NCBI RefSeq assembly: GCF_001942335.1
Contig: NZ_MKKH01000015.1
Location: forward strand, 1 to 64,000
DNA length: 64,000 bases
Source of the DNA: Cellulosimicrobium sp. CUA-896
Lineage (GTDB): Bacteria; Actinomycetota; Actinomycetes; Actinomycetales; Cellulomonadaceae
Reading direction: 5' to 3'
Below, one piece after another: positions 1-64,000 of the stretch (positions are counted from its first letter, which is position 1; the number at the start of each line of letters is the position of its first letter). The notes beneath the pieces are model-generated. The model ran no database searches. It was not told the origin of the DNA and was given only the letters and a program-made list of their open reading frames with translations. The translations under genes and the position numbers were made by a program.

Positions 1-3000
1 GCGCCTTCTCCCCGGACGAGCCGCCGCAGGACGAGCCGACGGCCGCGACGTCCACGACCGACCCGGCCCCGAGCGGCGAGCCGACCGGCCCGTCGGCCCC
101 GGGGACGCCGTCGACGGACCCCAGCAGCGAGCCCACGGACCCGGCGACCGACCCGACGTCGCCCGCCAACGTCCCGCCCGCCGACACGCTCGGGAGCACG
201 CCCGTCGAGGTCCCGCCCACCGCTCCGGGCGGCACCCCGGCGACCGACGGCGTCGCGCAGGACCCGTCCGCCGTCGGCGGGACGCCGCCCTCGGGCGACC
301 CGGCGCCCCCGCCGACGCCCGTCGACCCGGGACCGGTCGATCCCGGGCCCGTCGACCCCGGGCCGGTGGACCCGCCGCCCGCGCCGCCGTCGCTCGACCT
401 CACGCTCGGCTCCGTGCAGCTCGCGGCGCGGCAGCCGGCGGAGCTCGTCGTCACCGCCTCGAACTCGGGCGGTCGTGCGGCCGAGCAGGTGTTCGTCGAC
501 CTCGTGCTGCCCACGGGGGTCGAGGTCCCCACCGCGCGCGTGGTCGGCGGGTCGGGCGTCGCGACCGTCGTCCGGGCGGAGACGGTGCCGTGCGGCGCCG
601 CGGAGCCGCAGGGCGACGGCACGAGCGTCGTGAGCTGCTCCGTCGGCGTGCTGGGCCCGGGCGAGTCGCGGCGGCTGGCCGTCACCGTCCAGGCCGACTC
701 CGGTGGCGACTACACGTTCTCCGGGTCGGTGCGGGCCCAGGGGGTCGAGCCCGTGCGCCGCACGTTCGCCCCGACGCCGGCCGCGTACTACGGCGCGGAG
801 GTGCGGGTCGCCGCGCTCGACGGCGGTCGGCGCGTCGACGGGCTCACGGTGCCGATGGCCAACCCCGGCGACGGGTCGGTGACGCTGGAGGTCCGCAACA
901 CGGGTGACCGCGTCGCGGCCGACCCGGTCGTGACGTTCCCCCTGCCCGACGGCGTCCGCCTCGTCGGCGGCGGTACCGACGGCTGGACCTGTGGCGTCGG
1001 CGACGGGACCGTGTCGTGCACCACCGACGCCGACCTGGCGCCGAAGCAGGCGAGCGCGTTCGACGTGCACCTCCTCGCCGCGGCGCAGGACGCGGAGGCC
1101 GCCGACCACACGCTCACCGTGGGCGTCGACGCCGTGGACGCGCACGAGGGGTCGACGCGCGTCGGTCTCGACGTGGGGGCGTGGTGGGCCGGGGCCGACG
1201 GCCTCGCCGGCGTCGCCACGCCGCGGTGCGGCGCGGACGACGTCGCGTCGGTCCTCGCGACGTACACGAACGGCACGGCGTACGACGACCTGTCCGTCCG
1301 GCTCGAGGCCGCCGGTTCGAGCGCCACGGTGCCCGTGGGGCGCGACCAGGAAGCCACCCTCCAGGTCGACGACGGCGTGCGGTTCCCCGCCGGGCCGGCG
1401 GCGGTCGTGCTGTCGACGACCGTCGCGGGCGAGACGTTCGAGCACCGGCTCGACGCCGGGACGGTCGCCGCGACGGACTGCTGGACGCAGCCGCCGTGGC
1501 TCACCGCGGCGGACGTCGCGATGGTCGCGGAGAACGTCGGCGGGACGGTGCGCTTCACCGCGGTGCCGACCAACGACACGGGGATGCGCATGGATGTGCG
1601 CCTCCTCGCGCCCGACACGGGCACGTGGACCTCGGTCGCCGACTCCGCCGCCATCGCGCCGCTGCGCGAGGGCGCCTCGGGCCGGCTCGTGCTCGAGACC
1701 GGCCAGGCGCAGACCTCGCGCGCGAACGCGGTCCTGCGCCAGTACCGCTGGCACACGGACGCGGACGGCGACGGCAAGGGCTACCAGCGCCTGCTCCCGC
1801 TGCTGCTGGAGAAGCAGTCGATCGCCCCGGCGTCGAGCGCACCCACGGTCGGTCGGTGCGTGTTCGACCGGGCGACCGACACGTCGAGCGCGACGGTGAC
1901 GCTGCACTACGACAACCGCGCGTCGACGCTGCCGGTGCCGTTCTCGGTGGCGGGCCGCGACGACCTGGCGCGCACGGTGCCCGGCGGCGAGGTGCTCGAC
2001 GTCGAGGTGCCCGGCGGCGTCGGCGGCGAGGCCGCCGCGTTCACCGTCCGCGCCGACGGCATGGAGCCCCGGACCCATGAGGTCGCGGGGGTCGACTGCT
2101 TCCCCTGGGACGTGGCGGCGTCGGCCGCGGCGGCGTGGACCGCGGTCCCCGGGGGCGGGTCGGTCGTGCTCACCGGGACGTTCCGCAACGACCACGCGGT
2201 GACGGCGATGCGCGTCGTCATGGACGCCGGCGCGGCGGGGGAGTCGACCGCGGTCGACGTCGGGCCGGGCCAGGAGGTCGCGCTCGCCGTCGACACCCGG
2301 TCGCGCGACGTCCCGTCCGGCGCGGTGACGTTCCGCGCGACGCGGCTCGACGCCTCCGGCGAGGTGCACGAGGACGAGGTGGCGTACGCGGCCGTGCGGT
2401 ACGCGCCGGCGGCGGACGCCGCGCCGACGGTCGGCGAGTGCGTGTTCGACCCGGCGACGGACACGTCGAGCGCCCCCGTGGCGCTGCGGCTCGACAACAC
2501 CCGGTCGACGGTCCCGGTGACGTACTCCGTCGCCGGTGTCGGCGAGGCCCGCGTGGCCCCCGGCGCGACGGGCTCGCTCGCGGCGACGGTCGGCTCGCAG
2601 GGCACGACGTTCACGGTCCTGGCCGACGGCGCGCCGGTCGCGACGCACGACGTCGCCGGCGTCGACTGCTTCCGCTGGGCCGTGGACGGGTCCGCCGGCG
2701 TCGAGTGGGCGGCGGACGGCGGCACCGGGTCGCCGGTCCTCAGCGGCACGTTCCGCAACGACCACCGCGCCGCGCCGCTGCGCGTGGTCATGGACGCCGG
2801 CGCGCTCGGGGCCTCCGACGCGTGGAGGTCGCCCCCGGGCAGACGGCGACGCTCACGGTCCCCGCGCGGGGCCTGACCGTCAAGGCCGGCGAGGTCGCCT
2901 TCACCGCGACGCGTCTCGACGGGTCGGAGGGCGCGCACACGATCACGACGCCCTACGCCGCGTTCAGCTACACGCCGCAGTGGGCGACCGACGTGAGCGT

Positions 3001-4009
3001 CGAGGCGCGGTGGGAGGACGGCTCGGTCAAGCTCGTGGCGACCCTGACGAACGACTCGCCCGAGACGATCGACGCCCAGCTGCGCGGCGGTTCGCTGCCC
3101 GACTCGCCGGTGGTCCGCGGGATCGCCCCGGGCCAGACCGCGACGCTCGTCGCCGACACGCGCTCGACCGACGTGAAGCCGGGACGCGTGGCGTTCCTCC
3201 AGACCCGCACGGTGCTCGGCACGTTCTTCTTCGACCAGGACCTCACCGCCGCGTTCGGCGGCGCGTCGTACGTGCCGGAGTGGGACGTGTCGGCGACCGT
3301 CGCGACGCGGTGCGTCGCGGACGCGGCCGTGCTCGTGCCGAGCCTGCGCAACGACTCCGGCGAGACGATGCACGTCGTGGCGCGCACGCCGCCCGGGACG
3401 CACGACCTGGGCGACGTCGCGCCGGGCCGTGCCGTGAGCGCCGAGGTGGCGACCGGGCAGATGAGCGTCCCGGCCGGCGAGGTCACCTTCGACCTGACGC
3501 GGAAGGTCCTCGGCCGCACGTACGTCGAGCACGTCACCGCCGGGTACGGGGCTGTCGACTGCACCGTCCTGCTCCCGGCGGCGAGCCTGCAGCTCGGCGA
3601 GCCGTCCTACGACGACGCGCACGGGCGCTCGTACCGCGCCGTGTCCGTCGTCCTCGACAACACCGGGTCGAACGTCCCCGCGTCGTTCCGGGTCACCGGT
3701 GCCGCGCAGGGGTCCTGGGAGGTGCCGGCGCACGAGCGCCTGACCGTCGACCTCGGCCAGGTCGGCGCGCAGGGGGCGGCGTACGTCGTCCAGGCCGGCT
3801 CGTGGTCGCAGCAGCTCGCGGTCGACGCGTTCTCGGCGGCGCCGCAGTGCGCGACGCCCTGGGACGGTGACGCCTGGTACGTGCGCGGCGACATGGTGTC
3901 CTACGGAGGCCGGAACTACTCCGCGGTGTGGCACACGTTCGGCACGCGCCCCGGCGGTCTGATCGGCCGCGGGCTCTGGGACGACCGCGGGCGCTGCGGC
4001 GAGGGCTGA
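1..4009 (+). CDS. Large secreted Ig-like repeat protein with C-terminal CBM5/12-like module (5' partial)
   Basis: The frame is already open at base 1, so the start and any signal peptide lie upstream. The first ~120 residues are a Pro/Thr/Ser/Asp-rich linker ending in PVDPGP repeats. Two DUF11/CARDB-like Ig folds follow, then alternating modules marked by TFRNDH, MDAGA, VGxCVFD and VAGVDCF signatures that recur 2-3 times. The last ~50 residues (WDGDAWYVRGDMVSYGG..., ending in WDDRGRC) match the chitin/cellulose-binding CBM5/12 pattern. This suggests a wall-associated or secreted polysaccharide-binding protein; no catalytic domain is visible. One base is missing near 2820, where MDAGALGASD should run on to VEVAPGQTATL. 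The family of the repeat modules is not known to me. Confidence 0.75.
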
Positions 4010-4027
4010 CGCCCCACCGGGCGCCGG

Positions 4028-4743
4028 TCAGGCGAGCGCGTCCGCCAGCGCCTCGTCGACGGGGCGGTCGCCGCCCACGAGGTCGAGCACCGTCCCCGCG
4101 GAGCGCGGTTCGTGCAGCAGCGCCGCGACGACCAGCGCGACGTCGTCCCGCGAGATGTCCTCGCGATCCCCGCCCGCCTTGCGGCGCTTGCCGCGCGGGC
4201 GCTGGCCCTCGTCGTCCACCGGCGCGAGCGCGACCAGGCCCACCCCCGGCTCGTCGGTGAGTCGTCCGGGCCGCACCACGGTCCACTGCAGGAGGGAACG
4301 CCGACGCAGGTCGTCCTCCGCGGCGGCCTTGGCCTCCAGGTAGGCCCAGAACACGTCGTCGACCCCGTCCGGCCGCTGCCCGGAGTGCGCGGCCTCGACG
4401 CCACGCGAGGACACGAGCACGTACCGGCCGACGCCGCCCGCTCGGCGGCGTCGGCGAGGACCGCGGCGCCTGCCCGGTCGACGGTGTCCTTGCGCTCGGC
4501 GCCGCTGCCGGCGCCGGCACCCGCGGTGAAGACGACGGCGTCGGCACCCTCGAGCTCGAACGAGACGGCGACGGCGTCGTCCTGCTCGAGGTCGACGAGC
4601 GCGACGTGCGCGCCGAGCTCCGTGAGGTCGGTGATCTGCGCGGCCGACCGGACGAAGGCGACGACGTCGTCACCCCGCTCCACGAGGGTCCGGGCGAGGC
4701 GACGGCCGACCTGGCCGTGACCACCCGCGATGACTGTGCGCAT
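4028..4743 (-). CDS. NAD(P)-binding SDR-type protein (NmrA/YtfG-like), frame broken
   Basis: The N-terminus MRTVIAGGHGQVGRRLA carries the GxxGxxG dinucleotide-binding turn of an atypical short-chain dehydrogenase. Later segments (YVLVSSRGVEA, WTVVRPGRLTDEPG, DDVALVVAALL) fit the NAD(P)H-binding family that includes quinone reductases and flavin reductase-like proteins. Full length would be about 238 aa. A base is missing near 4437, between AERA and GVGRYVLVSS. The gene converges on the secreted protein with only 18 bp between stops. The substrate cannot be inferred. Confidence 0.8.
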
Positions 4744-4810
4744 GCGCCGAACGTATCGCCGACGGCGGTGGGTCGCCCGGTGAGCGTGCGGCGCTGACCT
4801 CGGCGTCGGG

Positions 4811-5400
4811 TCAGGAGGGCGCGTCGAGCTCGCCGAGCACGACGGGCACCTGGGGGTCGAACCGGTAGCCGAGGCCGCGCACGGTCGTGATGAGGTGGTC
4901 CACGCCGAGCTTGCTCCGCAGACGGCGCACGTGGACGTCGATGGTGCGGCTCCCGGGCGCCACGGCGTGGTCGGCCCAGACCGTCTCCAGCAGCTCCGCG
5001 CGGCTCACCACGCGGTCGGCGGCGCGCGCCAGGTGCGTGAGCAGGTGAAGCTCGCGCCGGGTGAGCCGGGTCCGGCGACCGTCGACCGTGACGGTCCGCC
5101 CGACGTCGTCCACGACCACGCGCGGCACGGGCGCGAGCGCCGCGAGCCGTTCGCGGAACGCCGCGATGTCGGGGACGGGCGACCGCTCGGCGGTCGCCGC
5201 GGAGGGTTCCGCGAGGGCGAGCGCGGTGTACGTCTCGGCGTCCGGCAGCCAGTCCCGGGCGAGCTCGCCCAGCGCCTCGGCGAGCTCGACGAGCTCGGCG
5301 GCGGGGGCCTCTCCCGGCGCGGCGTCGACGCGACGTACAGGACGAAGCCGGGGCGGCGGCCGCCGTCGTGGGTGGGGCGGGGTGCGGTGAGGGTGGTCAC
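4811..5400 (-). CDS. Winged-helix transcriptional regulator (OmpR/PhoB-type C-terminal domain)
   Basis: The C-terminal ~95 residues are a clear Trans_reg_C winged helix: LTRRELHLLTHLARAADRVVSRAELLE, then RTIDVHVRRLRSKLG and TTVRGLGYRFDP. The N-terminal ~85 residues begin MTTLTAPRP...FVLYVAS and contain an acidic helical part (EALGELARDWLPDAETYTAL in the shifted frame). No receiver domain is visible, so it is not a classical response regulator. A GTG start at 5400 is chosen because GGAG lies 7 nt upstream. One base is missing near 5327. It lies downstream of a Cys-rich short ORF (5486-5578), which may control it. Its targets are unknown. Confidence 0.7.
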
Positions 5401-5485
5401 GGGTGGCTCCGGGTGCGTCGGGCTGCCGACGTCTCGGCCGGAGGGGTCCGGCGGGTCGGCGGGTCGAGGGCTGAACGAGGACGGT

Positions 5486-5578
5486 TCAGGCCTGACAACA
5501 GACGCACATGACCGCGCCCGGGAGCGCGCCGGACGGCGCGCTGGCGGGGGTGGTCAGGGTGCTCACGAGAGGCAGCAT
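5486..5578 (-). CDS. Short Cys-rich ORF, possible leader peptide
   Basis: A 30-codon ORF ends in MCVCCQA followed by a stop, 85 bp upstream of the winged-helix regulator on the same strand. Actinobacteria are known to use very short Cys-rich ORFs as cysteine-sensing attenuators. No Shine-Dalgarno is visible before the ATG at 5578. A 7-codon version starting at the ATG at 5509 is equally possible. The assignment rests on the CVCC tail and the position only. Confidence 0.35.
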   Translation of the reverse strand: MLPLVSTLTTPASAPSGALPGAVMCVCCQA

Positions 5579-5611
5579 GGCAGCGCGCGGGCGGCGGTGC
5601 CAAGAGCCCGG

Positions 5612-5633
5612 ACCGGAGATCTCACCATCCGGT
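5612..5633. promoter_or_regulatory. Dyad ACCGGA-N10-TCCGGT, possible operator
   Basis: A perfect 6-bp inverted repeat (ACCGGA and TCCGGT, 10-bp spacer) lies 34 bp upstream of the Cys-rich short ORF and between it and the convergent end of upp. It may be an operator for the leader/regulator transcript. No clear -10/-35 pair is seen around it. Confidence 0.3.
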
Positions 5634-5679
5634 ACAGAAGACCCGGGGCGGCGCGTCACATGCCGGACGCGCGGCGACC

Positions 5680-6314
5680 TCAGACGACGCCGTAGAGGCG
5701 GTCCCCGGCGTCGCCGAGCCCGGGCACGATGTACGCCTTCTCGTTCAGGCGCTCGTCCACCGCCGCCACGACCACGTGGACGTCGACCCGCTCGCCGACG
5801 GCCTCCTGCACGACCTCCAGCCCCTCCGGCGCCGCGAGCAGGCACACGGCGGTGACGTCGCGCGCCCCCCGGGCGAACACGTAGTCGATCGCCGCGACGA
5901 GCGTGCCACCCGTCGCGAGCATCGGGTCGAGCAGGAACACGTGCGGCCGGTGAGGTCGTCGGGCAGCCGGTTCGCGTACGTGACCGCCTCGAGCGTCTCC
6001 TCGTCGCGCTGCATGCCGAGGAACCCGACCTCCGCCGTCGGCAGCAGGCGCGTCATGCCGTCCAGCATCCCGAGACCCGCGCGCAGGATCGGCACCACGA
6101 GCGGGCGCGGCTCCGCGAGCCGCACGCCCGTCGTCGTCGTGACCGGCGTCTCGATGTCGTGCGGTTCGACCCGCACGTCGCGCGTCGCCTCGTACGCGAG
6201 GAGCGTCACCAGCTCGTCGACGAGCAGCCGGAACGTCGGCGACGCCGTCTCCTTGTTCCGCAGGACGGTGAGCTTGTGGGCGACGAGGGGGTGGTCGGCG
6301 ACGTGCAGGCGCAT
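5680..6314 (-). CDS. upp: Uracil phosphoribosyltransferase
   Basis: It makes UMP from uracil and PRPP in pyrimidine salvage. The protein starts [20 protein letters not shown] and carries the UPRT hallmarks: [27 protein letters not shown], the PRPP-binding segment [17 protein letters not shown], and the C-terminal uracil-binding [15 protein letters not shown]. Length is about 211 aa, normal for the family. One base is missing near 5950, where GRHVFLLDP is interrupted. A TACCGT -10 box (6322-6327) ends 7 nt before the ATG, so the mRNA is probably leaderless. It is divergent from tadA, and a uracil/xanthine permease gene lies at 37.6 kb. Confidence 0.93.
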
Positions 6315-6395
6315 GACCGCAACGGTACCCGCCCGGGCGCACCCGCTCGCTAGCCTGGGTCGCGCGACGACGTCTCGCCCACCCCTGGAGGTCAC

Positions 6396-6946
6396 GTGCC
6401 CGACGACGCCCCGCAGCCCCGCGACGGTCCCGGCCGGGCCTCGGCGCGCCGTGGGCCGACGCGTCGTTCCCGCCGCCGACGCTCGAGGCGCGCCGCGAGG
6501 TCTGGGACGCACTCATGGGCCTCGCGCTGCACGAAGCCACCCACGCGCTCGCGAGCGACGACGTGCCCGTGGGGGCGCTCGTCGTCGGCCCCGACGGGCG
6601 GCTGCTCGGGCTCGGGCGCAACCGCCGCGAGGAGACCGGGGACCCGATCGCCCACGCCGAGGTGCTCGCGCTGCGGCAGGCCGCCGCGACGCTCGGGACG
6701 TGGCGGCTCGAGGGCTGCACGCTCGTCGTCACGCTCGAGCCGTGCGTCATGTGCGCCGGCGCGCTCGTGCTGTCCCGCGTGCAGCGCCTCGTGCTCGGCG
6801 CGTGGGACCCGAAGGCCGGCGCGACGGGCTCCGTCTGGGACCTCGTGCGCGACCAGCGCGCCAACCACGAGGTCGAGGTCGTCCCGGGCGTCCGCGCCGA
6901 GGAGTGCGGTCGGCTGCTGCGGGACTTCTTCGGGACTCAGCGCTGA
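6396..6946 (+). CDS. tadA: tRNA adenosine(34) deaminase
   Basis: It converts A34 to inosine in the tRNA anticodon. The zinc-dependent deaminase site is complete: HAE in IAHAEVLAL and PCxxC in [13 protein letters not shown]. The segment [15 protein letters not shown] is characteristic of TadA, distinguishing it from free-base deaminases. The GTG start at 6396 follows GGAGG (6387-6391), and a TAGCCT -10 lies at 6351-6356. A base is missing near 6449: the N-terminus ...RASAR should run straight into [10 protein letters not shown]. Length would be about 183 aa. It is divergent from upp. Confidence 0.88.
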
Positions 6947-7038
6947 GAACTCCCGGCTCCCACGGTCAGGGTGCGGCCGTCCGGGACGACGCCGCCGGGT
7001 CGGGGGCCCGGCCCGACGGTCCGGGACGGCGGCGCCGG

Positions 7039-7100
7039 GTCTACCATCCGGCGCCTCGTTCCTCGGCGCCTCCCGCCAGACCCGCCACGACCCGGCGCCG
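7039..7100 (-). repeat. Hairpin repeat, copy 1 (downstream of sirtuin)
   Basis: This ~60-bp element resembles 8225-8287, in the same orientation. On the minus strand it folds as GGCGCC-GAGGAACGA-GGCGCC, followed by GGATGGTAGAC. The 9-nt loop is the same in both copies while the stem sequence differs. Tract 6947-7180 holds no gene. Confidence 0.6.
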
Positions 7101-7180
7101 CCGTCCCTCCCCGCCGGTCCCGGACCCGCGACGCGGCGTCGTCGTCGCTCCGCCTGGCCCAGGCGTCGGGCCGCGTCAGC

Positions 7181-8152
7181 TCAGGCGTCGGCGAGGGCGG
7201 TGAGGGTCTCGGAGACGCCGGCCTCGACCTTGAGGGTCGCGAGGGGGTCGCCGCGGGTCGCGCCGCGGTTGACGATGACGACCGGCTTGCCGGCCTTCGC
7301 CGCGTGGCGCACGAAGCGCAGGCCGCTCATCACCGTGAGCGACGAGCCGGCGACGAGGAGGGCGTCGCCGTCGTCCACGAGCGCGTAGGCGCGGTCGACG
7401 CGCTCGCGCGGCACGTTCTCGCCGAAGTAGACGATCTCCGGCTTGAGGACGCCGCCGCAGAACTCGCACGGTGCCGGGCGGAAGTGCGACGTCTGCTCGA
7501 TCACGGCGTCCGCGTCCGGCGCGATCTCCACGTCGCCCACCTCGGTCACCGACTCGAGGAAGCCGGGGTTGAGCGCCGTGAGCCGGTCCGCGAGGTGCTC
7601 GCGCGAGATGACGCGACCGCACTGCAGGCAGATGACCCGGTCGTAGCGGCCGTGCAGGTCGATGACGGTGCGGCTGCCCGCGTCCTCGTGCAGCAGGTCG
7701 ACGTTCTGCGTGATGAGACCGACGAGCACGCCCGCGTCCTCCAGGCGCACGAGCGCGCGGTGCCCGGCGTTCGGGTGCGTGCGGTGCACGTGCTGCCAGC
7801 CCACGTGGTTGCGCGCCCAGTAGTGGCGGCGGAACGCCTCGTCCTGCACGAACTGCTGGTACGTCATGGGGTTGCGCGGCGGCGAGTCGGGGCCCCGGTA
7901 GTCGGGGATGCCCGAGTCCGTGGACACGCCCGCACCCGTGAGCGCCGTGATGCGCAGGCCCCGCAGGAGCTCCGCGGCGTCCGCGGCCGTCCCCGTGCGC
8001 GGCGCCGGACCGGTGCCCGACGCCGGCGGCCGGCTCGGGCGCCAGGTCAGCCGCGACGAGACGGTCGGGACGGCCGACGGCGGCAGGTTCGCGGCGGACG
8101 TCGCCACGTGGGCGGGGGAGGACGAGGCCGGCGTCGAGGGGTCGGAGGGCAC
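7181..8152 (-). CDS. Sir2-family NAD-dependent protein deacylase
   Basis: It removes acyl groups from lysine using NAD. Motifs in order: TALTGAGVSTDSGIPDYRG (NAD pocket), ITQNVD, the catalytic His in DLHGRYDRVICLQCG, a zinc site formed by two CxxC pairs (CLQC and CEFC), and LLVAGSSLTV. Length is about 323 aa with an N-terminal Ser/Pro/Thr-rich extension of ~55 residues. The GTG at 8152 is chosen because it follows GGGAGG closely; the frame stays open further upstream into the repeat at 8225, so the start is not certain. It is flanked by the two hairpin repeats. Confidence 0.9.
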   Translation of the reverse strand: MPSDPSTPASSSPAHVATSAANLPPSAVPTVSSRLTWRPSRPPASGTGPAPRTGTAADAAELLRGLRITALTGAGVSTDSGIPDYRGPDSPPRNPMTYQQFVQDEAFRRHYWARNHVGWQHVHRTHPNAGHRALVRLEDAGVLVGLITQNVDLLHEDAGSRTVIDLHGRYDRVICLQCGRVISREHLADRLTALNPGFLESVTEVGDVEIAPDADAVIEQTSHFRPAPCEFCGGVLKPEIVYFGENVPRERVDRAYALVDDGDALLVAGSSLTVMSGLRFVRHAAKAGKPVVIVNRGATRGDPLATLKVEAGVSETLTALADA

Positions 8153-8224
8153 GCCTCCCACGGTACGACGACGCCCTGCGGTTGGCGCTCGTCGCCCTGG
8201 ATGAGGGGCGGGTCGGTGCGCCGC

Positions 8225-8287
8225 GTCTACCCATCCGCCGCTCGTTCCTCGCGGCTCCCGCCAGCCCCGCCACGACGCGGCGCCCCC
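8225..8287 (-). repeat. Hairpin repeat, copy 2 (upstream of sirtuin)
   Basis: Second copy of the element at 7039-7100. On the minus strand the stem is GCCGC...GCGGC around the same GAGGAACGA loop, followed by GGATGGGTAGAC. The stem has changed on both sides relative to copy 1 while keeping pairing. It lies 73 bp upstream of the sirtuin start. Confidence 0.6.
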
Positions 8288-8356
8288 ACCCACCCCTCCT
8301 GCTCCGTCTCACCCGGGCGCGGGGGTCCTGCCGGCCCGAGCCGCGTCGGGGTGCCG

Positions 8357-10331
8357 TCAGGACGTGGTCGTCGCGTCGTCGGTGTCCGTCGTCGTGTCGC
8401 TCTCGCGGCGGCCGCCACCCATGCCGCCCATGCCACCGCCCGACCACTCGCCCGCCGTCACGGGCGTCGAGGCGCTGCCGGTGGTGACGGTGTAGGTGTC
8501 GCCGCTCGTCACGTCAGGGGAGGAGAAGACGACGTTCGCCGTGTCCTTCGTGACCGTGTACGTCGCGAGCTCCGTGCCGTCGGCCGCCGTGATCGTGACG
8601 GTCCCGCCGGCGCTCGCGGAGACGTCCGTCGCGAGCCAGCCCTGCGCGGAGTCCGCGGAGGGTGCCACGGCCATGCCCGCGCTGCCCGCGGCGAGCAGCG
8701 TGCCCCCCGTGACCTCGAGCGTGCCGCCGACGTCGAGCGCGCCGTTCCCGTCGTTCGTCGGGCCCTGGACGACCGTGTCGCCGCCGCTGACGATCAGCGA
8801 CCCGTTGGAGTCCAGGCCGTCGCCCCCCGCGTCCACGGTGAGCGTCCCGCCCGAGATCGTCAGCGTCGAGCCGTCGTCGCCCTCGAACCCGCCCCCGCCG
8901 CGCCCGCCCGGCGGCATCTCGCCCTCGGCCGGGGGCTCGGGCATCTCGCCGTCGGCGGGGGGCTCGGGCATCTGTCCGTCCGCCGGCCGATCGGGCCGTG
9001 TGCCGTCCTCCGGCGCGCCGGCAGGCGGCTGCGCCGTCCCGCCCGCCGCGCCGTCGGTGCCCGCGGTGGCGCCGTCGGTCGTGCCGGTGCTCGTGGTGCC
9101 GCTGGTCGCGTTGAGCCCGTCGTCGCTCGCGGTCACGTCGACCGTGCCCCCGGCGACGGTGATGTCGGCGCCCTCGATCCCCTCGACGGAGGTCGTGACG
9201 GTGAGCTCGCCGCCGGAGACGGTCACGTCGCCGTCGGCGTGCACGCCGTCGTCCCCGACGCGAGGGACACCGACCCGCCGGAGATCGCGACGGCGCCGTT
9301 CGCGTGCAGGCCGTCGTCGGCGGCGTCGACGGTCACGGCCGCGTCGTCGCCGACCACGACGCCCACGTCGCCCTTCAGACCCTTGGCCGACGCGTCGTCC
9401 GCGACCGTCTCGCCGGCACCGCCCGCCGCGACGACGTCGAGCGTGCCACCGGACACGATGACGTCGGTCACGGCCTGGACGCCGTCGTCGCCGGACGTGA
9501 TCGTGACCGACCCGCCGCGCAGGTCGACGAAGCCGAGCGCCTCGTCGCCGTCCTCGGTGGATTTCAGCCCGTCGGCCGCGGCCGTGACGTCGAGCGTGCC
9601 GCCCGTGACGACGAGGTAGTCCTTGCCCCGCACGCCGTCGTCGCCCGCGTCGACCGTGAGGTCGCCGCCCGCGATGACGAGGCCGTCCTTGGAGACGATG
9701 CCGTCGGCCGCGTGCGACGTCACGGCCAGGGTCCCCGACCCGCCGATCAGCAGGTCGGCGGTCGAGAACAGCGCGCCGTCGGGCTCGCCGTCGGCGCCTG
9801 ACCGGAGTACGTCTCGGCGTCGGTGAGGGTGTTCGCGGACCCGTCGGCGAGCACGACGGCGACCCGGTCGGCGTCCTGGACGTCCACCGCGGCGTTCGTC
9901 GTGCCCGTGACCTCGGCACCGTCGAGGACGAGCTGCACGAGCCCTTCCGCCGCGGAGTCGACGACGACCTGACCCTCGAGCGTGCCGCTCAGCACGTACG
10001 TGCCCGGGGCGGTGACGGTCACGGTGGCGCCGTCGACGGTCACGCCGCTGCCGTCGGTCACCGTGGCGGTGTCGCCGTCGAGCGCGACGGCGACGGCGGA
10101 GGCCGCGTCCCAGGCGAGGTCGGCGTCGTCGACGGCGACGTCGGTGTTGTCGGCCCGGGCCTCGTCGGGGGTCAGGCCCGCGACGGCGGTCGAGGCGACG
10201 GTCGTCGTCGCCGTGGTCGCGGCGGTGCCGTCGCTCTCGGTGGCGGCGGTGCCGCTCAGCAGGGAGCAGCCGGCGAGCGCGGCCGCGGCCGCGGCGGCGG
10301 TGAGGGTGGCGAGGGGGCGGCGGATGCGCAT
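8357..10331 (-). CDS. Lipoprotein with Cthe_2159-type beta-helix carbohydrate-binding domain
   Basis: It starts MRIRRPLATLTAAAAAAALAGCS, a lipoprotein signal with an LAGC-type lipobox, so it is anchored outside the membrane. The rest is a long run of short repeats rich in Gly, Asp and Thr (GDDGV, SGGTLDV, AADGLKS, SGGSVTI), typical of the carbohydrate-binding DUF4353/Cthe_2159 beta-helix family. A Pro/Glu-rich insert with EMPEPPADG repeats sits about two-thirds along, and the C-terminus is GGGMGGMGGG-rich. Two bases are missing, near 9255 and 9797. It is the last gene of a three-gene operon: its ATG overlaps the VTC stop by 1 nt. Confidence 0.82.
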
Positions 10332-11214
10332 CAGAGGCTCCTGTCGTCGGGGTGCCCGGCGGTGCGGGCGGGTGCGGTGAGGCCGGGGTCGAGGTGGCGG
10401 CGGATGACGCGGCGCCACGGACCGTCCGGCAGGTCGGGGCGCAGCAGCGCCAGGCCGGTGCCGTACTTGGAGATCCGCTCCGGCCGGTGGCCGTGCCGCC
10501 ACAGGAGGCGGTCGAGGGCGGACGGCGTCGACCCGCCCTTGGTCTCGACGACCACGACGTGCGGGACGGCGAGGGTGACGGCCCGTCCGGTCGGGCGGGT
10601 GGTCCCTGCCCGGTCGGTGCCGAGCCGCCACGCCAGCCCGGTGTCGACGGTGGCGCGCGCCCCGCCGTCGGGTCCCGGCAGGTGCAGGGTCGTGCGGCGG
10701 TAGCGAGAGACCAGGCCGGACTCGAGGAGGAGCCGGTCCGCGGCGGGGACGCCCTCGGCCACGAGCGCGCGGGTGACGAACGCGCCGCCGGGGCCGAGCG
10801 CCGTCGGGCACCCCGCGTGCTCCGCGCGCTGCTTGAGCGTCGTGCCACGGGCGGCCCGCGTCTTGACCTCGAGGAAGCTCTGGCCCGAGTCGAGGTAGGT
10901 CCGGGTGCGGACCTTGAACCGGCGACGGCGCCGCGTCGCGGTGAGGCGGAACGAGGCGAGGTCGGGCGTGTCGAAGTACACGGACTCGTAGCCGAACTGG
11001 CGGACGCCGTCGATCTCGAGGACCCGGGCGCCGCCCGTGCGGGCGAGCGTGTCGAGGACGGCGGTCGCGTCGTCGACCCCGAGGACGTACTTGCGGTCCA
11101 CGCGCGCCAGCAGGCCGCGGACGCCACGAGCTCGTCGAGCGCGATCCCGTCGAGCGGGTGGAGGGCCGCGCGCACGAGGTCGTGCGCGGTCGCGAGGCGG
11201 GTGGGCGCGGTCAC
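10331..11214 (-). CDS. VTC-domain protein (polyphosphate polymerase-like, TTM fold)
   Basis: The VTC domain belongs to the triphosphate tunnel fold. The expected charged motifs are present in order: VDRKYVLG, FKVRTRTY, the ExK motif in SFLEVKTR, LLESGLVSRYRRTTLHL, VVETKGG and ISKYGTGLALL. In yeast VTC4 this domain makes polyphosphate from ATP; bacterial members of these operons are poorly characterised. The GTG at 11214 overlaps the DUF4956 stop by 4 nt. A base is missing near 11124, in a run of C before LLARVDRKY. Length is about 294 aa. Confidence 0.85.
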
Positions 11215-11885
11215 GCCGAGGCCCCGACGTGGGCGCGGGCGGGCGGCGCGGGTGCGACGTCGGGCGCGGTCGGCGCCGCGGCGTCGGCCCGGCCCTCGGC
11301 CCGCGCGGTCACGCCGGAGCGACCGGACCGGCGCGCCGCACGCCCCGGGGCGCTGAAGCGCACGTCGACCCAGGTCGTGTCGTTGACGAGGTCGACCCGC
11401 TGGACGCTCACCCCGTGGACGCGCGCGCCGAGGAGCTGCTCGAGGTGCGCGACGAGTGCCTCCTCGTCGACGAGCGCCCGGTCGAGGACGATCGTCCGGC
11501 TGCGCGCGCGGCGCAGGACGCGCTGGTGGTCGGCGGCGGCCATGACGGCGACGACGAGCGCCGAGCCCGCCACGGACAGCCACCCCGTGGTGGCGCCGAG
11601 CCCGCCGAGCAGGCCGAGCGCCAGGGCCGCGAAGTAGTACGCGACCTCGGTCTGGGACAGCTCGGTCGAGCGGAGCCGGATGATCGACAGGACGCCGAAG
11701 AGGCCGAGCCCGAGCCCGGCGCCGACCGCGCTCGACGCGAGCGTCGCGGCGACGACGAGCACGCCGACGTTGACGCCGAGGTACGCCACCACGAGGTCGC
11801 GCCGGCGGTGCCGGGGGAAGTAGAGGCCGAGGGCCAGGACGGCGACCGCGACGAGGTCGACGACGTAGAGCAGGGGCTGGGACAC
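11211..11885 (-). CDS. DUF4956 integral membrane protein
   Basis: The N-terminal ~130 residues form about four membrane helices (LLYVVDLVAVAVLALGLYF; YLGVNVGVLVVAATL; GLGLGLFGVLSIIRLRS; YYFAALALGLLGGLG), with the conserved FGVLSIIRLRSTELSQTEVAYYF segment of DUF4956. A cytosolic tail follows with a ferredoxin-like part (LEQLLGARVHGVSVQRVDLVNDTTWVDVRF) and an Ala/Pro-rich end. The GTG start has GGGAG 7 nt upstream. It is the first gene of the operon with the VTC protein and the beta-helix lipoprotein. Confidence 0.85.
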   Translation of the reverse strand: MSQPLLYVVDLVAVAVLALGLYFPRHRRRDLVVAYLGVNVGVLVVAATLASSAVGAGLGLGLFGVLSIIRLRSTELSQTEVAYYFAALALGLLGGLGATTGWLSVAGSALVVAVMAAADHQRVLRRARSRTIVLDRALVDEEALVAHLEQLLGARVHGVSVQRVDLVNDTTWVDVRFSAPGRAARRSGRSGVTARAEGRADAAAPTAPDVAPAPPARAHVGASA

Positions 11886-12086
11886 GGGGCGGCTCCCGGG
11901 GCCGGGGCGCTGGGCGCCGGTGGACGGTGACAGGTCCAGGGAAGGGCCGGTGCCTATGCGTCCGCTGTGGAGGCCGCAGGGCGCGCGTATGAGTGCCGTT
12001 CACCACGCGGACCCCTCGCGTTCACCGGGGCGGACGCCGGGTGTGACGTGGACCTCGCCGGACAGCCGTGGGAGGCGGGCGGCGAG

Positions 12087-12105
12087 TGATGTTAGCCTCA
12101 CCTAA
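12087..12105 (+). promoter_or_regulatory. DtxR/IdeR-type iron box over a -10 element
   Basis: TTAGCCTCACCTAA is the core of a 19-bp site that matches the DtxR/IdeR consensus at about 16 of 19 positions. A TAGCCT -10 box (12093-12098) lies inside it, so Fe-loaded DtxR would block RNA polymerase. It sits 25 bp upstream of the siderophore-interacting protein gene. Confidence 0.85.
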
Positions 12106-12129
12106 GACGGCCATCGACGAGAGGCAGGC

Positions 12130-12968
12130 ATGTCGACCCCCACCACGCAGGCGCCCCGTCGCGCGCGCCCGCAGACGATCCTGGAGGTCCTCGAGACCTC
12201 ATGGCTCGCGCCGCACATGGTGCGCGTCGTCGCGGGCGGGCCCGGCTTCGCCTCGTTCACGACCAACGCGAGCACCGACAAGTACGTGAAGATCTTCTTC
12301 GCCAAGCCGGAGCTCAAGCTCGAACCGCCGTACGACGTCGCCGCGCTGCGCGAGACGCTCGCGCCCGAGGACCTGCCGGTCACGCGCACGTACACCGTGC
12401 GGCACGTCGACGAGGCGGCGCAACGCCTCGCGATCGACTTCGTCGTGCACGGCGACGAGGGGATCGCCGGACCGTGGGCGGCGAGCGCGCGCCCCGGTGA
12501 CCGCATCGTCTTCGCCGGCCCTGGCGGCATGTACACCCCTGACCCCACGGCGGACTGGCACCTGCTCGCCGGCGACGACTCGGCCCTGCCGGCGATCGCC
12601 GCCGCGCTCGAGGCGATGCCGCGCGACGCCGTCGGGACCGCGCTCGTCGAGGTCGCGAGGGAGGCGGACGTGCAGCCGCTCGACGCCCCGGCGGGCGTCG
12701 ACGTGCGGTGGCTGTTCCGCGGCGACGCACCCGCGGGCACGACGACGCTGCTCGCCGACGCGGTCGACGCGCTGCCGTGGCGCGCAGGCGCGTGTGCGTC
12801 TTCGCGCACGGCGAGCGCGAGGCCATGAAGGCCCTGCGCCGCGTGTTCGCCTCCCGCGGCGTGCCGCGGGAGGACCTGTCGTTGTCCGGGTACTGGGCGT
12901 ACGGACGCGCCGAGGACCGGTTCCAGGCCGAGAAGCGGCAGCCCATCGGTCAGATCTTCGAGGACTGA
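12130..12968 (+). CDS. Siderophore-interacting protein, FAD-dependent ferric-siderophore reductase
   Basis: Cytoplasmic flavoprotein of the SIP/ViuB family that reduces Fe(III)-siderophores to release iron. Visible motifs: TRTYTVRHVD (FAD binding), DFVVHGDEGIAGPWA, GDDSALPAIAAALEAMP (pyridine nucleotide side), and the C-terminal SGYWAYGRAED with KRQPIGQIFED. About 279 aa. A base is missing near 12785, between LPWRAG and RVCVFAHGERE. It lies under the DtxR box and 8 bp before the iron-binding lipoprotein gene. Confidence 0.9.
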
Positions 12969-12976
12969 GGAAGAAC

Positions 12977-14065
12977 ATGAACGCACTGACCCACCGCGGC
13001 GCCGCCGCGACCCGTCGCGCCGCCGTCGCCGGTGCCGCCGCCGTCGCGCTGCTGGCGCTCGCGGCCTGCTCCAGCGACTCGGGCGACGACGCCGGGGGCG
13101 GCGACGCCTCGCCGTCGGGCACGGAGAGCGAGGCGGCGGCCGACGCGTTCCCCGTGACCATCGACACCGCCTTCGGCGAGGTCGAGATCCCCGAGGAGCC
13201 GACGCGCGTCGTCGCGCTCGGCTGGGGCGACGCGGAGACGGCGCTCGCGCTCGGCGTGGAGCCCGTCGGGGCGAGCGACTGGCTCGCGTTCGGCGGCGAC
13301 GGCGTCGGGCCGTGGCTCGAGGACGCGTACACGGAGTCGCCGGAGATCATCGGCACGCTCGAGCCGTCGTACGAGCAGATCGCCGTGCTCGAGCCCGACG
13401 TCATCCTCGACGTGAAGTCGTCGGGCGACCCGGAGCGGTATGAGCGGCTGTCCGAGATCGCGCCCACCGTCGGCGTCCCCGAGGGCGGCGAGGCGTACCT
13501 CACGCCCATGGAGGACCAGGTCGACATGATCGCCGCCGCCCTCGGGCGCAGCGACGCCGGCGAGAAGCTGCTCGCCGAGGTCGACGACGCGTTCGCCGCC
13601 GTCCGCGAGGAGAACCCCGACTTCGAGGGCAAGACCGCCGTCATCGGCTCGTACTGGGCAGAGGGCTTCGGCGCGTACGTGTCGACCTCGAGCCGCGGCG
13701 AGTTCATGCAGTCCCTCGGGTTCGTCACCAAGCCCGAGATCGACGAGGCCGCGGGGGAGGAGTTCTCCGTCAACCTCGGCACCGAGAACCTCGACCTGCT
13801 CGACGCCGACCTCACCGTCATCCAGCCGATCGGCTTCACCGCCGCCGAGGTCGAAGAGCAGCCGCTGTTCCAGGCCGTCCCCTCCGTCGCGGACGGCCGG
13901 TACGTGGTGTTCGACGACGAGGACCTGTCCAACGCCTTCTCGCTCGGCACCCCGACCGCGGTGATCTACGCGATCGACAATGTCGTGCCGCTGTTCGCCG
14001 AGGCTCTCGGCGGCAGTGACCCGTGGCGTCGGTCGTCCCGTGAGGGCGGCCGACGCCCGCGGTGA
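12977..14065 (+). CDS. Iron-siderophore ABC transporter substrate-binding lipoprotein
   Basis: Begins MNALTHRGAAATRRAAV with a hydrophobic core and LALAACSS lipobox. The mature part fits periplasmic-binding protein class III (FecB/FepB-like): TFGEVEIPEEPTRVVALGW-type entry, PSYEQIAVLEPDVILDV and GEFMQSLGF. It should capture ferric siderophores at the cell surface; no permease or ATPase for it is in the window. It is co-transcribed with the reductase. The last ~12 residues (DPWRRSSREGGRRPR) look unlike the family, and the neighbouring frame stops at once, so a lost base near 14010 is possible. Confidence 0.87.
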   Translation: MNALTHRGAAATRRAAVAGAAAVALLALAACSSDSGDDAGGGDASPSGTESEAAADAFPVTIDTAFGEVEIPEEPTRVVALGWGDAETALALGVEPVGASDWLAFGGDGVGPWLEDAYTESPEIIGTLEPSYEQIAVLEPDVILDVKSSGDPERYERLSEIAPTVGVPEGGEAYLTPMEDQVDMIAAALGRSDAGEKLLAEVDDAFAAVREENPDFEGKTAVIGSYWAEGFGAYVSTSSRGEFMQSLGFVTKPEIDEAAGEEFSVNLGTENLDLLDADLTVIQPIGFTAAEVEEQPLFQAVPSVADGRYVVFDDEDLSNAFSLGTPTAVIYAIDNVVPLFAEALGGSDPWRRSSREGGRRPR

Positions 14066-14138
14066 GCCGCACCAGGACGCCGATTCGGTGTCCTGGGGTC
14101 GGAGCAGGTATCCTGCTTCGGCCGGGTTCACCGGCAGA

Positions 14139-14228
14139 GGTAGCGTGTCCGAGCGGCCTAAGGAGCACGCCTCGAAAGCGTGTGTGGGTGAAAGTCCACC
14201 GTGGGTTCAAATCCCACCGCTACCGCCA
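14139..14228 (+). tRNA. tRNA-Ser (CGA)
   Basis: Class II tRNA with acceptor GGTAGCG/CGCTACC, an anticodon stem-loop with CGA inside TCGAAAG, a long variable arm (GTGGGTGAAAGTCCAC), a TTCAAAT T-loop and an encoded CCA. A long terminator hairpin follows immediately. Confidence 0.96.
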
Positions 14229-14230
14229 CC

Positions 14231-14274
14231 CGAAGGGCCCCACCCGCGAGATTCCGCGGCTGTGGGGCCCTTCG
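14231..14274 (+). terminator. Rho-independent-type terminator after tRNA-Ser
   Basis: A 13-bp perfect stem (CGAAGGGCCCCAC / GTGGGGCCCTTCG) closes an 18-nt loop directly after the tRNA CCA. Confidence 0.85.
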
Positions 14275-14392
14275 TCGTACCCGGCCTTCGTCCCCACTCG
14301 CTGGGCGCGTGCCACCTCGCGGGCCAGCCGCATGACGAAGGGCGGCCCCAGAGCATTCCGGAACCGCCCTCGACTCGTCAGCCTCTCGCCGC

Positions 14393-14701
14393 TCAGCGCG
14401 ACGTCAGCTCTTTCTTGCCGTGCTGCGGCGTGTCTCGCCGGACTGCCGCGATGAGCGCAGCGAGTTCCGGGATGACCTGAGGCTCAGCATCGAGCGCTGC
14501 GTCGACCTGGTCGAGCTCTCGCGGAGTCAGCTGGATGACACGGTCACGGAGAAGGACCTCGCGGGCGTGCTCCATCGCCGCGCCGAGCACGAATGCGGAC
14601 ACGTCCTGCTGCTGTGCTGCGGCTGCCTCGCGGATCGTCGCGAGTGCTTCGGGTGAAACCCTCATGTTGAGGCGTTCGGACCGCGCGTTCGCGGTAGGCA
14701 T
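14393..14701 (-). CDS. DUF1778 (TacA-like) RHH antitoxin
   Basis: 102-aa protein with an N-terminal ribbon-helix-helix (RSERLNMRVSPEALATIREAAAAQ, then VSAFVLGAAMEHARE), typical of DUF1778 antitoxins paired with GNAT toxins. The acidic/Pro C-terminal part would wrap the toxin. Start supported by AAGGAG 5 nt before ATG at 14701. It is downstream of the toxin gene, the reverse of the usual antitoxin-first order, and has its own upstream region with four CGTAC boxes. GC and codon use are less extreme than in neighbours. Confidence 0.85.
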   Translation of the reverse strand: MPTANARSERLNMRVSPEALATIREAAAAQQQDVSAFVLGAAMEHAREVLLRDRVIQLTPRELDQVDAALDAEPQVIPELAALIAAVRRDTPQHGKKELTSR

Positions 14702-14746
14702 CTCTACTCCTTGTCGCGATGAGCCGGCGCGCTGCAGCGCGCCCGA

Positions 14747-14778
14747 CGTACGGCCATCGTACGTACCTGGTGCGTACG
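14747..14778. promoter_or_regulatory. CGTAC-box operator of the toxin-antitoxin pair
   Basis: Four CGTAC pentamers start at 14747, 14758, 14762 and 14773, giving spacings of 11, 4 and 11, symmetric about 14762. This is the expected shape for cooperative RHH-antitoxin binding. The array lies between toxin stop and antitoxin start. A separate GCGCGCTGCAGCGCGC palindrome lies closer to the antitoxin. Confidence 0.6.
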
Positions 14779-14780
14779 GA

Positions 14781-15293
14781 TCAATCGGGATCTGGAGCAG
14801 CGAAGGTCGCGCGGAGGTCCCCCGTGGTGAGGAACAGGCTGAGATCGTGATCGAGGAACCGCCGGAACCCGTGCTTGAGATAGAAGCAGGCGGCGTACTC
14901 GTGCAGAGCGTGGACGACCACGATCTCGAAGCCGACGTGGTCCGCCGCAGCCAGGAGCTTCTGCAGCGCATCGAAGAGCAGCAGGCGGCCGGCACCGTGT
15001 CCCTGGTAGTCGCGGTCGACGGCAAGGCGAGCGATGAGCATGGCCGGTACCGGGTAGCGGCGGCTACGTCCGGTGGCCGACGCGCCGTCGGCAGCCGAGA
15101 GCTCGAACGTGCGCATCGAGTAGTAGCCGGCGATGCGGCCCTGCTCCTCGTCGAGGAGGAGTGTCGTGCGGACGTTGTCCTTCTTCTCGCTCTGCCGCGC
15201 ATACCTCGCCAGCCAGGTATCGAGCTCCGGCTCGCCGCAGCTGAACGGATGGAGCTTGAGAGCCGCGGAGTCGAACGGCCGCGTGATGAGCAT
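14781..15293 (-). CDS. GNAT-family toxin (TacT-like acetyltransferase)
   Basis: About 170 aa from MLITRPFDSAALKLHPFSC. The fold matches TacT/AtaT toxins that acetylate aminoacyl-tRNA: CGEPELDTWLARYARQSEK, GYYSMRTFEL, VPAMLIARLAVDRDYQGHGAGRLLL (acetyl-CoA loop) and YLKHGFRRF. The frame stays open to 15359, but the ATG at 15293 fits the family N-terminus. It precedes its DUF1778 antitoxin by 79 bp. Confidence 0.85.
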   Translation of the reverse strand: MLITRPFDSAALKLHPFSCGEPELDTWLARYARQSEKKDNVRTTLLLDEEQGRIAGYYSMRTFELSAADGASATGRSRRYPVPAMLIARLAVDRDYQGHGAGRLLLFDALQKLLAAADHVGFEIVVVHALHEYAACFYLKHGFRRFLDHDLSLFLTTGDLRATFAAPDPD

Positions 15294-15464
15294 CCTGCAG
15301 AGTGCCTTCCGCATCGACGGGCGAGCTGCCGTGGGCACCGTAGAGGGGAGCGGTGACACTGCGGCCCGAACGAAGGTGCGCGACCTGCTCGAGGTGCACC
15401 CTGCCCCGGAGCCGGTTACCGCCGGCTGATCGGGGGCGGGTCGCCGCGGGCACGGTGCCCTCCG

Positions 15465-16079
15465 TCAGGGCGATGCCGTCCCGGCGGGCGCCGGCGAACC
15501 GTCGGCCAGCAGCGCCTGCATCGCCCGCTCGATGGAGGTGAACCGGCCCGTGGCGTTCCCCAGGTAGCCGCGGACCATCGCGCCGTCGCGCAGCATCACG
15601 ATGCGGTCCGTCGTTCCGGCCGGGTCGCGCACGCCTGCCGCGCGGACCAGGCGCAGCACCATGCCCCGGTACCAGGCGCGGTGGTCGTCGACGACGCGGC
15701 GGACCGGGTGGTCGGGGTCGCGGAACCCGCCGGCGGCGCTGAGGAACGGGCATCCGCGGAACGAGGGCGCGGACGTCTCCAGGCCGATGGCGCTCGCGAG
15801 GAGCATGAGCGCTTCCGTGCCGTTGCCGGCGGCGCGCGCGGTGAGCGACTCGACCGTCCGTCGGTCGTCGGCCGAACGGCGCTGGAGAAAGGACACCGCG
15901 AGATCGTCCTTCGACGAGAAATGCCGGTACAAGGTCATCCTGGTGGTGGACGCTCTCTCGACGACGTCCTCGATGCTCACATTCTTGATGCCGTGCTCGT
16001 AGAAGAGCTCGTCCGCCGCTTCAAGAATGCGTTTCTTCGTTGCGGACCCCCGCGGGGCGGGGGTGGCAGAAAATGTCAC
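15465..16079 (-). CDS. TetR/AcrR family regulator
   Basis: 204 aa from a GTG at 16079 with AGGAGAAGG upstream. The N-terminal HTH reads RILEAADELFYEHGIKNVSIEDVVERASTTRMTLYRHFSSKDDL. The ligand domain contains SFRGCPFLSAAGGFRDPDHPV, resembling TetR proteins of the YxaF/LmrA-like type. It is divergent from the oligopeptide operon 360 bp away. Its 5' half is visibly more AT-rich than the surroundings. Target genes are unknown. Confidence 0.88.
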   Translation of the reverse strand: MTFSATPAPRGSATKKRILEAADELFYEHGIKNVSIEDVVERASTTRMTLYRHFSSKDDLAVSFLQRRSADDRRTVESLTARAAGNGTEALMLLASAIGLETSAPSFRGCPFLSAAGGFRDPDHPVRRVVDDHRAWYRGMVLRLVRAAGVRDPAGTTDRIVMLRDGAMVRGYLGNATGRFTSIERAMQALLADGSPAPAGTASP

Positions 16080-16440
16080 AGCGGGCCTTCTCCTGGCGCA
16101 TCGAGGTCGCGTGGAAGGTGACCATAACCCCTCGTGGGCTCCCCAGGAAGACCCTGACGAACCCCTTACCAAACGGCTCGACGTGGGGTATACGCGCACG
16201 CGAGAGCGCCCGGACAAGAATGACCAGTATCGTTTCGAAGTGTTGTGTGTCGTGCGCGTAAAACGTCGATCGCGGATGGATAACAACCGCGGTCGGGGCC
16301 GAAGAATCGGGCAGGAGAGGCCCGATCCCGGACATAGCATCCCCGGGTCCACATCATCGGATCGTGACGCGCTCGACCGGATTCCGGCGGCGGTCATCCG
16401 ACGGCGGCACACCCGACGCCGCCTCGCATCGGAGGAACTC
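16080..16440. other. 361-bp intergenic tract between TetR and oligopeptide operon
   Basis: No convincing coding frame. It is lower in GC than flanking DNA, with AT-rich patches near 16215-16290. It must hold the promoters of both divergent genes, but I cannot assign -10/-35 elements with confidence. GGAGG precedes the binding-protein ATG by 5 nt. Confidence 0.5.
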
Positions 16441-18069
16441 ATGAGAAACAGGCGCTTTGCCGCGCTCACGGCCCTCGGGCTGAGCGGCGTCCTCGCTCTG
16501 ACGGCGTGCTCGTCCGGCTCGGACGACGACGCCCAGGACGCCAGCAGCAGCGGCTCGAGCACCGGCGTCGTCACCGTCAGCAACGGCGAGCCGCAGAACC
16601 CGCTGATCCCGACGATGACCAACGAGACCAACGGCTCGCTCACCGTGCAGAACATCTTCTCGGGCCTCGTGTACTACGACGCCGAGGGCGGCGTGCACAA
16701 CGAGGTCGCCGAGTCGATCGAGTCCGAGGACAACCAGGCCTGGACGATCACGATCGCGGACGGCTGGACGTTCACCGACGGCACGCCGGTCACGGCCGAG
16801 AGCTTCGCGTCCGCCTGGGACTACGGCGCCGCGCTCGACAACGCGCAGAACCTGTCGTACTTCTTCGAGCCGATCCAGGGCTTCTCGTACGACGCCAACA
16901 CCTCCCTGATCGAGGAGGGCGGCCTCGTCGTCGAGGACGAGTCCACCCTCGTGGTCAACCTGACGCAGCCGGAGTCGGACTTCCCGATCCGCCTCGGGTA
17001 CGCCGCCTTCTTCCCGCTGCCCGAGGCGTTCTTCGACGACCCGGAGGCGTTCGGCGAGGCGCCGGTCGGCAACGGCCCGTACATGCTCGAGACGTGGGAG
17101 CACGACTCGCTCATCTCGCTGGTGCCGAACCCGGACTACGCGGGCGAGCGCACCCCGGCCAACGGCGGGCTCGAGCTCATCGCGTACACCGACGAGGACT
17201 CCGCCTACAACGACCTGCTCGGCGGGCAGCTCGACATCATCAAGAACGTGCCGTCCTCGGCCTTCGCGACGTTCGAGGACGAGCTCGAGGGGCGTGCGGT
17301 CAACCAGCCCGCCGCCGTCATCCAGACCCTGACGGTCCCCGAGTGGCTTCCCGAGTTCCAGGGCGAGGCCGGCCTGCTCCGCCGGCAGGCGATCTCCCAC
17401 GCGATCGACCGGGACGAGGTCACCGAGACGATCTTCGCCGGCTCGCGGACCCCGGCGACCGACTTCACCTCGCCCGTCATCGACGGCTGGACCGAGGAGA
17501 TCCCGGGCAACGAGGTCCTCGAGTACGACGCCGACCTGGCCGCCGAGCTGTGGGGCGAGGCCGAGGCGATCGAGCCCGTCGGCGACTACACGCTGCAGAT
17601 CGCGTCGAACGCGGACTCCGACCACCAGACCTGGGTGGACGCGGTGTGCAACAACATCCGCACCGTCCTCGAGATCGGCTGCGAGTTCTTCCCGTACCCG
17701 ACGTTCGACGAGTACCTCGACGCCCGTGACTCCGGCTCCGTCCCCGGCCCGTTCCGCGGCGGCTGGCAGGCGGACTACCCGGCCATGAGCAACTTCCTCG
17801 GCCCGATCTACGGCACCGGGGCGGGCTCGAACGACGGCCAGTGGTCGAACGCCGACTTCGACGCGACCCTGACCGAGGCGAACAGCGCCGAGACCCGGAG
17901 CAGGCGGTCGAGCTGTACATGGACGCCGAGACGATCCTGTTCGAGAACCTGCCGGGCACTCCCCCTGTGGTACTCCAACGCCACCGGCGGCTGGGCCGAC
18001 ACGGTCGAGAACGTCGAGTTCGGCTGGGACTCCGACCCGATCCTCTACCAGGTCACCAAGGCCGAGTGA
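16441..18069 (+). CDS. Oligopeptide/dipeptide ABC transporter substrate-binding lipoprotein
   Basis: SBP family 5 (OppA/DppA-like) protein of 542 aa. It starts with a lipoprotein signal, LALTACSSG. Family segments include DGWTFTDGTPVTAESFASAWDY, NGPYMLETWEHD, LLRRQAISHAIDRDEV and GGWQADYPAMSNFL. Two compensating indels occur: a base lost near 17892 and one gained in a C run near 17961. Between them the true reading is DPEQAVELYMDAETILFENLP. First gene of the opp/dpp operon. Confidence 0.9.
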   Translation: MRNRRFAALTALGLSGVLALTACSSGSDDDAQDASSSGSSTGVVTVSNGEPQNPLIPTMTNETNGSLTVQNIFSGLVYYDAEGGVHNEVAESIESEDNQAWTITIADGWTFTDGTPVTAESFASAWDYGAALDNAQNLSYFFEPIQGFSYDANTSLIEEGGLVVEDESTLVVNLTQPESDFPIRLGYAAFFPLPEAFFDDPEAFGEAPVGNGPYMLETWEHDSLISLVPNPDYAGERTPANGGLELIAYTDEDSAYNDLLGGQLDIIKNVPSSAFATFEDELEGRAVNQPAAVIQTLTVPEWLPEFQGEAGLLRRQAISHAIDRDEVTETIFAGSRTPATDFTSPVIDGWTEEIPGNEVLEYDADLAAELWGEAEAIEPVGDYTLQIASNADSDHQTWVDAVCNNIRTVLEIGCEFFPYPTFDEYLDARDSGSVPGPFRGGWQADYPAMSNFLGPIYGTGAGSNDGQWSNADFDATLTEANSAETRSRRSSCTWTPRRSCSRTCRALPLWYSNATGGWADTVENVEFGWDSDPILYQVTKAE

Positions 18070-18077
18070 GGCCGGCA

Positions 18078-18109
18078 GCCACGGCGCCGGGACCTCCCGG
18101 CGCCGTGGC
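18078..18109 (+). terminator. Intra-operon hairpin between binding protein and permease
   Basis: A 15-bp perfect stem (GCCACGGCGCCGGGA and its complement, 2-nt centre) lies 9 bp after the binding-protein stop, with no T-run. It probably stabilises or partly terminates the transcript so that the binding protein is made in excess. Confidence 0.6.
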
Positions 18110-18151
18110 CGCTGCGCCCCTGGATCGTGACGACGGAAGCGACACCGCCCC

Positions 18152-19078
18152 ATGCGTTGGTACATCGGCCGCAGACTGCTGCAGGTCGTCCCCGTGTTCC
18201 TCGGCTCCACCCTCCTGCTGTACGCCCTGGTGTTCCTGCGCCCCGGTGACCCGGTGGCCGCGCTCGGCGGCGAGCGCGGGCTCGCGCCCGCCGTCCAGGA
18301 GCAGATCCGGGCCGAGTTCAACCTCGACGAGCCCTTCATCGTGCAGTACCTGCTCTACCTCAAGGGCATCTTCACGCTCGACTTCGGCGTCACCTTCACC
18401 GGTCGCGAGGTCATCGACGTCATCGCCCAGGCCATCCCGGTGACGTTCCAGCTCGCCCTGATGGCCCTGGTGATCGAGGCGGTCCTCGGCGTCGGCTTCG
18501 GGCTCCTCGCGGGCCTGCGCAAGGGCGGCGTGTTCGACTCCACGGTGCTGGTCCTCAGCCTCCTCGTGATCGCCGTGCCGACGTTCGTCATCGGCTTCGT
18601 CATGCAGATCGTCGTCGGCGTGAACCTCGGGTGGCTGCCGGTCACCGCCGGGCGGGACCCCGACCTGGTCAGCCTCCTGATGCCGGCGATCGTGCTCGCC
18701 GCGACCTCGTTCGCCTACGTGCTGCGCCTCACGCGCACCTCGGTCCAGGAGAACCTGACCGCGGACTTCGTCCGGACCGCGCGCGCCAAGGGCCTGTCCC
18801 GCACGCAGGTGACCGGCCGCCACGTGCTCCGCAACTCCCTGATCCCGGTCATCACGTTCCTGGGCGCCGACCTGGGCGCGCTGATGGGCGGGGCGATCGT
18901 GACCGAGGGCATCTTCAACATCCGCGGCGTGGGCGGGACGCTCTACGACGCGATCACCCGCGGCGAGAACGCCACCGTCGTGTCCCTGACCACCGTCCTG
19001 GTCCTCGTCTACATCGCGGCGAACCTGGTCGTGGACCTCCTGTACGCCGCGCTGGACCCGAGGATCCGCTATGCCTGA
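18152..19078 (+). CDS. Peptide ABC transporter permease, DppB/OppB-type
   Basis: 308 aa with six membrane helices. It starts MRWYIGRRLLQVVPVFLGSTLLLY and has the BPD_transp_1 EAA loop (FVRTARAKGLSRTQVTGRHVLRNSLIPV). The C-terminal LLYAALDPRIRYA is the usual end of DppB. Its stop overlaps the next ATG by 8 nt. Confidence 0.93.
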   Translation: MRWYIGRRLLQVVPVFLGSTLLLYALVFLRPGDPVAALGGERGLAPAVQEQIRAEFNLDEPFIVQYLLYLKGIFTLDFGVTFTGREVIDVIAQAIPVTFQLALMALVIEAVLGVGFGLLAGLRKGGVFDSTVLVLSLLVIAVPTFVIGFVMQIVVGVNLGWLPVTAGRDPDLVSLLMPAIVLAATSFAYVLRLTRTSVQENLTADFVRTARAKGLSRTQVTGRHVLRNSLIPVITFLGADLGALMGGAIVTEGIFNIRGVGGTLYDAITRGENATVVSLTTVLVLVYIAANLVVDLLYAALDPRIRYA

Positions 19079-20044
19079 GACCCACTTGACGACGACGCCG
19101 GTGCGCACCGCACCGAGGCCCGGCCAGGAGCACGTCGCCCTCCCGCTCGACGAGGGCGGCCTCGGCGCCGTCGACGCCGTCGCCTCCACGGCCGCCCCGT
19201 CCGGCTTCTGGCGCGAGGCGTGGCGCGGGATGCGCCGTCGGCCCCTGTTCTGGGTGTCCGGCGCGGTCATCCTCCTCGTCCTCGCCGTCGCGGCGTTCCC
19301 CGGGGTGTTCACCTCGATCGACCCGCGCACCTGCTCGCTGTCCGACGCGCTCGCCGGCCCGCGCGGCGGCCACCTGTTCGGCTTCGACCGCCAGGGGTGC
19401 GACATCTTCTCGCGCACGATGCACGGCGCCCGGGCCTCCGTCACGGTCGGCGTGCTCACCACCACGTTCGTCGTGGTCGTGGGCACCCTGATGGGCGCGG
19501 TCGCCGGCTACCTCGGCGGCTGGGCCGACACCCTGCTGTCCCGCCTCACCGACATCTTCTTCGCGATCCCGCTGGTGCTCGCGGCCATCGTCATCATGAG
19601 CGTGTCGACGGAGCGGACGGCGCTCACGGTCGCGGTCGTGCTCGCCGCCTTCGGGTGGTCGTCGATCGCGCGGATCGCCCGCGGCACGGTCATGTCGGTG
19701 AAGAACAACGAGTTCGTCACCGCCGCGCGCTCGCTGGGGATGGGCCGGACCGCGATCCTGCTCCGGCACGTGCTGCCGAACTCCGCGGCGCCGATCATCG
19801 TCTACGCGACCGTCGCCCTCGGCACGTTCATCGTCGCGGAGGCCACCCTGAGCTTCCTCGGCATCGGTCTGCCTCCCTCGACAGTGTCCTGGGGCGGGGA
19901 CATCTCGCAGGCGCAGGGTGCGATCCGCACCAACCCCGAGATCCTGCTCTACCCGGCCGGTGCGCTCGCCCTCACGGTGCTCGGCTTCATCATGATGGGC
20001 GACGTCGTGCGCGACGCCCTCGACCCGAGGCCCGCACCCGATGA
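19071..20044 (+). CDS. Peptide ABC transporter permease, DppC/OppC-type
   Basis: About 324 aa. A variable N-terminal ~55 residues precede the OppC_N helix (FWVSGAVILLVLAVAAFPG). Then come GFDRQGCDIFSRTMHGARASV and the EAA loop FVTAARSLGMGRTAILLRHVLPNSAAPI. One base is missing near 20029: restoring it gives the family ending DPRARTR with a stop at 20044 that overlaps the next ATG (ATGA). Without it the frame runs on to 20327, which is not a real extension. Confidence 0.9.
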
Positions 20045-21758
20045 GCGCTCCCACGCCCCCCACCCCCGACGTCGACCCCACGGCCCCGCTGCTGGAGGTC
20101 CGCGGCCTCGAGGTGTCCTTCAGGACGGACGCGGGTTCCGTCCAGGCCGTCCGCGGCGCCGACCTCACCGTCTACCCGGGGCAGTCCGTCGCGATCGTCG
20201 GCGAGTCCGGCTCCGGGAAGTCCACGACGGCGCACGCGATCATCGACCTGCTGCCCGGCACCGGGAAGGTCACCGGCGGCAGCATCCGGTTCGCGGGCCG
20301 CGAGCTCGTCGGCCTCGGACGCCGTGACGTCGAGGCGCTGCGCGGCGACCTCATCGGCCTGGTCCCGCAGGACCCGATGTCCAACCTCAACCCGGTGTGG
20401 AAGATCGGCACCCAGGTCGACGAGGCGCTGCGCGCGAACGGCTTCCGCGGGTCGCGGGCCGAGCGTCGGGCCCGCGTCGCCGAGCTCCTGGCCGAGGCGG
20501 GCCTGCCCGACGCCGGGCGGCGGGCCTCGCAGTACCCGCACGAGTTCTCCGGAGGCATGCGGCAGCGCGCCCTCATCGCGATCGGCCTGGCCGCCCGGCC
20601 CCGGCTGCTCATCGCCGACGAGCCGACCTCCGCCCTCGACGTCACGGTGCAGCGGCAGATCCTCGACCACCTCGACACGCTGACGCAGGAGATGGGGACC
20701 GCGGTCCTGTTCATCACGCACGACCTCGGTCTCGCCGCGGAGCGTGCCGAGCACCTCGTCGTCATGTACCGCGGCCAGGTCGTCGAGTCCGGGCCGGCAC
20801 GCCAGATCCTGACCGACCCCCGGCACCCGTACACCCGACGGCTCGTGGCCTCCGCGCCGTCGCTGGCGTCGCGCCGCATCGAGGTCGCGCACGCGGACGG
20901 TCGGCCGAGCGACGAGGAGCTCGCGCGCCACTCCGGCGATCCGGAGCCGCGCCGGGACGAGATCGTGGTCGCCGCGCACCTCACCAAGACGTTCCGGCTC
21001 CGCGGCCACGGACCCGGCACGCGCGAGTTCACCGCGGTGGACGACGTGAGCTTCTCGCTCGCGCGGGGGCGCACGCTCGCCCTCGTCGGGGAGTCGGGGT
21101 CCGGCAAGTCGACGGCCGCGAACATGGTCCTGGGCCTGCTCGAACCCACCTCCGGGAGCGTGCAGTTCGACGGGCACGACATCGCCATGCTCACCGGTCG
21201 TCGCCAGATGGCGTTCCGTCGCCGCATCCAGCCGGTGTTCCAGAACCCCTACGGCTCGCTCGACCCGCAGTTCTCCGTCTACCGGACGCTCGAGGAGCCG
21301 CTGCGCCTGCACAAGGTGGGCGACCGCCGGTCGCGCGAGGCGCGCGTCCGGGAGCTGCTCGACATGGTCGCCCTCCCGCAGTCCGCCGTGCGGCGGTTCC
21401 CCAACCAGCTGTCCGGAGGGCAGCGGCAGCGGGTCGCGATCGCCCGGGCGCTCGCCCTCCAGCCCGAGGTGATCGTCCTCGACGAGGCCGTCTCCGCCCT
21501 GGACGTGCTCGTGCAGGCGCAGATCCTCGAGCTGCTGGCCGAGCTGCAGCGCGAGCTGGGGCTGGCCTACCTGTTCATCACCCACGACCTCGCCGTGGTG
21601 CGGCAGATCGCGGACTCCGTGGTGGTGATGAGGTCGGGGAAGGTCGTCGAGCACGCGCCGACCGACGAGTCTTCGACCACCCGCGGGAGGAGTACACGCG
21701 CGACCTGCTCACCGCGATCCCGGGCGCCGGCCTCGTGGTGAGCGCGTCGGACGCCTGA
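20041..21758 (+). CDS. Fused dual ATPase of peptide ABC transporter (DppD-DppF type)
   Basis: About 572 aa with two complete ABC domains in one chain. The first has GESGSGKST, FSGGMRQRALIA and LLIADEPTSALDVT; the second has GESGSGKST, LSGGQRQRVAIARAL and VIVLDEAVSALDV. Each has an oligopeptide/dipeptide C-terminal signature (HPYTRRLVASAPS; HPREEYTRDLL). It energises the preceding permeases. One base is missing near 21668, between TDE and VFDHPREE. Confidence 0.92.
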
Positions 21759-21782
21759 GGAGCGGGGTCGGCTCGACCGACC

Positions 21783-21827
21783 CGTGCGCGAGGGTCTCGC
21801 GACGTCGTCGGCAGCCCCTCGCGCACG
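21783..21827 (+). terminator. Hairpin at the end of the peptide operon
   Basis: A 12-bp stem (CGTGCGCGAGGG / CCCTCGCGCACG) closes a ~20-nt loop 24 bp after the stop. No T-run, as is usual in such GC-rich genomes. Confidence 0.6.
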
Positions 21828-21978
21828 GCCGGCGTGCTCGGCGGCCGGAAACGCGGTCGACATCGAGTCGTGACGCGATGGTTTCGTTCGGACCCTGGCG
21901 TAATAGGCGACGACCTGGCTAGTGTGCAGGAGTCCGAACAAATCGCCCTGGCGGGCCAGGAAGAGCAACGAGGCCTTC

Positions 21979-23732
<1,754 letters not shown>

Positions 23733-23767
23733 GCCGGCGCGCTCGGAGCCTTCACACGCAGGTCCGG

Positions 23768-23804
23768 CGCCCCTCGCCGCCCCGTCGGACGGGCGCGAGG
23801 GGCG
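23768..23804. terminator. Bidirectional hairpin between chitinase and RidA-like gene
   Basis: CGCCCCTCGC pairs with GCGAGGGGCG around a 17-nt loop. It lies between two converging genes and abuts the stop of the minus-strand gene. Confidence 0.65.
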
Positions 23805-24215
23805 TCAGGCGGGCCGTCGGTCGGGCACCGCCGCGACCGCCTCGATCTGGACCAGCGCGCCGGGGCGGCCGATCCCCACCCGCAGCACGGTGACGGCCGC
23901 CGGGTGCGGGCCCCACACCTCGCCGACGACGGCGAAACCCTCCCTGAGGTCGGCCTCCGGCGCGAGGTAGACGGCGAGACGGGCCACGTCCTCGGGGCCC
24001 GCGCCCGCGGCGTCGAGCACGGCGAGGACGTTGCGCAGCGCCTGCGCGGTCTGCGCGGCGATCCCGCCCTCGACGATCTCGCCGTCGGGGCCGGTCCCGT
24101 TCTGGCCTCCGACGTAGAGCGTGCGGCCGGTCTCCGTGATCGTCCCCTGCGAGAACGCGGGGTTCGTGTGCAGGCCGGGCGGGTTGACGTGCGTGACGGT
24201 CGGCGTGCTCGACAT
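23805..24215 (-). CDS. RidA (YjgF/UK114) family protein
   Basis: 136 aa. Family landmarks: NPAFSQGTITETGRTLYVGGQNG near the N-terminus, QTAQALRNVLAVLDAAGA in the middle, and PAAVTVLRVGIGRPGALVQIEAVA at the end. The Arg before the final strand that RidA uses for imine binding is placed as in VLRVGIGRPG, but this may be a non-archetypal Rid protein. Proposed role: hydrolysis of reactive enamine/imine intermediates. Confidence 0.85.
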   Translation of the reverse strand: MSSTPTVTHVNPPGLHTNPAFSQGTITETGRTLYVGGQNGTGPDGEIVEGGIAAQTAQALRNVLAVLDAAGAGPEDVARLAVYLAPEADLREGFAVVGEVWGPHPAAVTVLRVGIGRPGALVQIEAVAAVPDRRPA

Positions 24216-24366
24216 GCTGCGCCTCCTGGGTGTGCGACGACGGTCCTCGGGGCGGCGACGACCCGGGGTGGCCGGCCGTCGGCGACGCTACGCCGCACCC
24301 CCGACACGCCTCGCCGACACGCCGCTCCGGCGGGACGACCGCGCGCGGGGTGTGTAGGAAGGGGGC

Positions 24367-24836
24367 ATGAAGCAGTCGGCCGGTCTGGTGCTCCACCGTG
24401 TGCGCGACGGCGTCGTCGAGGTGCTGATCGGGCACATGGGCGGGCCGCTGTGGGCGCGCAAGGACGCCGGCGCGTGGACGATCCCCAAGGGTGAGATCGA
24501 CCCGGACGAGGACCCGCACGCCGCCGCGCTGCGCGAGTTCGCCGAGGAGCTCGGCGTGCCGGCGCCGGCGAGCGACGTCCCGGACCTCGACCTCGGGACG
24601 GTGCGCCAGCGGGCCGGGAAGCTCGTCACGGCGTGGGCGCGTCAGGCGGACCTCGACGTCAGCAGCATCGCGAGCAACACGTTCGTCGCGGAGTGGCCGC
24701 CGCGGTCCGGGAGGATGCAGGAGTCCCCGAGCTCGACCGCGCGGGGTGGTTCCCGCTCGCGCGCGCCCGCGGGCTCGTCGTCTCGGGTCAGGTCGCGTTG
24801 CTCGACCGCCTCGAGGAGCTGGTGCGCCGCGCTTGA
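24367..24836 (+). CDS. Nudix hydrolase
   Basis: About 156 aa. The full Nudix box (GX5EX7REUXEEXGU) begins near residue 42 with GEIDPDE and ends REFAEELGV. The N-terminus KQSAGLVLHRVRDGVVEVLIGH and the C-terminal ELDRAGWFPLARAR fit the small actinobacterial Nudix proteins related to Ap4A hydrolase. One base is missing near 24720. The substrate is uncertain. Confidence 0.88.
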
Positions 24837-24850
24837 CGCGCCCGGGCACG

Positions 24851-24888
24851 GCGAAGGCCCCGGGACCACGAGGTCCCGGGGCCTTCGC
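24851..24888. terminator. Strong bidirectional terminator
   Basis: A 17-bp perfect stem (GCGAAGGCCCCGGGACC and complement) with a 4-nt ACGA loop lies between the converging Nudix gene and a small membrane-protein gene. Confidence 0.85.
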
Positions 24889-24897
24889 GACCGGGGC

Positions 24898-25041
24898 TCA
24901 GCCGAGCAGGAAGGGCCCGGCGGCGAACCCTGCCACCAGCCCGACCGCGACGGCGGCGACCGCGGACAGGTGGGAGCGTCGCGCGCGGGTGGTGGCGCGG
25001 CGCACGGTGCCGGCCGGCGTGGCGGGCAGCGTCTCGGTCAT
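24898..25041 (-). CDS. Small single-helix membrane protein (47 aa)
   Basis: Starts MTETLPATPAGTVRRATTRA; an Arg-rich stretch is followed by one hydrophobic helix (SAVAAVAVGLVAGFAAGPF) and LLG. Positive-inside logic puts the N-terminus in the cytosol. Its reading frame, start and adjacent terminator support expression. No family recognised. Confidence 0.5.
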   Translation of the reverse strand: MTETLPATPAGTVRRATTRARRSHLSAVAAVAVGLVAGFAAGPFLLG

Positions 25042-25328
25042 GGCGGTCCTCTCGACGTGGTGTTCCAGGAAGGAGGACCGCGTCCGACACGATCCGTGAC
25101 GCGTCTCGGGGCGACACGTGACGCGATCTGCGTCACACGTCGCCCGGCGAAGCGCGCCGAACCTGGTTCATCAGCGTGCACGAACCCCCGGGTGCCCGCG
25201 CGCCGAAACGGGCCGGTGCCCTGGTTCCTCCCGCTTCGTCCCGCGGTTCACGGCGCCTGGGCGGGACGAAGCGCGTCGCTCGATCGCGTCGTCGACCCGC
25301 GGCGTGCGACTCGCGTCGCTCGATCGCG
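25042..25328. other. Intergenic tract with a TGACGC dyad and a 19-bp direct repeat
   Basis: No gene seen. A dyad GTGACGC-GATCT-GCGTCAC lies at 25118-25136. A perfect 19-bp direct repeat (CGCGTCGCTCGATCGCGTC) occurs at 25272-25290 and 25312-25330; the second copy reaches into the thiolase stop codon. Confidence 0.55.
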
Positions 25329-26573
25329 TCAGTCGCGCACGCGCAGGACGAGCGCGTCGCCCTGCCCGCCGCCCCCGCAGAGCGCCGCGGCCCCGACGCC
25401 GCCACCGCGGCGGCGCAGCGCGAGCGCGAGGTGCAGCGCGAGCCGCGCCCCGGACGCGCCGACGGGGTGGCCGAGCGCGATCGCGCCGCCGTCCGTGTTG
25501 ACGACCTCTGCGTCGACGCCGAGGTCGGCGACCGACTGCAGCGCGACGGCGGCGAACGCCTCGTTGATCTCCACGAGGTCGAGCTCCGACGCCGCGAGGC
25601 CCTCGCGCTTGAGCGCCGCCTCGATCGCGCGCGCGGGCTGGGAGTGCAGGGAGTTGTCGGGCCCCGCCACCTGGCCGGCGGCACCGATCTCGGCGAGCCA
25701 GGTCAGCCCGTTGCGCTTCGCGAAGGCGCGGCTCGCGACGACGACGGCCGCCGCGCCGTCGGACAGCGGCGAGCTCGACCCCGCGGTGATCGTCCCGTCC
25801 GGGACGAAGGCGGGGCGCAGGCGCTCCAGCGCCTCGAGCGTCGTGTCCGCCCGCACGCCCTCGTCGTGCTCGACGACGACCGGCTCGCCCTTGCGCTTAG
25901 GCACGCTGACGGGCGCGATCTCCTCGGCGAGCCGACCGGCGTCGCGCGCGGCGGCCGCGCGCTGGTGCGAGCGCAGCGCGTAGGCGTCCTGCTCGGGGCG
26001 GCCGATGCTGCGCGTCGCGCAGCCGCGGTCGGTGAGCTCGCCCATCACCTCGCCGCTGAACGGGTCGTCCAGGCCGTCGTGCGTGAGCGAGTCGGCCATG
26101 GTGACGTCGCCGAACGCGAAGCCGGCGCGCGAGTCCAGCACGAGGTGCGGGGCGTTCGTCATGGACTCCTGGCCGCCGGCCACGACGACGCCCGCCTCGC
26201 CGGTGCGCACGAGCCGCGCCGCGTCGATGATCGCGGTGAGCCCCGACAGGCAGAGCTTGTTGATCGTCACGGTCGGGACCTCCCAGCCGATCCCGGCGCG
26301 GATCGCGGCCTGCCGGGCCGGGCCCTGCTTGGCGCCGGCTTGGACGACCTGCCCGACGATCACCGTGTCCACCTGCTCGGGCCGCACGCCCGCGGCAGCC
26401 AGTGCGCCGCGGATCGCGTGCGCACCGAGCTCGGCCGCCGACAGCGACGCGAGCGCGCCGCGGAACCGGGCGAACGGCGTCCGCGCGCCGTGCAGGAGGA
26501 CCGGGGTGACCTCGTCCTCGGAGGTGACGGCCGCGCCGTCGGGCACGGTGCTGGCGGTGGCGTCGCTGCTCAT
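25329..26573 (-). CDS. Acetyl-CoA C-acetyltransferase (thiolase)
   Basis: 414 aa thiolase. The nucleophilic Cys lies near residue 108 in TINKLCLSGLTA; NEAFA, GGAIALGHPVGASG and the C-terminal CGGGGQGDAL supply the His and second Cys. It joins or cleaves acetoacetyl-CoA or longer 3-ketoacyl-CoA. It lies downstream of the acyl-CoA dehydrogenase on the same strand with a hairpin between, suggesting related fatty-acid or amino-acid breakdown. The ~20-residue N-terminal extension is unusual but the ATG at 26573 is the only clear start. Confidence 0.93.
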   Translation of the reverse strand: MSSDATASTVPDGAAVTSEDEVTPVLLHGARTPFARFRGALASLSAAELGAHAIRGALAAAGVRPEQVDTVIVGQVVQAGAKQGPARQAAIRAGIGWEVPTVTINKLCLSGLTAIIDAARLVRTGEAGVVVAGGQESMTNAPHLVLDSRAGFAFGDVTMADSLTHDGLDDPFSGEVMGELTDRGCATRSIGRPEQDAYALRSHQRAAAARDAGRLAEEIAPVSVPKRKGEPVVVEHDEGVRADTTLEALERLRPAFVPDGTITAGSSSPLSDGAAAVVVASRAFAKRNGLTWLAEIGAAGQVAGPDNSLHSQPARAIEAALKREGLAASELDLVEINEAFAAVALQSVADLGVDAEVVNTDGGAIALGHPVGASGARLALHLALALRRRGGGVGAAALCGGGGQGDALVLRVRD

Positions 26574-26616
26574 GGGGCTCCGTCCGGGGGTGCGGCTACA
26601 GGTGGTGACGAGAAGG

Positions 26617-26655
26617 GCCCCGGCGCCGCGAGGAGGGGCGGAGCGGCGCCGGGGC
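26617..26655 (-). terminator. Hairpin between acyl-CoA dehydrogenase and thiolase
   Basis: GCCCCGGCGCCGC pairs with GCGGCGCCGGGGC around a 13-nt loop, 20 bp after the dehydrogenase stop. It may separate or attenuate the two genes. Confidence 0.6.
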
Positions 26656-26675
26656 GCGGGTGGGGAGCCGGGCGC

Positions 26676-27929
26676 TCAGACGAACGCGGAGACGCCCGTG
26701 ATGTCGCGGCCGACGATGAGCGCCTGCACCGACTCGGTGCCCTCGTACGTGTGCAGGGCCTCGATGTCGGCGAAGTGCCGGGCGACGCGGTTGCCGAGGA
26801 GGATGCCGTTGCCGCCGAGCAGGTCGCGCGCGGTCGACGCGATCTCGCGGGCGCCGCGCGTGCACGTGTACTTCGCGAGCGACGCCTGCGGGCCGGTGAG
26901 CGTGCCCTCCTCCGCGTGCTGCGTCATGCGCGCCACGAGGAGCTGGAGCTGCGTGAGCGTCGACAGCATCCGCGTGAGGCGTTCCTGGATCATCTGGTTC
27001 GCCGCGAGCGGGCGGCCGAACTGCACCCGCTGCGTCGCGTACGCGACCGCCGTCTCGTAGCAGGCGATCGCGTGCCCGACGGCGGCCCACGCCACCCCGA
27101 GGCGCGTCGCGAACAGCACGCGCGACGTGTCCTTGAACGACCGCGCGCCCGGCAGGGCGTTCCCGGCGGGGACGAAGACGTCGTCGAGCACGACGCGCGC
27201 CTGCCAGATCGCGCGCAGCGACACCTTGCCGGTGATCGTCGTGCCCGTGTAGCCGGGGGAGTCCTGCGGGACGACGAAGCCGTGGACCTGGCCGTCCGCC
27301 CACTCGTCGTCGGCATCGCCGACGGCGCGCGCCCACACGACCGTGATGTCGCCCGACGAGCCGTTGCCGATCCACTTCTTCTCGCCGTTCAGCACGTAGC
27401 CCTCGACGCCGTCGCGGGTCTCGCGGCGGGCCGTCGTCTCGAGGGAGACCGAGTCGGAGCCGTGCGTCGGCTCCGTGAGCGCGAAGGCCCCGATGACCTC
27501 GCCGCGCGCCATCGGCTCCGCCCAGCGCGCGCGCTGCTCGTCGGAGCCGAGCATCTGGATCGAGCGCAGCGCGAGGCCGCCCTGGACGCCGCAGATCGTC
27601 GCGACCGAGCCGTCGCCGCGCGACATCTCCATCGCGGCGAGGCCGGCCCCGAGGTGGCTGACGCGCTCGCGGCCGTCGACGTCGACGCCGTCGCGCAGGA
27701 GGTCGAGCTCGCCCATGCGCTTGACGAGCCCGAGCGGGACCTCGGCGCGCTCCCAGTACTCGTCGATGACGGGCAGCACCTCGTCCTGGACGAACTGCCG
27801 CACGCGCTGCTGGTGGGCGCGGTCGGCGTCCGTGGCGTGGGCGAACGCCCCCGCGTAGTCGACGTCGAGGGGCGTCGTGAGGTCGTACGCGGGCTCGGTG
27901 ACACCGGGCATGATCGGCGGGGTGGGCAT
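26676..27929 (-). CDS. Acyl-CoA dehydrogenase, glutaryl-CoA dehydrogenase-like
   Basis: 417 aa flavoprotein that makes an alpha-beta double bond in acyl-CoA. Motifs: GAFALTEPTHGSDSVSLET (FAD/substrate), YVLNGEKKWIGNG, FGRPLAANQMIQERL, RDLLGGNGILLGNRVARH, and the catalytic-Glu segment IEALHTYEGTESVQALIVGR. The pattern is closest to glutaryl-CoA dehydrogenases, but substrate cannot be fixed. A promoter with an embedded palindrome lies at 27994-28020. Confidence 0.92.
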   Translation of the reverse strand: MPTPPIMPGVTEPAYDLTTPLDVDYAGAFAHATDADRAHQQRVRQFVQDEVLPVIDEYWERAEVPLGLVKRMGELDLLRDGVDVDGRERVSHLGAGLAAMEMSRGDGSVATICGVQGGLALRSIQMLGSDEQRARWAEPMARGEVIGAFALTEPTHGSDSVSLETTARRETRDGVEGYVLNGEKKWIGNGSSGDITVVWARAVGDADDEWADGQVHGFVVPQDSPGYTGTTITGKVSLRAIWQARVVLDDVFVPAGNALPGARSFKDTSRVLFATRLGVAWAAVGHAIACYETAVAYATQRVQFGRPLAANQMIQERLTRMLSTLTQLQLLVARMTQHAEEGTLTGPQASLAKYTCTRGAREIASTARDLLGGNGILLGNRVARHFADIEALHTYEGTESVQALIVGRDITGVSAFV

Positions 27930-27993
27930 CGGTGCTCCTGTGCTCGACGGTCGGACGGCGCGCGGAGGTCCTCCCGCGCTGCTCGTCCCATCG

Positions 27994-28034
27994 TGCGCCG
28001 AGACGGCGTCTCAGGTCAAGCGATACTCCGTATC
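27994..28034 (-). promoter_or_regulatory. Promoter and operator-like palindromes of the acyl-CoA dehydrogenase
   Basis: On the minus strand TTGACC (-35) is followed by an ~18-bp spacer and CACGAT. The spacer holds a perfect GAGACG-G-CGTCTC palindrome (28000-28012). A second palindrome, GATAC-TCC-GTATC (28022-28034), lies just upstream. A repressor bound to the spacer would block the promoter. No dedicated regulator gene is adjacent. Confidence 0.5.
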
Positions 28035-28065
28035 AGTGAAGCGGCGTATCGCTCGTGTCGTCGCG

Positions 28066-28766
28066 TCAGCCGAGCGTGGGCGCTCCGGCGGCGGCCGCCT
28101 CGGCCGTCGCGCGCCGGTTGACGCGCCACCACACGAAGAACCCGACGAGCGTGAACGCGCCGTAGAACACGTACATGAACGCGGACGCGTAGTACCCGGC
28201 AGAGACGAGCAGGGCACGCCCACGATGTCGACCGCGACCCAGACCAGCCAGAACTCGACCCAGCCCTTCGCCATGCCGTAGGTCGCGAGGAGCGAGCCCA
28301 TGAAGATCCAGGCGTCCGCCCACACCGGCTCGAAGGAGCCCAGGGCGCGGAACAGCGGGGTGAGCAGGGCCGTGCCGAGGACCAGGGCGAGCACGAGGCC
28401 GATGCGCTGCCGCGCCGTCGCCCACTGCGGGACCACGGAGACGCCATGGCTGTCGGCGTCCGCGTCACCCAGCCGCTGCTGGGTGCGCCGCCACTGCACC
28501 CACCCGTACACCGACACGACGACGAACATGACCTGCCGACCGGCCTGGCCGAGCAGGTTCACGGGGTTGGGCGTCGCGAACACCGCGCCGAGGAACACCG
28601 TGAGCAGCAGCAGGTTGCCGACGATGCCCACGGGCCACGCCCACACCTTGCGCCGCATGCCGCCCAGCGCCGACGCCAGGCCGAACCCGTTGCCGACGAT
28701 CTCGCGCCACAGCAGGTGCTGGTCGCCGATCGTGAGCTGCGCGTCGAACAGCGCCATCAGGTCCAT
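28066..28766 (-). CDS. ribM: Riboflavin transporter RibM (PnuX), PnuC family
   Basis: About 233 aa with 6-7 membrane helices. The PnuC-family body is clear: EIVGNGFGLASALGGMRRKVWAWPVGIVGN, FVVVSVYGWVQWRR, WIFMGSLLATYGMAKGWVEFWLVWVAVDIVGVP, and YYASAFMYVFYGAF. PnuC proteins move nicotinamide riboside, but this gene sits behind an FMN riboswitch, which marks the RibM/PnuX branch that imports riboflavin in actinobacteria. One base is missing near 28213 in a C run (GVP-LLVSAGYY). Confidence 0.88.
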
Positions 28767-28939
28767 CGGATGTCCCTCGTCCTCCCGGGCACGGAGGGCT
28801 CCGGGGCGAGGGCGGGCGTCGGGTGGTCGCGGCCCGTCAGGTCCGGACGCCTTCGCTCACCACGGCGGGGCCGGTCGCCTCGGGTGCGGGCTCGTCGAGT
28901 GCTCGACGGACCCGTCCCCGCGGGGACGGCCGCGCCGCA

Positions 28940-29060
28940 CGTGCTTCCTCCCATCCGGACTGTCACCGTCGGTCCTGGAGTTCCACCAGGTCAACCGCGC
29001 GTAGGGCGCGGGTCGCGGACTGTCACCGCCGGCTCGGAATTGCACCGACCCCGGAGCACG
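28940..29060 (-). promoter_or_regulatory. FMN riboswitch (RFN element)
   Basis: On the minus strand the aptamer opens CGTGCTCCGGGGTCGGTG, contains the twin GGTGACAGTCCG segments, and GGTTGACCTGGTGGAA, and ends GGATGGGAGGAAGCACG, which pairs with the start (P1). These are the conserved RFN blocks. A GTCCCCGCGGGGAC palindrome (28914-28927) just downstream may be part of the expression platform. It controls ribM, 174 nt further on; 28767-28913 otherwise holds no gene. Confidence 0.96.
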
Positions 29061-29114
29061 TTCGTGCGTACTGCGTTCTGCAACCCCCGATCCTACCCGC
29101 GCATTCCCCGCGGG

Positions 29115-29882
29115 TCAGGCGAGGGCGTCGCGCACGGCGCGGGCGACGGCGTCCGCGACGCCGTCCGGGTCGGGGCCGGGCTCGACCACGGTCACGACGA
29201 CGCGAGACGCACCGTCGCGAGCGGCGACGGCGCTCGCGACCTGGGCCGTCGCGGCGTCGCCCTCGGCCGGGCCGCGGCCGACGGCGGCCCGGCGCAGCTC
29301 GGCGAACGCCTCCTCGAGCTGCGGGCGCAGGTCCTGCTCAGAGTTGCGCAGCCAGCGGCGCAGCAGCGCGTTGTGCACGGCGACCACGGACGCGGCGAAC
29401 GCGATGGACGCCGTCGAGCGGCGCCTGTCCGGCGGCAGGGCGTCGCGCAGGTACGCGGTGAACGCCCGCTCGTAGCGGTGCGTGGTGACGAGCTCGCGGT
29501 CGCGCAGGGCGGGCACCTGCTGGAGCAGGTGCCACCGCGCGATCGACGTCTCGCGCTGACCGACGTGGTGGTCGAACACCAGGCGGGCCGCGCGGCACAC
29601 CTCGAGGTAGGGGTCGACCGCCGGGTCCGGCTCGAGGTTCCCCGCGGCGTCGGGCACCGGCCGTGTGGACGCGAGCATGACGACGACCTCGTCGAGGAGC
29701 AGCTCGTGGTCCGCGAAGACCACGTCCTCCTTCGAGCGGAACCGGCGGAAGAACGTGGCGCGGCTGACCTGCGCGGCGTCGGCGATCTCCTCGACGGTGG
29801 TCTGCTCGTACCCGTTGCGTGTGAAGAGCTCGATCGCTGCGTCGACGGCCTGGGCGTGGGTGCGGCTGCGGACGTCGGTCAT
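29115..29882 (-). CDS. TetR family regulator
   Basis: 255 aa. HTH: AQAVDAAIELFTRNGYEQTTVEEIADAAQVSRATFFRRFRSKEDVVFADHE in overlapping parts, followed by an all-helical ligand domain. It is divergent from the MOSC gene, and a perfect 12-bp palindrome 16 bp upstream of the start is a likely autoregulatory operator. The frame stays open upstream, but the ATG at 29882 fits the HTH position. Confidence 0.88.
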   Translation of the reverse strand: MTDVRSRTHAQAVDAAIELFTRNGYEQTTVEEIADAAQVSRATFFRRFRSKEDVVFADHELLLDEVVVMLASTRPVPDAAGNLEPDPAVDPYLEVCRAARLVFDHHVGQRETSIARWHLLQQVPALRDRELVTTHRYERAFTAYLRDALPPDRRRSTASIAFAASVVAVHNALLRRWLRNSEQDLRPQLEEAFAELRRAAVGRGPAEGDAATAQVASAVAARDGASRVVVTVVEPGPDPDGVADAVARAVRDALA

Positions 29883-29897
29883 GCCTGCCGACGGTAC

Positions 29898-29909
29898 ACC
29901 GGTACCGGT
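29898..29909. promoter_or_regulatory. Palindrome ACCGGTACCGGT, likely TetR operator
   Basis: A perfect 12-bp palindrome lies between the TetR start (29882) and the divergent MOSC start (30002). A related GGTAC half-site adjoins it at 29893. Confidence 0.5.
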
Positions 29910-30001
29910 CGCACGCCGGGTGCCTCGCCGTCGTCGCACCGACGTCGCGCTGACCCCGCGCCGACGTCGCACCGACCGCTCGCCGGTGCCAGGGTGGGAC
30001 G

Positions 30002-30454
30002 GTGACCGGAACCCCGCGCGTGCACTCCCTCCACGTCGCCAAGGCGCGCCGTCTGCCGACCCGGACCGTCCCGGAGGTCGAGGCGGAGGAGGGGCGCGGC
30101 CTCGTCGGCGACCGCTACCACGGGTCCAAGCACCGGCACGTGACGATCCAGACGCTCGCGGACCTCGCCGCGGCGTCCGAGGCCCTCGGGCAGGAGATCG
30201 ACCCCGGCCTCACCCGGCGCAACGTCACGCTGGACCACGGCGACCTGCCGACCAAACCCGGCTCGTTCCTGCGCCTCGGCGACGTCGAGCTGCAGGTGCT
30301 GCGCATCGCCGCGCCGTGCCGGCTCCTCGACGACTGGATCGCACCCGGCGCGATGCGCTCGATGCACAACCGTGGCGGCGTCGTGTGCCGGCTGCTGACG
30401 TCGGGGACGATCCACGTCGGCGACGAAGCGCGCTGGGAGGCTCCGCAGGGCTGA
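30002..30454 (+). CDS. MOSC-domain protein
   Basis: 150 aa. The MOSC fold is seen in GRGLVGDRYHGSKHRHVTIQ, RRNVTLDHGDL, PGSFLRLGDVELQVLR and the conserved Cys in APCRLLDDWIAPG. MOSC domains handle molybdenum cofactor or its sulfur; stand-alone bacterial ones such as YiiM act in N-hydroxylated base reduction. The GTG start at 30002 follows the TetR-divergent region. A 17-bp tandem duplication covers the stop codon. Confidence 0.85.
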   Translation: MTGTPRVHSLHVAKARRLPTRTVPEVEAEEGRGLVGDRYHGSKHRHVTIQTLADLAAASEALGQEIDPGLTRRNVTLDHGDLPTKPGSFLRLGDVELQVLRIAAPCRLLDDWIAPGAMRSMHNRGGVVCRLLTSGTIHVGDEARWEAPQG

Positions 30455-30473
30455 CCGCTCCGCAGGGCTGACC
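30440..30473 (+). repeat. 17-bp perfect tandem duplication over the MOSC stop
   Basis: GCTCCGCAGGGCTGACC is present twice, back to back (30440-30456 and 30457-30473). Each copy holds a TGA in a CAGGGCTGA context; the first is the stop codon used. Confidence 0.9.
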
Positions 30474-30493
30474 GGAGAGGACCCGGCGCGGAC

Positions 30494-31648
30494 TCAGAGC
30501 GCGAGCCGGTAGAACCGCAGGAGCGCGAAGTCGTCGACGGGCAGCACCCCGAGACCCGCGAAGCCTGCCTCGCGCGCGTACCGGCGCAGCGTGGCGGGCC
30601 GCATGACCGTCCCCGTCCCGGCGGACGGCCGGGCGGACAGGCCGTCGGGCAGGCACACGAACAGGCTGTACCCGTACATGATCCGGTCGACGTCGCCCGC
30701 CGGGGCCGCGAACTCGTCCGCGACGGCCTCGTCGACGACGACCACGACCCCGTCGGGCCGCACGGCCCGCCGCACCGCGTCGAGCACCTCGACCGGCCGT
30801 GGCATGTCGTGCACGCACTCGAACGCGAACGCCGCGTCGAACGGCTCGGTGGCGCGCAGCTCGGCCGCGTCGGCGTGGTGGAACACGACCCGGTCCGTCA
30901 GCCCCGCCTCGGCCGCCGCGGCCCGTGCAGCGTCCACGGAGGGCTGGTCGACGTCGACGCCGTGGACCACTGCACCGGGGTACGCCCGTGCGATCGCGAG
31001 GGTCGACCAGCCGAACCCGCAGCCGACGTCGACCACGCGCGCCCCCGGTCGGGAGAGCACGTCGTGCACCTCGGGGAGCCGGGCGAGCGTCGGCGCGAGC
31101 CGGTGCTCGAACCACGGCCGGTTGACGTCCGCCTGCGCCTCGCGCGCGTCGTCACCGAGCTGGTCCCACGAGACGCCGCCACCCGTGCGGTAGGCCTCGA
31201 GCAGGTGCGGCAGCTGCGGCCCGACCGCGCCGAGGAACCGGGCGAGCGGGGCCGAGTAGGCGAGCGACGACCCGTTCGTCAACACCTCGGCGTGCGCGGC
31301 GGGGAGCGCGTAGCGGCGCTCGCGGGCGACGTCGGCCGGGTCGGCGTCCAGCGCGGGCCCGGCGCCCGGGTCCTCCGCGACGAGGAACCCCGACGCGGCC
31401 TGCTGCTCGAGCCACTCGCGGGCGTAACGCTCGTCCGTGCCGGTGGCCTCGGCGAGCGCGGTCGAGGTCAGCGGTCCCGCCCCGACCAGCGCGCGGTACC
31501 AGCCGAGCCGGTCGCCCACGTGGACGGCGAGCATGTCGATCGCGCCGAGCGCCGCCGCGAACAGGCGCTCGGCGAACGCGTCGACCACCGGGTCGGCGAG
31601 CGCGTCCGCGGTCGTCGCGGCGGCGGTCTCCTCGTCCGTGGTGCCCAT
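30494..31648 (-). CDS. SAM-dependent methyltransferase with N-terminal winged helix
   Basis: 384 aa. An N-terminal winged-helix dimerisation part (RLGWYRALVGAGPLTSTALAEATGTDERYAREWLEQQAASGFL) is followed by a class I methyltransferase: motif I VVDVGCGFGWSTLAIARA, acidic end of strand 2 GVDVDQPSVDAA, and DAAFAFECVHDMPRPVEVL. The layout resembles Rv2258c-like mycobacterial proteins. The substrate is unknown. Confidence 0.88.
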   Translation of the reverse strand: MGTTDEETAAATTADALADPVVDAFAERLFAAALGAIDMLAVHVGDRLGWYRALVGAGPLTSTALAEATGTDERYAREWLEQQAASGFLVAEDPGAGPALDADPADVARERRYALPAAHAEVLTNGSSLAYSAPLARFLGAVGPQLPHLLEAYRTGGGVSWDQLGDDAREAQADVNRPWFEHRLAPTLARLPEVHDVLSRPGARVVDVGCGFGWSTLAIARAYPGAVVHGVDVDQPSVDAARAAAAEAGLTDRVVFHHADAAELRATEPFDAAFAFECVHDMPRPVEVLDAVRRAVRPDGVVVVVDEAVADEFAAPAGDVDRIMYGYSLFVCLPDGLSARPSAGTGTVMRPATLRRYAREAGFAGLGVLPVDDFALLRFYRLAL

Positions 31649-31887
31649 CGGTGCTCCGTCCGGGACGTTGGCCGGGCGCTCGCCGCGGGGCGGCGGCGCC
31701 CGTCCCTCGACGGTAGACCCGGGTCGGTCCGTCGTCGAGGGGTGGGCCGGCGCAGCGCGGGCGAAACCCGTCTCGGGGCGGAGCGCCGACCCGGAGGCCG
31801 CGGGTCACCGCCGCGGGGCCCTCGCGGTCGCCCGCGCGTGCCGAGGTGGTGCCGGAGACGGACGGCACGCGCTCCGGTCGGCTGGGC

Positions 31888-32088
31888 TCAGGCGCCGAGG
31901 AACGCGTTCATCGCGAGCCAGGAGAACAGCACCGCGCCGGCCACGACGGCGACGGCGACGACCCAGCCGTTCGCCCGCTCGACCGGCGGGACCGTCCGGC
32001 GCGCCGCACCGGTGGCGCGACGGCGGGCGGCGCGGGCTGCGGGACGGGCCGTCGACGTCGTCGCGCGGGCGAGGGGCTGGCTGGTCAC
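31888..32088 (-). CDS. Small membrane protein (66 aa)
   Basis: Arg/Ala-rich basic N-terminus followed by one helix (GWVVAVAVVAGAVLFSWLAMNAFLGA). A GTG start at 32088 has GGAGG 5 nt upstream. Same design as the 47-aa protein at 24898. No family recognised. Confidence 0.5.
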   Translation of the reverse strand: MTSQPLARATTSTARPAARAARRRATGAARRTVPPVERANGWVVAVAVVAGAVLFSWLAMNAFLGA

Positions 32089-32274
32089 GGGTACCTCCGG
32101 AGCTCACGGCGCCGCTGCCCGACGCCGGGACCCAGTCTTCGCCACCGGGCGCTGCGTGCGCGTCGTCCGTCCGACGGATCCTGCGCTCGGCCGACGTGCG
32201 ACCTGCGGATGACACCGCGGGGCCCGTGCGTCGGCGAGCCGCGCCGGCCACGACGGCGGGATGCCGCGACCAGG

Positions 32275-32541
32275 TCAGCGCGGCGCGTTCTCCTGGTACC
32301 GCGGGCCGCGCCGACCGCCCCGGGCGACACGCTGCAGGTAGCGGACCTCGCGCAGCGCCACCGCCGCGGCGACCGCGAGCGGTACCCAGGCCCACACCCG
32401 TCCGCGCAGCACGAGCGTGAGGCACGCCAGCGCGACGACGACCCCGCCGAGCACCGTCGCGACGCTCGACCAGCGCGTGCCGGTCCGGACGTCGTCGGCC
32501 CGCCGCCACCACGCGCGCAGGCGCGCGACGAGCCGGCTCAT
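32275..32541 (-). CDS. Small two-helix membrane protein coupled to TetR gene
   Basis: 88 aa: MSRLVARLRAWWRRADDV, then a helix (SVATVLGGVVVALACLTLVL), RGR, a second helix (WAWVPLAVAAAVAL), and a basic tail. Its ATG overlaps the upstream TetR stop by 4 nt (ATGA), so the two are translationally coupled. Function unknown. Confidence 0.7.
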   Translation of the reverse strand: MSRLVARLRAWWRRADDVRTGTRWSSVATVLGGVVVALACLTLVLRGRVWAWVPLAVAAAVALREVRYLQRVARGGRRGPRYQENAPR

Positions 32542-33173
32542 CCCGCACGCTCCTCGGGGCGTGCCAGCGCCACGCCCTCGAGGCTGCGCAACGCCATCCG
32601 CAGCGCGTCGGAGCGGGACAGGTCGCCCTCGTCCGCCATCGACCACGCGTTGAAGAGCATCCACCACAGGGTGCGCAGCAGCCACGGGACGCTGAGCTGG
32701 TCGTCGAGCACCCCGTCCTCCTGCCCGCGCCGCAAGAGCTGCCGGACGGGCTCCTCCGCCTCCTCGGCGTCGGCCCAGAAGGCAGTCTCTCCCTCGGCCA
32801 TCTCGTTGAACAGCACCATGTACCAGGGCCCGAGCTCGAAGTACTCGAAGGCGAGGCGGCGCAGAGCGGCGGCGGGGTCGCCGTCGTCGACCCGGGCGGC
32901 GGCGATCGCGGCGCGGGTCCGTTCGACGGCCTCGGCGGCGATCGCCTCGACGAGGTCGGTGCGCTCCGGGAAGTAGCGGTGGAGGGTGGTGCGGCCAACC
33001 TGCGCCGCCTGCGCGACGTCGGACAGCGACGCGGACCGGTCGGAGCTCAGCACGGTCGCCGCGGCCTCGAGGATCGCACGGCGGGTCCGGGCGCGCGCCG
33101 CCGTCTCCCGGGCGCCCGCGTCCGCGGCCTCCACGTCGCTGCGCGGGGCGGCCCCGCTCGTCCGTACCGTCAC
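32538..33173 (-). CDS. TetR family regulator of the adjacent ABC exporter
   Basis: 211 aa from GTG at 33173; a TACAGT -10 ends 6 nt upstream, so it is probably leaderless. HTH: RRAILEAAATVLSSDRSASLSDVAQAAQVGRTTLHRYFPERTDL in overlapping parts. The frame is open up to 33227, but that start falls inside the operator palindrome. Divergent from the ABC exporter at 33317. Confidence 0.88.
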   Translation of the reverse strand: MTVRTSGAAPRSDVEAADAGARETAARARTRRAILEAAATVLSSDRSASLSDVAQAAQVGRTTLHRYFPERTDLVEAIAAEAVERTRAAIAAARVDDGDPAAALRRLAFEYFELGPWYMVLFNEMAEGETAFWADAEEAEEPVRQLLRRGQEDGVLDDQLSVPWLLRTLWWMLFNAWSMADEGDLSRSDALRMALRSLEGVALARPEERAG

Positions 33174-33217
33174 GCGCTCACTGTAACGAGCGCGGGAGTG
33201 GCACACATCTTGCCGAG

Positions 33218-33239
33218 AGTGGAACATTCATGTTCCACT
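33218..33239. promoter_or_regulatory. 22-bp perfect operator palindrome, TetR/ABC exporter
   Basis: Half-site AGTGGAACAT, 2-bp centre TC, and its exact inverse. It lies between the divergent TetR and ABC exporter genes, 45 bp from the TetR start. Likely repressor site for both. Confidence 0.75.
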
Positions 33240-33316
33240 GAGATGCCGACGCGCTTCGCGTCCGGCGGCTCGACGAACCCCGCAGGCGCTGTCATCCCCG
33301 GTTGACAGCAGATCGG

Positions 33317-35140
33317 ATGTCCACCATGGTCGACCGCACGGCCACCGACGCCGCGACGCCGCCCGCAGGCCCCTTCCTGCCTCGCCTCCGGGTGCTGTGG
33401 GAGTTCGTGCGACCGCACCGACGCACGCTCCTGCTCGGCCTCGTCCTGGGCCTCGGCACGACCGCCGCGACGCTCGCGACGCCCATGGTGACGAAGTGGG
33501 TGCTCGACACGCTCGGCACAGGTCGGTCGCTCACCCCCGCGGTCCTCACCCTCGTCGGGCTCCTCGTCGTCGGGCTCGTGCTCGGGCTCTGGCAATGGGT
33601 GCTGCTCGGGACGCTGGCCGAGCGGGTCGTGCTCGACGCCCGGTCGTCCATGGTGCGCCGGTACTTCCGCGCCCGCGTCGGCGCGGTGTCGGGACGCTCG
33701 GCCGGAGAGCTCGTCACGCGCGTCACGTCCGACACGGTGCTGCTGCGCGAGGCCGCGTCCTCGAGCCTCGTCAACCTCGTCAACCTCGCGGTGTCCTTGG
33801 TCGGGACGATCGTGCTCATGGGCGTCCTCGACATCGTGCTGCTCGGGACGACGCTGGGGGCGATCGTCGTCGTCGGGGTGCTCGTCGGAGCGCTCATGCC
33901 GCGGATCGCCAAGGCGCAGGAGCGCGCGCAGGAGTCGCTCGGCAGCCTGGGCGGCACGCTCGAGGGCGGTCTGCGGGCGATCCGGACGATCAAGGCGAGC
34001 CGGGCCGAGGGGCGGCAGGTCGACCGGGTGCTGGACGACGCACAGGCGTCGGCACGCCACAGCGTCCGCGCGGTGCGGACCGAGGCGGTCGCCTGGACGA
34101 TCGCGGGCGGCGGCATCCAGCTCGCGATCATCGTCGTCCTCGCCCTGGGCGCATGGCGCGTGGACCAGGGGCTCCTCGCCGTGTCCGGCCTCGTCGCCTT
34201 CCTGCTCTACGCGTTCCAGATCGTCGAGCCGGTCACCGGCCTCACCATGAACGTCACCCAGCTGCAGGCGGGCATCGCCGCCGCCGGCCGCATCCGCGAC
34301 GTCCAGGGCATCGAGACGGAGGAGGGCGAGGCCCGGGACCCGGCGGCGCGGAGCCCGCGCGAGACCGTCGCGGAGGCGGGTTACGACGGCGCCCCGCGGC
34401 TCGCGCTGCGCGGTGTGACGGCGCGCTACCTTCCCGGCGGAGAGCCCGTCGTGCGCGACCTCGACCTCGACGTGCCGCGGCGCGGGCAGGTCGCGATCGT
34501 GGGGCCCTCGGGCGCGGGGAAGACGACGACGTTCTCGCTGCTGCTGCGCTTCCTCCAGCCCGAGTCGGGCGAGATCCTGCTCGACGGCGTGCCGTACGAC
34601 GCGCTGTCCTACGACGACGTCCGTCGCCGGTTCGCCTACGTCGAGCAGGAGACGCCCGTCGTCCCGGGCACGATCCGCGAGAACCTCCGGCTCTCGACCC
34701 CGGACGCGACCGAGGACGCGATGTGGGCGGCGCTCGCGAAGGTGCGTCTCGACACCAAGGTCCGTTCGCTCGAGGACGGGCTGGACACGTCGCTCGTCGG
34801 GACGACGGTCTCCGGCGGTGAGCGTCAGCGCGTCGCGCTCGCGCGCGCCGTCCTGCACGCGCCCGACGTGCTGCTGCTCGACGAGGCCACCGCCCAGGTG
34901 GACGGGCTCACCGAGGCCGCCGTGCACACCGTCATCGGCGAGCTGGCGCGCGAGCGTGCCGTCGTCACGATCGCGCACCGGCTCTCCACCGTCATCGACG
35001 CCGACCTCATCCTCGTCATGGAGGCGGGGCGGGTGCGAGCACGGGGCACGCACACGGAGCTGCTCGCGAGCGACGAGCTCTACCGCGAGCTCGTCGCCGC
35101 GCTGCGCATCGCGACCGACGAGGCGCCCGCCCGCGTGTGA
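33317..35140 (+). CDS. ABC exporter, membrane-ATPase fusion (MsbA/multidrug type)
   Basis: About 607 aa. Six membrane helices in the first ~320 residues, then one ATPase with Walker A GPSGAGKTTT, a Q-loop region YVEQETPVVPGTIRENL, signature VSGGERQRVALARA, Walker B VLLLDEATAQVDG and the H-loop TIAHRLST. Probably homodimeric and drug-exporting. ATG at 33317 chosen; a TTG at 33302 would add five residues, but TTGACA there looks like a -35 box. Controlled by the divergent TetR. Confidence 0.92.
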   Translation: MSTMVDRTATDAATPPAGPFLPRLRVLWEFVRPHRRTLLLGLVLGLGTTAATLATPMVTKWVLDTLGTGRSLTPAVLTLVGLLVVGLVLGLWQWVLLGTLAERVVLDARSSMVRRYFRARVGAVSGRSAGELVTRVTSDTVLLREAASSSLVNLVNLAVSLVGTIVLMGVLDIVLLGTTLGAIVVVGVLVGALMPRIAKAQERAQESLGSLGGTLEGGLRAIRTIKASRAEGRQVDRVLDDAQASARHSVRAVRTEAVAWTIAGGGIQLAIIVVLALGAWRVDQGLLAVSGLVAFLLYAFQIVEPVTGLTMNVTQLQAGIAAAGRIRDVQGIETEEGEARDPAARSPRETVAEAGYDGAPRLALRGVTARYLPGGEPVVRDLDLDVPRRGQVAIVGPSGAGKTTTFSLLLRFLQPESGEILLDGVPYDALSYDDVRRRFAYVEQETPVVPGTIRENLRLSTPDATEDAMWAALAKVRLDTKVRSLEDGLDTSLVGTTVSGGERQRVALARAVLHAPDVLLLDEATAQVDGLTEAAVHTVIGELARERAVVTIAHRLSTVIDADLILVMEAGRVRARGTHTELLASDELYRELVAALRIATDEAPARV

Positions 35141-35174
35141 CTCCCGGCGGCGAGTCCGCGGCACGACGAGGTCG

Positions 35175-36068
35175 TCAGAGCGTCGCGACCTGAGGTGCCC
35201 CCTCGGCGACGACCTTCTCGAACACGGTCTGGTCCGCCTCGAACTGCGTGCCGGGGATCGGCCAGTGCAGCACGATCTCCGTGATGCCCGCGTCCGCGTA
35301 CCCGGCGGCGGTCTCGACGAACGCGTCGACCGAGTCCAGCGGCCGGTCCGGGGTGAAGCCGGTCAGCAGCACGCGCTCCATCGTCGCGGGTTCCCGACCC
35401 GCGTCGACGCACGCCTCCTCCAGGCGCCGCACCTGGTCCCGGACGCCGTCGCGCGCGTCGGCCGCCGTCGCGCCGTCGCGCAGCTCGCCGTCGCCCGTCG
35501 TCACCCACGCCTGGCCGTAGCGCGCGGTCAGGCGCAGCCCGCGGGGCCCGTTGGCCGCGATCGCGAACGGGACGCGCGGCGACTGGACCGGACCCGGGAT
35601 CGTGCGCGCCTCGTGCGCGCGGTAGTGGCCCTCGTCGTGCGTCACCGCGGGCTCGGTCAGGAGACGGTCGAGGAGCGCCGTGAAGTCGCGGAGCCGGTCG
35701 GCGCGCTCGCCCGGGGGCCACGGCTGGCCGCCGAGCACCGTCGCGTCGAAGCCCGTCGTCCCGGCGCCCAGCCCGACGGTGAGGCGCCCGCCCGACAGGT
35801 CGTCGAGGGTCATGACGTCCTTCGCGAACGTCACCGGCTCGCGGAAGTTCGGCGACGTCACGAGCGTGCCCAGACGCAGCCGCTCGGTGACGCCCGCGGC
35901 GGCGGCCAGCGTCGGCACCGCGCCGAACCACGGGCCGTCGCGGAACGAGCGCCACGACAGGTGGTCGTACGTGTAGGCGGCGTGGAGACCGAGGTCGTCG
36001 GCCGCCCGCCACACCTCGCGGCCCTCGCGCCACGGGTAGATCGGCAGGATCACGGTGCTCACGCGCAT
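35175..36068 (-). CDS. LLM-class (luciferase-like) oxidoreductase, F420-dependent type
   Basis: 297 aa TIM-barrel flavin/F420 enzyme. Segments: LGLHAAYTYDHLSWRS, RLRLGTLVTSPNFREPVTFAKDVMTLDDLSGGRLTVGLGAG in overlapping parts, and PFAIAANGPRGLRL. Actinobacterial members mostly use F420, but the cofactor is not proven here. Converges on the ABC exporter with 34 bp between. Confidence 0.88.
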   Translation of the reverse strand: MRVSTVILPIYPWREGREVWRAADDLGLHAAYTYDHLSWRSFRDGPWFGAVPTLAAAAGVTERLRLGTLVTSPNFREPVTFAKDVMTLDDLSGGRLTVGLGAGTTGFDATVLGGQPWPPGERADRLRDFTALLDRLLTEPAVTHDEGHYRAHEARTIPGPVQSPRVPFAIAANGPRGLRLTARYGQAWVTTGDGELRDGATAADARDGVRDQVRRLEEACVDAGREPATMERVLLTGFTPDRPLDSVDAFVETAAGYADAGITEIVLHWPIPGTQFEADQTVFEKVVAEGAPQVATL

Positions 36069-36107
36069 GGCACGACTCTACGGGCGCGGCCCTCTAGGGT
36101 GGCCGGT

Positions 36108-36410
36108 GTGATCCAGCACACCGTCGCCTTCCGTCTCGTGCACGCCCCCGACAGCCCGGAGGAGGCGCAGTTCCTCGCCGACGCACGGCGGACCCTCACC
36201 GCGATCCCCGGCGTCCGGGACTTCACCGTCTCGCGCCAGGTCAGCGCGAAGAGCGCGCTGTCCTTCCAGTTCTCCATGGTGTTCGACGACGACGCCGCCT
36301 ACGCCGCGTACGACGCCCACCCGGCGCACCGGTCGTTCGTCGCCGACCGCTGGACGACGGAGGTCGCGGAGTTCCAGGAGCTCGACCTCGTCCCGCTCGC
36401 CCAGGGCTGA
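36108..36410 (+). CDS. Dabb-domain (stress-responsive A/B barrel) protein
   Basis: 100 aa ferredoxin-like barrel: VIQHTVAFRLVH at the start, then AIPGVRDFTVSRQVS, FSMVFDDDAAYAAYDAHPAHRSFV. Dabb proteins form dimers; roles vary. The GTG at 36108 is 7 nt after a TAGGGT -10 (36095-36100), so leaderless. Confidence 0.85.
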   Translation: MIQHTVAFRLVHAPDSPEEAQFLADARRTLTAIPGVRDFTVSRQVSAKSALSFQFSMVFDDDAAYAAYDAHPAHRSFVADRWTTEVAEFQELDLVPLAQG

Positions 36411-36470
36411 CGACGGCACCGCGGCGCTCGCAGGCCCGGGGCACACCGCGCCGTCGGGCAGACTGGCGCC

Positions 36471-37402
36471 ATGACCCAGATCGACCTGCGCATCTTCACG
36501 GAGCCCCAGCAGGGCGCCTCCTACGACGACCTCCTCGCCGTCGCGAAGGCCACCGAGGACCTCGGCTTCGACGCCTTCTTCCGCTCCGACCACTACCTCG
36601 TCATGGGCGACGCGACGGCATGCCGGGCCCCACCGACGCCTGGACGACGCTCGCGGGCCTCGCGCGCGAGACGAGCCGCATCCGCCTCGGGACGCTCATG
36701 TCGTCCGCGACGTTCCGTCACCCGGGCGTGCTCGCGATCCAGGCCGCGCAGGTCGACCAGATGTCCGGCGGGCGCGTCGAGCTCGGCCTCGGCGCCGGCT
36801 GGTACGCCCGCGAGCACGAGGCGTACGGCATCCCATTCCCGGCGAAGCGGTTCGGGATCCTCGAGGAGCAGCTCGCCGTCGTCACCGGGCTGTGGGAGAC
36901 GCCGGTCGGCGAGACCTTCAGCTTCTCGGGCGAGCACTACACGCTCGTCGACGCCCCGGCCCTGCCCAAGCCTGCCCAGGACCGCGTCCCGGTCATCGTG
37001 GGCGGCCACGGCCCCCGGCGCACGCCCGCGCTCGCGGCGCGCTACGCGAGCGAGTTCAACGTCGCGTTCCCCGACCCGGGCGTGCTGCCCGACCGCATCG
37101 AGAACGTGCGCGCCGCGTGCCTCGACGCCGACCGCGACCCCGACTCGCTCGTCTACTCCGCCGCGTTCGTCATCGCGATCGGCAAGGACGAGGCCGAGTT
37201 CCGCCGCCGCGCCGAGGCGATCGGCCGCGACCCCGAGGAGGTGCGCCGCAACGGCGTCGCCGGCACCGTCGCGGAGGCCGCCGACACGCTCGCCGCCGCC
37301 GCCGAGCAGGGCGTCACGCGCTTCTACCTCCAGGTGCTCGACCTGCACGACCTCGACCACCTGCAGCTCGTCGCCGACGAGGTCCGGCCCCAGCTGGGCT
37401 GA
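36471..37402 (+). CDS. LLM-class F420-dependent oxidoreductase
   Basis: About 310 aa. TEPQQGASYDDLLAVAKA, LGFDAFFRSDHYLVMG, RIRLGTLMSSATFRHPGVLAI, and VELGLGAGWYAREHEAYGIPF mark a typical F420-family TIM barrel. One base is missing near 36612, between VMGD and DGMPGPTDAW. Different subfamily from the LLM protein at 35175, so not a tandem duplicate. Confidence 0.88.
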
Positions 37403-37436
37403 CGCACGACGGGAGCCGCCGTAGACGGGAGCCGCC

Positions 37437-37488
37437 GAGCCCCGGGTCGGGCACCGTTCGCCGTCGTGAAGGGTGCGACCCGGGGCTC
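37437..37488. terminator. Terminator made of two head-to-head REP-like units
   Basis: GAGCCCCGGGTCG pairs with CGACCCGGGGCTC; an inner GCACC/GGTGC extends the stem. Each arm resembles the repeat unit at 38.9 and 40.3 kb. It follows the LLM gene by 34 bp. Confidence 0.7.
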
Positions 37489-37602
37489 GGCAGGCCCGGG
37501 CGCCCGTTCGACGGCACGTCCGCGGGCGCGAAACCGTGGCGTGACGTCCGGGCACTACCCTGCACCGGGGGTTTCCCCAGGGACGTCACGGACAGGAGAG
37601 TC

Positions 37603-38925
37603 ATGAGCGCCATCGGCTGGCGGGTGCACGGGGACGGCAAGCGCGTGGCGCCGGGGGACGTCGTCGACCCCGGCGAGCGGCTGACCTGGCCGCGCACCAT
37701 CGGCATCGGCATGCAGCACGTCGTCGCGATGTTCGGCGCGACGTTCCTCGTGCCCCTCATCACCGGGTTCTCCCCGGCGACCACCCTGTTCTTCTCGGCG
37801 CTCGGCACCGCCGTCTTCCTGCTGATCACGCGGAACCGGCTGCCCAGCTACCTCGGGTCGAGCTTCGCGTTCATCGCGCCGATCGGCGCCGCGACGGCGT
37901 CGCAGGGCCAGGCGGTCGCCGTCGGCGGCATCCTCGTCACCGGTCTGGTGCTCGCGGCGGTGGGCCTCGTCGTGCACCTCGCCGGGGCGCGGTGGATCGA
38001 CGTCGTCATGCCGCCCATCGTCACCGGCACGATCGTCGCGCTCATCGGGCTCAACCTCGCGCCCACGGCGTGGACGAACGTCGAGCAGGCGCCCGTCACC
38101 GCCGTCGTGACGCTCACGGCGATCATCCTCGTCACGGTGCTGTTCAAGGGCATCCTCGGGCGGCTGTCGATCCTCGTCGGCGTGGTCGTGGGGTACGTCG
38201 TCGCGGTGGTCCAGGGCGAGGTCGACTTCGCCGCGGTGCGCGACGCCGCGTGGTTCGGCCTCCCGCAGTTCGTCGCGCCGTCGTTCGACGTCGCCGTCCT
38301 CGGCCTCTTCGTGCCCGTCGTGCTCGTGCTCGTCGCGGAGAACGTCGGCCACGTGAAGTCGGTCGCCGCGATGACCGGCCAGAACCTCGACGCGATGACC
38401 GGCCGCGCCCTCCTCGCCGACGGCGTCGCGACGACGCTCGCGGGCGTCGGCGGCGGCTCCGGCACCACCACCTACGCCGAGAACATCGGCGTCATGGCCG
38501 CCACGCGCGTGTACTCCACGGCGGCCTACTGGGTCGCGGCGGCGACGGCTCTCGTGCTGTCGCTCTCCCCGAAGTTCGGCGCGCTCGTCGCAACCATCCC
38601 GGCGGGCGTGCTCGGCGGGGCGACGACCCTGCTCTACGGCATGATCGGCGTCCTCGGCGCGCGCATCTGGGTGCAGAACCGCGTCGACTTCTCCGACCCG
38701 GTCAACCTCACCACCGCCGCGGTGCCGCTCGTCATCGGCATCGCGAACTTCACGTGGGTCGCCGGCGAGCTCACGTTCGAGGGCATCGCGCTCGGGACTG
38801 CGGCGGCGCTCGTGATCTACCACCTGATGCGGGTCGTCTCACGCTGGCGCGGCACGGGCCAGGAGCCGGCCAGCCCGGCGTCGGCCCCGGGCGGCGACGA
38901 GCACGTCGTCCACGACGCGCACTGA
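37603..38925 (+). CDS. Uracil/xanthine permease, NCS2 family (UraA-like)
   Basis: 440 aa with ~12-14 helices. NCS2 signatures: GIGMQHVVAMFGATFLVPLITGF, LPSYLGSSFAFIAPIGA, VTGTIVALIGLNLAP, VLVAENVGHVKSVAAMTGQNL (nucleobase-binding Glu), GGGSGTTTYAENIGVMAATRVYS. Imports uracil or xanthine with protons; with upp at 5.7 kb it would form a salvage route. AGGAG precedes the ATG. A GC-rich hairpin-like CCCTG...CAGGG lies in the leader (37558-37582). Confidence 0.92.
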   Translation: MSAIGWRVHGDGKRVAPGDVVDPGERLTWPRTIGIGMQHVVAMFGATFLVPLITGFSPATTLFFSALGTAVFLLITRNRLPSYLGSSFAFIAPIGAATASQGQAVAVGGILVTGLVLAAVGLVVHLAGARWIDVVMPPIVTGTIVALIGLNLAPTAWTNVEQAPVTAVVTLTAIILVTVLFKGILGRLSILVGVVVGYVVAVVQGEVDFAAVRDAAWFGLPQFVAPSFDVAVLGLFVPVVLVLVAENVGHVKSVAAMTGQNLDAMTGRALLADGVATTLAGVGGGSGTTTYAENIGVMAATRVYSTAAYWVAAATALVLSLSPKFGALVATIPAGVLGGATTLLYGMIGVLGARIWVQNRVDFSDPVNLTTAAVPLVIGIANFTWVAGELTFEGIALGTAAALVIYHLMRVVSRWRGTGQEPASPASAPGGDEHVVHDAH

Positions 38926-38929
38926 CCCG

Positions 38930-39080
38930 CCGAACCCGGGGTTGTGCGCGGCTCCGGTGGCCGAACCCCGGGTTGTGCGCGGCTCCGGTGGCCGAACCCC
39001 GGGTTGTGCGGCAGGCGTGGCCGTTCGTGACGCACGACCGGGGTTCGGCAGGACGGCGTGGCCGGCAAGCCCGGGTTTGG
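38930..39080. repeat. REP-like repeat array A (period ~31 bp)
   Basis: CCGAACCCCGGGTTGTGCG units start at 38930, 38961 and 38992 in one direction; an inverted unit lies at 39031-39049 and a degenerate one at 39066-39080. Unit core AACCCCGGGTT is self-complementary. Copies 38992 and 39031 together form a long hairpin between the converging permease and AbiEi-like genes. Confidence 0.85.
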
Positions 39081-39088
39081 CGAGCGGC

Positions 39089-40051
39089 TCACGCTGCTCG
39101 GTGTCGCTCGCACGCCCGGAGCGCCCGGCGCACCGCACGCGCGGTGGCGCCCTGCGTCCGCACGTCGTGCCAGGTGAAGCGCAGGACTGCGGCGACGTCC
39201 GCCGTGACGAGGTCGTTGTGCCGCGCACGGTCCGCGAACGCGGCGTCGGGCGTGTCGTGGATCTCGGCGCCGTCGACCTCCGCGACGAGCCAGCGTCCGT
39301 CGTCGACCCGCCAGCCGAGGTCGGCCCGGCGTCGTGCGCCGCTCGCGCCGGCGAGCTCGACCTGCAGCGCGTCGGGCGGGACGCCGCCGTCCACGCAGTC
39401 GAGGCGGGCCCACGTCTCGAGCGGCGACTCCGACCTCCCGTCGGCGAGCTCCCACCACGCGTGCGTCCGCGCGACGCCCCTGCGCCCACGCGCATGGTCG
39501 TGCGCCCGGGCGAGAGCCGGCGCATCGAGGAGACCGAGGTGCAGCGCGGAGTCCATCATGGAGACGGACGGCTCACGGTCGAGCTCGGGCACCGCCTGTG
39601 CGAGCGCCCACTCCGGGCTCGCGACGAACCGGTCGCCGACCCGCACGACCGTCATCCCGTCGTCGAACATGCGCAACCGGATCCCGTCCCGGGACTCCAG
39701 AGCACGCCCTCCGGGCAGGGCCGCCTCGGGGACGACCCGGCCCGGAAGACCCACCACGCCGAGCAGCGCCAGGGCGCACGGGCCGACGGCGATCGCGCTC
39801 GGCCCGAAGGCGAGCAGCGCGGCCCACGCCGCGCGACGGCGCCGGCGGTCGACCGGTCGTCGCGCGCCCGGCGTCGGGTCGGTGTCGTACACGCCACGCG
39901 TGATGCGGCTCCACGCGCCGGTGCGGACGAGCCGGTCGACGACCCGGAGGGTGAGCCCTCCGTCACGGCACTGCCGGGTGGAAACGAGGCCCTCCTGTGC
40001 GGCAGCGACGACGAGGAGATCCTCCGGCACGGGCTGGCAAGGTGTGGGCAC
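39089..40051 (-). CDS. AbiEi-like winged-helix protein with endonuclease-fold C-terminus
   Basis: 320 aa. The N-terminal ~65 residues (LLVVAAAQEGLVSTRQCRDGGLTLRVVDRLVRTGAWSRITRGVY in overlapping parts) match the winged-helix of AbiEi-family type IV antitoxins. The C-terminal ~100 residues (SPLETWARLDCVDGG, RRADLGWRVDDGRWLVAEVDG) resemble the DUF559/Vsr-like nuclease fold, with E, D and E-V-D positions. No AbiEii toxin gene is adjacent. Common, uncharacterised actinobacterial architecture. Embedded between two repeat arrays. Confidence 0.75.
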   Translation of the reverse strand: MPTPCQPVPEDLLVVAAAQEGLVSTRQCRDGGLTLRVVDRLVRTGAWSRITRGVYDTDPTPGARRPVDRRRRRAAWAALLAFGPSAIAVGPCALALLGVVGLPGRVVPEAALPGGRALESRDGIRLRMFDDGMTVVRVGDRFVASPEWALAQAVPELDREPSVSMMDSALHLGLLDAPALARAHDHARGRRGVARTHAWWELADGRSESPLETWARLDCVDGGVPPDALQVELAGASGARRRADLGWRVDDGRWLVAEVDGAEIHDTPDAAFADRARHNDLVTADVAAVLRFTWHDVRTQGATARAVRRALRACERHRAA

Positions 40052-40250
40052 GGCCTCATCGCACCGGAGATCGGTGCCGAGCGGTCGGCGTCACGCACGG
40101 GCTGTGGACGGGACGGTCGCTGTCCGGGCCTGTGGAGAACCGCCAGAGGTGCCGCGACGCTACGCCGGGTGCCGCGGCGTCGGGCACGGCCGCTGCCGCG
40201 AGCCCCGGGACACACACCGATCCGGCCGTTGAGCGGTAGGCGTCCACGGG

Positions 40251-40446
40251 TTCGGCGCGCGAGGAGTGCGCAACCCAGCGTTCGACCGGCTGTGGGTCGA
40301 TCCCCGGGTTGTCGACCGCTGAGCCGGCGGAACGGTGCGTAACTCGGGGTTCGGCGCGCCGAGGAGTGCGCAACCTGGGGTTCGGCGCGCGAACGGTGCG
40401 CAACCCGGGGTTCGGCAGGCGGAGGAACCCGTAACCCGGGGTTCGG
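40251..40446. repeat. REP-like repeat array B (period 30-31 bp)
   Basis: GTGCGCAACCCGGGGTTCGGC units at 40266 (degenerate), 40335, 40366, 40396 and 40426, i.e. the reverse complement of array A units, spaced 31, 30 and 30 bp with ~10-bp variable spacers. A partial inverse unit lies at 40299-40312. The rest of 40052-40456 holds no gene. Confidence 0.85.
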
Positions 40447-40456
40447 CGGACGAAGG

Positions 40457-41070
40457 TCAGAGGCGCAGACCGAGCGTGACGCCGCCGAGGCCGTCGCCGC
40501 AGAGCTCCGTGAAGCCCAGGTGCCGGTAGAACCCGACGGCCCGGGCGTGTCGGCCGCGACGCCGAGGTGGACCCCGGGGGACCCGGCGGAGCGCAGGGCG
40601 TCGAGGAGCGTCTCGATGAGGCGGCGCCCGTTGCCGCCGCCCTGCGCGGCGGGGAGCAGGTCGACGTGCAGGTGCGAGGGGTGGGAGGCGACGACGTCGG
40701 CAGGCGCCGTCGGCGGGTCGTGGACGAGTCGCACGAGGGCGTCGTCGCGCGACCCATCGGGGAACGCGCCGAGCGGGTAGCGCTCGCGCAGCGCCGGCCA
40801 CCAGCGCTCCTCGCACGCCGCCTCGAACGCCGCGGTGTCGCGCGCGCCGAGCACGTAGCCGACGGCCGCTCCCGCGTCGTCGACGACGAACGCGAGGTCC
40901 GGCTCGAGCGCGAGGTACGCCCCGAGGTACACCTCCCCGAGGAGGCGCGGGTCGGCGTACAGGGCGGTCGCGTCGCCGCCGGACGCGCCGGTGCGCAGGC
41001 AGACGTCGTAGAGCCGGTCGACCTCGGCGGGGTCGGCGGTCCGGGCCGGGCGGATCGGCAGGCCGGTCAT
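40457..41070 (-). CDS. GNAT N-acetyltransferase
   Basis: About 204 aa. GNAT pattern: ADPAEVDRLYDVCLRTG, LAFVVDDAGAAVGYVLGARD, HLHVDLLPAAQGGGNGRRLIETLL (acetyl-CoA loop QGGGNG) and GFYRHLGFTEL. The insert of ~60 residues after strand 3 is typical of the O-GlcNAcase-like acetyltransferase group. One base is missing near 40546. Substrate unknown. Confidence 0.85.
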
Positions 41071-41211
41071 CGGGATCGCCGCCGTCCACAGGGCCGCATG
41101 GGCACGGGCCGCAGGGTCACGGCTCGACGGGGCCGCGCCCGGTGAGGGCGCCGGGCGTCGGGACCGCGGAGGCGACCGTCGTCCTCGTCGGACACGACGA
41201 AGGGTGGGGTC

Positions 41212-41919
41212 TCAGCCCGCCGCCGCATCCTCGCCCGCCGCCTCCTGGCCCTCCGCGGTCGCGTCGTCGCCCCCCTCGGCGGGCGGCACGGGCAGGGGGC
41301 GCGGCGTGATCTCCTCGACGGGGACGCAGCCTTCGCGGCTCTCGAGCGGGACGTCGGCGGCGATGCCGACCAGCTCGCTGTCCACGATGTCGTCGAAGTC
41401 CTCGCCGATGTAGAGGGTGACGGTGGCGTCCTCGCGCGCGTCGAGCACCAGACCCGGCTCGGGGTAGTGGGCCGCGAGCGTGTACGCCGCGGGCACGCCG
41501 GCCGCGCCTGCGTGGATCTGCGTGCGCTCCATGAGGTCGGGCCCGTCCTCGCCGTCGAGGTCCGGCGCGTTGCCGATCGCGTCGATCGCGAAGCCGCGCT
41601 CGGTGAGGACGTCCTCGTTGAGACCGGCCAGCGGCTCGCTCTTGCCGGAGGCGTTGAGGATCGTGACGTGGACGTCGCCCGCCGGGACGGGCAGCGTGCC
41701 GTCGGGCACGCACGGGACGGGCACCTCGGCCAGCGGGTCCGTCTCCTCCGGTGTCGTGAACGGGCGGTCGAACGGCGCGTCGATGGCGCCCGTGTACACC
41801 GCCAGCGCGCCGAGCCCCGTGACCGCGAGCGCCGCGATGAGCAGCCCGAAGACGACGGCCTGGCGCTCGTGCATGCGCCGCCGGCGCACGGTGCGGGCCT
41901 GGTCGGGCTGGTTCGTCAC
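41212..41919 (-). CDS. LytR_C-domain membrane protein
   Basis: 235 aa. Short basic cytosolic N-terminus, one helix (AVVFGLLIAALAVTGLGALAVY), then an extracellular LytR_C fold (VHVTILNASGKSEPLAGLNEDVLTERGFAIDAIGNA in overlapping parts, ending VTLYIGEDFDDI). Acidic C-terminal tail. LytR_C occurs with LCP wall-teichoic ligases; here it stands alone, as commonly seen in actinobacteria. Confidence 0.87.
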   Translation of the reverse strand: MTNQPDQARTVRRRRMHERQAVVFGLLIAALAVTGLGALAVYTGAIDAPFDRPFTTPEETDPLAEVPVPCVPDGTLPVPAGDVHVTILNASGKSEPLAGLNEDVLTERGFAIDAIGNAPDLDGEDGPDLMERTQIHAGAAGVPAAYTLAAHYPEPGLVLDAREDATVTLYIGEDFDDIVDSELVGIAADVPLESREGCVPVEEITPRPLPVPPAEGGDDATAEGQEAAGEDAAAG

Positions 41920-41945
41920 GCCTGAAACCTACCGGACGACCGACG

Positions 41946-42241
41946 TCATCGGACGGTCAGGACGCGGGCGTGGAGGATGGCGCGCTGCTGGAGCGCGGCG
42001 CGCACGGCGCGGTGCAGCCCGTCCTCGAGGTAGAGCACGCCTCGTACTCGACGACGTGGGCGAACAGGTCGCCGAAGAAGGTCGAGTCCTCGGCGAGCAG
42101 GGCGTCGAGGTGGAGCGTGCGCTTCGTGGTCACGAGCTCGTCGAGGCGGACCTGGCGCGGCGGCACCTCGGCCCAGTCCTGGGCGGTCACCCTCCCGTGG
42201 TCCGGGTAGGGGCGCCCGTCGCCGACGGCCTTGAAGATCAT
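41946..42241 (-). CDS. Conserved actinobacterial small protein (MIFKAVGDGRPYP family)
   Basis: About 98 aa, starting MIFKAVGDGRPYPDHG with PPRQVRLDELVTTKRTLHLDALL and EDSTFFGDLFAHVVEY. A base is missing near 42034; restored, it continues GVLYLEDGLHRAVRAALQQRAILHARVL. Databases often give such proteins a VapB-antitoxin name; I see no toxin partner. Start at 42241 because TAGGAT ends 7 nt upstream (leaderless); a second ATG lies at 42250. It converges on no gene and sits behind LytR_C, a frequent neighbour. Confidence 0.72.
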
Positions 42242-42524
42242 GCGGGACATCCTAGGGGTCGTGGGGCGCCACGTCCCGCACGTCCGCCGCGAAGGTCACG
42301 TGTCGGTCACCAACGGCTCACGTACCGCCCGGTATCCGTTGTGCGCGCGGCCGTGCGGGGGGCGCAGGTCAGGATGCCGTCAGGGGCGCGCCGCCGGGCG
42401 CAGGGTTCCGTCAGGACGCGGGTGCGCGACGTCGTCCCGGTCGTAGAACGGGATCGTGCGCAGCCCGCGCACCGGCCGGCGCCGTGGGGCGCCCGGCCGC
42501 CCCGGCTCGAGAAGGTGTCCTCCC
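42242..42524. other. Divergent intergenic tract upstream of the kdp operon
   Basis: 283 bp with no convincing gene. It must contain the kdp promoter and KdpE site, but I cannot point to a repeated site with confidence. Confidence 0.4.
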
Positions 42525-42620
42525 ATGGCCGACGTGGCCTACCTCCTCCTCACGGTGGCGTTCTTCGCCACCGTCGCGCTCGTCGCGCGTCGTCACGGCT
42601 CGTCGGGAGGTGCCCGGTGA
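42525..42620 (+). CDS. 31-aa single-helix membrane peptide ahead of KdpF
   Basis: MADVAYLLLTVAFFATVALVA followed by RRHGSSGGAR. Its stop overlaps the kdpF start (TGATG). The size, helix and coupling suggest a second KdpF-like accessory peptide of the Kdp pump. Confidence 0.65.
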   Translation: MADVAYLLLTVAFFATVALVARRHGSSGGAR

Positions 42621-42709
42621 TGCTGCTCGACTGGATCGCCCTGGTCGCCGTCGTCGGCGTGCTGGGCTACCTGTTCGTCGCGCTGCTGCGCAGCGACCGG
42701 GCGCGGTGA
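42620..42709 (+). CDS. kdpF: K+-transporting ATPase subunit F
   Basis: 29-aa hydrophobic peptide: [20 protein letters not shown] then ALLRSDRAR, the usual KdpF shape. It stabilises the KdpABC complex in the membrane. Coupled to both neighbours by overlapping stop/start codons. Confidence 0.9.
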
Positions 42710-44395
42710 GCGCCGGCATGTCGTCCACCGTCGACGCCGCGACGGTGTGGGCCGCCGTCGGCCAGGTCGCGCTGCTCGTCGCCGCCCTCGCCGCGGTGCA
42801 CGCGCCGCTCGGCGCGTACATGGCGCGCGTCTACACCTCCCCGCGGCACCTGCGCGTCGAGCACGCCGGGTACCGGCTCGCCCGCGTGGACCCGGACGCC
42901 GAGCAGACCTGGAGCACCTACTGCTGTCCCTGCTGGGGTTCTCGCTCGTGTCCGTCCTCGTGCTGTACGGGCTCGGCCGCCTCCAGGAGCACCTGCCGCT
43001 GGACCTCGGGTTCACGGGCCTGGACCCCGCCGGGGCCTGGAACAGCGCCGTCTCGTTCGTGACGAACACGAACTGGCAGTGGTACTCGGGCGAGGCCGCC
43101 GCCGGGCACCTGCTCCAGATGGCCGGCTTCGCCGTCCAGAACTTCGTCTCCGCCGCGGTCGGCATGTCCGTCGCGATCGCGCTCGTGCGCGGGTTCGCCC
43201 GCTCCGGGACCGCGCGCGGGTCGGCAACTTCTGGGCCGACCTCACCCGGTCGGTCGTGCGGATCCTGCTGCCGGTGGCGTTCGTCGCCGCCGTCGTGCTC
43301 GTGGCGAGCGGCGTGATCCAGAGCTTCGCCCCGCACACCGCGGTCGAGACGCTCGCGGGCGGCACGCAGCACGTGCTCGGCGGGCCGGTCGCTCCCAGGA
43401 GGCCATCAAGGAGCTCGGCACGAACGGCGGCGGGTTCTTCAACGCGAACTCCGCCCACCCGCTCGAGAACCCGAACCCGGTCACCAACCTGGTCGAGATC
43501 TTCCTGCTGCTCGTCATCCCGTTCACGCTGCCGCGCACCTTCGGTCTCCTCGTCGGCGACCGTCGGCAGGGGTGGGCCGTCCTCGGCGCGATGGCGGCGC
43601 TGTTCGTCGTCGCGCTGACCCTGGTGACCTGGGCCGAGCTCGCCGGCCCGGGCGCGCGCCGCAGGCCGCGGGCGGCGCGACGGAGGGCAAGGAGACACGG
43701 TTCGGCCTCGCGGCGAGCGCGCTCTTCGCGACGTCGACCACCGGCACCTCGACCGGTGCCGTCAACGCGATGCACGACTCGCTGACCGCACCGGGCGGTG
43801 GGGTGGTGCTCTTCACCATGCTCCTCGGCGAGATCGCCCCGGGCGGCGTGGGCGCGGGCCTCTACGGCATGCTCGTGCTCGCCGTGGTCGCGGTCTTCGT
43901 CGCCGGGCTCATGGTCGGCCGTACGCCCGAGTACCTCGGCAAGAAGGTCGGCCGTCAGGAGATCACGCTCGTCGCGCTGTACATCCTCACGCGCCCGCCG
44001 TCGTGCTCGTCGGCACGGCGCTGTCCGTGGTGCTGCCGGACGGGCTGGCCGGGCAGCAGGAGGGCGGGCCGCACGGCCTGTCCGAGGTGCTGTACGCGTT
44101 CGCGTCCGCCGGCAACAACAACGGGTCCGCCTTCGCCGGTCTCTCGGTCGGGACGCCGTACTACAACACCCTGCTCGGGCTCGCCATGCTCGTCGGCCGC
44201 TTCGTGCCGATCGCGCTCGTCCTGGCGCTCGCGGGGCGGCTCGCCTCCCAGCGGGCCGTGCCGGCGTCGGCCGGCACCCTCCCGACGCACCAGCCGCTGT
44301 TCGTCGGCCTGCTGGCCACGGTCGCCCTGGTCGTCGTCGGCCTCACCTTCATCCCCGCCCTGTCTCTCGGTCCCGTCGTGGAGTCCCTCTCATGA
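42706..44395 (+). CDS. kdpA: K+-transporting ATPase subunit A (five apparent frameshifts)
   Basis: K+-selective pore subunit, ~564 aa when repaired. All family blocks are present: [29 protein letters not shown] split over frames, [21 protein letters not shown] (selectivity region), [33 protein letters not shown]. The frame is lost near 42920, 43215, 43396, 43662 and 43993, each repaired by adding one base. The GTG at 42706 overlaps the kdpF stop; an ATG at 42718 is the alternative. Stop overlaps kdpB (ATGA). Confidence 0.92.
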
Positions 44396-46572
44396 GCACG
44401 CCGCTCGCCCCCGTCACCCGTCCGTCCGCACCCCACCCTTCGGCGCCTCCCACCGGGGGTGGTGTCACGCCTCCCGAGCGCACCGCCCGCGCGCTGACCT
44501 GGGCGCAGGTGCGCTCCGCGCTGCCCTCCGCGCTGCGCAAGCTCGACCCGCGCGAGCTCTCCCGGTCACCGGTCCTCTTTGTCGTCGAGCTGGGCGCCGT
44601 CGCGACGACGGCCCTCGCCGCGACGGACCCGGACCTGTTCTCGGTCTCGATCGCCGTGTGGCTGTGGGCGACGGTCGTGTTCGCCACGCTCGCGGAGTCG
44701 GTCGCGGAGTCGCGCGGCAAGGCCCAGGCCTCGAGCCTGCGGGCCTCTCAGAAGGGCACGTCGGCGCGCCGGGTCGCCGCGCCCGCGGGCACGCTCGACG
44801 GCGGCACCGGCCTGCACCTGCTGCCCACCGTCGAGGTGCCGTCCTCGCGCCTGCAGGTGGGGGACGTCGTCGTGGTCGAGGCCGGAGGGACGATCCCCGG
44901 GGACGGTGACGTGATCGAGGGCGTCGCGTCGGTGGACGAGTCCGCGATCACGGGCGAGTCCGCGCCGGTGATCCGCGAGTCCGGCGGCGACCGGTCCGCG
45001 GTGACCGGCGGGACGACCGTTCTCTCGGACCGGATCGTCGTGCGGATCACGGCTCCGGCGGGTCACACGTTCGTCGACCGCATGATCGCGCTCGTGGAGG
45101 GGAGCGAGCGCCAGCGCACGCCGAACGAGATCGCGCTGAACGTGCTGCTCACCTCGTTGACGATCGTCTTCGTCCTCGCGGTCGCGACGCTGCAGCCGTT
45201 CGCGGCGTACTCCGGGGCGAAGCAGTCGCTCGTCGTGCTCGTCGCGCTCCTCGTGTGCCTCATCCCCACGACGATCGGAGCCCTCCTCTCCGCGATCGGC
45301 ATCGCCGGCATGGACCGGCTCGTGCGCCGCAACGTCCTCGCGATGTCGGGCCGCGCGGTCGAGGCCGCGGGCGACGTCGACGTCCTGCTGCTCGACAAGA
45401 CGGGCACGATCACGCACGGCAACCGGTTCGCGACCGAGGTGCTGCCGGTGGGTGGGGTCGGCGCGCTCGAGCTCGCGCGGGCGGCGCGCCTGGCGTCCGT
45501 CGCGGACGAGACACCCGAGGGCCGCAGCATCGTGGAGCTCGTGGACGGCATGGACGACGGCGCCCGCGACGGTCGCGAGGACGCGGCGCGCGGCGCGCAG
45601 CTCATCCCCTTCACCGCGCAGACCCGCATGTCGGGCGTGGACCTGCCCCTGCCCGACGGCGCGGTCCGGCGCCTGCGCAAGGGCGCCGGCAGCGCGGTGC
45701 AGCGCTGGGTGGCCTCGACCGGCGGCTCCGTCACCGGGGCGGGCGCCGACGAGCTCGCCGCGCACGTGGAGACCGTGAGCGTGCAGGGCGGCACGCCCCT
45801 CGTCGTCGCGGAGCAGGTCGGCGACGCCCCGGCACGGGTCCTCGGGGTCGTGCGGCTCAAGGACGTCGTCAAGGACGGGCTGCGCGAGCGGTTCGACCAG
45901 CTGCGCGCGATGGGCATCCGCAGCGTCATGGTCACGGGCGACAACGCGACCACCGCCCGGGCGATCGCGCAGGAGGCGGGCGTCGACGACGTCCTCGCCG
46001 AGGCCACGCCCGAGGACAAGCTCGCGCTCATCCGGCGCGAGCAGGAGGGCGGGCGTCTCGTCGCGATGGCCGGCGACGGCACCAACGACGCGCCCGCGCT
46101 CGCGCAGTCGGACGTCGGCGTCGCGATGAACACCGGGACGACCGCCGCGAAGGAGGCGGGGAACATGGTGGACCTCGACTCGAACCCGACGAAGCTGCTG
46201 GAGATCGTCGAGATCGGCAAGCAGCTGCTCATCACGCGCGGCGCGCTGACGACGTTCTCCGTCGCGAACGACGTCGCGAAGTACTTCGCGATCCTGCCCG
46301 CGATGTTCGCCGGCGTGCTGCCGGCGCTCGGCGTGCTCGACGTCATGCGCCTGTCCAGCCCCGAGTCCGCGATCCTCTCGGCCGTGATCTTCAACGCGCT
46401 GATCATCGTCGTCCTCGTCCCGCTCGCGCTCCGCGGCGTGCGGTACCGGCCGGCGTCCGCCTCGGCGCTGCTGCGCCGCAACCTCCTCGTCTACGGCGTC
46501 GGCGGACTGATCGCCCCGTTCGTCGGCATCAAGCTCGTCGACCTCCTCGTCTCCCTCCTCCCGGGCCTGTGA
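44392..46572 (+). CDS. kdpB: K+-transporting P-type ATPase subunit B
   Basis: 726 aa, intact. Energises the Kdp pump. TGES-type actuator motif in [19 protein letters not shown], phosphorylation Asp near residue 334 in [20 protein letters not shown], and [23 protein letters not shown] hinge. C-terminal helices end VSLLPGL. The first ~35 residues are a Pro-rich variable tail. Confidence 0.96.
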
Positions 46573-46595
46573 GCCCGGTGCCGAAAGGAACCCCC

Positions 46596-47321
46596 GTGCA
46601 CGACACCTCCTTCTCCCCGGCCGGCAGGTCGACCGGGTCACGCGGCTCGGCCGGCGGTGCCGTCTCCTTCGTGCGCCAGTCCTGGGCCGGGCTGCGCGTG
46701 CTGCTCCTCCTGACGGTCCTCCTCGGCGGCCTGTACCCGCTGGCCGTCACCGCGGTCGGGCAGACGGCGTTCGCGTGGCAGGCGAACGGGTCGCTCGTCC
46801 GCGCCGACGGCACCCGGGCGACGTCGGTCGACGACGCGGGCGACGACGGCGCACCGGTGATCGGCTCGGCGCTCGTCGGCCAGGACTTCGGCGGGCCCGG
46901 CACGCAGCCGCAGTGGTTCCACGGCCGCCCGTCCGCCGGCGGCTACGACACGCTCGCGTCGGGCGGCTCCAACCTGGGCCCGACGAACCCCGACCTGGTC
47001 GACGCGATCGAGCAGCGCCGCGCCGCGGTCGCCGCCGAGGACGGCGTCGACCCGGCCACCGTGCCGCCCGACGCCCTCACCGCGTCGGCGTCCGGGCTCG
47101 ACCCGCACGTGTCCCCGGCGTACGCCGAGCAGCAGGCCGCCCGGGTCGCGGCGGCGCGCGGTCTCGACGTCGCCCAGGTGCGTGCCCTCGTCGAGCAGGA
47201 GTCGGCCGGCCGGGTGCTCGGCGTGCTCGGGGACCCGCGCGTGAACGTCCTCGCGCTCAACCTCGCGCTCGAGCGGCTCGACGCCCCGGGCGACGCGCCC
47301 CGCGACGCGGACGGCTCCTGA
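46596..47321 (+). CDS. kdpC: K+-transporting ATPase subunit C
   Basis: 241 aa. One N-terminal helix (LRVLLLLTVLLGGLYPLAVTAV) and the soluble KdpC domain: FHGRPSAGGYDTLASGGSNLGPTNPDL, SASGLDPHVSPAYAEQQAARVA, and a C-terminal NVLALNLALERL. The AAGGA before GTG at 46596 supports the start. Confidence 0.95.
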   Translation: MHDTSFSPAGRSTGSRGSAGGAVSFVRQSWAGLRVLLLLTVLLGGLYPLAVTAVGQTAFAWQANGSLVRADGTRATSVDDAGDDGAPVIGSALVGQDFGGPGTQPQWFHGRPSAGGYDTLASGGSNLGPTNPDLVDAIEQRRAAVAAEDGVDPATVPPDALTASASGLDPHVSPAYAEQQAARVAAARGLDVAQVRALVEQESAGRVLGVLGDPRVNVLALNLALERLDAPGDAPRDADGS

Positions 47322-47357
47322 CGGCCGCTGCCGCCGGGGACGTGGTGGACTGCTCGC

Positions 47358-49969
47358 ATGAACGCTGAGACGTCGCGGCGCCGGGGGCGGCTCACCGTCT
47401 ACCTCGGCGCCGCGCCGGGCGTCGGCAAGACCTACGCGATGCTCGACGAGGCGCTGCGGCGCCGCTCCCGCGGCACCGACGTCGTCGTGGGCCTCGTCGA
47501 GACGCACGGGCGCGCCGCGACGGCGGCGAAGATCGACGACCTCGAGGTGGTGCCCCGCCGCGTCGTCGGCCACCGCGGGGTGGCGCTCACCGAGCTCGAC
47601 GTCGACGCGGTCCTCGCGCGCCGCCCCGACGTCGTGCTGGTCGACGAGCTCGCGCACACGAACGCGCCCGGCTCGCGCCACCCCAAGCGGTGGCAGGACG
47701 TGCACGACCTGCTCGACGACGGGATCGACGTCGTCACGACGGTCAACGTGCAGCACCTGGAGTCGCTCACGGAGGACGTCGAGGCGATCACGGGCGTGCG
47801 CCAGCGCGAGACCGTGCCCGACCACGTCGTGCGCGAGGCCGACCAGATCCAGCTCGTCGACCTCTCGCCCCAGGCGCTGCGCCGGCGCCTCGCGCACGGC
47901 AACGTGTACCGCGCCGAGCAGATCGACGCCTCGCTGTCGTCGTACTTCCGCGAGGGCAACCTCACCGCGCTGCGCGAGCTCGCGCTGCTGTGGCTCGCGG
48001 ACCGGGTCGACGACGCCCTGACGCGGTACCGGACCGAGCACGCGATCTCCGGGACCTGGCCCGCGCGCGAGCGCGTCGTCGTCGCGGTGACGGGCGGGCC
48101 GGAGAGCGCGACGCTCCTGCGCCGCGGCGCGCGCATCGCCGAGCGCGCCGCGGGCTCGGAGCTGCTCGCCGTGCACGTCCTCGCGACCGACGGCCTCCCC
48201 GCCGCACCGCCCGCCGCGCTCGCGGCCGACCGCGAGCTCGTCGAGTCGCTCGGCGGCACCTTCCACACCGTCGTCGGCGAGGACGTGCCGACGGCGGTCG
48301 TCGACTTCGCGCGCGGCGTCAACGCGACCATGGTCGTCGTCGGCGTGTCGCGGCACTCGCGGTGGCGCGAGGCGCTGCTCGGGTCCACGAGCGCGGAGAT
48401 CGCCCGCCTCTCCGGCGCGCTCGACGTCCACCTCGTCACCCACGAGCGCGCCCGGGCCGGCCGCGTCTCTCGGCGGGCGATCAGCCCGCTGTCCGTCCGG
48501 CGCCGCGCGGCCGGCTGGGTGCTCGCCCCCACCGCGCCCGCGCTGCTCACCCTGCTCTTCGACGGCGTCGACGAGCTCGTCGGCCTGCCCACGCAGGTCC
48601 TCGTGTTCCTCGCCCTCACGGTCGGCGTCGCGCTCGTCGGCGGGATGTGGCCGGCCCTCGCGTGCGCCGTCGTCTCGTTCCTGGGCATCAACTGGTTCTT
48701 CACCCCGCCGACCGGGCTGCTCACCGTGGCGGACCCGGAGAACCTGCTCGCCCTGCTGCTCTTCGTGCTCGTCGCGGTCGCCGTGGCCTCGGTCGTCGAC
48801 CTGGGCGCGCGGCGGTCGGTCCAGGCCGCCCGCGCCCGTGCGGAGGCGTCGACGCTCGCGGCTCTGTCCCGCTCGGTGCTGGCGGGCGAGGACACCGCGG
48901 ACGCGCTCGTCTCGCGGCTCGCCGAGACGTTCGCGGTGCGCCGCGCGGTGCTCGAGGAGCGGACCGCGGACCGTCCGGAGGCGCCGTGGTCGGTGATCGC
49001 CGAGGCGCGGCGTGCGCCGACGGCCGGGACGGAGCCGGCAGCCGGCCGGCGGGGCACGACGGCGCGCGGCGGCCCGGGCGACGACACGCGGACGCCCGTG
49101 CGGATCGACGACGTCCGACGCCTCGTCCTTGAGGGGCGACCCCTGCCTGCGGGCGACCGGCAGGTGCTCGACGCCTTCGCCGCCCAGGCCGGCATCGTCC
49201 TGGAGTACCGCCGCCTGCGTGAGCAGGCGTCGCGCGCGGCGGTCCTCGCCGAGGCCGACGCGACGCGGACCGCGCTCCTGGCCGCCGTCTCGCACGACCT
49301 GCGCACGCCGCTCGCGGCGATCCGCACGGCGGTGGACGGCTTGCGCGCGCCCGGCGTCGTCCTCGCGCCCGCGGACGAGGAGGCGCTCGTGGAGACCGTG
49401 GCGACGGCGACGGGGCGGCTCGAGCAGCTCATCGACAACCTGCTCGACCTGTCGCGCCTGCAGACCGGGGGCGTCGTGCCGTCGCTGCGCGCGGTCTCGC
49501 TCGACGAGGTCGTCTGGCCGGCGGTCGACTCGGTGGTCGAGCCGTCCGGGGCCGGGCACGTGGACCTCGTCCTCCCGGAGGACCTGCCGCTCGTGCGGAC
49601 CGACGCCGGCCTGCTGGAGCGCGTGGTGGCGAACGTCGTCGCCAACGCCGTGCGGTTCTCGCCCGGGGACGTGCGGGTCGGTGCGTCGGCGACGCGCGAC
49701 GGCGTCGAGCTGCGCGTCGTCGACCGCGGTCCTGGCCTGCCCGAGAGCGCACGGGCGCGGATGTTCGAGCCCTTCCAGCGGCTCGGCGACGCGAGCGGGA
49801 GCGGCGTCGGGCTGGGCCTCGCGGTGGCGCAGGGGTTCGCCCGCGCCGTCGGCGCGACGGTCGTCCCGGAGGACACGCCGGGCGGCGGGCTGACGATGGT
49901 CGTCACGGTGCCGGTCGCGGACCGCGACACGCGCGGGGCACCGCGACGACGACGGAGGAGCTGCGGTGA
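47358..49969 (+). CDS. kdpD: Osmosensitive K+ channel sensor histidine kinase
   Basis: About 870 aa. N-terminal KdpD domain with GAAPGVGKT and DELAHTNAPGSRHPKRW; USP-like domain from ~235; four-helix DUF4118 membrane region near 390-490; weak GAF part; HisKA with the phospho-His near residue 645 (AVSHDLRTPLAAI); ATPase end GSGVGLGLAVAQGFA. One base is missing near 49940; repaired, the protein ends TATTEELR and its stop overlaps kdpE (GTGA). Without it the frame would wrongly run to 51383. Confidence 0.94.
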
Positions 49970-50679
49970 GCGGTGCGGTGCGGGGTGCGGACGGGAGCGG
50001 GAACCGGGTGCTCGTCGTCGACGACGACCCCGGCCTGCTGCGCGCGATGGCGATCACGCTGCGCGTGCACGGCTGGGACGTGACGACCGCCGCCACGGGC
50101 CGCGAGGGGATCGACGCCGCCGCGACGTCGCACCCGGACGTCGTGCTCCTCGACCTCGGGCTGCCCGACGTGAGCGGTCTCGACGTCATCACGGCGGTGC
50201 GCGGGTGGAGCCGCGTGCCGATCATCGTGCTGTCCGCGCGCCAGCTCGGCGACGACAAGGTCGACGCGCTCGACGCCGGGGCGGACGACTACGTGACGAA
50301 GCCGTTCGCGATGCCCGAGCTCATGGCGCGCCTGCGCGCCGCGGTGCGCCGGGCCGCGCACGACCCGGGCGCCGACGAGCCGGTCGTCGAGGCGGGCGAC
50401 CTGCGGGTCGACCTCGCGCGCCGCGAGGTGACCCGCGACGGTGCGCCGGTGCGGCTCACGCCGACGGAGTGGGCGCTGCTCGAGCTCCTGGTGCGGCACG
50501 CGGGCCGCGTCGTCGGGCGCGAGCAGATGCTGCGGGAGGTGTGGGGCCCGACGGCCACGCGGGACACCCACTACCTGCGGGTCTACGTCGCGCAGCTGCG
50601 GCGCAAGCTCGAGCCCGACCCGGCGAGCCCGCGCCACCTGCTGACGACCCCGGGGATGGGCTACCGCTTCGAGCCCTGA
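49966..50679 (+). CDS. kdpE: Kdp operon response regulator
   Basis: 237 aa. Receiver domain with phospho-Asp near 62 (VLLDLGLPDVSG) and Lys near 112 (YVTKPFAMPEL); OmpR-type winged helix (LTPTEWALLELLVRHAGRVVGREQML, DTHYLRVYVAQLRRKLEPD, PGMGYRF). It activates kdp when turgor or K+ is low. Overlaps kdpD. Confidence 0.95.
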   Translation: MSGAVRGADGSGNRVLVVDDDPGLLRAMAITLRVHGWDVTTAATGREGIDAAATSHPDVVLLDLGLPDVSGLDVITAVRGWSRVPIIVLSARQLGDDKVDALDAGADDYVTKPFAMPELMARLRAAVRRAAHDPGADEPVVEAGDLRVDLARREVTRDGAPVRLTPTEWALLELLVRHAGRVVGREQMLREVWGPTATRDTHYLRVYVAQLRRKLEPDPASPRHLLTTPGMGYRFEP

Positions 50680-50683
50680 GAGG

Positions 50684-52060
50684 TCAGCCGATGACCGCGG
50701 CGCTCTCCGGCCGGCGGAAGAGGCGCGGGCGTGCGCGCAGCGCGAGCGCGGTGCCGAGCGTGATCGGGCCGAGCCTGCCGAGGAACATCAGGCCCACGAG
50801 GAGGAGCTGGTGCGGCGCGGCGAGGTCGGCGGTGATGCCCGTCGACAGGCCGGTGGTCGAGAACGCCGACGTCACCTCGAACAGCACGCGGTCGAGGCCG
50901 AACGGGGACGTGGCGGTGATGACGAGCGTCGGTGCCAGGACCGCCGCCACGCCGAGCAGGGCGACGCTCACCGCCTGGCGCTGGGTGGCGGGGGAGACGC
51001 GGCGGTCGAACGCCGTGACGTCCGGGTCGCCGCGCAGCTCCGACCAGATGACGAACGCGAGCACCGCGAACGTCACGACCTTGATGCCGCCGGCCGTGCC
51101 CGCGCTGCCGCCGCCGACGAACATGAGGACGTCCGTGCCGAGCCACGTGCCGCTGTTCATCTCCGACGTGTCGAGCGAGTTGAAGCCGGCCGTGCGGGCC
51201 ATCACGGACTGGGTGACGGCCGCGAGGACGCGCTCACCGACGCCGAGCCCGCCGAGCGTGCGCGGGTTCGCCCACTCGGTGATCAGGAAGAACAGCGTCC
51301 CGCCCGCGAGGAGCGTCCCGGTGGTGACGACCGTGAGCTTGGAGTGCAGGCTCCAGCGCGACGGGCGCACGCGCCTCCGGTAGAGCTCGAACAGCACGGG
51401 GAACCCGATCCCGCCCAGCACGACCGCCACGCACAGCGGCACGCAGACCCACGGGTCGCCGACGAAGCCCATGAGCGAGTCCGGGTGGAGCGCGAAGCCG
51501 GCGTTGTTGAACGCGGAGACCGCGTGGAACACGCCGTGCCACAGCGCGGTCCCGGGTGCGACGTCGTACCCGACGACGAGCCGCGCCGCGACGACGAGCG
51601 CGACGGTGCCCTCCACCAGGGCGGTCACCCGCACGACGCCCACGAGGACCGACCGCACGTCGCCGAGCCCGATGCTGCGCGTCGACGCGGCGGCGACGAG
51701 GCGGGTGCGCAGGTCGAGCCGCCGGGAGAGCAGGAGGCCGAGCAGGGACGCCGCCGTCATGACGCCGAACCCGCCGAGCTGGATCAGCGTGAGCACCACC
51801 ACCTGGCCGAACGGGCTCCAGAAGGTCCCGGTGTCCACGACGGCGAGGCCGGTGACGCACACCGCCGAGGTCGCGGTGAAGAGCGCCTCGACCAGCGTGG
51901 GGGCGCGGCCGGTCGCCGAGACCGGCAGCAGGAGCAGGACCGTGCCGACGGCGACGGTCGCCGCGAACCCGCCGACGACGAGGCGGCCGGGCCGCCCCGC
52001 CGTGGACGTGGACCGCGGGCGGCGCGGGGCGGGCGGCCGGAGGACGGCAGGCAGGCGCAC
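50684..52060 (-). CDS. TrkH/KtrB-family potassium uptake protein
   Basis: 458 aa, four pore-like repeats: TATSAVCVTGLAVVDTGTFWSPFGQ (first filter), HAVSAFNNAGFALHPDSL, MARTAGFNSLDTSEM, and TSAFSTTGLSTGITADL. Probably KtrB-like; no KtrA/TrkA gating subunit gene is in the window. It converges on kdpE with 4 bp between stops, making a K+ locus of two independent uptake systems. Confidence 0.92.
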   Translation of the reverse strand: MRLPAVLRPPAPRRPRSTSTAGRPGRLVVGGFAATVAVGTVLLLLPVSATGRAPTLVEALFTATSAVCVTGLAVVDTGTFWSPFGQVVVLTLIQLGGFGVMTAASLLGLLLSRRLDLRTRLVAAASTRSIGLGDVRSVLVGVVRVTALVEGTVALVVAARLVVGYDVAPGTALWHGVFHAVSAFNNAGFALHPDSLMGFVGDPWVCVPLCVAVVLGGIGFPVLFELYRRRVRPSRWSLHSKLTVVTTGTLLAGGTLFFLITEWANPRTLGGLGVGERVLAAVTQSVMARTAGFNSLDTSEMNSGTWLGTDVLMFVGGGSAGTAGGIKVVTFAVLAFVIWSELRGDPDVTAFDRRVSPATQRQAVSVALLGVAAVLAPTLVITATSPFGLDRVLFEVTSAFSTTGLSTGITADLAAPHQLLLVGLMFLGRLGPITLGTALALRARPRLFRRPESAAVIG

Positions 52061-52112
52061 CCTGCCGGTCTACCGGACGCGCGACGCCCTCCCCGCGATC
52101 TTGACGGGATCC

Positions 52113-52149
52113 TGACCCCCGGGCCGGGCGCCGTCGCGCCCGGGGGTCA
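52113..52149 (-). terminator. Hairpin at the end of the ABC export operon
   Basis: TGACCCCCGGGC pairs with GCCCGGGGGTCA (12 bp), overlapping the permease stop codon. It ends the minus-strand operon. Confidence 0.7.
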
Positions 52150-52908
52150 GCGCGCGACGAGCTCCGCGCGCCGCCACCACCAGGCGGTCCCGACCCAGCC
52201 CGCCGCCGCCAGCAGGGGCACCGTCGCGAGCTGCGCGAGGGAGACCTCGACGCCGGCGCCGCCCATCCCGAGCCAGAGCCCGGGGACCGCCCAGGGGAAC
52301 CACGCGCCCCCGCCGACCACGGTCACGAGCTGCGTCACGACCACGACGCCGATCACGGCGCCGACGCCGGCGAGCGGGTCCCGACCCCACGTGGCGACGA
52401 GCCCGAAGGGCAGCGCCGTCAGCGCGCCGAGCACCCCGCCGAGCGCCGCACGGGCCGCGCCGGGCCACGGCGACCCGGAGCCCGGCGCCGTGAGCGCGCC
52501 GACGACGACGACCACCGCGGCGGCGGCGACGCACGCCAGGACCGCCCACGCCGCGACGACGGCGAGCTTCGCCGACGCGATCCCGGCGCGCGAGGTCCGG
52601 CTCACGAGCAGCGGCTCGACGGTGCCCTCGCTCAGCTCGCGGCCGAACGTCCGGCTGACGACGAACCCGGTGGCCAGCAGCGCGGCGACCGCGAGCACCT
52701 GCCCGGCGACGCCCGTGACGGCGTCCCAGCCCGCTCCCGTCACCATCGGGCGCACCTTGAGCGCGAGGGTGCTGTCCCCGCCGAGCCGTGCCGCCGCGGC
52801 CAGCCCGACGGCGACGACGGGGACGACGAGCACGAGGACGACCGTCGCGACGCGTGCGACGGTCGAGCGCACGAGCGTGCGGACCTCGACGCCGAGCGCC
52901 GCGCTCAC
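52147..52908 (-). CDS. ABC-2 type transporter permease
   Basis: 253 aa with six hydrophobic stretches (VATVVLVLVVPVVAVGLAAAA; GQVLAVAALLATGFVVSRTFGRELSEGTVEPLLVS in parts; VLACVAAAAVVVVVGAL; and others). The FGRELSEGTVEPLLVSRTSR loop is typical of ABC-2 permeases. Start GTG overlaps the ATPase stop (GTGA). Confidence 0.85.
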   Translation of the reverse strand: MSAALGVEVRTLVRSTVARVATVVLVLVVPVVAVGLAAAARLGGDSTLALKVRPMVTGAGWDAVTGVAGQVLAVAALLATGFVVSRTFGRELSEGTVEPLLVSRTSRAGIASAKLAVVAAWAVLACVAAAAVVVVVGALTAPGSGSPWPGAARAALGGVLGALTALPFGLVATWGRDPLAGVGAVIGVVVVTQLVTVVGGGAWFPWAVPGLWLGMGGAGVEVSLAQLATVPLLAAAGWVGTAWWWRRAELVAR

Positions 52909-53651
52909 GAGACCGCCGCCGCGTGCACGGTCCGGAAGAACTGGCGCTCAAGGTCCGTGCCGTCGGGCGGGAGCGTGCCGACGACGCGCCCGTCGTGGAC
53001 GACGTGGATTGTCGTCGCCACGCGCGCGACCTCGTCGAGGTGGTGGCTCGAGACGAGGACGGCGGCACCGGTGTCCGCGCGCTCCAGGACGGCCTGCCGG
53101 ACCTCGATGACGCCGGCCGGGTCGAGCGCGCTCGTCGGCTCGTCGAGCACGAGCAGCGCGGGGTCGTGCACGAGCGCGGACGCGACCGCGAGCCGCTGCC
53201 GGTTGCCGTCCGAGAGCGTGCGGGCGGGGCGCGACGCCCAGCGGCCGAGGGCCAGCCTCTCGACGAGCGCGTCGGCGCGCCGGTCGGCGTCCCGCGGGGC
53301 GCACCCGTGCAGCCGCGCGGCGGCGCGCAGGTTCTCGCGCACGGTGAGCTCGCCGTACGCCCGTCCGCCCCCGGCGTAGCCGACGCGTGCGCGCACGTGG
53401 GCCGGCGCGTCCCACGCGGGCGCGCCCCAGAGCTCGGCCGTGCCCGCCCCGGGGCGCAGGAGGCCCACGAGGAGCCGCAGCAGCGTGGACTTGCCCGCGC
53501 CGTTGAGCCCGACGAGCGCGTGCACCTCGCCGGCGCGCACGACGAGGTCGACGTGGCGGACGGCGGGCACGTCGCCGAACGAGCGCGCGAGCGCGGCGGC
53601 GCGCACCACGGGCGGGTCCGCGGGCCGGCGCCGCGCTGCCGCCTCACGCAC
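52905..53651 (-). CDS. ABC transporter ATP-binding protein
   Basis: About 248 aa. Walker A ALVGLNGAGKSTLLRLLVG, signature RTLSDGNRQRLAVASAL (unusual SDGNR in place of SGGQ), Walker [17 protein letters not shown]-loop VSSHHLDEVA. Partner of the permease at 52147. GTG at 53651 overlaps the TetR stop by 8 nt. Confidence 0.87.
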   Translation of the reverse strand: MREAAARRRPADPPVVRAAALARSFGDVPAVRHVDLVVRAGEVHALVGLNGAGKSTLLRLLVGLLRPGAGTAELWGAPAWDAPAHVRARVGYAGGGRAYGELTVRENLRAAARLHGCAPRDADRRADALVERLALGRWASRPARTLSDGNRQRLAVASALVHDPALLVLDEPTSALDPAGVIEVRQAVLERADTGAAVLVSSHHLDEVARVATTIHVVHDGRVVGTLPPDGTDLERQFFRTVHAAAVS

Positions 53652-54266
53652 GGTGCCCACCGGGGTCGTGCGCGAGGTCGCCGTCCGACCCGGCGGCGTC
53701 GCGCGGGACGAGGACGGCGAGCGCACGGTCGAGCACGTCGCGAGGTCGTCGTCCTCCGACCGCGCCCAGTGGAGCAGCGCCGCGGTGAGCGCGGCGAGGG
53801 TCGCCCCCACGGCGGCGCGGGCGGCGAGCGGGTCGCACCCGTCGGCGACGAGCTGCTCGACGACCGCGTCCTCGGTGCGCGCGTTGTTCTGCCACACGGC
53901 TCCGCGCAGGGCGGGCGTGCGGGCGACGACGCGCGTCCGTCGTCGCACGACCTCCACGGCGTCCGGCGGGATCCCGCCCCACGCGGCGCGCAGCCCGCCC
54001 ACGGTCCGCTCCAGCGGCGTCCGGGTCGCCGGCTGCGCGGCGACGGCCGCGACCAGCACGGGGTCGTACGGGTCGTCGAGGACGACGCGCTCCTTCGCGC
54101 CGAAGTGGCGGAAGAACGTCATCTCGGTGACACCGGCGGCGGCCGCGACCTGTGCCGCCGTGGTCGCGTCGTACCCCTGCCGCTCGAAGAGGTCCAGGGC
54201 GCACGCGACGAGGGCGTCCCGCGTGCGCCGGCGACGTCCTGGAGCGAGCGGGTCGCGTTCGGTCAT
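53644..54266 (-). CDS. TetR family regulator of the ABC cassette
   Basis: About 207 aa. HTH: DALVACALDLFERQGYDATTAAQVAAAAGVTEMTFFRHFGAKERVV in overlapping parts. One base is missing near 53738; repaired, the C-terminus is DVLDRALAVLVPRDAAG and ends GGHRA. Uncorrected, it reads through into the ATPase and mimics a TetR-ABC fusion. TAACAT -10 ends 6 nt before the ATG, so leaderless. Operator at 54274-54288. Confidence 0.87.
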
Positions 54267-54273
54267 CCTCGAA

Positions 54274-54288
54274 TGTTAGCCGCTAACA
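54274..54288. promoter_or_regulatory. TetR operator TGTTAGC-C-GCTAACA
   Basis: Perfect 15-bp palindrome overlapping the TAACAT -10 of the TetR gene (54273-54278), consistent with autorepression. Confidence 0.75.
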
Positions 54289-54359
54289 ATCACCGTCCAC
54301 CAGGAGTGTTCAGCAGTTCTCGCACGCTGGCGCCACACTGGTGTCGACGAGGCGTTGCC

Positions 54360-54381
54360 ATGACACCACAAGTGGTGTCAT
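54360..54381. promoter_or_regulatory. 22-bp perfect palindrome upstream of RHH regulator
   Basis: Half-site ATGACACCAC, centre AA, exact inverse. Lies 9 bp before the RHH gene ATG. A second partial site, ACAC-TG-GTGT, lies at 54335-54344. Probable autoregulatory operator. Confidence 0.7.
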
Positions 54382-54390
54382 TATGACGTC

Positions 54391-54926
54391 ATGGACCTGA
54401 ACCGGTACGTCGACGACCTCCAGCACCGCCTCACCACGGCGGCCGACGCCGCGGGGGACGAGGCCCGCGAGCTCGCCGGACGCCTCACCGCCCCGCTCGA
54501 CGCCGCGGTGCGTCTCGTCCTCCTGGACGCGCTGTCCGCGGCGGCCGGCGAGATCTCCGCCGAGCTCGCCCCGGGATCGGTGGACGTGCGGCTGCGGGGC
54601 GGGGAGCCCGAGTTCGTCGTCGCCGCACCGCCCGCCGAGCCGGCCGGCCCCGGCGCGGCCGTCGCCCCCGCGCCGGTGTCCGCGCCGCCGGCCGTGCCCG
54701 ACGTCGACGCGGCGTCCACCACGCGGACGACGCTGCGCCTGCCCGACCACCTCAAGGCGCAGGTCGAGCTCGCCGCCGCCCGCGACGGCGTCTCGGTCAC
54801 GCCTGGCTCGTCCGCGCCGTCGCCGCGTCGCTCGAGCAGTCCAGCGGCCGCCCCGCCGCCCCGAGGCACGACCGGCGCGGCCCGGAGACGGGCGGCACCA
54901 CACGCCTCACCGGCTGGGTGCGCTGA
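54391..54926 (+). CDS. HicB/Arc-type RHH regulator
   Basis: About 178 aa. N-terminal helical part MDLNRYVDDLQHRLTTAADA with a sector resembling HicB-like dimerisation, an Ala/Pro linker, then a ribbon-helix-helix (TTRTTLRLPDHLKAQVELAA, RDGVSV). One base is missing near 54802; restored it continues AWLVRAVAASLEQSS and ends LTGWVR at 54926. Often labelled HicB antitoxin, but no HicA toxin is present; it heads a DUF4097-DrrAB cassette, so it is more likely its repressor. Confidence 0.78.
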
Positions 54927-54982
54927 GCGCCCACCCCGCGACCTCCCCGGAAACCCGACCGACACCCTCCCTGGAGCCCGTC

Positions 54983-55825
54983 ATGCCCACCTTCCCCGCG
55001 CCCGGACCCGTCCCCGTCCTCGTCGACGTGCCCTTCGGCAACCTCCACGTCGTCGCCGGCGACCGCGACGACGTCGTCGTCACCGTGCTCCCCACGGACC
55101 CCTCGTCCTCCGGCAGCGTGCGCGCGGCCCGGGACGTCCGCGTCGAGCGGGACGGCGACACCGTGAGCATCACCTACCCCGGCTCCTGGAAGCAGTTCAT
55201 GCTCCCGTTCGCCGCCGGGACCGCGAACATCACCGTCGAGCTGCCCACCGGGTCGGACGTGCGCGGCAAGACCGGCGCGCTGCTCGCCGAGGGGCGGCTC
55301 GGCGCGGTCGACCTCGTCCTGAGCGCGGGCGACGCCCGGGTCGACGAGGCGGACCGCGTCGACCTCAAGGCCTCGGCCGGGTCCGTCGTCGTGGGCCGCG
55401 CCGCGGGCACCGCGAACCTGCGGGCCAGCGCCGGCTCCGTGCGCATCAGCGAGCTCTCGGGCGACGGCAGCGTGCGCGCGGCGAACGGGACCACGACCGT
55501 GGGGTCCGTCACCGGGACCCTGACCGTCGCCGGGGCGCACGCCGACATCGCGGTCGGACGCGTCAGCGGCACCGTCACCGCGCGGTCGGCGCACGCCGGC
55601 ATCCGCGTCGAGCGGGTCGAGTCCGGCTCGGTCTCGCTCACCACGTCCTACGGCTCGATCGAGGTAGGCGTGCCCGAGGGCACCGCCGCGTGGCTCGACG
55701 TCGCCTCCGAGCACGGCACCGTGCGCAACCAGCTCACCCCCACCGAGGGTCCCGTCGACGACGAGACCACCGCCGAGATCCACGCCAGCACCGGCTACGG
55801 CGACGTCGTCGTCCGTCGCCCCTGA
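54983..55825 (+). CDS. DUF4097 beta-strand repeat protein
   Basis: 280 aa, no signal peptide or helix. Repeating short strands (ASAGSVVVGRAAGTANLRAS, ASAGSVRISELSGDGSVRAA, and VSGTVTARSAHAGIRVERV) form the right-handed beta-helix expected for DUF4097. Function of the family is unknown. Second gene of the RHH-DUF4097-ABC cassette. Confidence 0.85.
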   Translation: MPTFPAPGPVPVLVDVPFGNLHVVAGDRDDVVVTVLPTDPSSSGSVRAARDVRVERDGDTVSITYPGSWKQFMLPFAAGTANITVELPTGSDVRGKTGALLAEGRLGAVDLVLSAGDARVDEADRVDLKASAGSVVVGRAAGTANLRASAGSVRISELSGDGSVRAANGTTTVGSVTGTLTVAGAHADIAVGRVSGTVTARSAHAGIRVERVESGSVSLTTSYGSIEVGVPEGTAAWLDVASEHGTVRNQLTPTEGPVDDETTAEIHASTGYGDVVVRRP

Positions 55826-55884
55826 CCACCCCGCACCATCGACCGGGCGATCGGCACCGAGGCGCCCGAGGACGGAGAACGGAC

Positions 55885-56724
55885 ATGACCACCGACCAGT
55901 CCCTCGCGCCCGCGATCCGCGTGCGGGGCGTCGAGAAGTCCTTCAAGGACCTGCACGTGCTGCGCGGCGTCGACCTCGACGTGGCGGCGGGCACCATCGT
56001 CGCCCTGCTGGGGTCGAACGGCGCGGGCAAGACGACCCTGGTGCGCATCCTCGCGACGCTGCTCCGGGCCGACGCGGGCACCGCCGTCGTGCACGGGGCC
56101 GACGTCGCCACGAGCCCGGGCGACGTGCGGCGCTCGATCAGCCTCACGGGCCAGTTCGCCGCGGTGGACGAGGTCCTCACCGGGCGGGAGAACCTTGAGC
56201 TCGTCGCCCGGCTGCGCCACCTCGACGACCCGCGCGCGGTGGCGGACGCCCTGCTCGACCGCTTCTCGCTCACCGAGGCGGGCGACCGCCGGGCCGGGAC
56301 CTACTCGGGCGGCATGCGCCGCCGGCTCGACATCGCGATGAGCCTCGCGGGGGACCCGCCGGTGATCGTGCTCGACGAGCCGACGACCGGCCTGGACCCG
56401 CAGGCCCGCAACGAGGTGTGGCAGACGATCCGGGAGCTCGCCGCCGGCGGCACGACCGTGCTCCTGACGACCCAGCACCTCGAGGAGGCCGAGCAGCTCG
56501 CCGACCGCATCGCGATCCTGCACCGGGGCACGATCATCCAGGACGGCACGCTCGCCGAGCTCCAGCGCCTCCTGCCGCCCGCGACGGTCGAGTACGTCGA
56601 GAAGCAGCCGTCGCTCGAGGACGTCTTCCTCGCGCTCGTCGGCGACACCGGCGAGAGCGCACCCCGCCCGGACGAGACCGCCGGCGACGCCCAGGGCGCC
56701 CCGGCCCGAGAGGAGTCCCGATGA
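55885..56724 (+). CDS. DrrA-type ABC transporter ATPase
   Basis: 279 aa. Walker A LLGSNGAGKTTLVRIL, signature YSGGMRRRLDIAMSL, Walker B VIVLDEPTTGLDPQARNEVW, H-loop TTQHLEEAEQLADRIAI, and the daunorubicin-resistance C-terminal part (PSLEDVFLALVG). It powers the export of hydrophobic compounds with the next gene. Stop overlaps its ATG. Confidence 0.92.
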   Translation: MTTDQSLAPAIRVRGVEKSFKDLHVLRGVDLDVAAGTIVALLGSNGAGKTTLVRILATLLRADAGTAVVHGADVATSPGDVRRSISLTGQFAAVDEVLTGRENLELVARLRHLDDPRAVADALLDRFSLTEAGDRRAGTYSGGMRRRLDIAMSLAGDPPVIVLDEPTTGLDPQARNEVWQTIRELAAGGTTVLLTTQHLEEAEQLADRIAILHRGTIIQDGTLAELQRLLPPATVEYVEKQPSLEDVFLALVGDTGESAPRPDETAGDAQGAPAREESR

Positions 56725-57485
56725 CCACGCACGTCCTCGCCGACACCGGCGCGCTGACGCACCGCTCGCTGCGCCACGTCCTGCGCAGCCCCGACACCAT
56801 CATCACGACCGCCGTCACCCCGATCGCGCTGATGCTGCTCTTCGTCTACGTGCTCGGCGGCGCGATCGACACCGGCTCCACGGAGTCGTACGTCGACTAC
56901 ATGCTGCCCGGCATCCTGCTCATCACCATCGCGTCGGGCGTCGCGTACACCGCGTACCGGCTCTTCTCCGACCTGCAGGGCGGGATCGTGGAGCGCCTGC
57001 GGTCCATGCCGATCGCCCGGTCGAGCGTGCTGTGGGCGCACGTGATCACGTCGCTCGTCGCGACCCTCGCCTCGGTGACGATCGTCGTCGGGGTGGCGGT
57101 CCTCATGGGCTTCCGCACCGAGGCGTCCGTGGGGGCCTGGCTCGGGGCGCTGGGGATCCTCGTCCTGGTCACCCTGGCCCTGACCTGGATCGCGGTGATC
57201 GCCGGCCTCTCGGCGAAGACCGTCGACGGCGCGAGCGCGTTCAGCTACCCGCTGATCTTCCTGCCGTTCATCAGCTCGGCGTTCGTGCCGACCGACTCGA
57301 TGCCCGGTCCGGTGGCGTGGTTCGCCGAGAACCAGCCGATGACCGCCGTCGTCGACACGGTCCGGGCGCTGTTCGCCCAGGAGCCGGTGGGCAGCGACAT
57401 CTGGGTCGCGCTGGCCTGGCTCGTCGGCATCCTCGTCGCCGGCTACGCGGTCGCGGTCGTGGTGTACCGCCGCCGGTTCGGCTGA
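56721..57485 (+). CDS. DrrB-type ABC-2 permease
   Basis: 254 aa, six helices. RSPDTIITTAVTPIALMLLFVYVLGG, YMLPGILLITIASGVAYTAYRL, IVERLRSMPIARSSVLWAH, and FLPFISSAFVPTDSMPGPVAWFAENQP are DrrB/ABC-2 hallmarks. Confidence 0.92.
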   Translation: MTTHVLADTGALTHRSLRHVLRSPDTIITTAVTPIALMLLFVYVLGGAIDTGSTESYVDYMLPGILLITIASGVAYTAYRLFSDLQGGIVERLRSMPIARSSVLWAHVITSLVATLASVTIVVGVAVLMGFRTEASVGAWLGALGILVLVTLALTWIAVIAGLSAKTVDGASAFSYPLIFLPFISSAFVPTDSMPGPVAWFAENQPMTAVVDTVRALFAQEPVGSDIWVALAWLVGILVAGYAVAVVVYRRRFG

Positions 57486-57498
57486 GCCGCCCGCCCCC

Positions 57499-57534
57499 GG
57501 GAGGAGCCCCGGTCACGTGACCGGGGCTCCTCCC
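57499..57534. terminator. Bidirectional terminator, 36-bp perfect palindrome
   Basis: Arm GGGAGGAGCCCCGGTCAC and its exact inverse lie between converging permease genes (stops at 57485 and 57543). Confidence 0.85.
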
Positions 57535-57542
57535 GCGCGACG

Positions 57543-59200
57543 TCAGGACGACACGACGTCCCGGCGCCGGAAGCCCCCGACGCCGAGAGCCAGCAGCGCG
57601 AGCGCGACCGCCGACAGCACGGCGAGGCCCACCGCGTCGACGTCGTCGGCCGGGAGCTGCGGGACGTGCCGGTACGGCGAGATCCCCATGACCGCGTCCG
57701 GCAGGTCGAGCAGTCCGCCGAACATCCCGACGACGAAGGACCAGACGAGCACGACCCACGCCAGCCCCGCGAGCCCCGGTCGCCAGCCGAGGAAGAACCA
57801 CACGACCCCGACGAGGGCGAGCACGGCCGGCAGGTAGACGAGCGCCGCGAGCACGTACTCCCCGAGCCCGGGGTCCCGCACGCCGACCGAGAGGGCGCCG
57901 AGGCCCAGCGCGAGCCCGGACACGACCAGGAGCACGACGACGCCCAGCACGGTCACGGCAAGCTGCCCGCCGAACCACCGGGTCCGGCTCGTCGCCGTCG
58001 CGAGGACGGGCTCGAGGCGCCCGCTCGTCTCCTCGGACCGGGCGCGCAGCGCGGACGCCACCGCGAACCCGCCGACGGCGAGCGCGAGGAACACGGTCAT
58101 GACCGCGACGAACCCGGCCAGCATGTCGGCCTCGCCGAACAGCTCGAGGATCGTGGGGTTGGTCGCGGCGAGCTCGTCCACCATCTCCCTCACCGAGTCC
58201 GCGAACGTCCCGGACGCGTAGGCCATGAGGCCGACGCCGACGCCCCACGCGAGGACGGAGCCGCGCTGCTGGCGCCACGCGAGCGCGAACGGTCCGCCCA
58301 GGCCCGCGGGAGCCTGCGCCCGCCCGGCCCGCGGCGGGAACAGCCCGGCGCCGACGTCGCGGCGGGCGGCCAGCGCCGAGCCGGCGAGCAGCAGCACGAC
58401 GACGAGCACGAGCGAGAGCCCGAGCGGCCACCAGCGCAGGTCGACGAACGCCCGGATCTGCTGCCCCCACGCGATCGGCGACAGCCACGAGACCCAGCTG
58501 CCGTGCGTCTGCTCCACGTCGCCGACGGCGCGCAGGAGGTAGGCCACGCCCAGGACGGCGAGCGCGAGACCCGAGGCCGTCCGACCGTGCCCGGTGAGCT
58601 GGCTCGTGACGACGGCGACCGCGGCGAAGACCAGGCCCGTGACGCCGACGGCGGCGCCGAGCGCGAACGAGTCGACGACGGCGAGCCCTGCCGCGACGAG
58701 CACGAGACCGCTGAGGACCGCGATCAGCAGGTCGGCGACGACGGCGAGCAGCAGCGCCGCGGTCGCGGGGGCGTGCCGGCCGACCACGCCGGCCCGGACG
58801 AGCTCGGAGCGTCCCGACTCCTCCTCGGCGCGCGTGTGCCGCACCACGAGCAGGATGTTCATGATCGCGACGGCGACGATCGCCCAGAGCGTGAACTCGT
58901 TCGCGACCATGGCGCCGAGCGTGTAGTCGTCCAGCCCGTAGCCCGGGCCGGACATCATGACCGCCGCGGGGCTCGACACGAGCTGGGCACGGACCTGGCG
59001 GTCCGCGGCGGTGGGGTAGACGGCGTCGAGCGCCGTCGCGGCGTAGAGGAACAGCAGCGCGACCGACCCGGCCCACACGAGCGTCCGCACGCGGTCACGG
59101 CGCAGCGCGAAGCGCAGCAGCGTCCCGGTGGCCGTGAGCGTCGAGCCGGTGCGCGGCGCGTCCGGCGGCAGGCGACCCGTGGCGCCGTCGCGGTGCTCAC
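57543..59200 (-). CDS. Two-module ABC-2 exporter permease
   Basis: About 552 aa with ~12 helices in two similar halves, as in the EcfA-independent Tet/antibiotic exporter permeases of actinobacteria. Marks: [62 protein letters not shown], and [24 protein letters not shown]. One base is missing near 59160; with it the GTG at 59200 overlaps the ATPase stop (GTGA). Confidence 0.87.
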
Positions 59201-60171
59201 AGCGCACCCGCCCGGTCGAGGCGGGCGACCTCGTCGCCGTAGTGGCGCATGAAGAGCTCCTCGAGCGACGGCGGCGCGACGTGGAGCGAGCGCACGTCGT
59301 GCGCACCGAGCGCGGCGACGAGCGCCTGCATGCGGTCGTTGTCGACGTCGAACCGGGCGCGCGGGCCGTCGGGGGTGCGCTCGACCACGAGGTCGTGCAC
59401 GCCGTCGACCGCGCCCAGGCCGGACGGGTCTCGCTCGGTGACGACCGTGACCGACGAGCGCGTGAGGTGCCGCAGCTCGGCGAGCGTGCCCGACTGCACC
59501 GCGCGGCCGGCGCGGATGATCGTCACGGTGTCGCACAGCTTCTCGACCTCGGCGAGGATGTGGCTCGACAGCAGGACCGAGCGGCCCTCCGCGACGACCT
59601 CGCGCACGCACTCGGTGAACTCCGCCTCCATGAGCGGGTCGAGGCCGGACGTGGGCTCGTCGAGCACGAGCAGCTCGACGTCGGACGCGAGCGCGGCGAC
59701 CAGCGCGACCTTCTGCCGGTTGCCCTTGGAGTAGGTGCGGGCCTTCTTCGTGGGGTCGAGCTCGAAGCGCTCGAGCAGGAGCTTCCGGCGCGCCGGGTCG
59801 ACGGCGCCGCGCAGCCGGGTGAGCAGGTCGATCGCCTCGCCGCCGGTCAGGTTCGGCCACAGCGTCACGTCTCCCGGGACGTAGGCGAGGCGGCGGTGCA
59901 GGGCGACCGCGTCCGTCCAGGGGTCACCGCCCAGGAGCCGCACCGACCCGGAGTCGGCGCGCAGGAGCCCGAGCAGGACCCGGATCGTCGTCGACTTCCC
60001 CGCGCCGTTCGGCCCGAGGAAGCCGGCGACCTCGCCCGGTCGCACCGTGAGGTCGAGCCCGTCCAGGGCTCTGACGGCGCCGAAGCGCTTGTGCAGGTCG
60101 TGGATCTCGACCGCGGGGGCGGCGTCGCGGCCCGCGGTCGTCGTGCCGGTCGTGCTGGTCGTGCTGGTCAT
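59197..60171 (-). CDS. ABC transporter ATPase
   Basis: 324 aa. Walker [21 protein letters not shown], signature [16 protein letters not shown] (SKGNR variant), Walker [18 protein letters not shown]-loop [15 protein letters not shown]. Pairs with the large permease downstream. A Thr/Ser-rich N-terminal tail of ~18 residues. Confidence 0.92.
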
Positions 60172-60225
60172 GGTCGTCTCGTCTCTCGTCCGCAGGAGGG
60201 TCCGTGCCGAGGGGACGCGCGCCCG

Positions 60226-60930
60226 TCACGCCGAGGCGGCGTCCTCGTCGCGGGGCGGGTCGCCGACGTAGAGGAGGTACTCGTCGAGCATGCGGCGCGA
60301 GGCCAGGAGGCCCTCGGTGTAGAGCTCGAGCGTGGGCAGGGCCACCGCGTCGACGTGGCGGCGCGTGGCGGCGGCGAGGTCGTCCGGGTGCTCGGGCGGG
60401 TCGAGGGTCAGGGACAGGAGCATCGCGCCCATCGCGCTGAGCACGAGGTACCGGGCGCGCGCCTCCTCGTCCCGGCTGGGGACCAGCACGCCGGCGGCGA
60501 CCGCCTCGCGGACGTAGCCCGCGGCGTCGGCCACCATGTGGTCGACGAACGCGCGGGCCATCGCACCGCCGGCCTGGAGGCTGCGCAGGGCGTACCCGAC
60601 GGCGGGGGCGAACTCCTCGACCTGGGCGAACCACCCGCTCATGGGCGACATGGCGGCGGCGTCGGCCATGACGTCGTGCTTGGTGGTGCGGACGGTGGCG
60701 AGGACGTGCTCGTCGCACGCCGCGCGCAGCCCGTCCTTGGAGCCGAAGTGGTGCAGCACGAGCGCCGGGCTCACCTCCGCGTCCGCCGCGATCGCGCGCA
60801 CCGACGCGCCGAAGCCCTCGCGGGCGAAGCGCAGGATCGCCGCGTCGCGGATCCGTGCGCGCGTGGAGAGGTCCTCGGGCGGGCCGACCGGGCCGCGCCG
60901 CCGAGGACGCGCCTCGTCCGTTGAACGCAT
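60226..60930 (-). CDS. TetR family regulator of the ABC exporter
   Basis: 234 aa. HTH: RIRDAAILRFAREGFGASVRAIAADAEVSPALVLHHFGSKDGL in overlapping parts; C-terminal TetR_C-like helices. It heads the operon, 54 bp before the ATPase. ATG at 60930 chosen because TAGCAT ends 7 nt upstream. Confidence 0.88.
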   Translation of the reverse strand: MRSTDEARPRRRGPVGPPEDLSTRARIRDAAILRFAREGFGASVRAIAADAEVSPALVLHHFGSKDGLRAACDEHVLATVRTTKHDVMADAAAMSPMSGWFAQVEEFAPAVGYALRSLQAGGAMARAFVDHMVADAAGYVREAVAAGVLVPSRDEEARARYLVLSAMGAMLLSLTLDPPEHPDDLAAATRRHVDAVALPTLELYTEGLLASRRMLDEYLLYVGDPPRDEDAASA

Positions 60931-60957
60931 GTTCAGCATGCTAAACGCTCGTTCAGC
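60924..60957 (-). promoter_or_regulatory. Leaderless promoter and GTTCA-box operator
   Basis: TAGCAT (-10) at 60938-60943. Around it lie TGAACATGCGTTCA (60924-60937 on the other strand) and a GAACGAGCGTTTAGC-type repeat, giving several GTTCA half-sites that a TetR dimer could bind. Confidence 0.55.
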
Positions 60958-61190
60958 CGGAGCGCCAGAGGGGCCCGGGCGGAGGCGCCGACACACTGGG
61001 TGCGGCAGACCACTGCCGCGCGAGCCCCGGGGGCCGTAGGCTGGGAGGTGGTCGTCGGCGGCACCGCCGGCGCACGTGTCCCGGCGCGTCGGACCGTCGG
61101 GACGCCCGCGAGGCCCGTCGCACCCGTGTGGCGGGCCTCAGCGGCGGGTGCCCGCGCATCGCGCCCGGGTGCCTGCCCGGCCGAGGACGG

Positions 61191-61222
61191 CGAAGGGCTC
61201 GCCGCACGCGGCGAGCCCTTCG
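61191..61222 (-). terminator. Terminator downstream of tRNA-Ser (GGA)
   Basis: 15-bp arms (CGAAGGGCTCGCCGC and inverse) around a tight centre, just past the tRNA 3' end. Bases 60958-61190 hold no gene I can support. Confidence 0.75.
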
Positions 61223-61227
61223 GACTG

Positions 61228-61313
61228 CGGAGGATGGGGGATTCGAACCCCCGAGGGCTGTTAACCCAACACGCTTTCCAAGCGTGCGCCATAGGCCACT
61301 AGGCGAATCCTCC
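61228..61313 (-). tRNA. tRNA-Ser (GGA)
   Basis: Acceptor GGAGGAT/ATCCTCC, anticodon GGA (61277-61279) in TTGGAAA, long variable arm, and TTCGAAT T-loop. No encoded CCA. Confidence 0.96.
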
Positions 61314-61452
61314 TGGTGCACCTCCGCGCCGGCATGACGTCGACGCCGACCCGGGGTAGCGCAACGAGGATACAAGACCGGGCAGCCCTGGCCGAATCGC
61401 GCCTCCCCGCAGCGGGTTTCGGGCACGCGGCCGTCCTGGGCTAGGGTGGGCG

Positions 61453-61545
61453 GCAGACCCCTCGTGCGGCATCAACTCGCCCGAACTCCCCCAGGGCCGG
61501 AAGGCAGCAAGTAGGTGAGCTCTGGTGGGTGCGCGAGGGGTCCTT
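61453..61545 (+). ncRNA. ffs: Signal recognition particle RNA (4.5S type)
   Basis: Closing stem GACCCCTCG...CGAGGGGTC and the conserved apical segment CCAGGGCCGGAAGGCAGCAA with its GGAA tetraloop. Binds Ffh to target nascent membrane proteins. TAGGGT -10 at 61442-61447. Confidence 0.95.
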
Positions 61546-61666
61546 TCGTGTTCCTGCGTGCCATCCGACGCGTCGCATCCGCGATGCGAACGGAGGGTCG
61601 TCCACGGAGTGGGATTTTCGGTCCACGGATTGGCGTCCCTCGTCCTGCCGTGCCCATGATGACGAC

Positions 61667-61768
61667 ATGACCCGGTACTCGACCGCCTTCGCGGCACCGC
61701 GCGCAGCCTCCTGCGTCGCCGTGCCGTGCTGTCGCGGCGAGCGCACCGGGCGAATGTGCGGCTGCTGA
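61667..61768 (+). CDS. Cys-rich leader ORF upstream of metQ
   Basis: 33 codons, MTRYSTAFAAPRAASC... with five Cys: SC, PCCRG and RMCGC at the end. It lies 195 bp upstream of a methionine-uptake operon, where actinobacterial Cys-rich attenuator ORFs would be expected. A weak CATGAT sits 6 nt before the ATG. Not certain. Confidence 0.5.
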   Translation: MTRYSTAFAAPRAASCVAVPCCRGERTGRMCGC

Positions 61769-61789
61769 CCACACGCGCCGTCGTACGCC

Positions 61790-61804
61790 GCAGGCTCCGC
61801 CTGC
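61790..61804 (+). promoter_or_regulatory. Hairpin after the leader ORF
   Basis: GCAGGC-TCC-GCCTGC, with the related GGCTCCGCCTGC repeated near 61907. Alternative pairing of these copies could form an attenuator between leader and metQ. The rest of 61769-61962 holds no gene. Confidence 0.4.
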
Positions 61805-61962
61805 ACTCCCGAGCCCCGTCCGCCTCGTGCGGACCGCTCCTCACCTGCTCGCCGCGAGGCTGATGGCCCGCCGGAAGCGCCCTCGAACACCGCTCAGCAG
61901 CGCGGGCTCCGCCTGCGCCCGGCCGCGCCGACCCGCGCGTCCGCCTTCCGGAAGGAACACCC

Positions 61963-62864
61963 ATGTCCTCCTCGACCCGTACCCGCCTCGCCTGGACCGC
62001 GATCACCGCGACGGCCGCCCTGACCCTGACCGCGTGCGCCTCGGGCGAGAACGCGGCCTCGTCCTCCGGCGACGAGGCCGCCGACCCCATCCGCATCGGC
62101 GTCGTCGGCGCGTCCGACGACAAGTGGGCCGTCTTCACCGAGCAGGCCGAGGCCGAGGGCCTCGACATCGAGCTCGTCGACCTCCAGGACTACACGCAGG
62201 CGAACCCCGCCGTCTCGCAGGGCGAGCTCGACGTCAACCAGTTCCAGCACCTGCAGTTCCTCGCCGGCTACAACGTCGACTCCGGCGACGACCTCCAGCC
62301 CATCGGCGCGACCGCGGTGTACCCGCTCGCGCTGTACTCGACGAAGCACGACACGCTCGAGGACATCCCCGAGGGTGGTCAGGTCGCGATCCCGAACGAC
62401 CCGACGAACCTCGCGCGCTCGCTGCTCGTCCTCCAGGAGGCCGGCCTCGTCGAGCTGAAGGACGGCGGGAGCTCGCTGTCCACCGAGGCCGACGCCCTGC
62501 CGTCCTCGAGGTCACGGTGACGCCCGTCGCTGCGGAGCAGACGCCGATCCAGCTCCAGTCCGTCGACGCCTCGATCATCAACAACGACTTCGTCGAGGAC
62601 GCCGGGCTCACGCCCGAGGACGCGCTGTTCGAGGACGACCCCGACTCCGACGCCGCGAAGCCCTACATCAACGTCTGGGTGACCACCGCCGAGAACGCCG
62701 ACGACGAGGACCTCGCGACGCTCGTCGAGATCTCGCACTCGCCCGAGGTCGTCGAGGCCGAGGAGCAGGCGTCCGGCGGGACCGCGGTCATCAAGGACAA
62801 CTCGGCCGAGGAGCTCCAGGAGATCCTCGCGGGCATCGAGTCGGACCTGCGCGGCGAGTCCTGA
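61963..62864 (+). CDS. metQ: Methionine ABC transporter substrate-binding lipoprotein
   Basis: About 300 aa NlpA/MetQ family. Lipobox LTLTACASG; body with IRIGVVGASDDKWAVF, LVDLQDYTQANPAVSQGELDVNQFQHL, ATAVYPLALYSTKHDTLEDIPEGGQVAIPNDPTNLARSL in parts, and DASIINNDFVEDAG. AAGGA lies before ATG. One base is missing near 62500, between TEADA and AVLEVTVTP. Confidence 0.92.
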
Positions 62865-62906
62865 CCTGACCGTCGCACGAGACCGGGACCGGAGAGGACG
62901 GACGAG

Positions 62907-64000
62907 ATGACGGACGACGACGCGCGCCCCGCCGGGGACGACCCGCACCCCGCGATCGAGCTGCGGGGCGTGTCGAAGACCTTCGGCGAGGGCGCGCGCG
63001 CCGTCCGCGCCGTCGACGACGTGTCGCTCACGGTGCGTCGCGGCGAGATCTTCGGCGTCATCGGGTACTCCGGTGCCGGCAAGTCGACGCTCGTGCGCCT
63101 GATCAACGCGCTCGAGACCGCGACGGGCGGGGACGTCGTCATCGACGGCCAGACGGTCACGGGCCTGCCCGAGCGACGCCTGCGCGACGTGCGCTCGCGC
63201 ATCGGCATGGTCTTCCAGCAGTTCAACCTGCTCTCGTCCCGGACCGTCGCGGGCAACGTGGGCTACCCGCTGCGGGTCGCGCGGTGGAAGCGCGCGGACC
63301 GCGAGCGGCGCGTCGCCGAGCTGCTCGACTTCGTCGGGCTCGCGGACAAGGCCAAGGCCTACCCGGGGCAGCTCTCGGGCGGGCAGAAGCAGCGCGTCGG
63401 CATCGCCCGCGCGCTCGCGGCGTCGCCGACGATCCTGCTCGCCGACGAGGCGACGTCCGCCCTCGACCCGGAGACGACGCGCGAGGTGCTCGCGCTCCTG
63501 CGACGCGTCAACGCCGAGCTCGGCATCACGATCGTCGTCATCACGCATGAGATGGACGTCGTGCGCTCGACGTGCCACCGCGTCGCCGTCATGGAGCACG
63601 GGAAGGTCGTCGAGGTCGGTGACGTGTACGACGTCTTCTCCGCGCCGCGGGCGGACGCCTCCCGGCGGTTCGTCGGCACGGCGCTGCACGACCGGCCGTC
63701 GCCCGACGCGCTCGCGCGCCTGCGGGAGCGGCACCCCGGCCGCCTCGTCACCGTCGGGGTGCGCGAGGGCGCGAGCACGGGGACGGAGCTGTTCCGCCTC
63801 CTGCGCGAGCACGAGGTCGACGGCGCGGTCGTGTTCGGCGGGATCAGCGAGGTCGGCGACCGGCCGTTCGGGTCGCTCACCGTCGAGCTCGTCGGCCGCG
63901 CGGACCGCGTCGCGCTGTTCCTCGCCGAGCTCGGGCGCCACGCCGACGTCGTCGACCTCGGGACGGCGGCGCACCCTCTCGACGACCCGCGCACCCTGTT
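62907..64000 (+). CDS. metN: Methionine ABC transporter ATPase (3' partial)
   Basis: At least 364 aa; frame is intact and runs off the window. Walker A GYSGAGKSTLVRLIN near 52, VFQQFNLLSSRTVAGNVGYPL, signature LSGGQKQRVGIARAL near 157, Walker B ILLADEATSALDPETT, H-loop VITHEMDVVRS, then a NIL regulatory domain from ~270 (GTELFRLLREHEVDGAVVFGGI). metI should follow. Confidence 0.94.
   Translation, partial: MTDDDARPAGDDPHPAIELRGVSKTFGEGARAVRAVDDVSLTVRRGEIFGVIGYSGAGKSTLVRLINALETATGGDVVIDGQTVTGLPERRLRDVRSRIGMVFQQFNLLSSRTVAGNVGYPLRVARWKRADRERRVAELLDFVGLADKAKAYPGQLSGGQKQRVGIARALAASPTILLADEATSALDPETTREVLALLRRVNAELGITIVVITHEMDVVRSTCHRVAVMEHGKVVEVGDVYDVFSAPRADASRRFVGTALHDRPSPDALARLRERHPGRLVTVGVREGASTGTELFRLLREHEVDGAVVFGGISEVGDRPFGSLTVELVGRADRVALFLAELGRHADVVDLGTAAHPLDDPRTL

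Follow-up and report, generated by a model that had tools for sequence, protein, structure and literature searches.

A near-obligate DUF4956-VTC gene pair with an exchangeable surface partner in Actinomycetota: a possible polyphosphate synthase module

We analysed a stretch of 64,000 nucleotides from Cellulosimicrobium sp. CUA-896 (contig NZ_MKKH01000015.1, positions 1 to 64,000), here called the window. It carries a module of three genes on the minus strand, in the order DUF4956, VTC and Cthe_2159 protein, with the following features:

11211..11885, minus strand: DUF4956 membrane protein, GTG start, frame intact (PF16316, E 2.4e-60)
11211..11214, minus strand: GTGA, where the DUF4956 stop overlaps the VTC start by 4 nt, read from the sequence
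10331..11214, minus strand: VTC (triphosphate tunnel) protein (PF09359, E 5.5e-22), frame broken near 11114
8357..10331, minus strand: Cthe_2159-type beta-helix lipoprotein with lipobox LAGC (PF14262, three pieces), broken near 9797 and 9256
11886..12129, no strand: divergent intergenic region, with a conserved block adjoining DUF4956 (alignment of 14 genus rows)

This gene order, with overlaps of 4 nt and 1 nt, had been proposed in an initial annotation and is borne out by the sequence and by Pfam. The DUF4956 protein matches PF16316 with 203.5 bits against a curated cut-off of 30.6. Two pieces of the Cthe_2159 gene match PF14262 with 168.7 bits (E 2e-49) and 34.7 bits (E 1.5e-8; cut-off 25.8), and the third piece, at 9801-10034, does so with E 7.6e-24. 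The VTC gene starts with GTG inside the overlap at 11211-11214, and its stop has one nucleotide (10331) in common with the ATG of the lipoprotein gene. The ExK and SKYG motifs that had been noted for VTC are present as LEVKT (E-x-K) and ISKYG, and the lipobox LAGC lies in the first piece of the Cthe_2159 gene. A search of NCBIfam yielded no informative family for any of the three proteins.

Using tblastn of intact relatives, we found that the VTC frame is interrupted near 11114 and that two breaks, near 9797 and near 9256, split the lipoprotein gene among three frames. Compared with the relatives L049 and L051, all three breaks are one-base deletions; compared with L045, both lipoprotein deletions are seen and the difference at 11115 is a net +2, which has an equal effect on the frame. 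The lipoproteins of L045, L049 and L051 are open frames of 661-678 aa counted from the lipobox start, and that of a fourth relative, L032 (Cellulosimicrobium cellulans), is also open, with no lipobox found by pattern. Thus, the length of about 650 residues given in the initial annotation fits the family, but the window holds no such open frame. One-base deletions against all three relatives also occur near 5944, in a uracil phosphoribosyltransferase-like gene, and near 12787, in a siderophore-interacting-like gene (both named by eye); the same gap listing contains many further gaps that are intergenic or cancel in pairs. The source assembly is a draft of 78 contigs, 83.2% complete. Since the relatives are intact and other window genes are similarly broken, the three breaks are probably assembly indels of the draft genome. 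Phase variation and a pseudogene were rejected because of the similar breaks in other window genes. Overall, the observation made in the initial annotation is partly confirmed; it passed over the breaks in two of the three genes, the alternation of CotH with Cthe_2159 and the published CotH modules in Pel loci.

The divergent intergenic region (11886..12129) contains an iron-box-like site, adjoining the siderophore-side gene. The family of this gene was found in the genus loci only, and iron control was therefore rejected as a general clue to the module.

VTC and DUF4956 occur in the same 16 of 149 Actinomycetota genomes, that of the window included, with the genes side by side; one genome (G168) has two copies of each. 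Leaving out the window genome, the chance of identical sets (15 of 148) is 7.6e-21, uncorrected for kinship. Among 59 relatives, VTC and DUF4956 were each found in 28, and the sets differ by two genomes: in G001 the VTC gene lies at a contig start, and G057 has DUF4956 and Cthe_2159 without VTC. The same three of 14 control genomes match both families; two of these also match CotH and one matches Cthe_2159, and the B. subtilis control has a CotH match without VTC or DUF4956. Corynebacterium glutamicum matches VTC, DUF4956 and CotH. The pair is adjacent in two deep VTC clades with inverted gene order: DUF4956 precedes VTC in 38 of 38 loci, and by coordinates VTC precedes DUF4956 in 10 of 10. 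It is also adjacent in genera whose other neighbours differ. A 4-nt stop/start overlap is possible in 36 of the 38 relative loci where DUF4956 precedes VTC. We conclude that DUF4956 and VTC are a near-obligate pair and that the linkage of the module is conserved across genera beyond chance. The initial annotation had made its proposal depend in part on linkage in relatives, and this linkage was found to be strong.

The third slot of the module is exchangeable, being filled by a Cthe_2159 beta-helix or by a CotH kinase-like protein. Of 43 VTC loci, 25 have Cthe_2159 within 5 kb and 13 have CotH; none has both, and five have neither. The lipoprotein of L049 matches the solved Cthe_2159 structures 4peu/4phb (E 1.5e-40), and CBM_2, a cellulose-binding domain, is present in two of the CotH proteins. 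For Cthe_2159 proteins, binding to both cellulose and polygalacturonate has been reported (PMC6712302). Near one CotH-type locus (L067), in the series VTC-DUF4956-CotH-hypothetical-HEAT-GT, lie a GT2 chitin-synthase-like gene and a HEAT gene, and near another (L071) glycosyltransferases and an epimerase.

The module of CotH, VTC and DUF4956 has already been described within Pel polysaccharide loci (PMC7112168, PMC12345266), and Pel lies beside CotH-type loci in streptococci, clostridia and bifidobacteria (PMC7112168). PelG (PF16933) was over its cut-off in none of the 44 module genomes, including that of the window (83% complete); the only match below the cut-off was in G057 (20.8 bits), and Thermotoga maritima was the only match among the 14 controls. 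This result disagrees with a report of 2025 in which the synteny of the module was found in Pel loci only. In S. intermedius, the DUF4956 and CotH deletions altered the level of Pel and, in 10% ASM, reduced aggregation by more than 50%, and no aggregation change was reported for deletion of the VTC gene SIR_1593 (PMC12345266). S. intermedius may be able to do without the VTC product.

The VTC profile matches Vtc4 with E 9.1e-22, and below E 0.1 it matches chains of the VTC complex only. VTC is the sole Pfam match in the window piece 10331-11212, where no SPX domain was found. A model of the L032 VTC protein (pLDDT 86.9, built from 9 rows) has a fold closest to Vtc4. Its best Foldseek match is Vtc4 3g3r (E 6.6e-12), with ygiF at E 3.0e-9, and VIA gives Z 17.2 for 3g3r (rmsd 3.2, 216 aligned), 14.6 for ygiF (rmsd 3.0, 190 aligned) and 12.7 for AtTTM3 (rmsd 3.2, 180 aligned). 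Two other Vtc4 entries, 5iiq (14.3) and 3g3t (13.7), rank under ygiF in VIA. R1, K5, K62, R64, R66, E78, K80, K89, R140, R151, D155, E186, K188, S212 and K213 are invariant in 15 diverse VTC rows. The tunnel and metal residues of Vtc4 are K200, R264, R266, K281, K294, R361, R373, E426 and K458. The matches to its basic tunnel residues and metal-binding Glu are invariant in the 15 rows; the N-terminal part was aligned to Vtc4 residue by residue, and the C-terminal E-x-K and SK were matched by motif only. In Vtc4-type polymerases, four Glu of the acidic patch of the AtTTM3 hydrolase are reported to be replaced by basic residues (PMC4641920). In the VTC rows, position -4 from the catalytic Lys is an invariant Arg, the second residue of the hydrolase E-x-E pair is an invariant Lys (E-x-K), and the match of AtTTM3 Glu-90 is probably basic (K89, by motif); position -2 is D or E in 15 of 15 rows, acidic as in TTM hydrolases. 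In the literature that we covered, it is on the strength of homology that bacterial proteins with a VTC domain bear the name polyphosphate polymerase. A literature search, which was not exhaustive, found no biochemistry of a bacterial member; one review of polyphosphate charts where VTC domains occur among eukaryotes.

In the AlphaFold model of DUF4956, helices at 3-25, 29-49, 53-72, 78-96 and 101-119 (block pLDDT 55-67) precede a C-terminal beta-alpha-beta-beta part that is ferredoxin/ACT-like (block pLDDT 81-90). In hydropathy four stretches pass, giving 4-5 hydrophobic helices overall, and the membrane model is too weak to reveal a channel. Foldseek gave no match to the DUF4956 model at E 0.001. 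The best VIA row (Z 6.1), a chain of a ribosome-release-factor entry, was taken as unrelated. Membership of the MgtC membrane family has been claimed for SIR_1592. We found one sub-threshold match to MgtC (PF02308, E 0.25) in one of six DUF4956 proteins, and hhalign of DUF4956 with two MgtC proteins gave E 0.12 (probability 0.5%). In two further papers, the DUF4956 gene appears in lists of expression data.

Our leading reading, held tentatively and at somewhat less than even chances, is that DUF4956-VTC is a membrane-bound polyphosphate synthase of the Vtc4 type serving a carbohydrate-binding surface partner. The two proteins would form a membrane complex in which DUF4956 anchors VTC and probably controls it through the ACT-like domain. 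Conserved residues and the modelled fold suggest that VTC, as a Vtc4-type tunnel enzyme, would use nucleotide triphosphate to make polyphosphate on the cytosolic side; passage of this product across the membrane is our conjecture. The complex would serve the extracytoplasmic partner encoded in the same locus, in the window a Cthe_2159 beta-helix and in other loci a CotH kinase-like protein, which may sit on or hold extracellular polysaccharide, a task that would be common to both. The anionic polymer of the initial annotation is thus supported as polyphosphate, VTC being nearer to the Vtc4 polymerase than to TTM hydrolases; its display or capture at the surface is a proposal of that annotation, whose interpretation is partly supported overall. 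Counting against our reading are the S. intermedius VTC deletion, the acidic -2 position, the rank of 5iiq and 3g3t below ygiF, G057 without VTC and the five of 43 loci without a partner. PPK1, the usual polyphosphate kinase, also counts against it, being present in 39 of the 44 module genomes, that of the window among them.

Alternatively, the pair could be an accessory regulator of exopolysaccharide retention, where DUF4956 and the surface partner fasten a polysaccharide to the cell and VTC only binds a ligand or regulates. We regard this as unlikely, though well worth weighing. In S. intermedius it is the loss of DUF4956 and CotH, not of VTC, that is reported to reduce aggregation, with Pel production continuing (PMC12345266); polysaccharide genes can adjoin CotH-type loci (Pel, PMC7112168; L067, L071), and CBM_2 in CotH and the reported ligands of Cthe_2159 (PMC6712302) point the same way. 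However, VTC is absent from the pair in one clear case only (G057), its invariant tunnel residues would argue for catalysis, inspection by eye of the conserved genes around the genus loci revealed no polysaccharide synthase, and PelG is over cut-off in 0 of 44 genomes. It is doubtful that the module is a prokaryotic two-gene counterpart of yeast VTC, in which VTC makes polyphosphate, DUF4956 senses a metabolite and exports the chain, and outside Cthe_2159 holds it or the CotH kinase, without ATP, spends its phosphate. It is likewise improbable that VTC is a TTM hydrolase, acting on tripolyphosphate or on nucleotide triphosphates and so supplying or quenching a signal that DUF4956 reads through its ACT-like domain: ygiF and AtTTM3 represent hydrolase families of similar fold and the -2 position is hydrolase-like (compare PMC4641920), but the Vtc4 polymerase is the best match by both fold and sequence, and the invariant Arg at -4 and the Lys in place of the second Glu of E-x-E speak against it. 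Finally, a chance neighbourhood retained through recent common descent is very improbable. Close kinship is common among the sampled loci, with 14 of the 43 VTC loci coming from the window's genus alone, and shared descent inflates the counts; yet the pair stays together in both deep clades despite the inverted order, and among differing neighbours.

In the phylum sampled here, VTC is almost always linked to a single membrane family; the DUF4956-VTC pair exchanges its surface partner and is found in genomes where PelG does not reach its cut-off. Together this offers a concrete complex to test. Such a complex could explain how polyphosphate or phosphate transfer is placed at the bacterial cell surface, and what the substrate of the extracytoplasmic CotH kinase is.

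Like the yeast VTC complex (Vtc4 TTM, SPX sensor and Vtc1-type membrane part), the module has the TTM fold with the Vtc4 tunnel residues and an enzyme coupled to a membrane protein, here by gene linkage. Unlike it, no SPX was found here, and the membrane part belongs to another family, DUF4956, which is encoded separately and includes an ACT-like domain. The accessory genes cotH-PPP-DUF4956 found in Pel loci of Gram-positive bacteria (PMC7112168; SIR_1592-1594, PMC12345266) also have DUF4956 and VTC adjacent and an extracytoplasmic partner, whereas in the window Cthe_2159 replaces CotH and PelG was not found. NELoc-2 of Clostridium perfringens contains VTC, 'tubulin', CotH, HEAT and a chitin-synthase-like gene (PMC2879425). 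It combines VTC with CotH in a series comparable to that of L067, and from the gene order its 'tubulin' genes would be DUF4956; the window differs in having Cthe_2159 for CotH and, by eye, no GT or HEAT gene beside the module. The polysaccharide-binding beta-helix protein Cthe_2159 (4peu/4phb) belongs to the same PF14262 family, and the L049 relative matches 4peu. Unlike it, the window protein is a lipoprotein encoded in an operon with VTC.

The initial annotation had described three genes with overlaps of 4 nt and 1 nt, and both overlaps are present in the window sequence. The three genes and the region upstream of them are as follows (basis in brackets).

11885-11211, minus strand: DUF4956 membrane-protein gene (sequence and family profile)
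11214-10331, minus strand: VTC gene (sequence and family profile)
10331-8357, minus strand: Cthe_2159-type lipoprotein gene (sequence and family profile)
11886-12129, no strand: divergent intergenic region between DUF4956 and the siderophore-side gene (alignment of 14 genus rows)

Comparison with the intact proteins of relatives located frame breaks in the window, one in VTC near 11114 and two in the lipoprotein, around 9797 and 9256. In nucleotide alignments the window carries a one-base deletion at all three sites relative to the loci L049 and L051; against a third locus, L045, both lipoprotein deletions recur and a net +2 is found at 11115. The genome is a draft (3.7 Mb, 78 contigs, completeness 83.2%), and the window assembly looks indel-prone because more one-base deletions lie inside apparent genes at about 4436, 5944 and 12787, those near 5944 and 12787 against all three relatives and within genes named by eye. 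The gene near 5944 looks, by eye, uracil phosphoribosyltransferase-like. Numerous other gaps cancel pairwise or are intergenic. We treated the breaks in VTC and the lipoprotein as assembly errors, left the window sequence unrepaired and used the proteins of relatives for protein analyses. Among the named loci, Cellulosimicrobium is closest in the VTC tree.

In the divergent region, an ACTCAyAC block near DUF4956 is common to the 14 genus rows, and a perfect CTGTG-N5-CACAG was seen by eye near DUF4956 in 12 of them, the window and L045 being the two without it. On the far side of 11886-12129, away from DUF4956 and toward the siderophore-side gene, lies a TTAGGTGAGGCTAAC-like sequence that resembles an iron box.

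DUF4956 and VTC form a near-obligate pair. Of 149 evenly drawn Actinomycetota genomes, that of the window among them, the 16 that carry VTC are also the 16 that carry DUF4956, and the two genes are adjacent in every case. Without the window genome (15 of 148), the chance of identical sets is 7.6e-21 assuming independent genomes, which they are not; kinship inflates all counts. The 59 relatives, window included, hold VTC in 28 genomes and DUF4956 in 28, and the two sets differ only by G001, where VTC is located at the start of a contig, and G057. The latter is the sole clear break of the pair in the sample: DUF4956 is followed directly by a Cthe_2159 lipoprotein (L083, 7394-9768), and a profile search gave no VTC match anywhere in the genome. 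Genomes outside the Actinomycetota entered as controls only; among 14 named control genomes both families match in the same three (presence in the genome), Bacteroides ihuae, Corynebacterium glutamicum and Methanosarcina acetivorans. Where DUF4956 comes first, a possible VTC start codon overlaps its stop by 4 nt in 36 of 38 relative loci. The other deep clade of the VTC tree includes ten loci whose coordinates put VTC first; since adjacency is kept there, the pair outlived the inversion. The module is patchily distributed and absent from most sampled genomes. One genome, G168, has two separate DUF4956-VTC pairs (L077 and L078), the two genes being adjacent in both and each pair being adjoined by a CotH match. 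Internal stops occur in the VTC (TAG) and DUF4956 (TGA) matches of L070 (G154), reflecting draft errors or decay.

The third slot is usually taken by one of two partners. Within 5 kb of VTC in 43 loci (window excluded; 42 of them show DUF4956, and the exception, G001, is truncated by its contig), Cthe_2159 was found in 25, CotH in 13, both in none and neither in five (G030, G044, G050, G163 and G202, the last running off its contig downstream). CotH is divergent in three of the 13 (G034, G088 and one G168 copy), its match covering only part of the profile. Six named loci beyond the 43 have Cthe_2159 in five cases and CotH in one. Both deep VTC clades contain both partner kinds, and the Cthe_2159 label against all other rows requires three changes on the tree, at least two of them forced by starred branches; the program warned of long branches joining at the deep split and of an unsettled bootstrap. 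Cthe_2159 is rare in the phylum sample (7 of 149 genomes, including the window's), and five of the six non-window genomes that have it also hold the pair, adjoining in three (Fisher p 3e-5, uncorrected for kinship). The CotH proteins of L035 and L054 carry a CBM_2 cellulose-binding domain, and Cthe_2159 proteins are reported, in the text available, to bind cellulose and polygalacturonate (PMC6712302); therefore either partner kind can be an extracellular carbohydrate-binding protein. In L071 and L072 the CotH protein adjoining the pair is double-domain and 1230-1248 aa long, and glycosyltransferases and an epimerase adjoin the pair of L071. Response-regulator-like and histidine-kinase-like genes (by eye) lie divergently upstream of VTC-DUF4956-Cthe_2159 in L069 and L074.

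Against yeast Vtc4, a profile built from 15 diverse VTC rows scored E 9.1e-22. The intact VTC from L032, as modelled by AlphaFold (pLDDT 86.9), is closest to Vtc4, both in Foldseek (E 6.6e-12, versus 3.0e-9 for ygiF) and in VIA, where Vtc4 gave Z 17.2 (rmsd 3.2, 216 residues), ygiF 14.6 (3.0, 190) and AtTTM3 12.7 (3.2, 180); two further Vtc4 entries scored 14.3 and 13.7. All 15 rows keep the same basic tunnel residues, metal-binding Glu and SK motif. Four acidic residues of AtTTM3 that are basic in Vtc4 have been described, in the text available, as a marker separating Vtc4 from TTM hydrolases (PMC4641920). In our rows two of these positions are clearly basic and a third probably so; the fourth, located two positions ahead of the catalytic Lys, holds D or E. 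The marker leans towards a polymerase.

In DUF4956, R25, H26, R28, R70 and R72 are invariant across 16 rows, and E75 and E80 are conserved in at least 90%. The model has five helices and a confidently predicted ferredoxin/ACT-like C-terminal domain. A relation to MgtC was claimed for the streptococcal protein in the accessible part of PMC12345266; profile matching and hhalign gave no significant relation between DUF4956 and MgtC.

Our preferred reading, which we hold tentatively, is that VTC may be a membrane-bound polyphosphate synthase of the Vtc4 type, tied to DUF4956, and that this unit would serve the surface partner. Counting against a synthase are PPK1 in 39 of the 44 module genomes, the D/E marker position and the Streptococcus intermedius VTC mutant, for which the available text of PMC12345266 reports no change. 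The same text describes less aggregation and altered Pel levels in the DUF4956 and CotH mutants, all three mutants still making Pel. The main rival, a module that fastens polysaccharide and in which VTC would be regulatory, seems to us less likely.

Published counterparts include cotH, a polyphosphate polymerase and DUF4956 as accessory genes beside pel (PMC7112168, as far as its text was available). The authors of PMC12345266 state, in the part available, that the three-gene synteny was not found outside the Pel locus. VTC, DUF4956 and CotH are clustered in 13 of our sampled loci, whose genomes are without PelG at the cut-off; indeed PelG, by which alone Pel was judged, reaches it in none of the 44 genomes, the G057 match lying below. 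The Cthe_2159 version of the module was not found in the partially available literature searched. According to the accessible text (PMC2879425; PMC11677781), NELoc-2 of Clostridium perfringens includes a chitin-synthase-like gene along with VTC, CotH and HEAT. The six genes of the relative locus L067 (2108-9972), encoding VTC, DUF4956, CotH, a hypothetical protein, HEAT and a GT2 chitin-synthase-like protein, resemble in their order that reported for NELoc-2.
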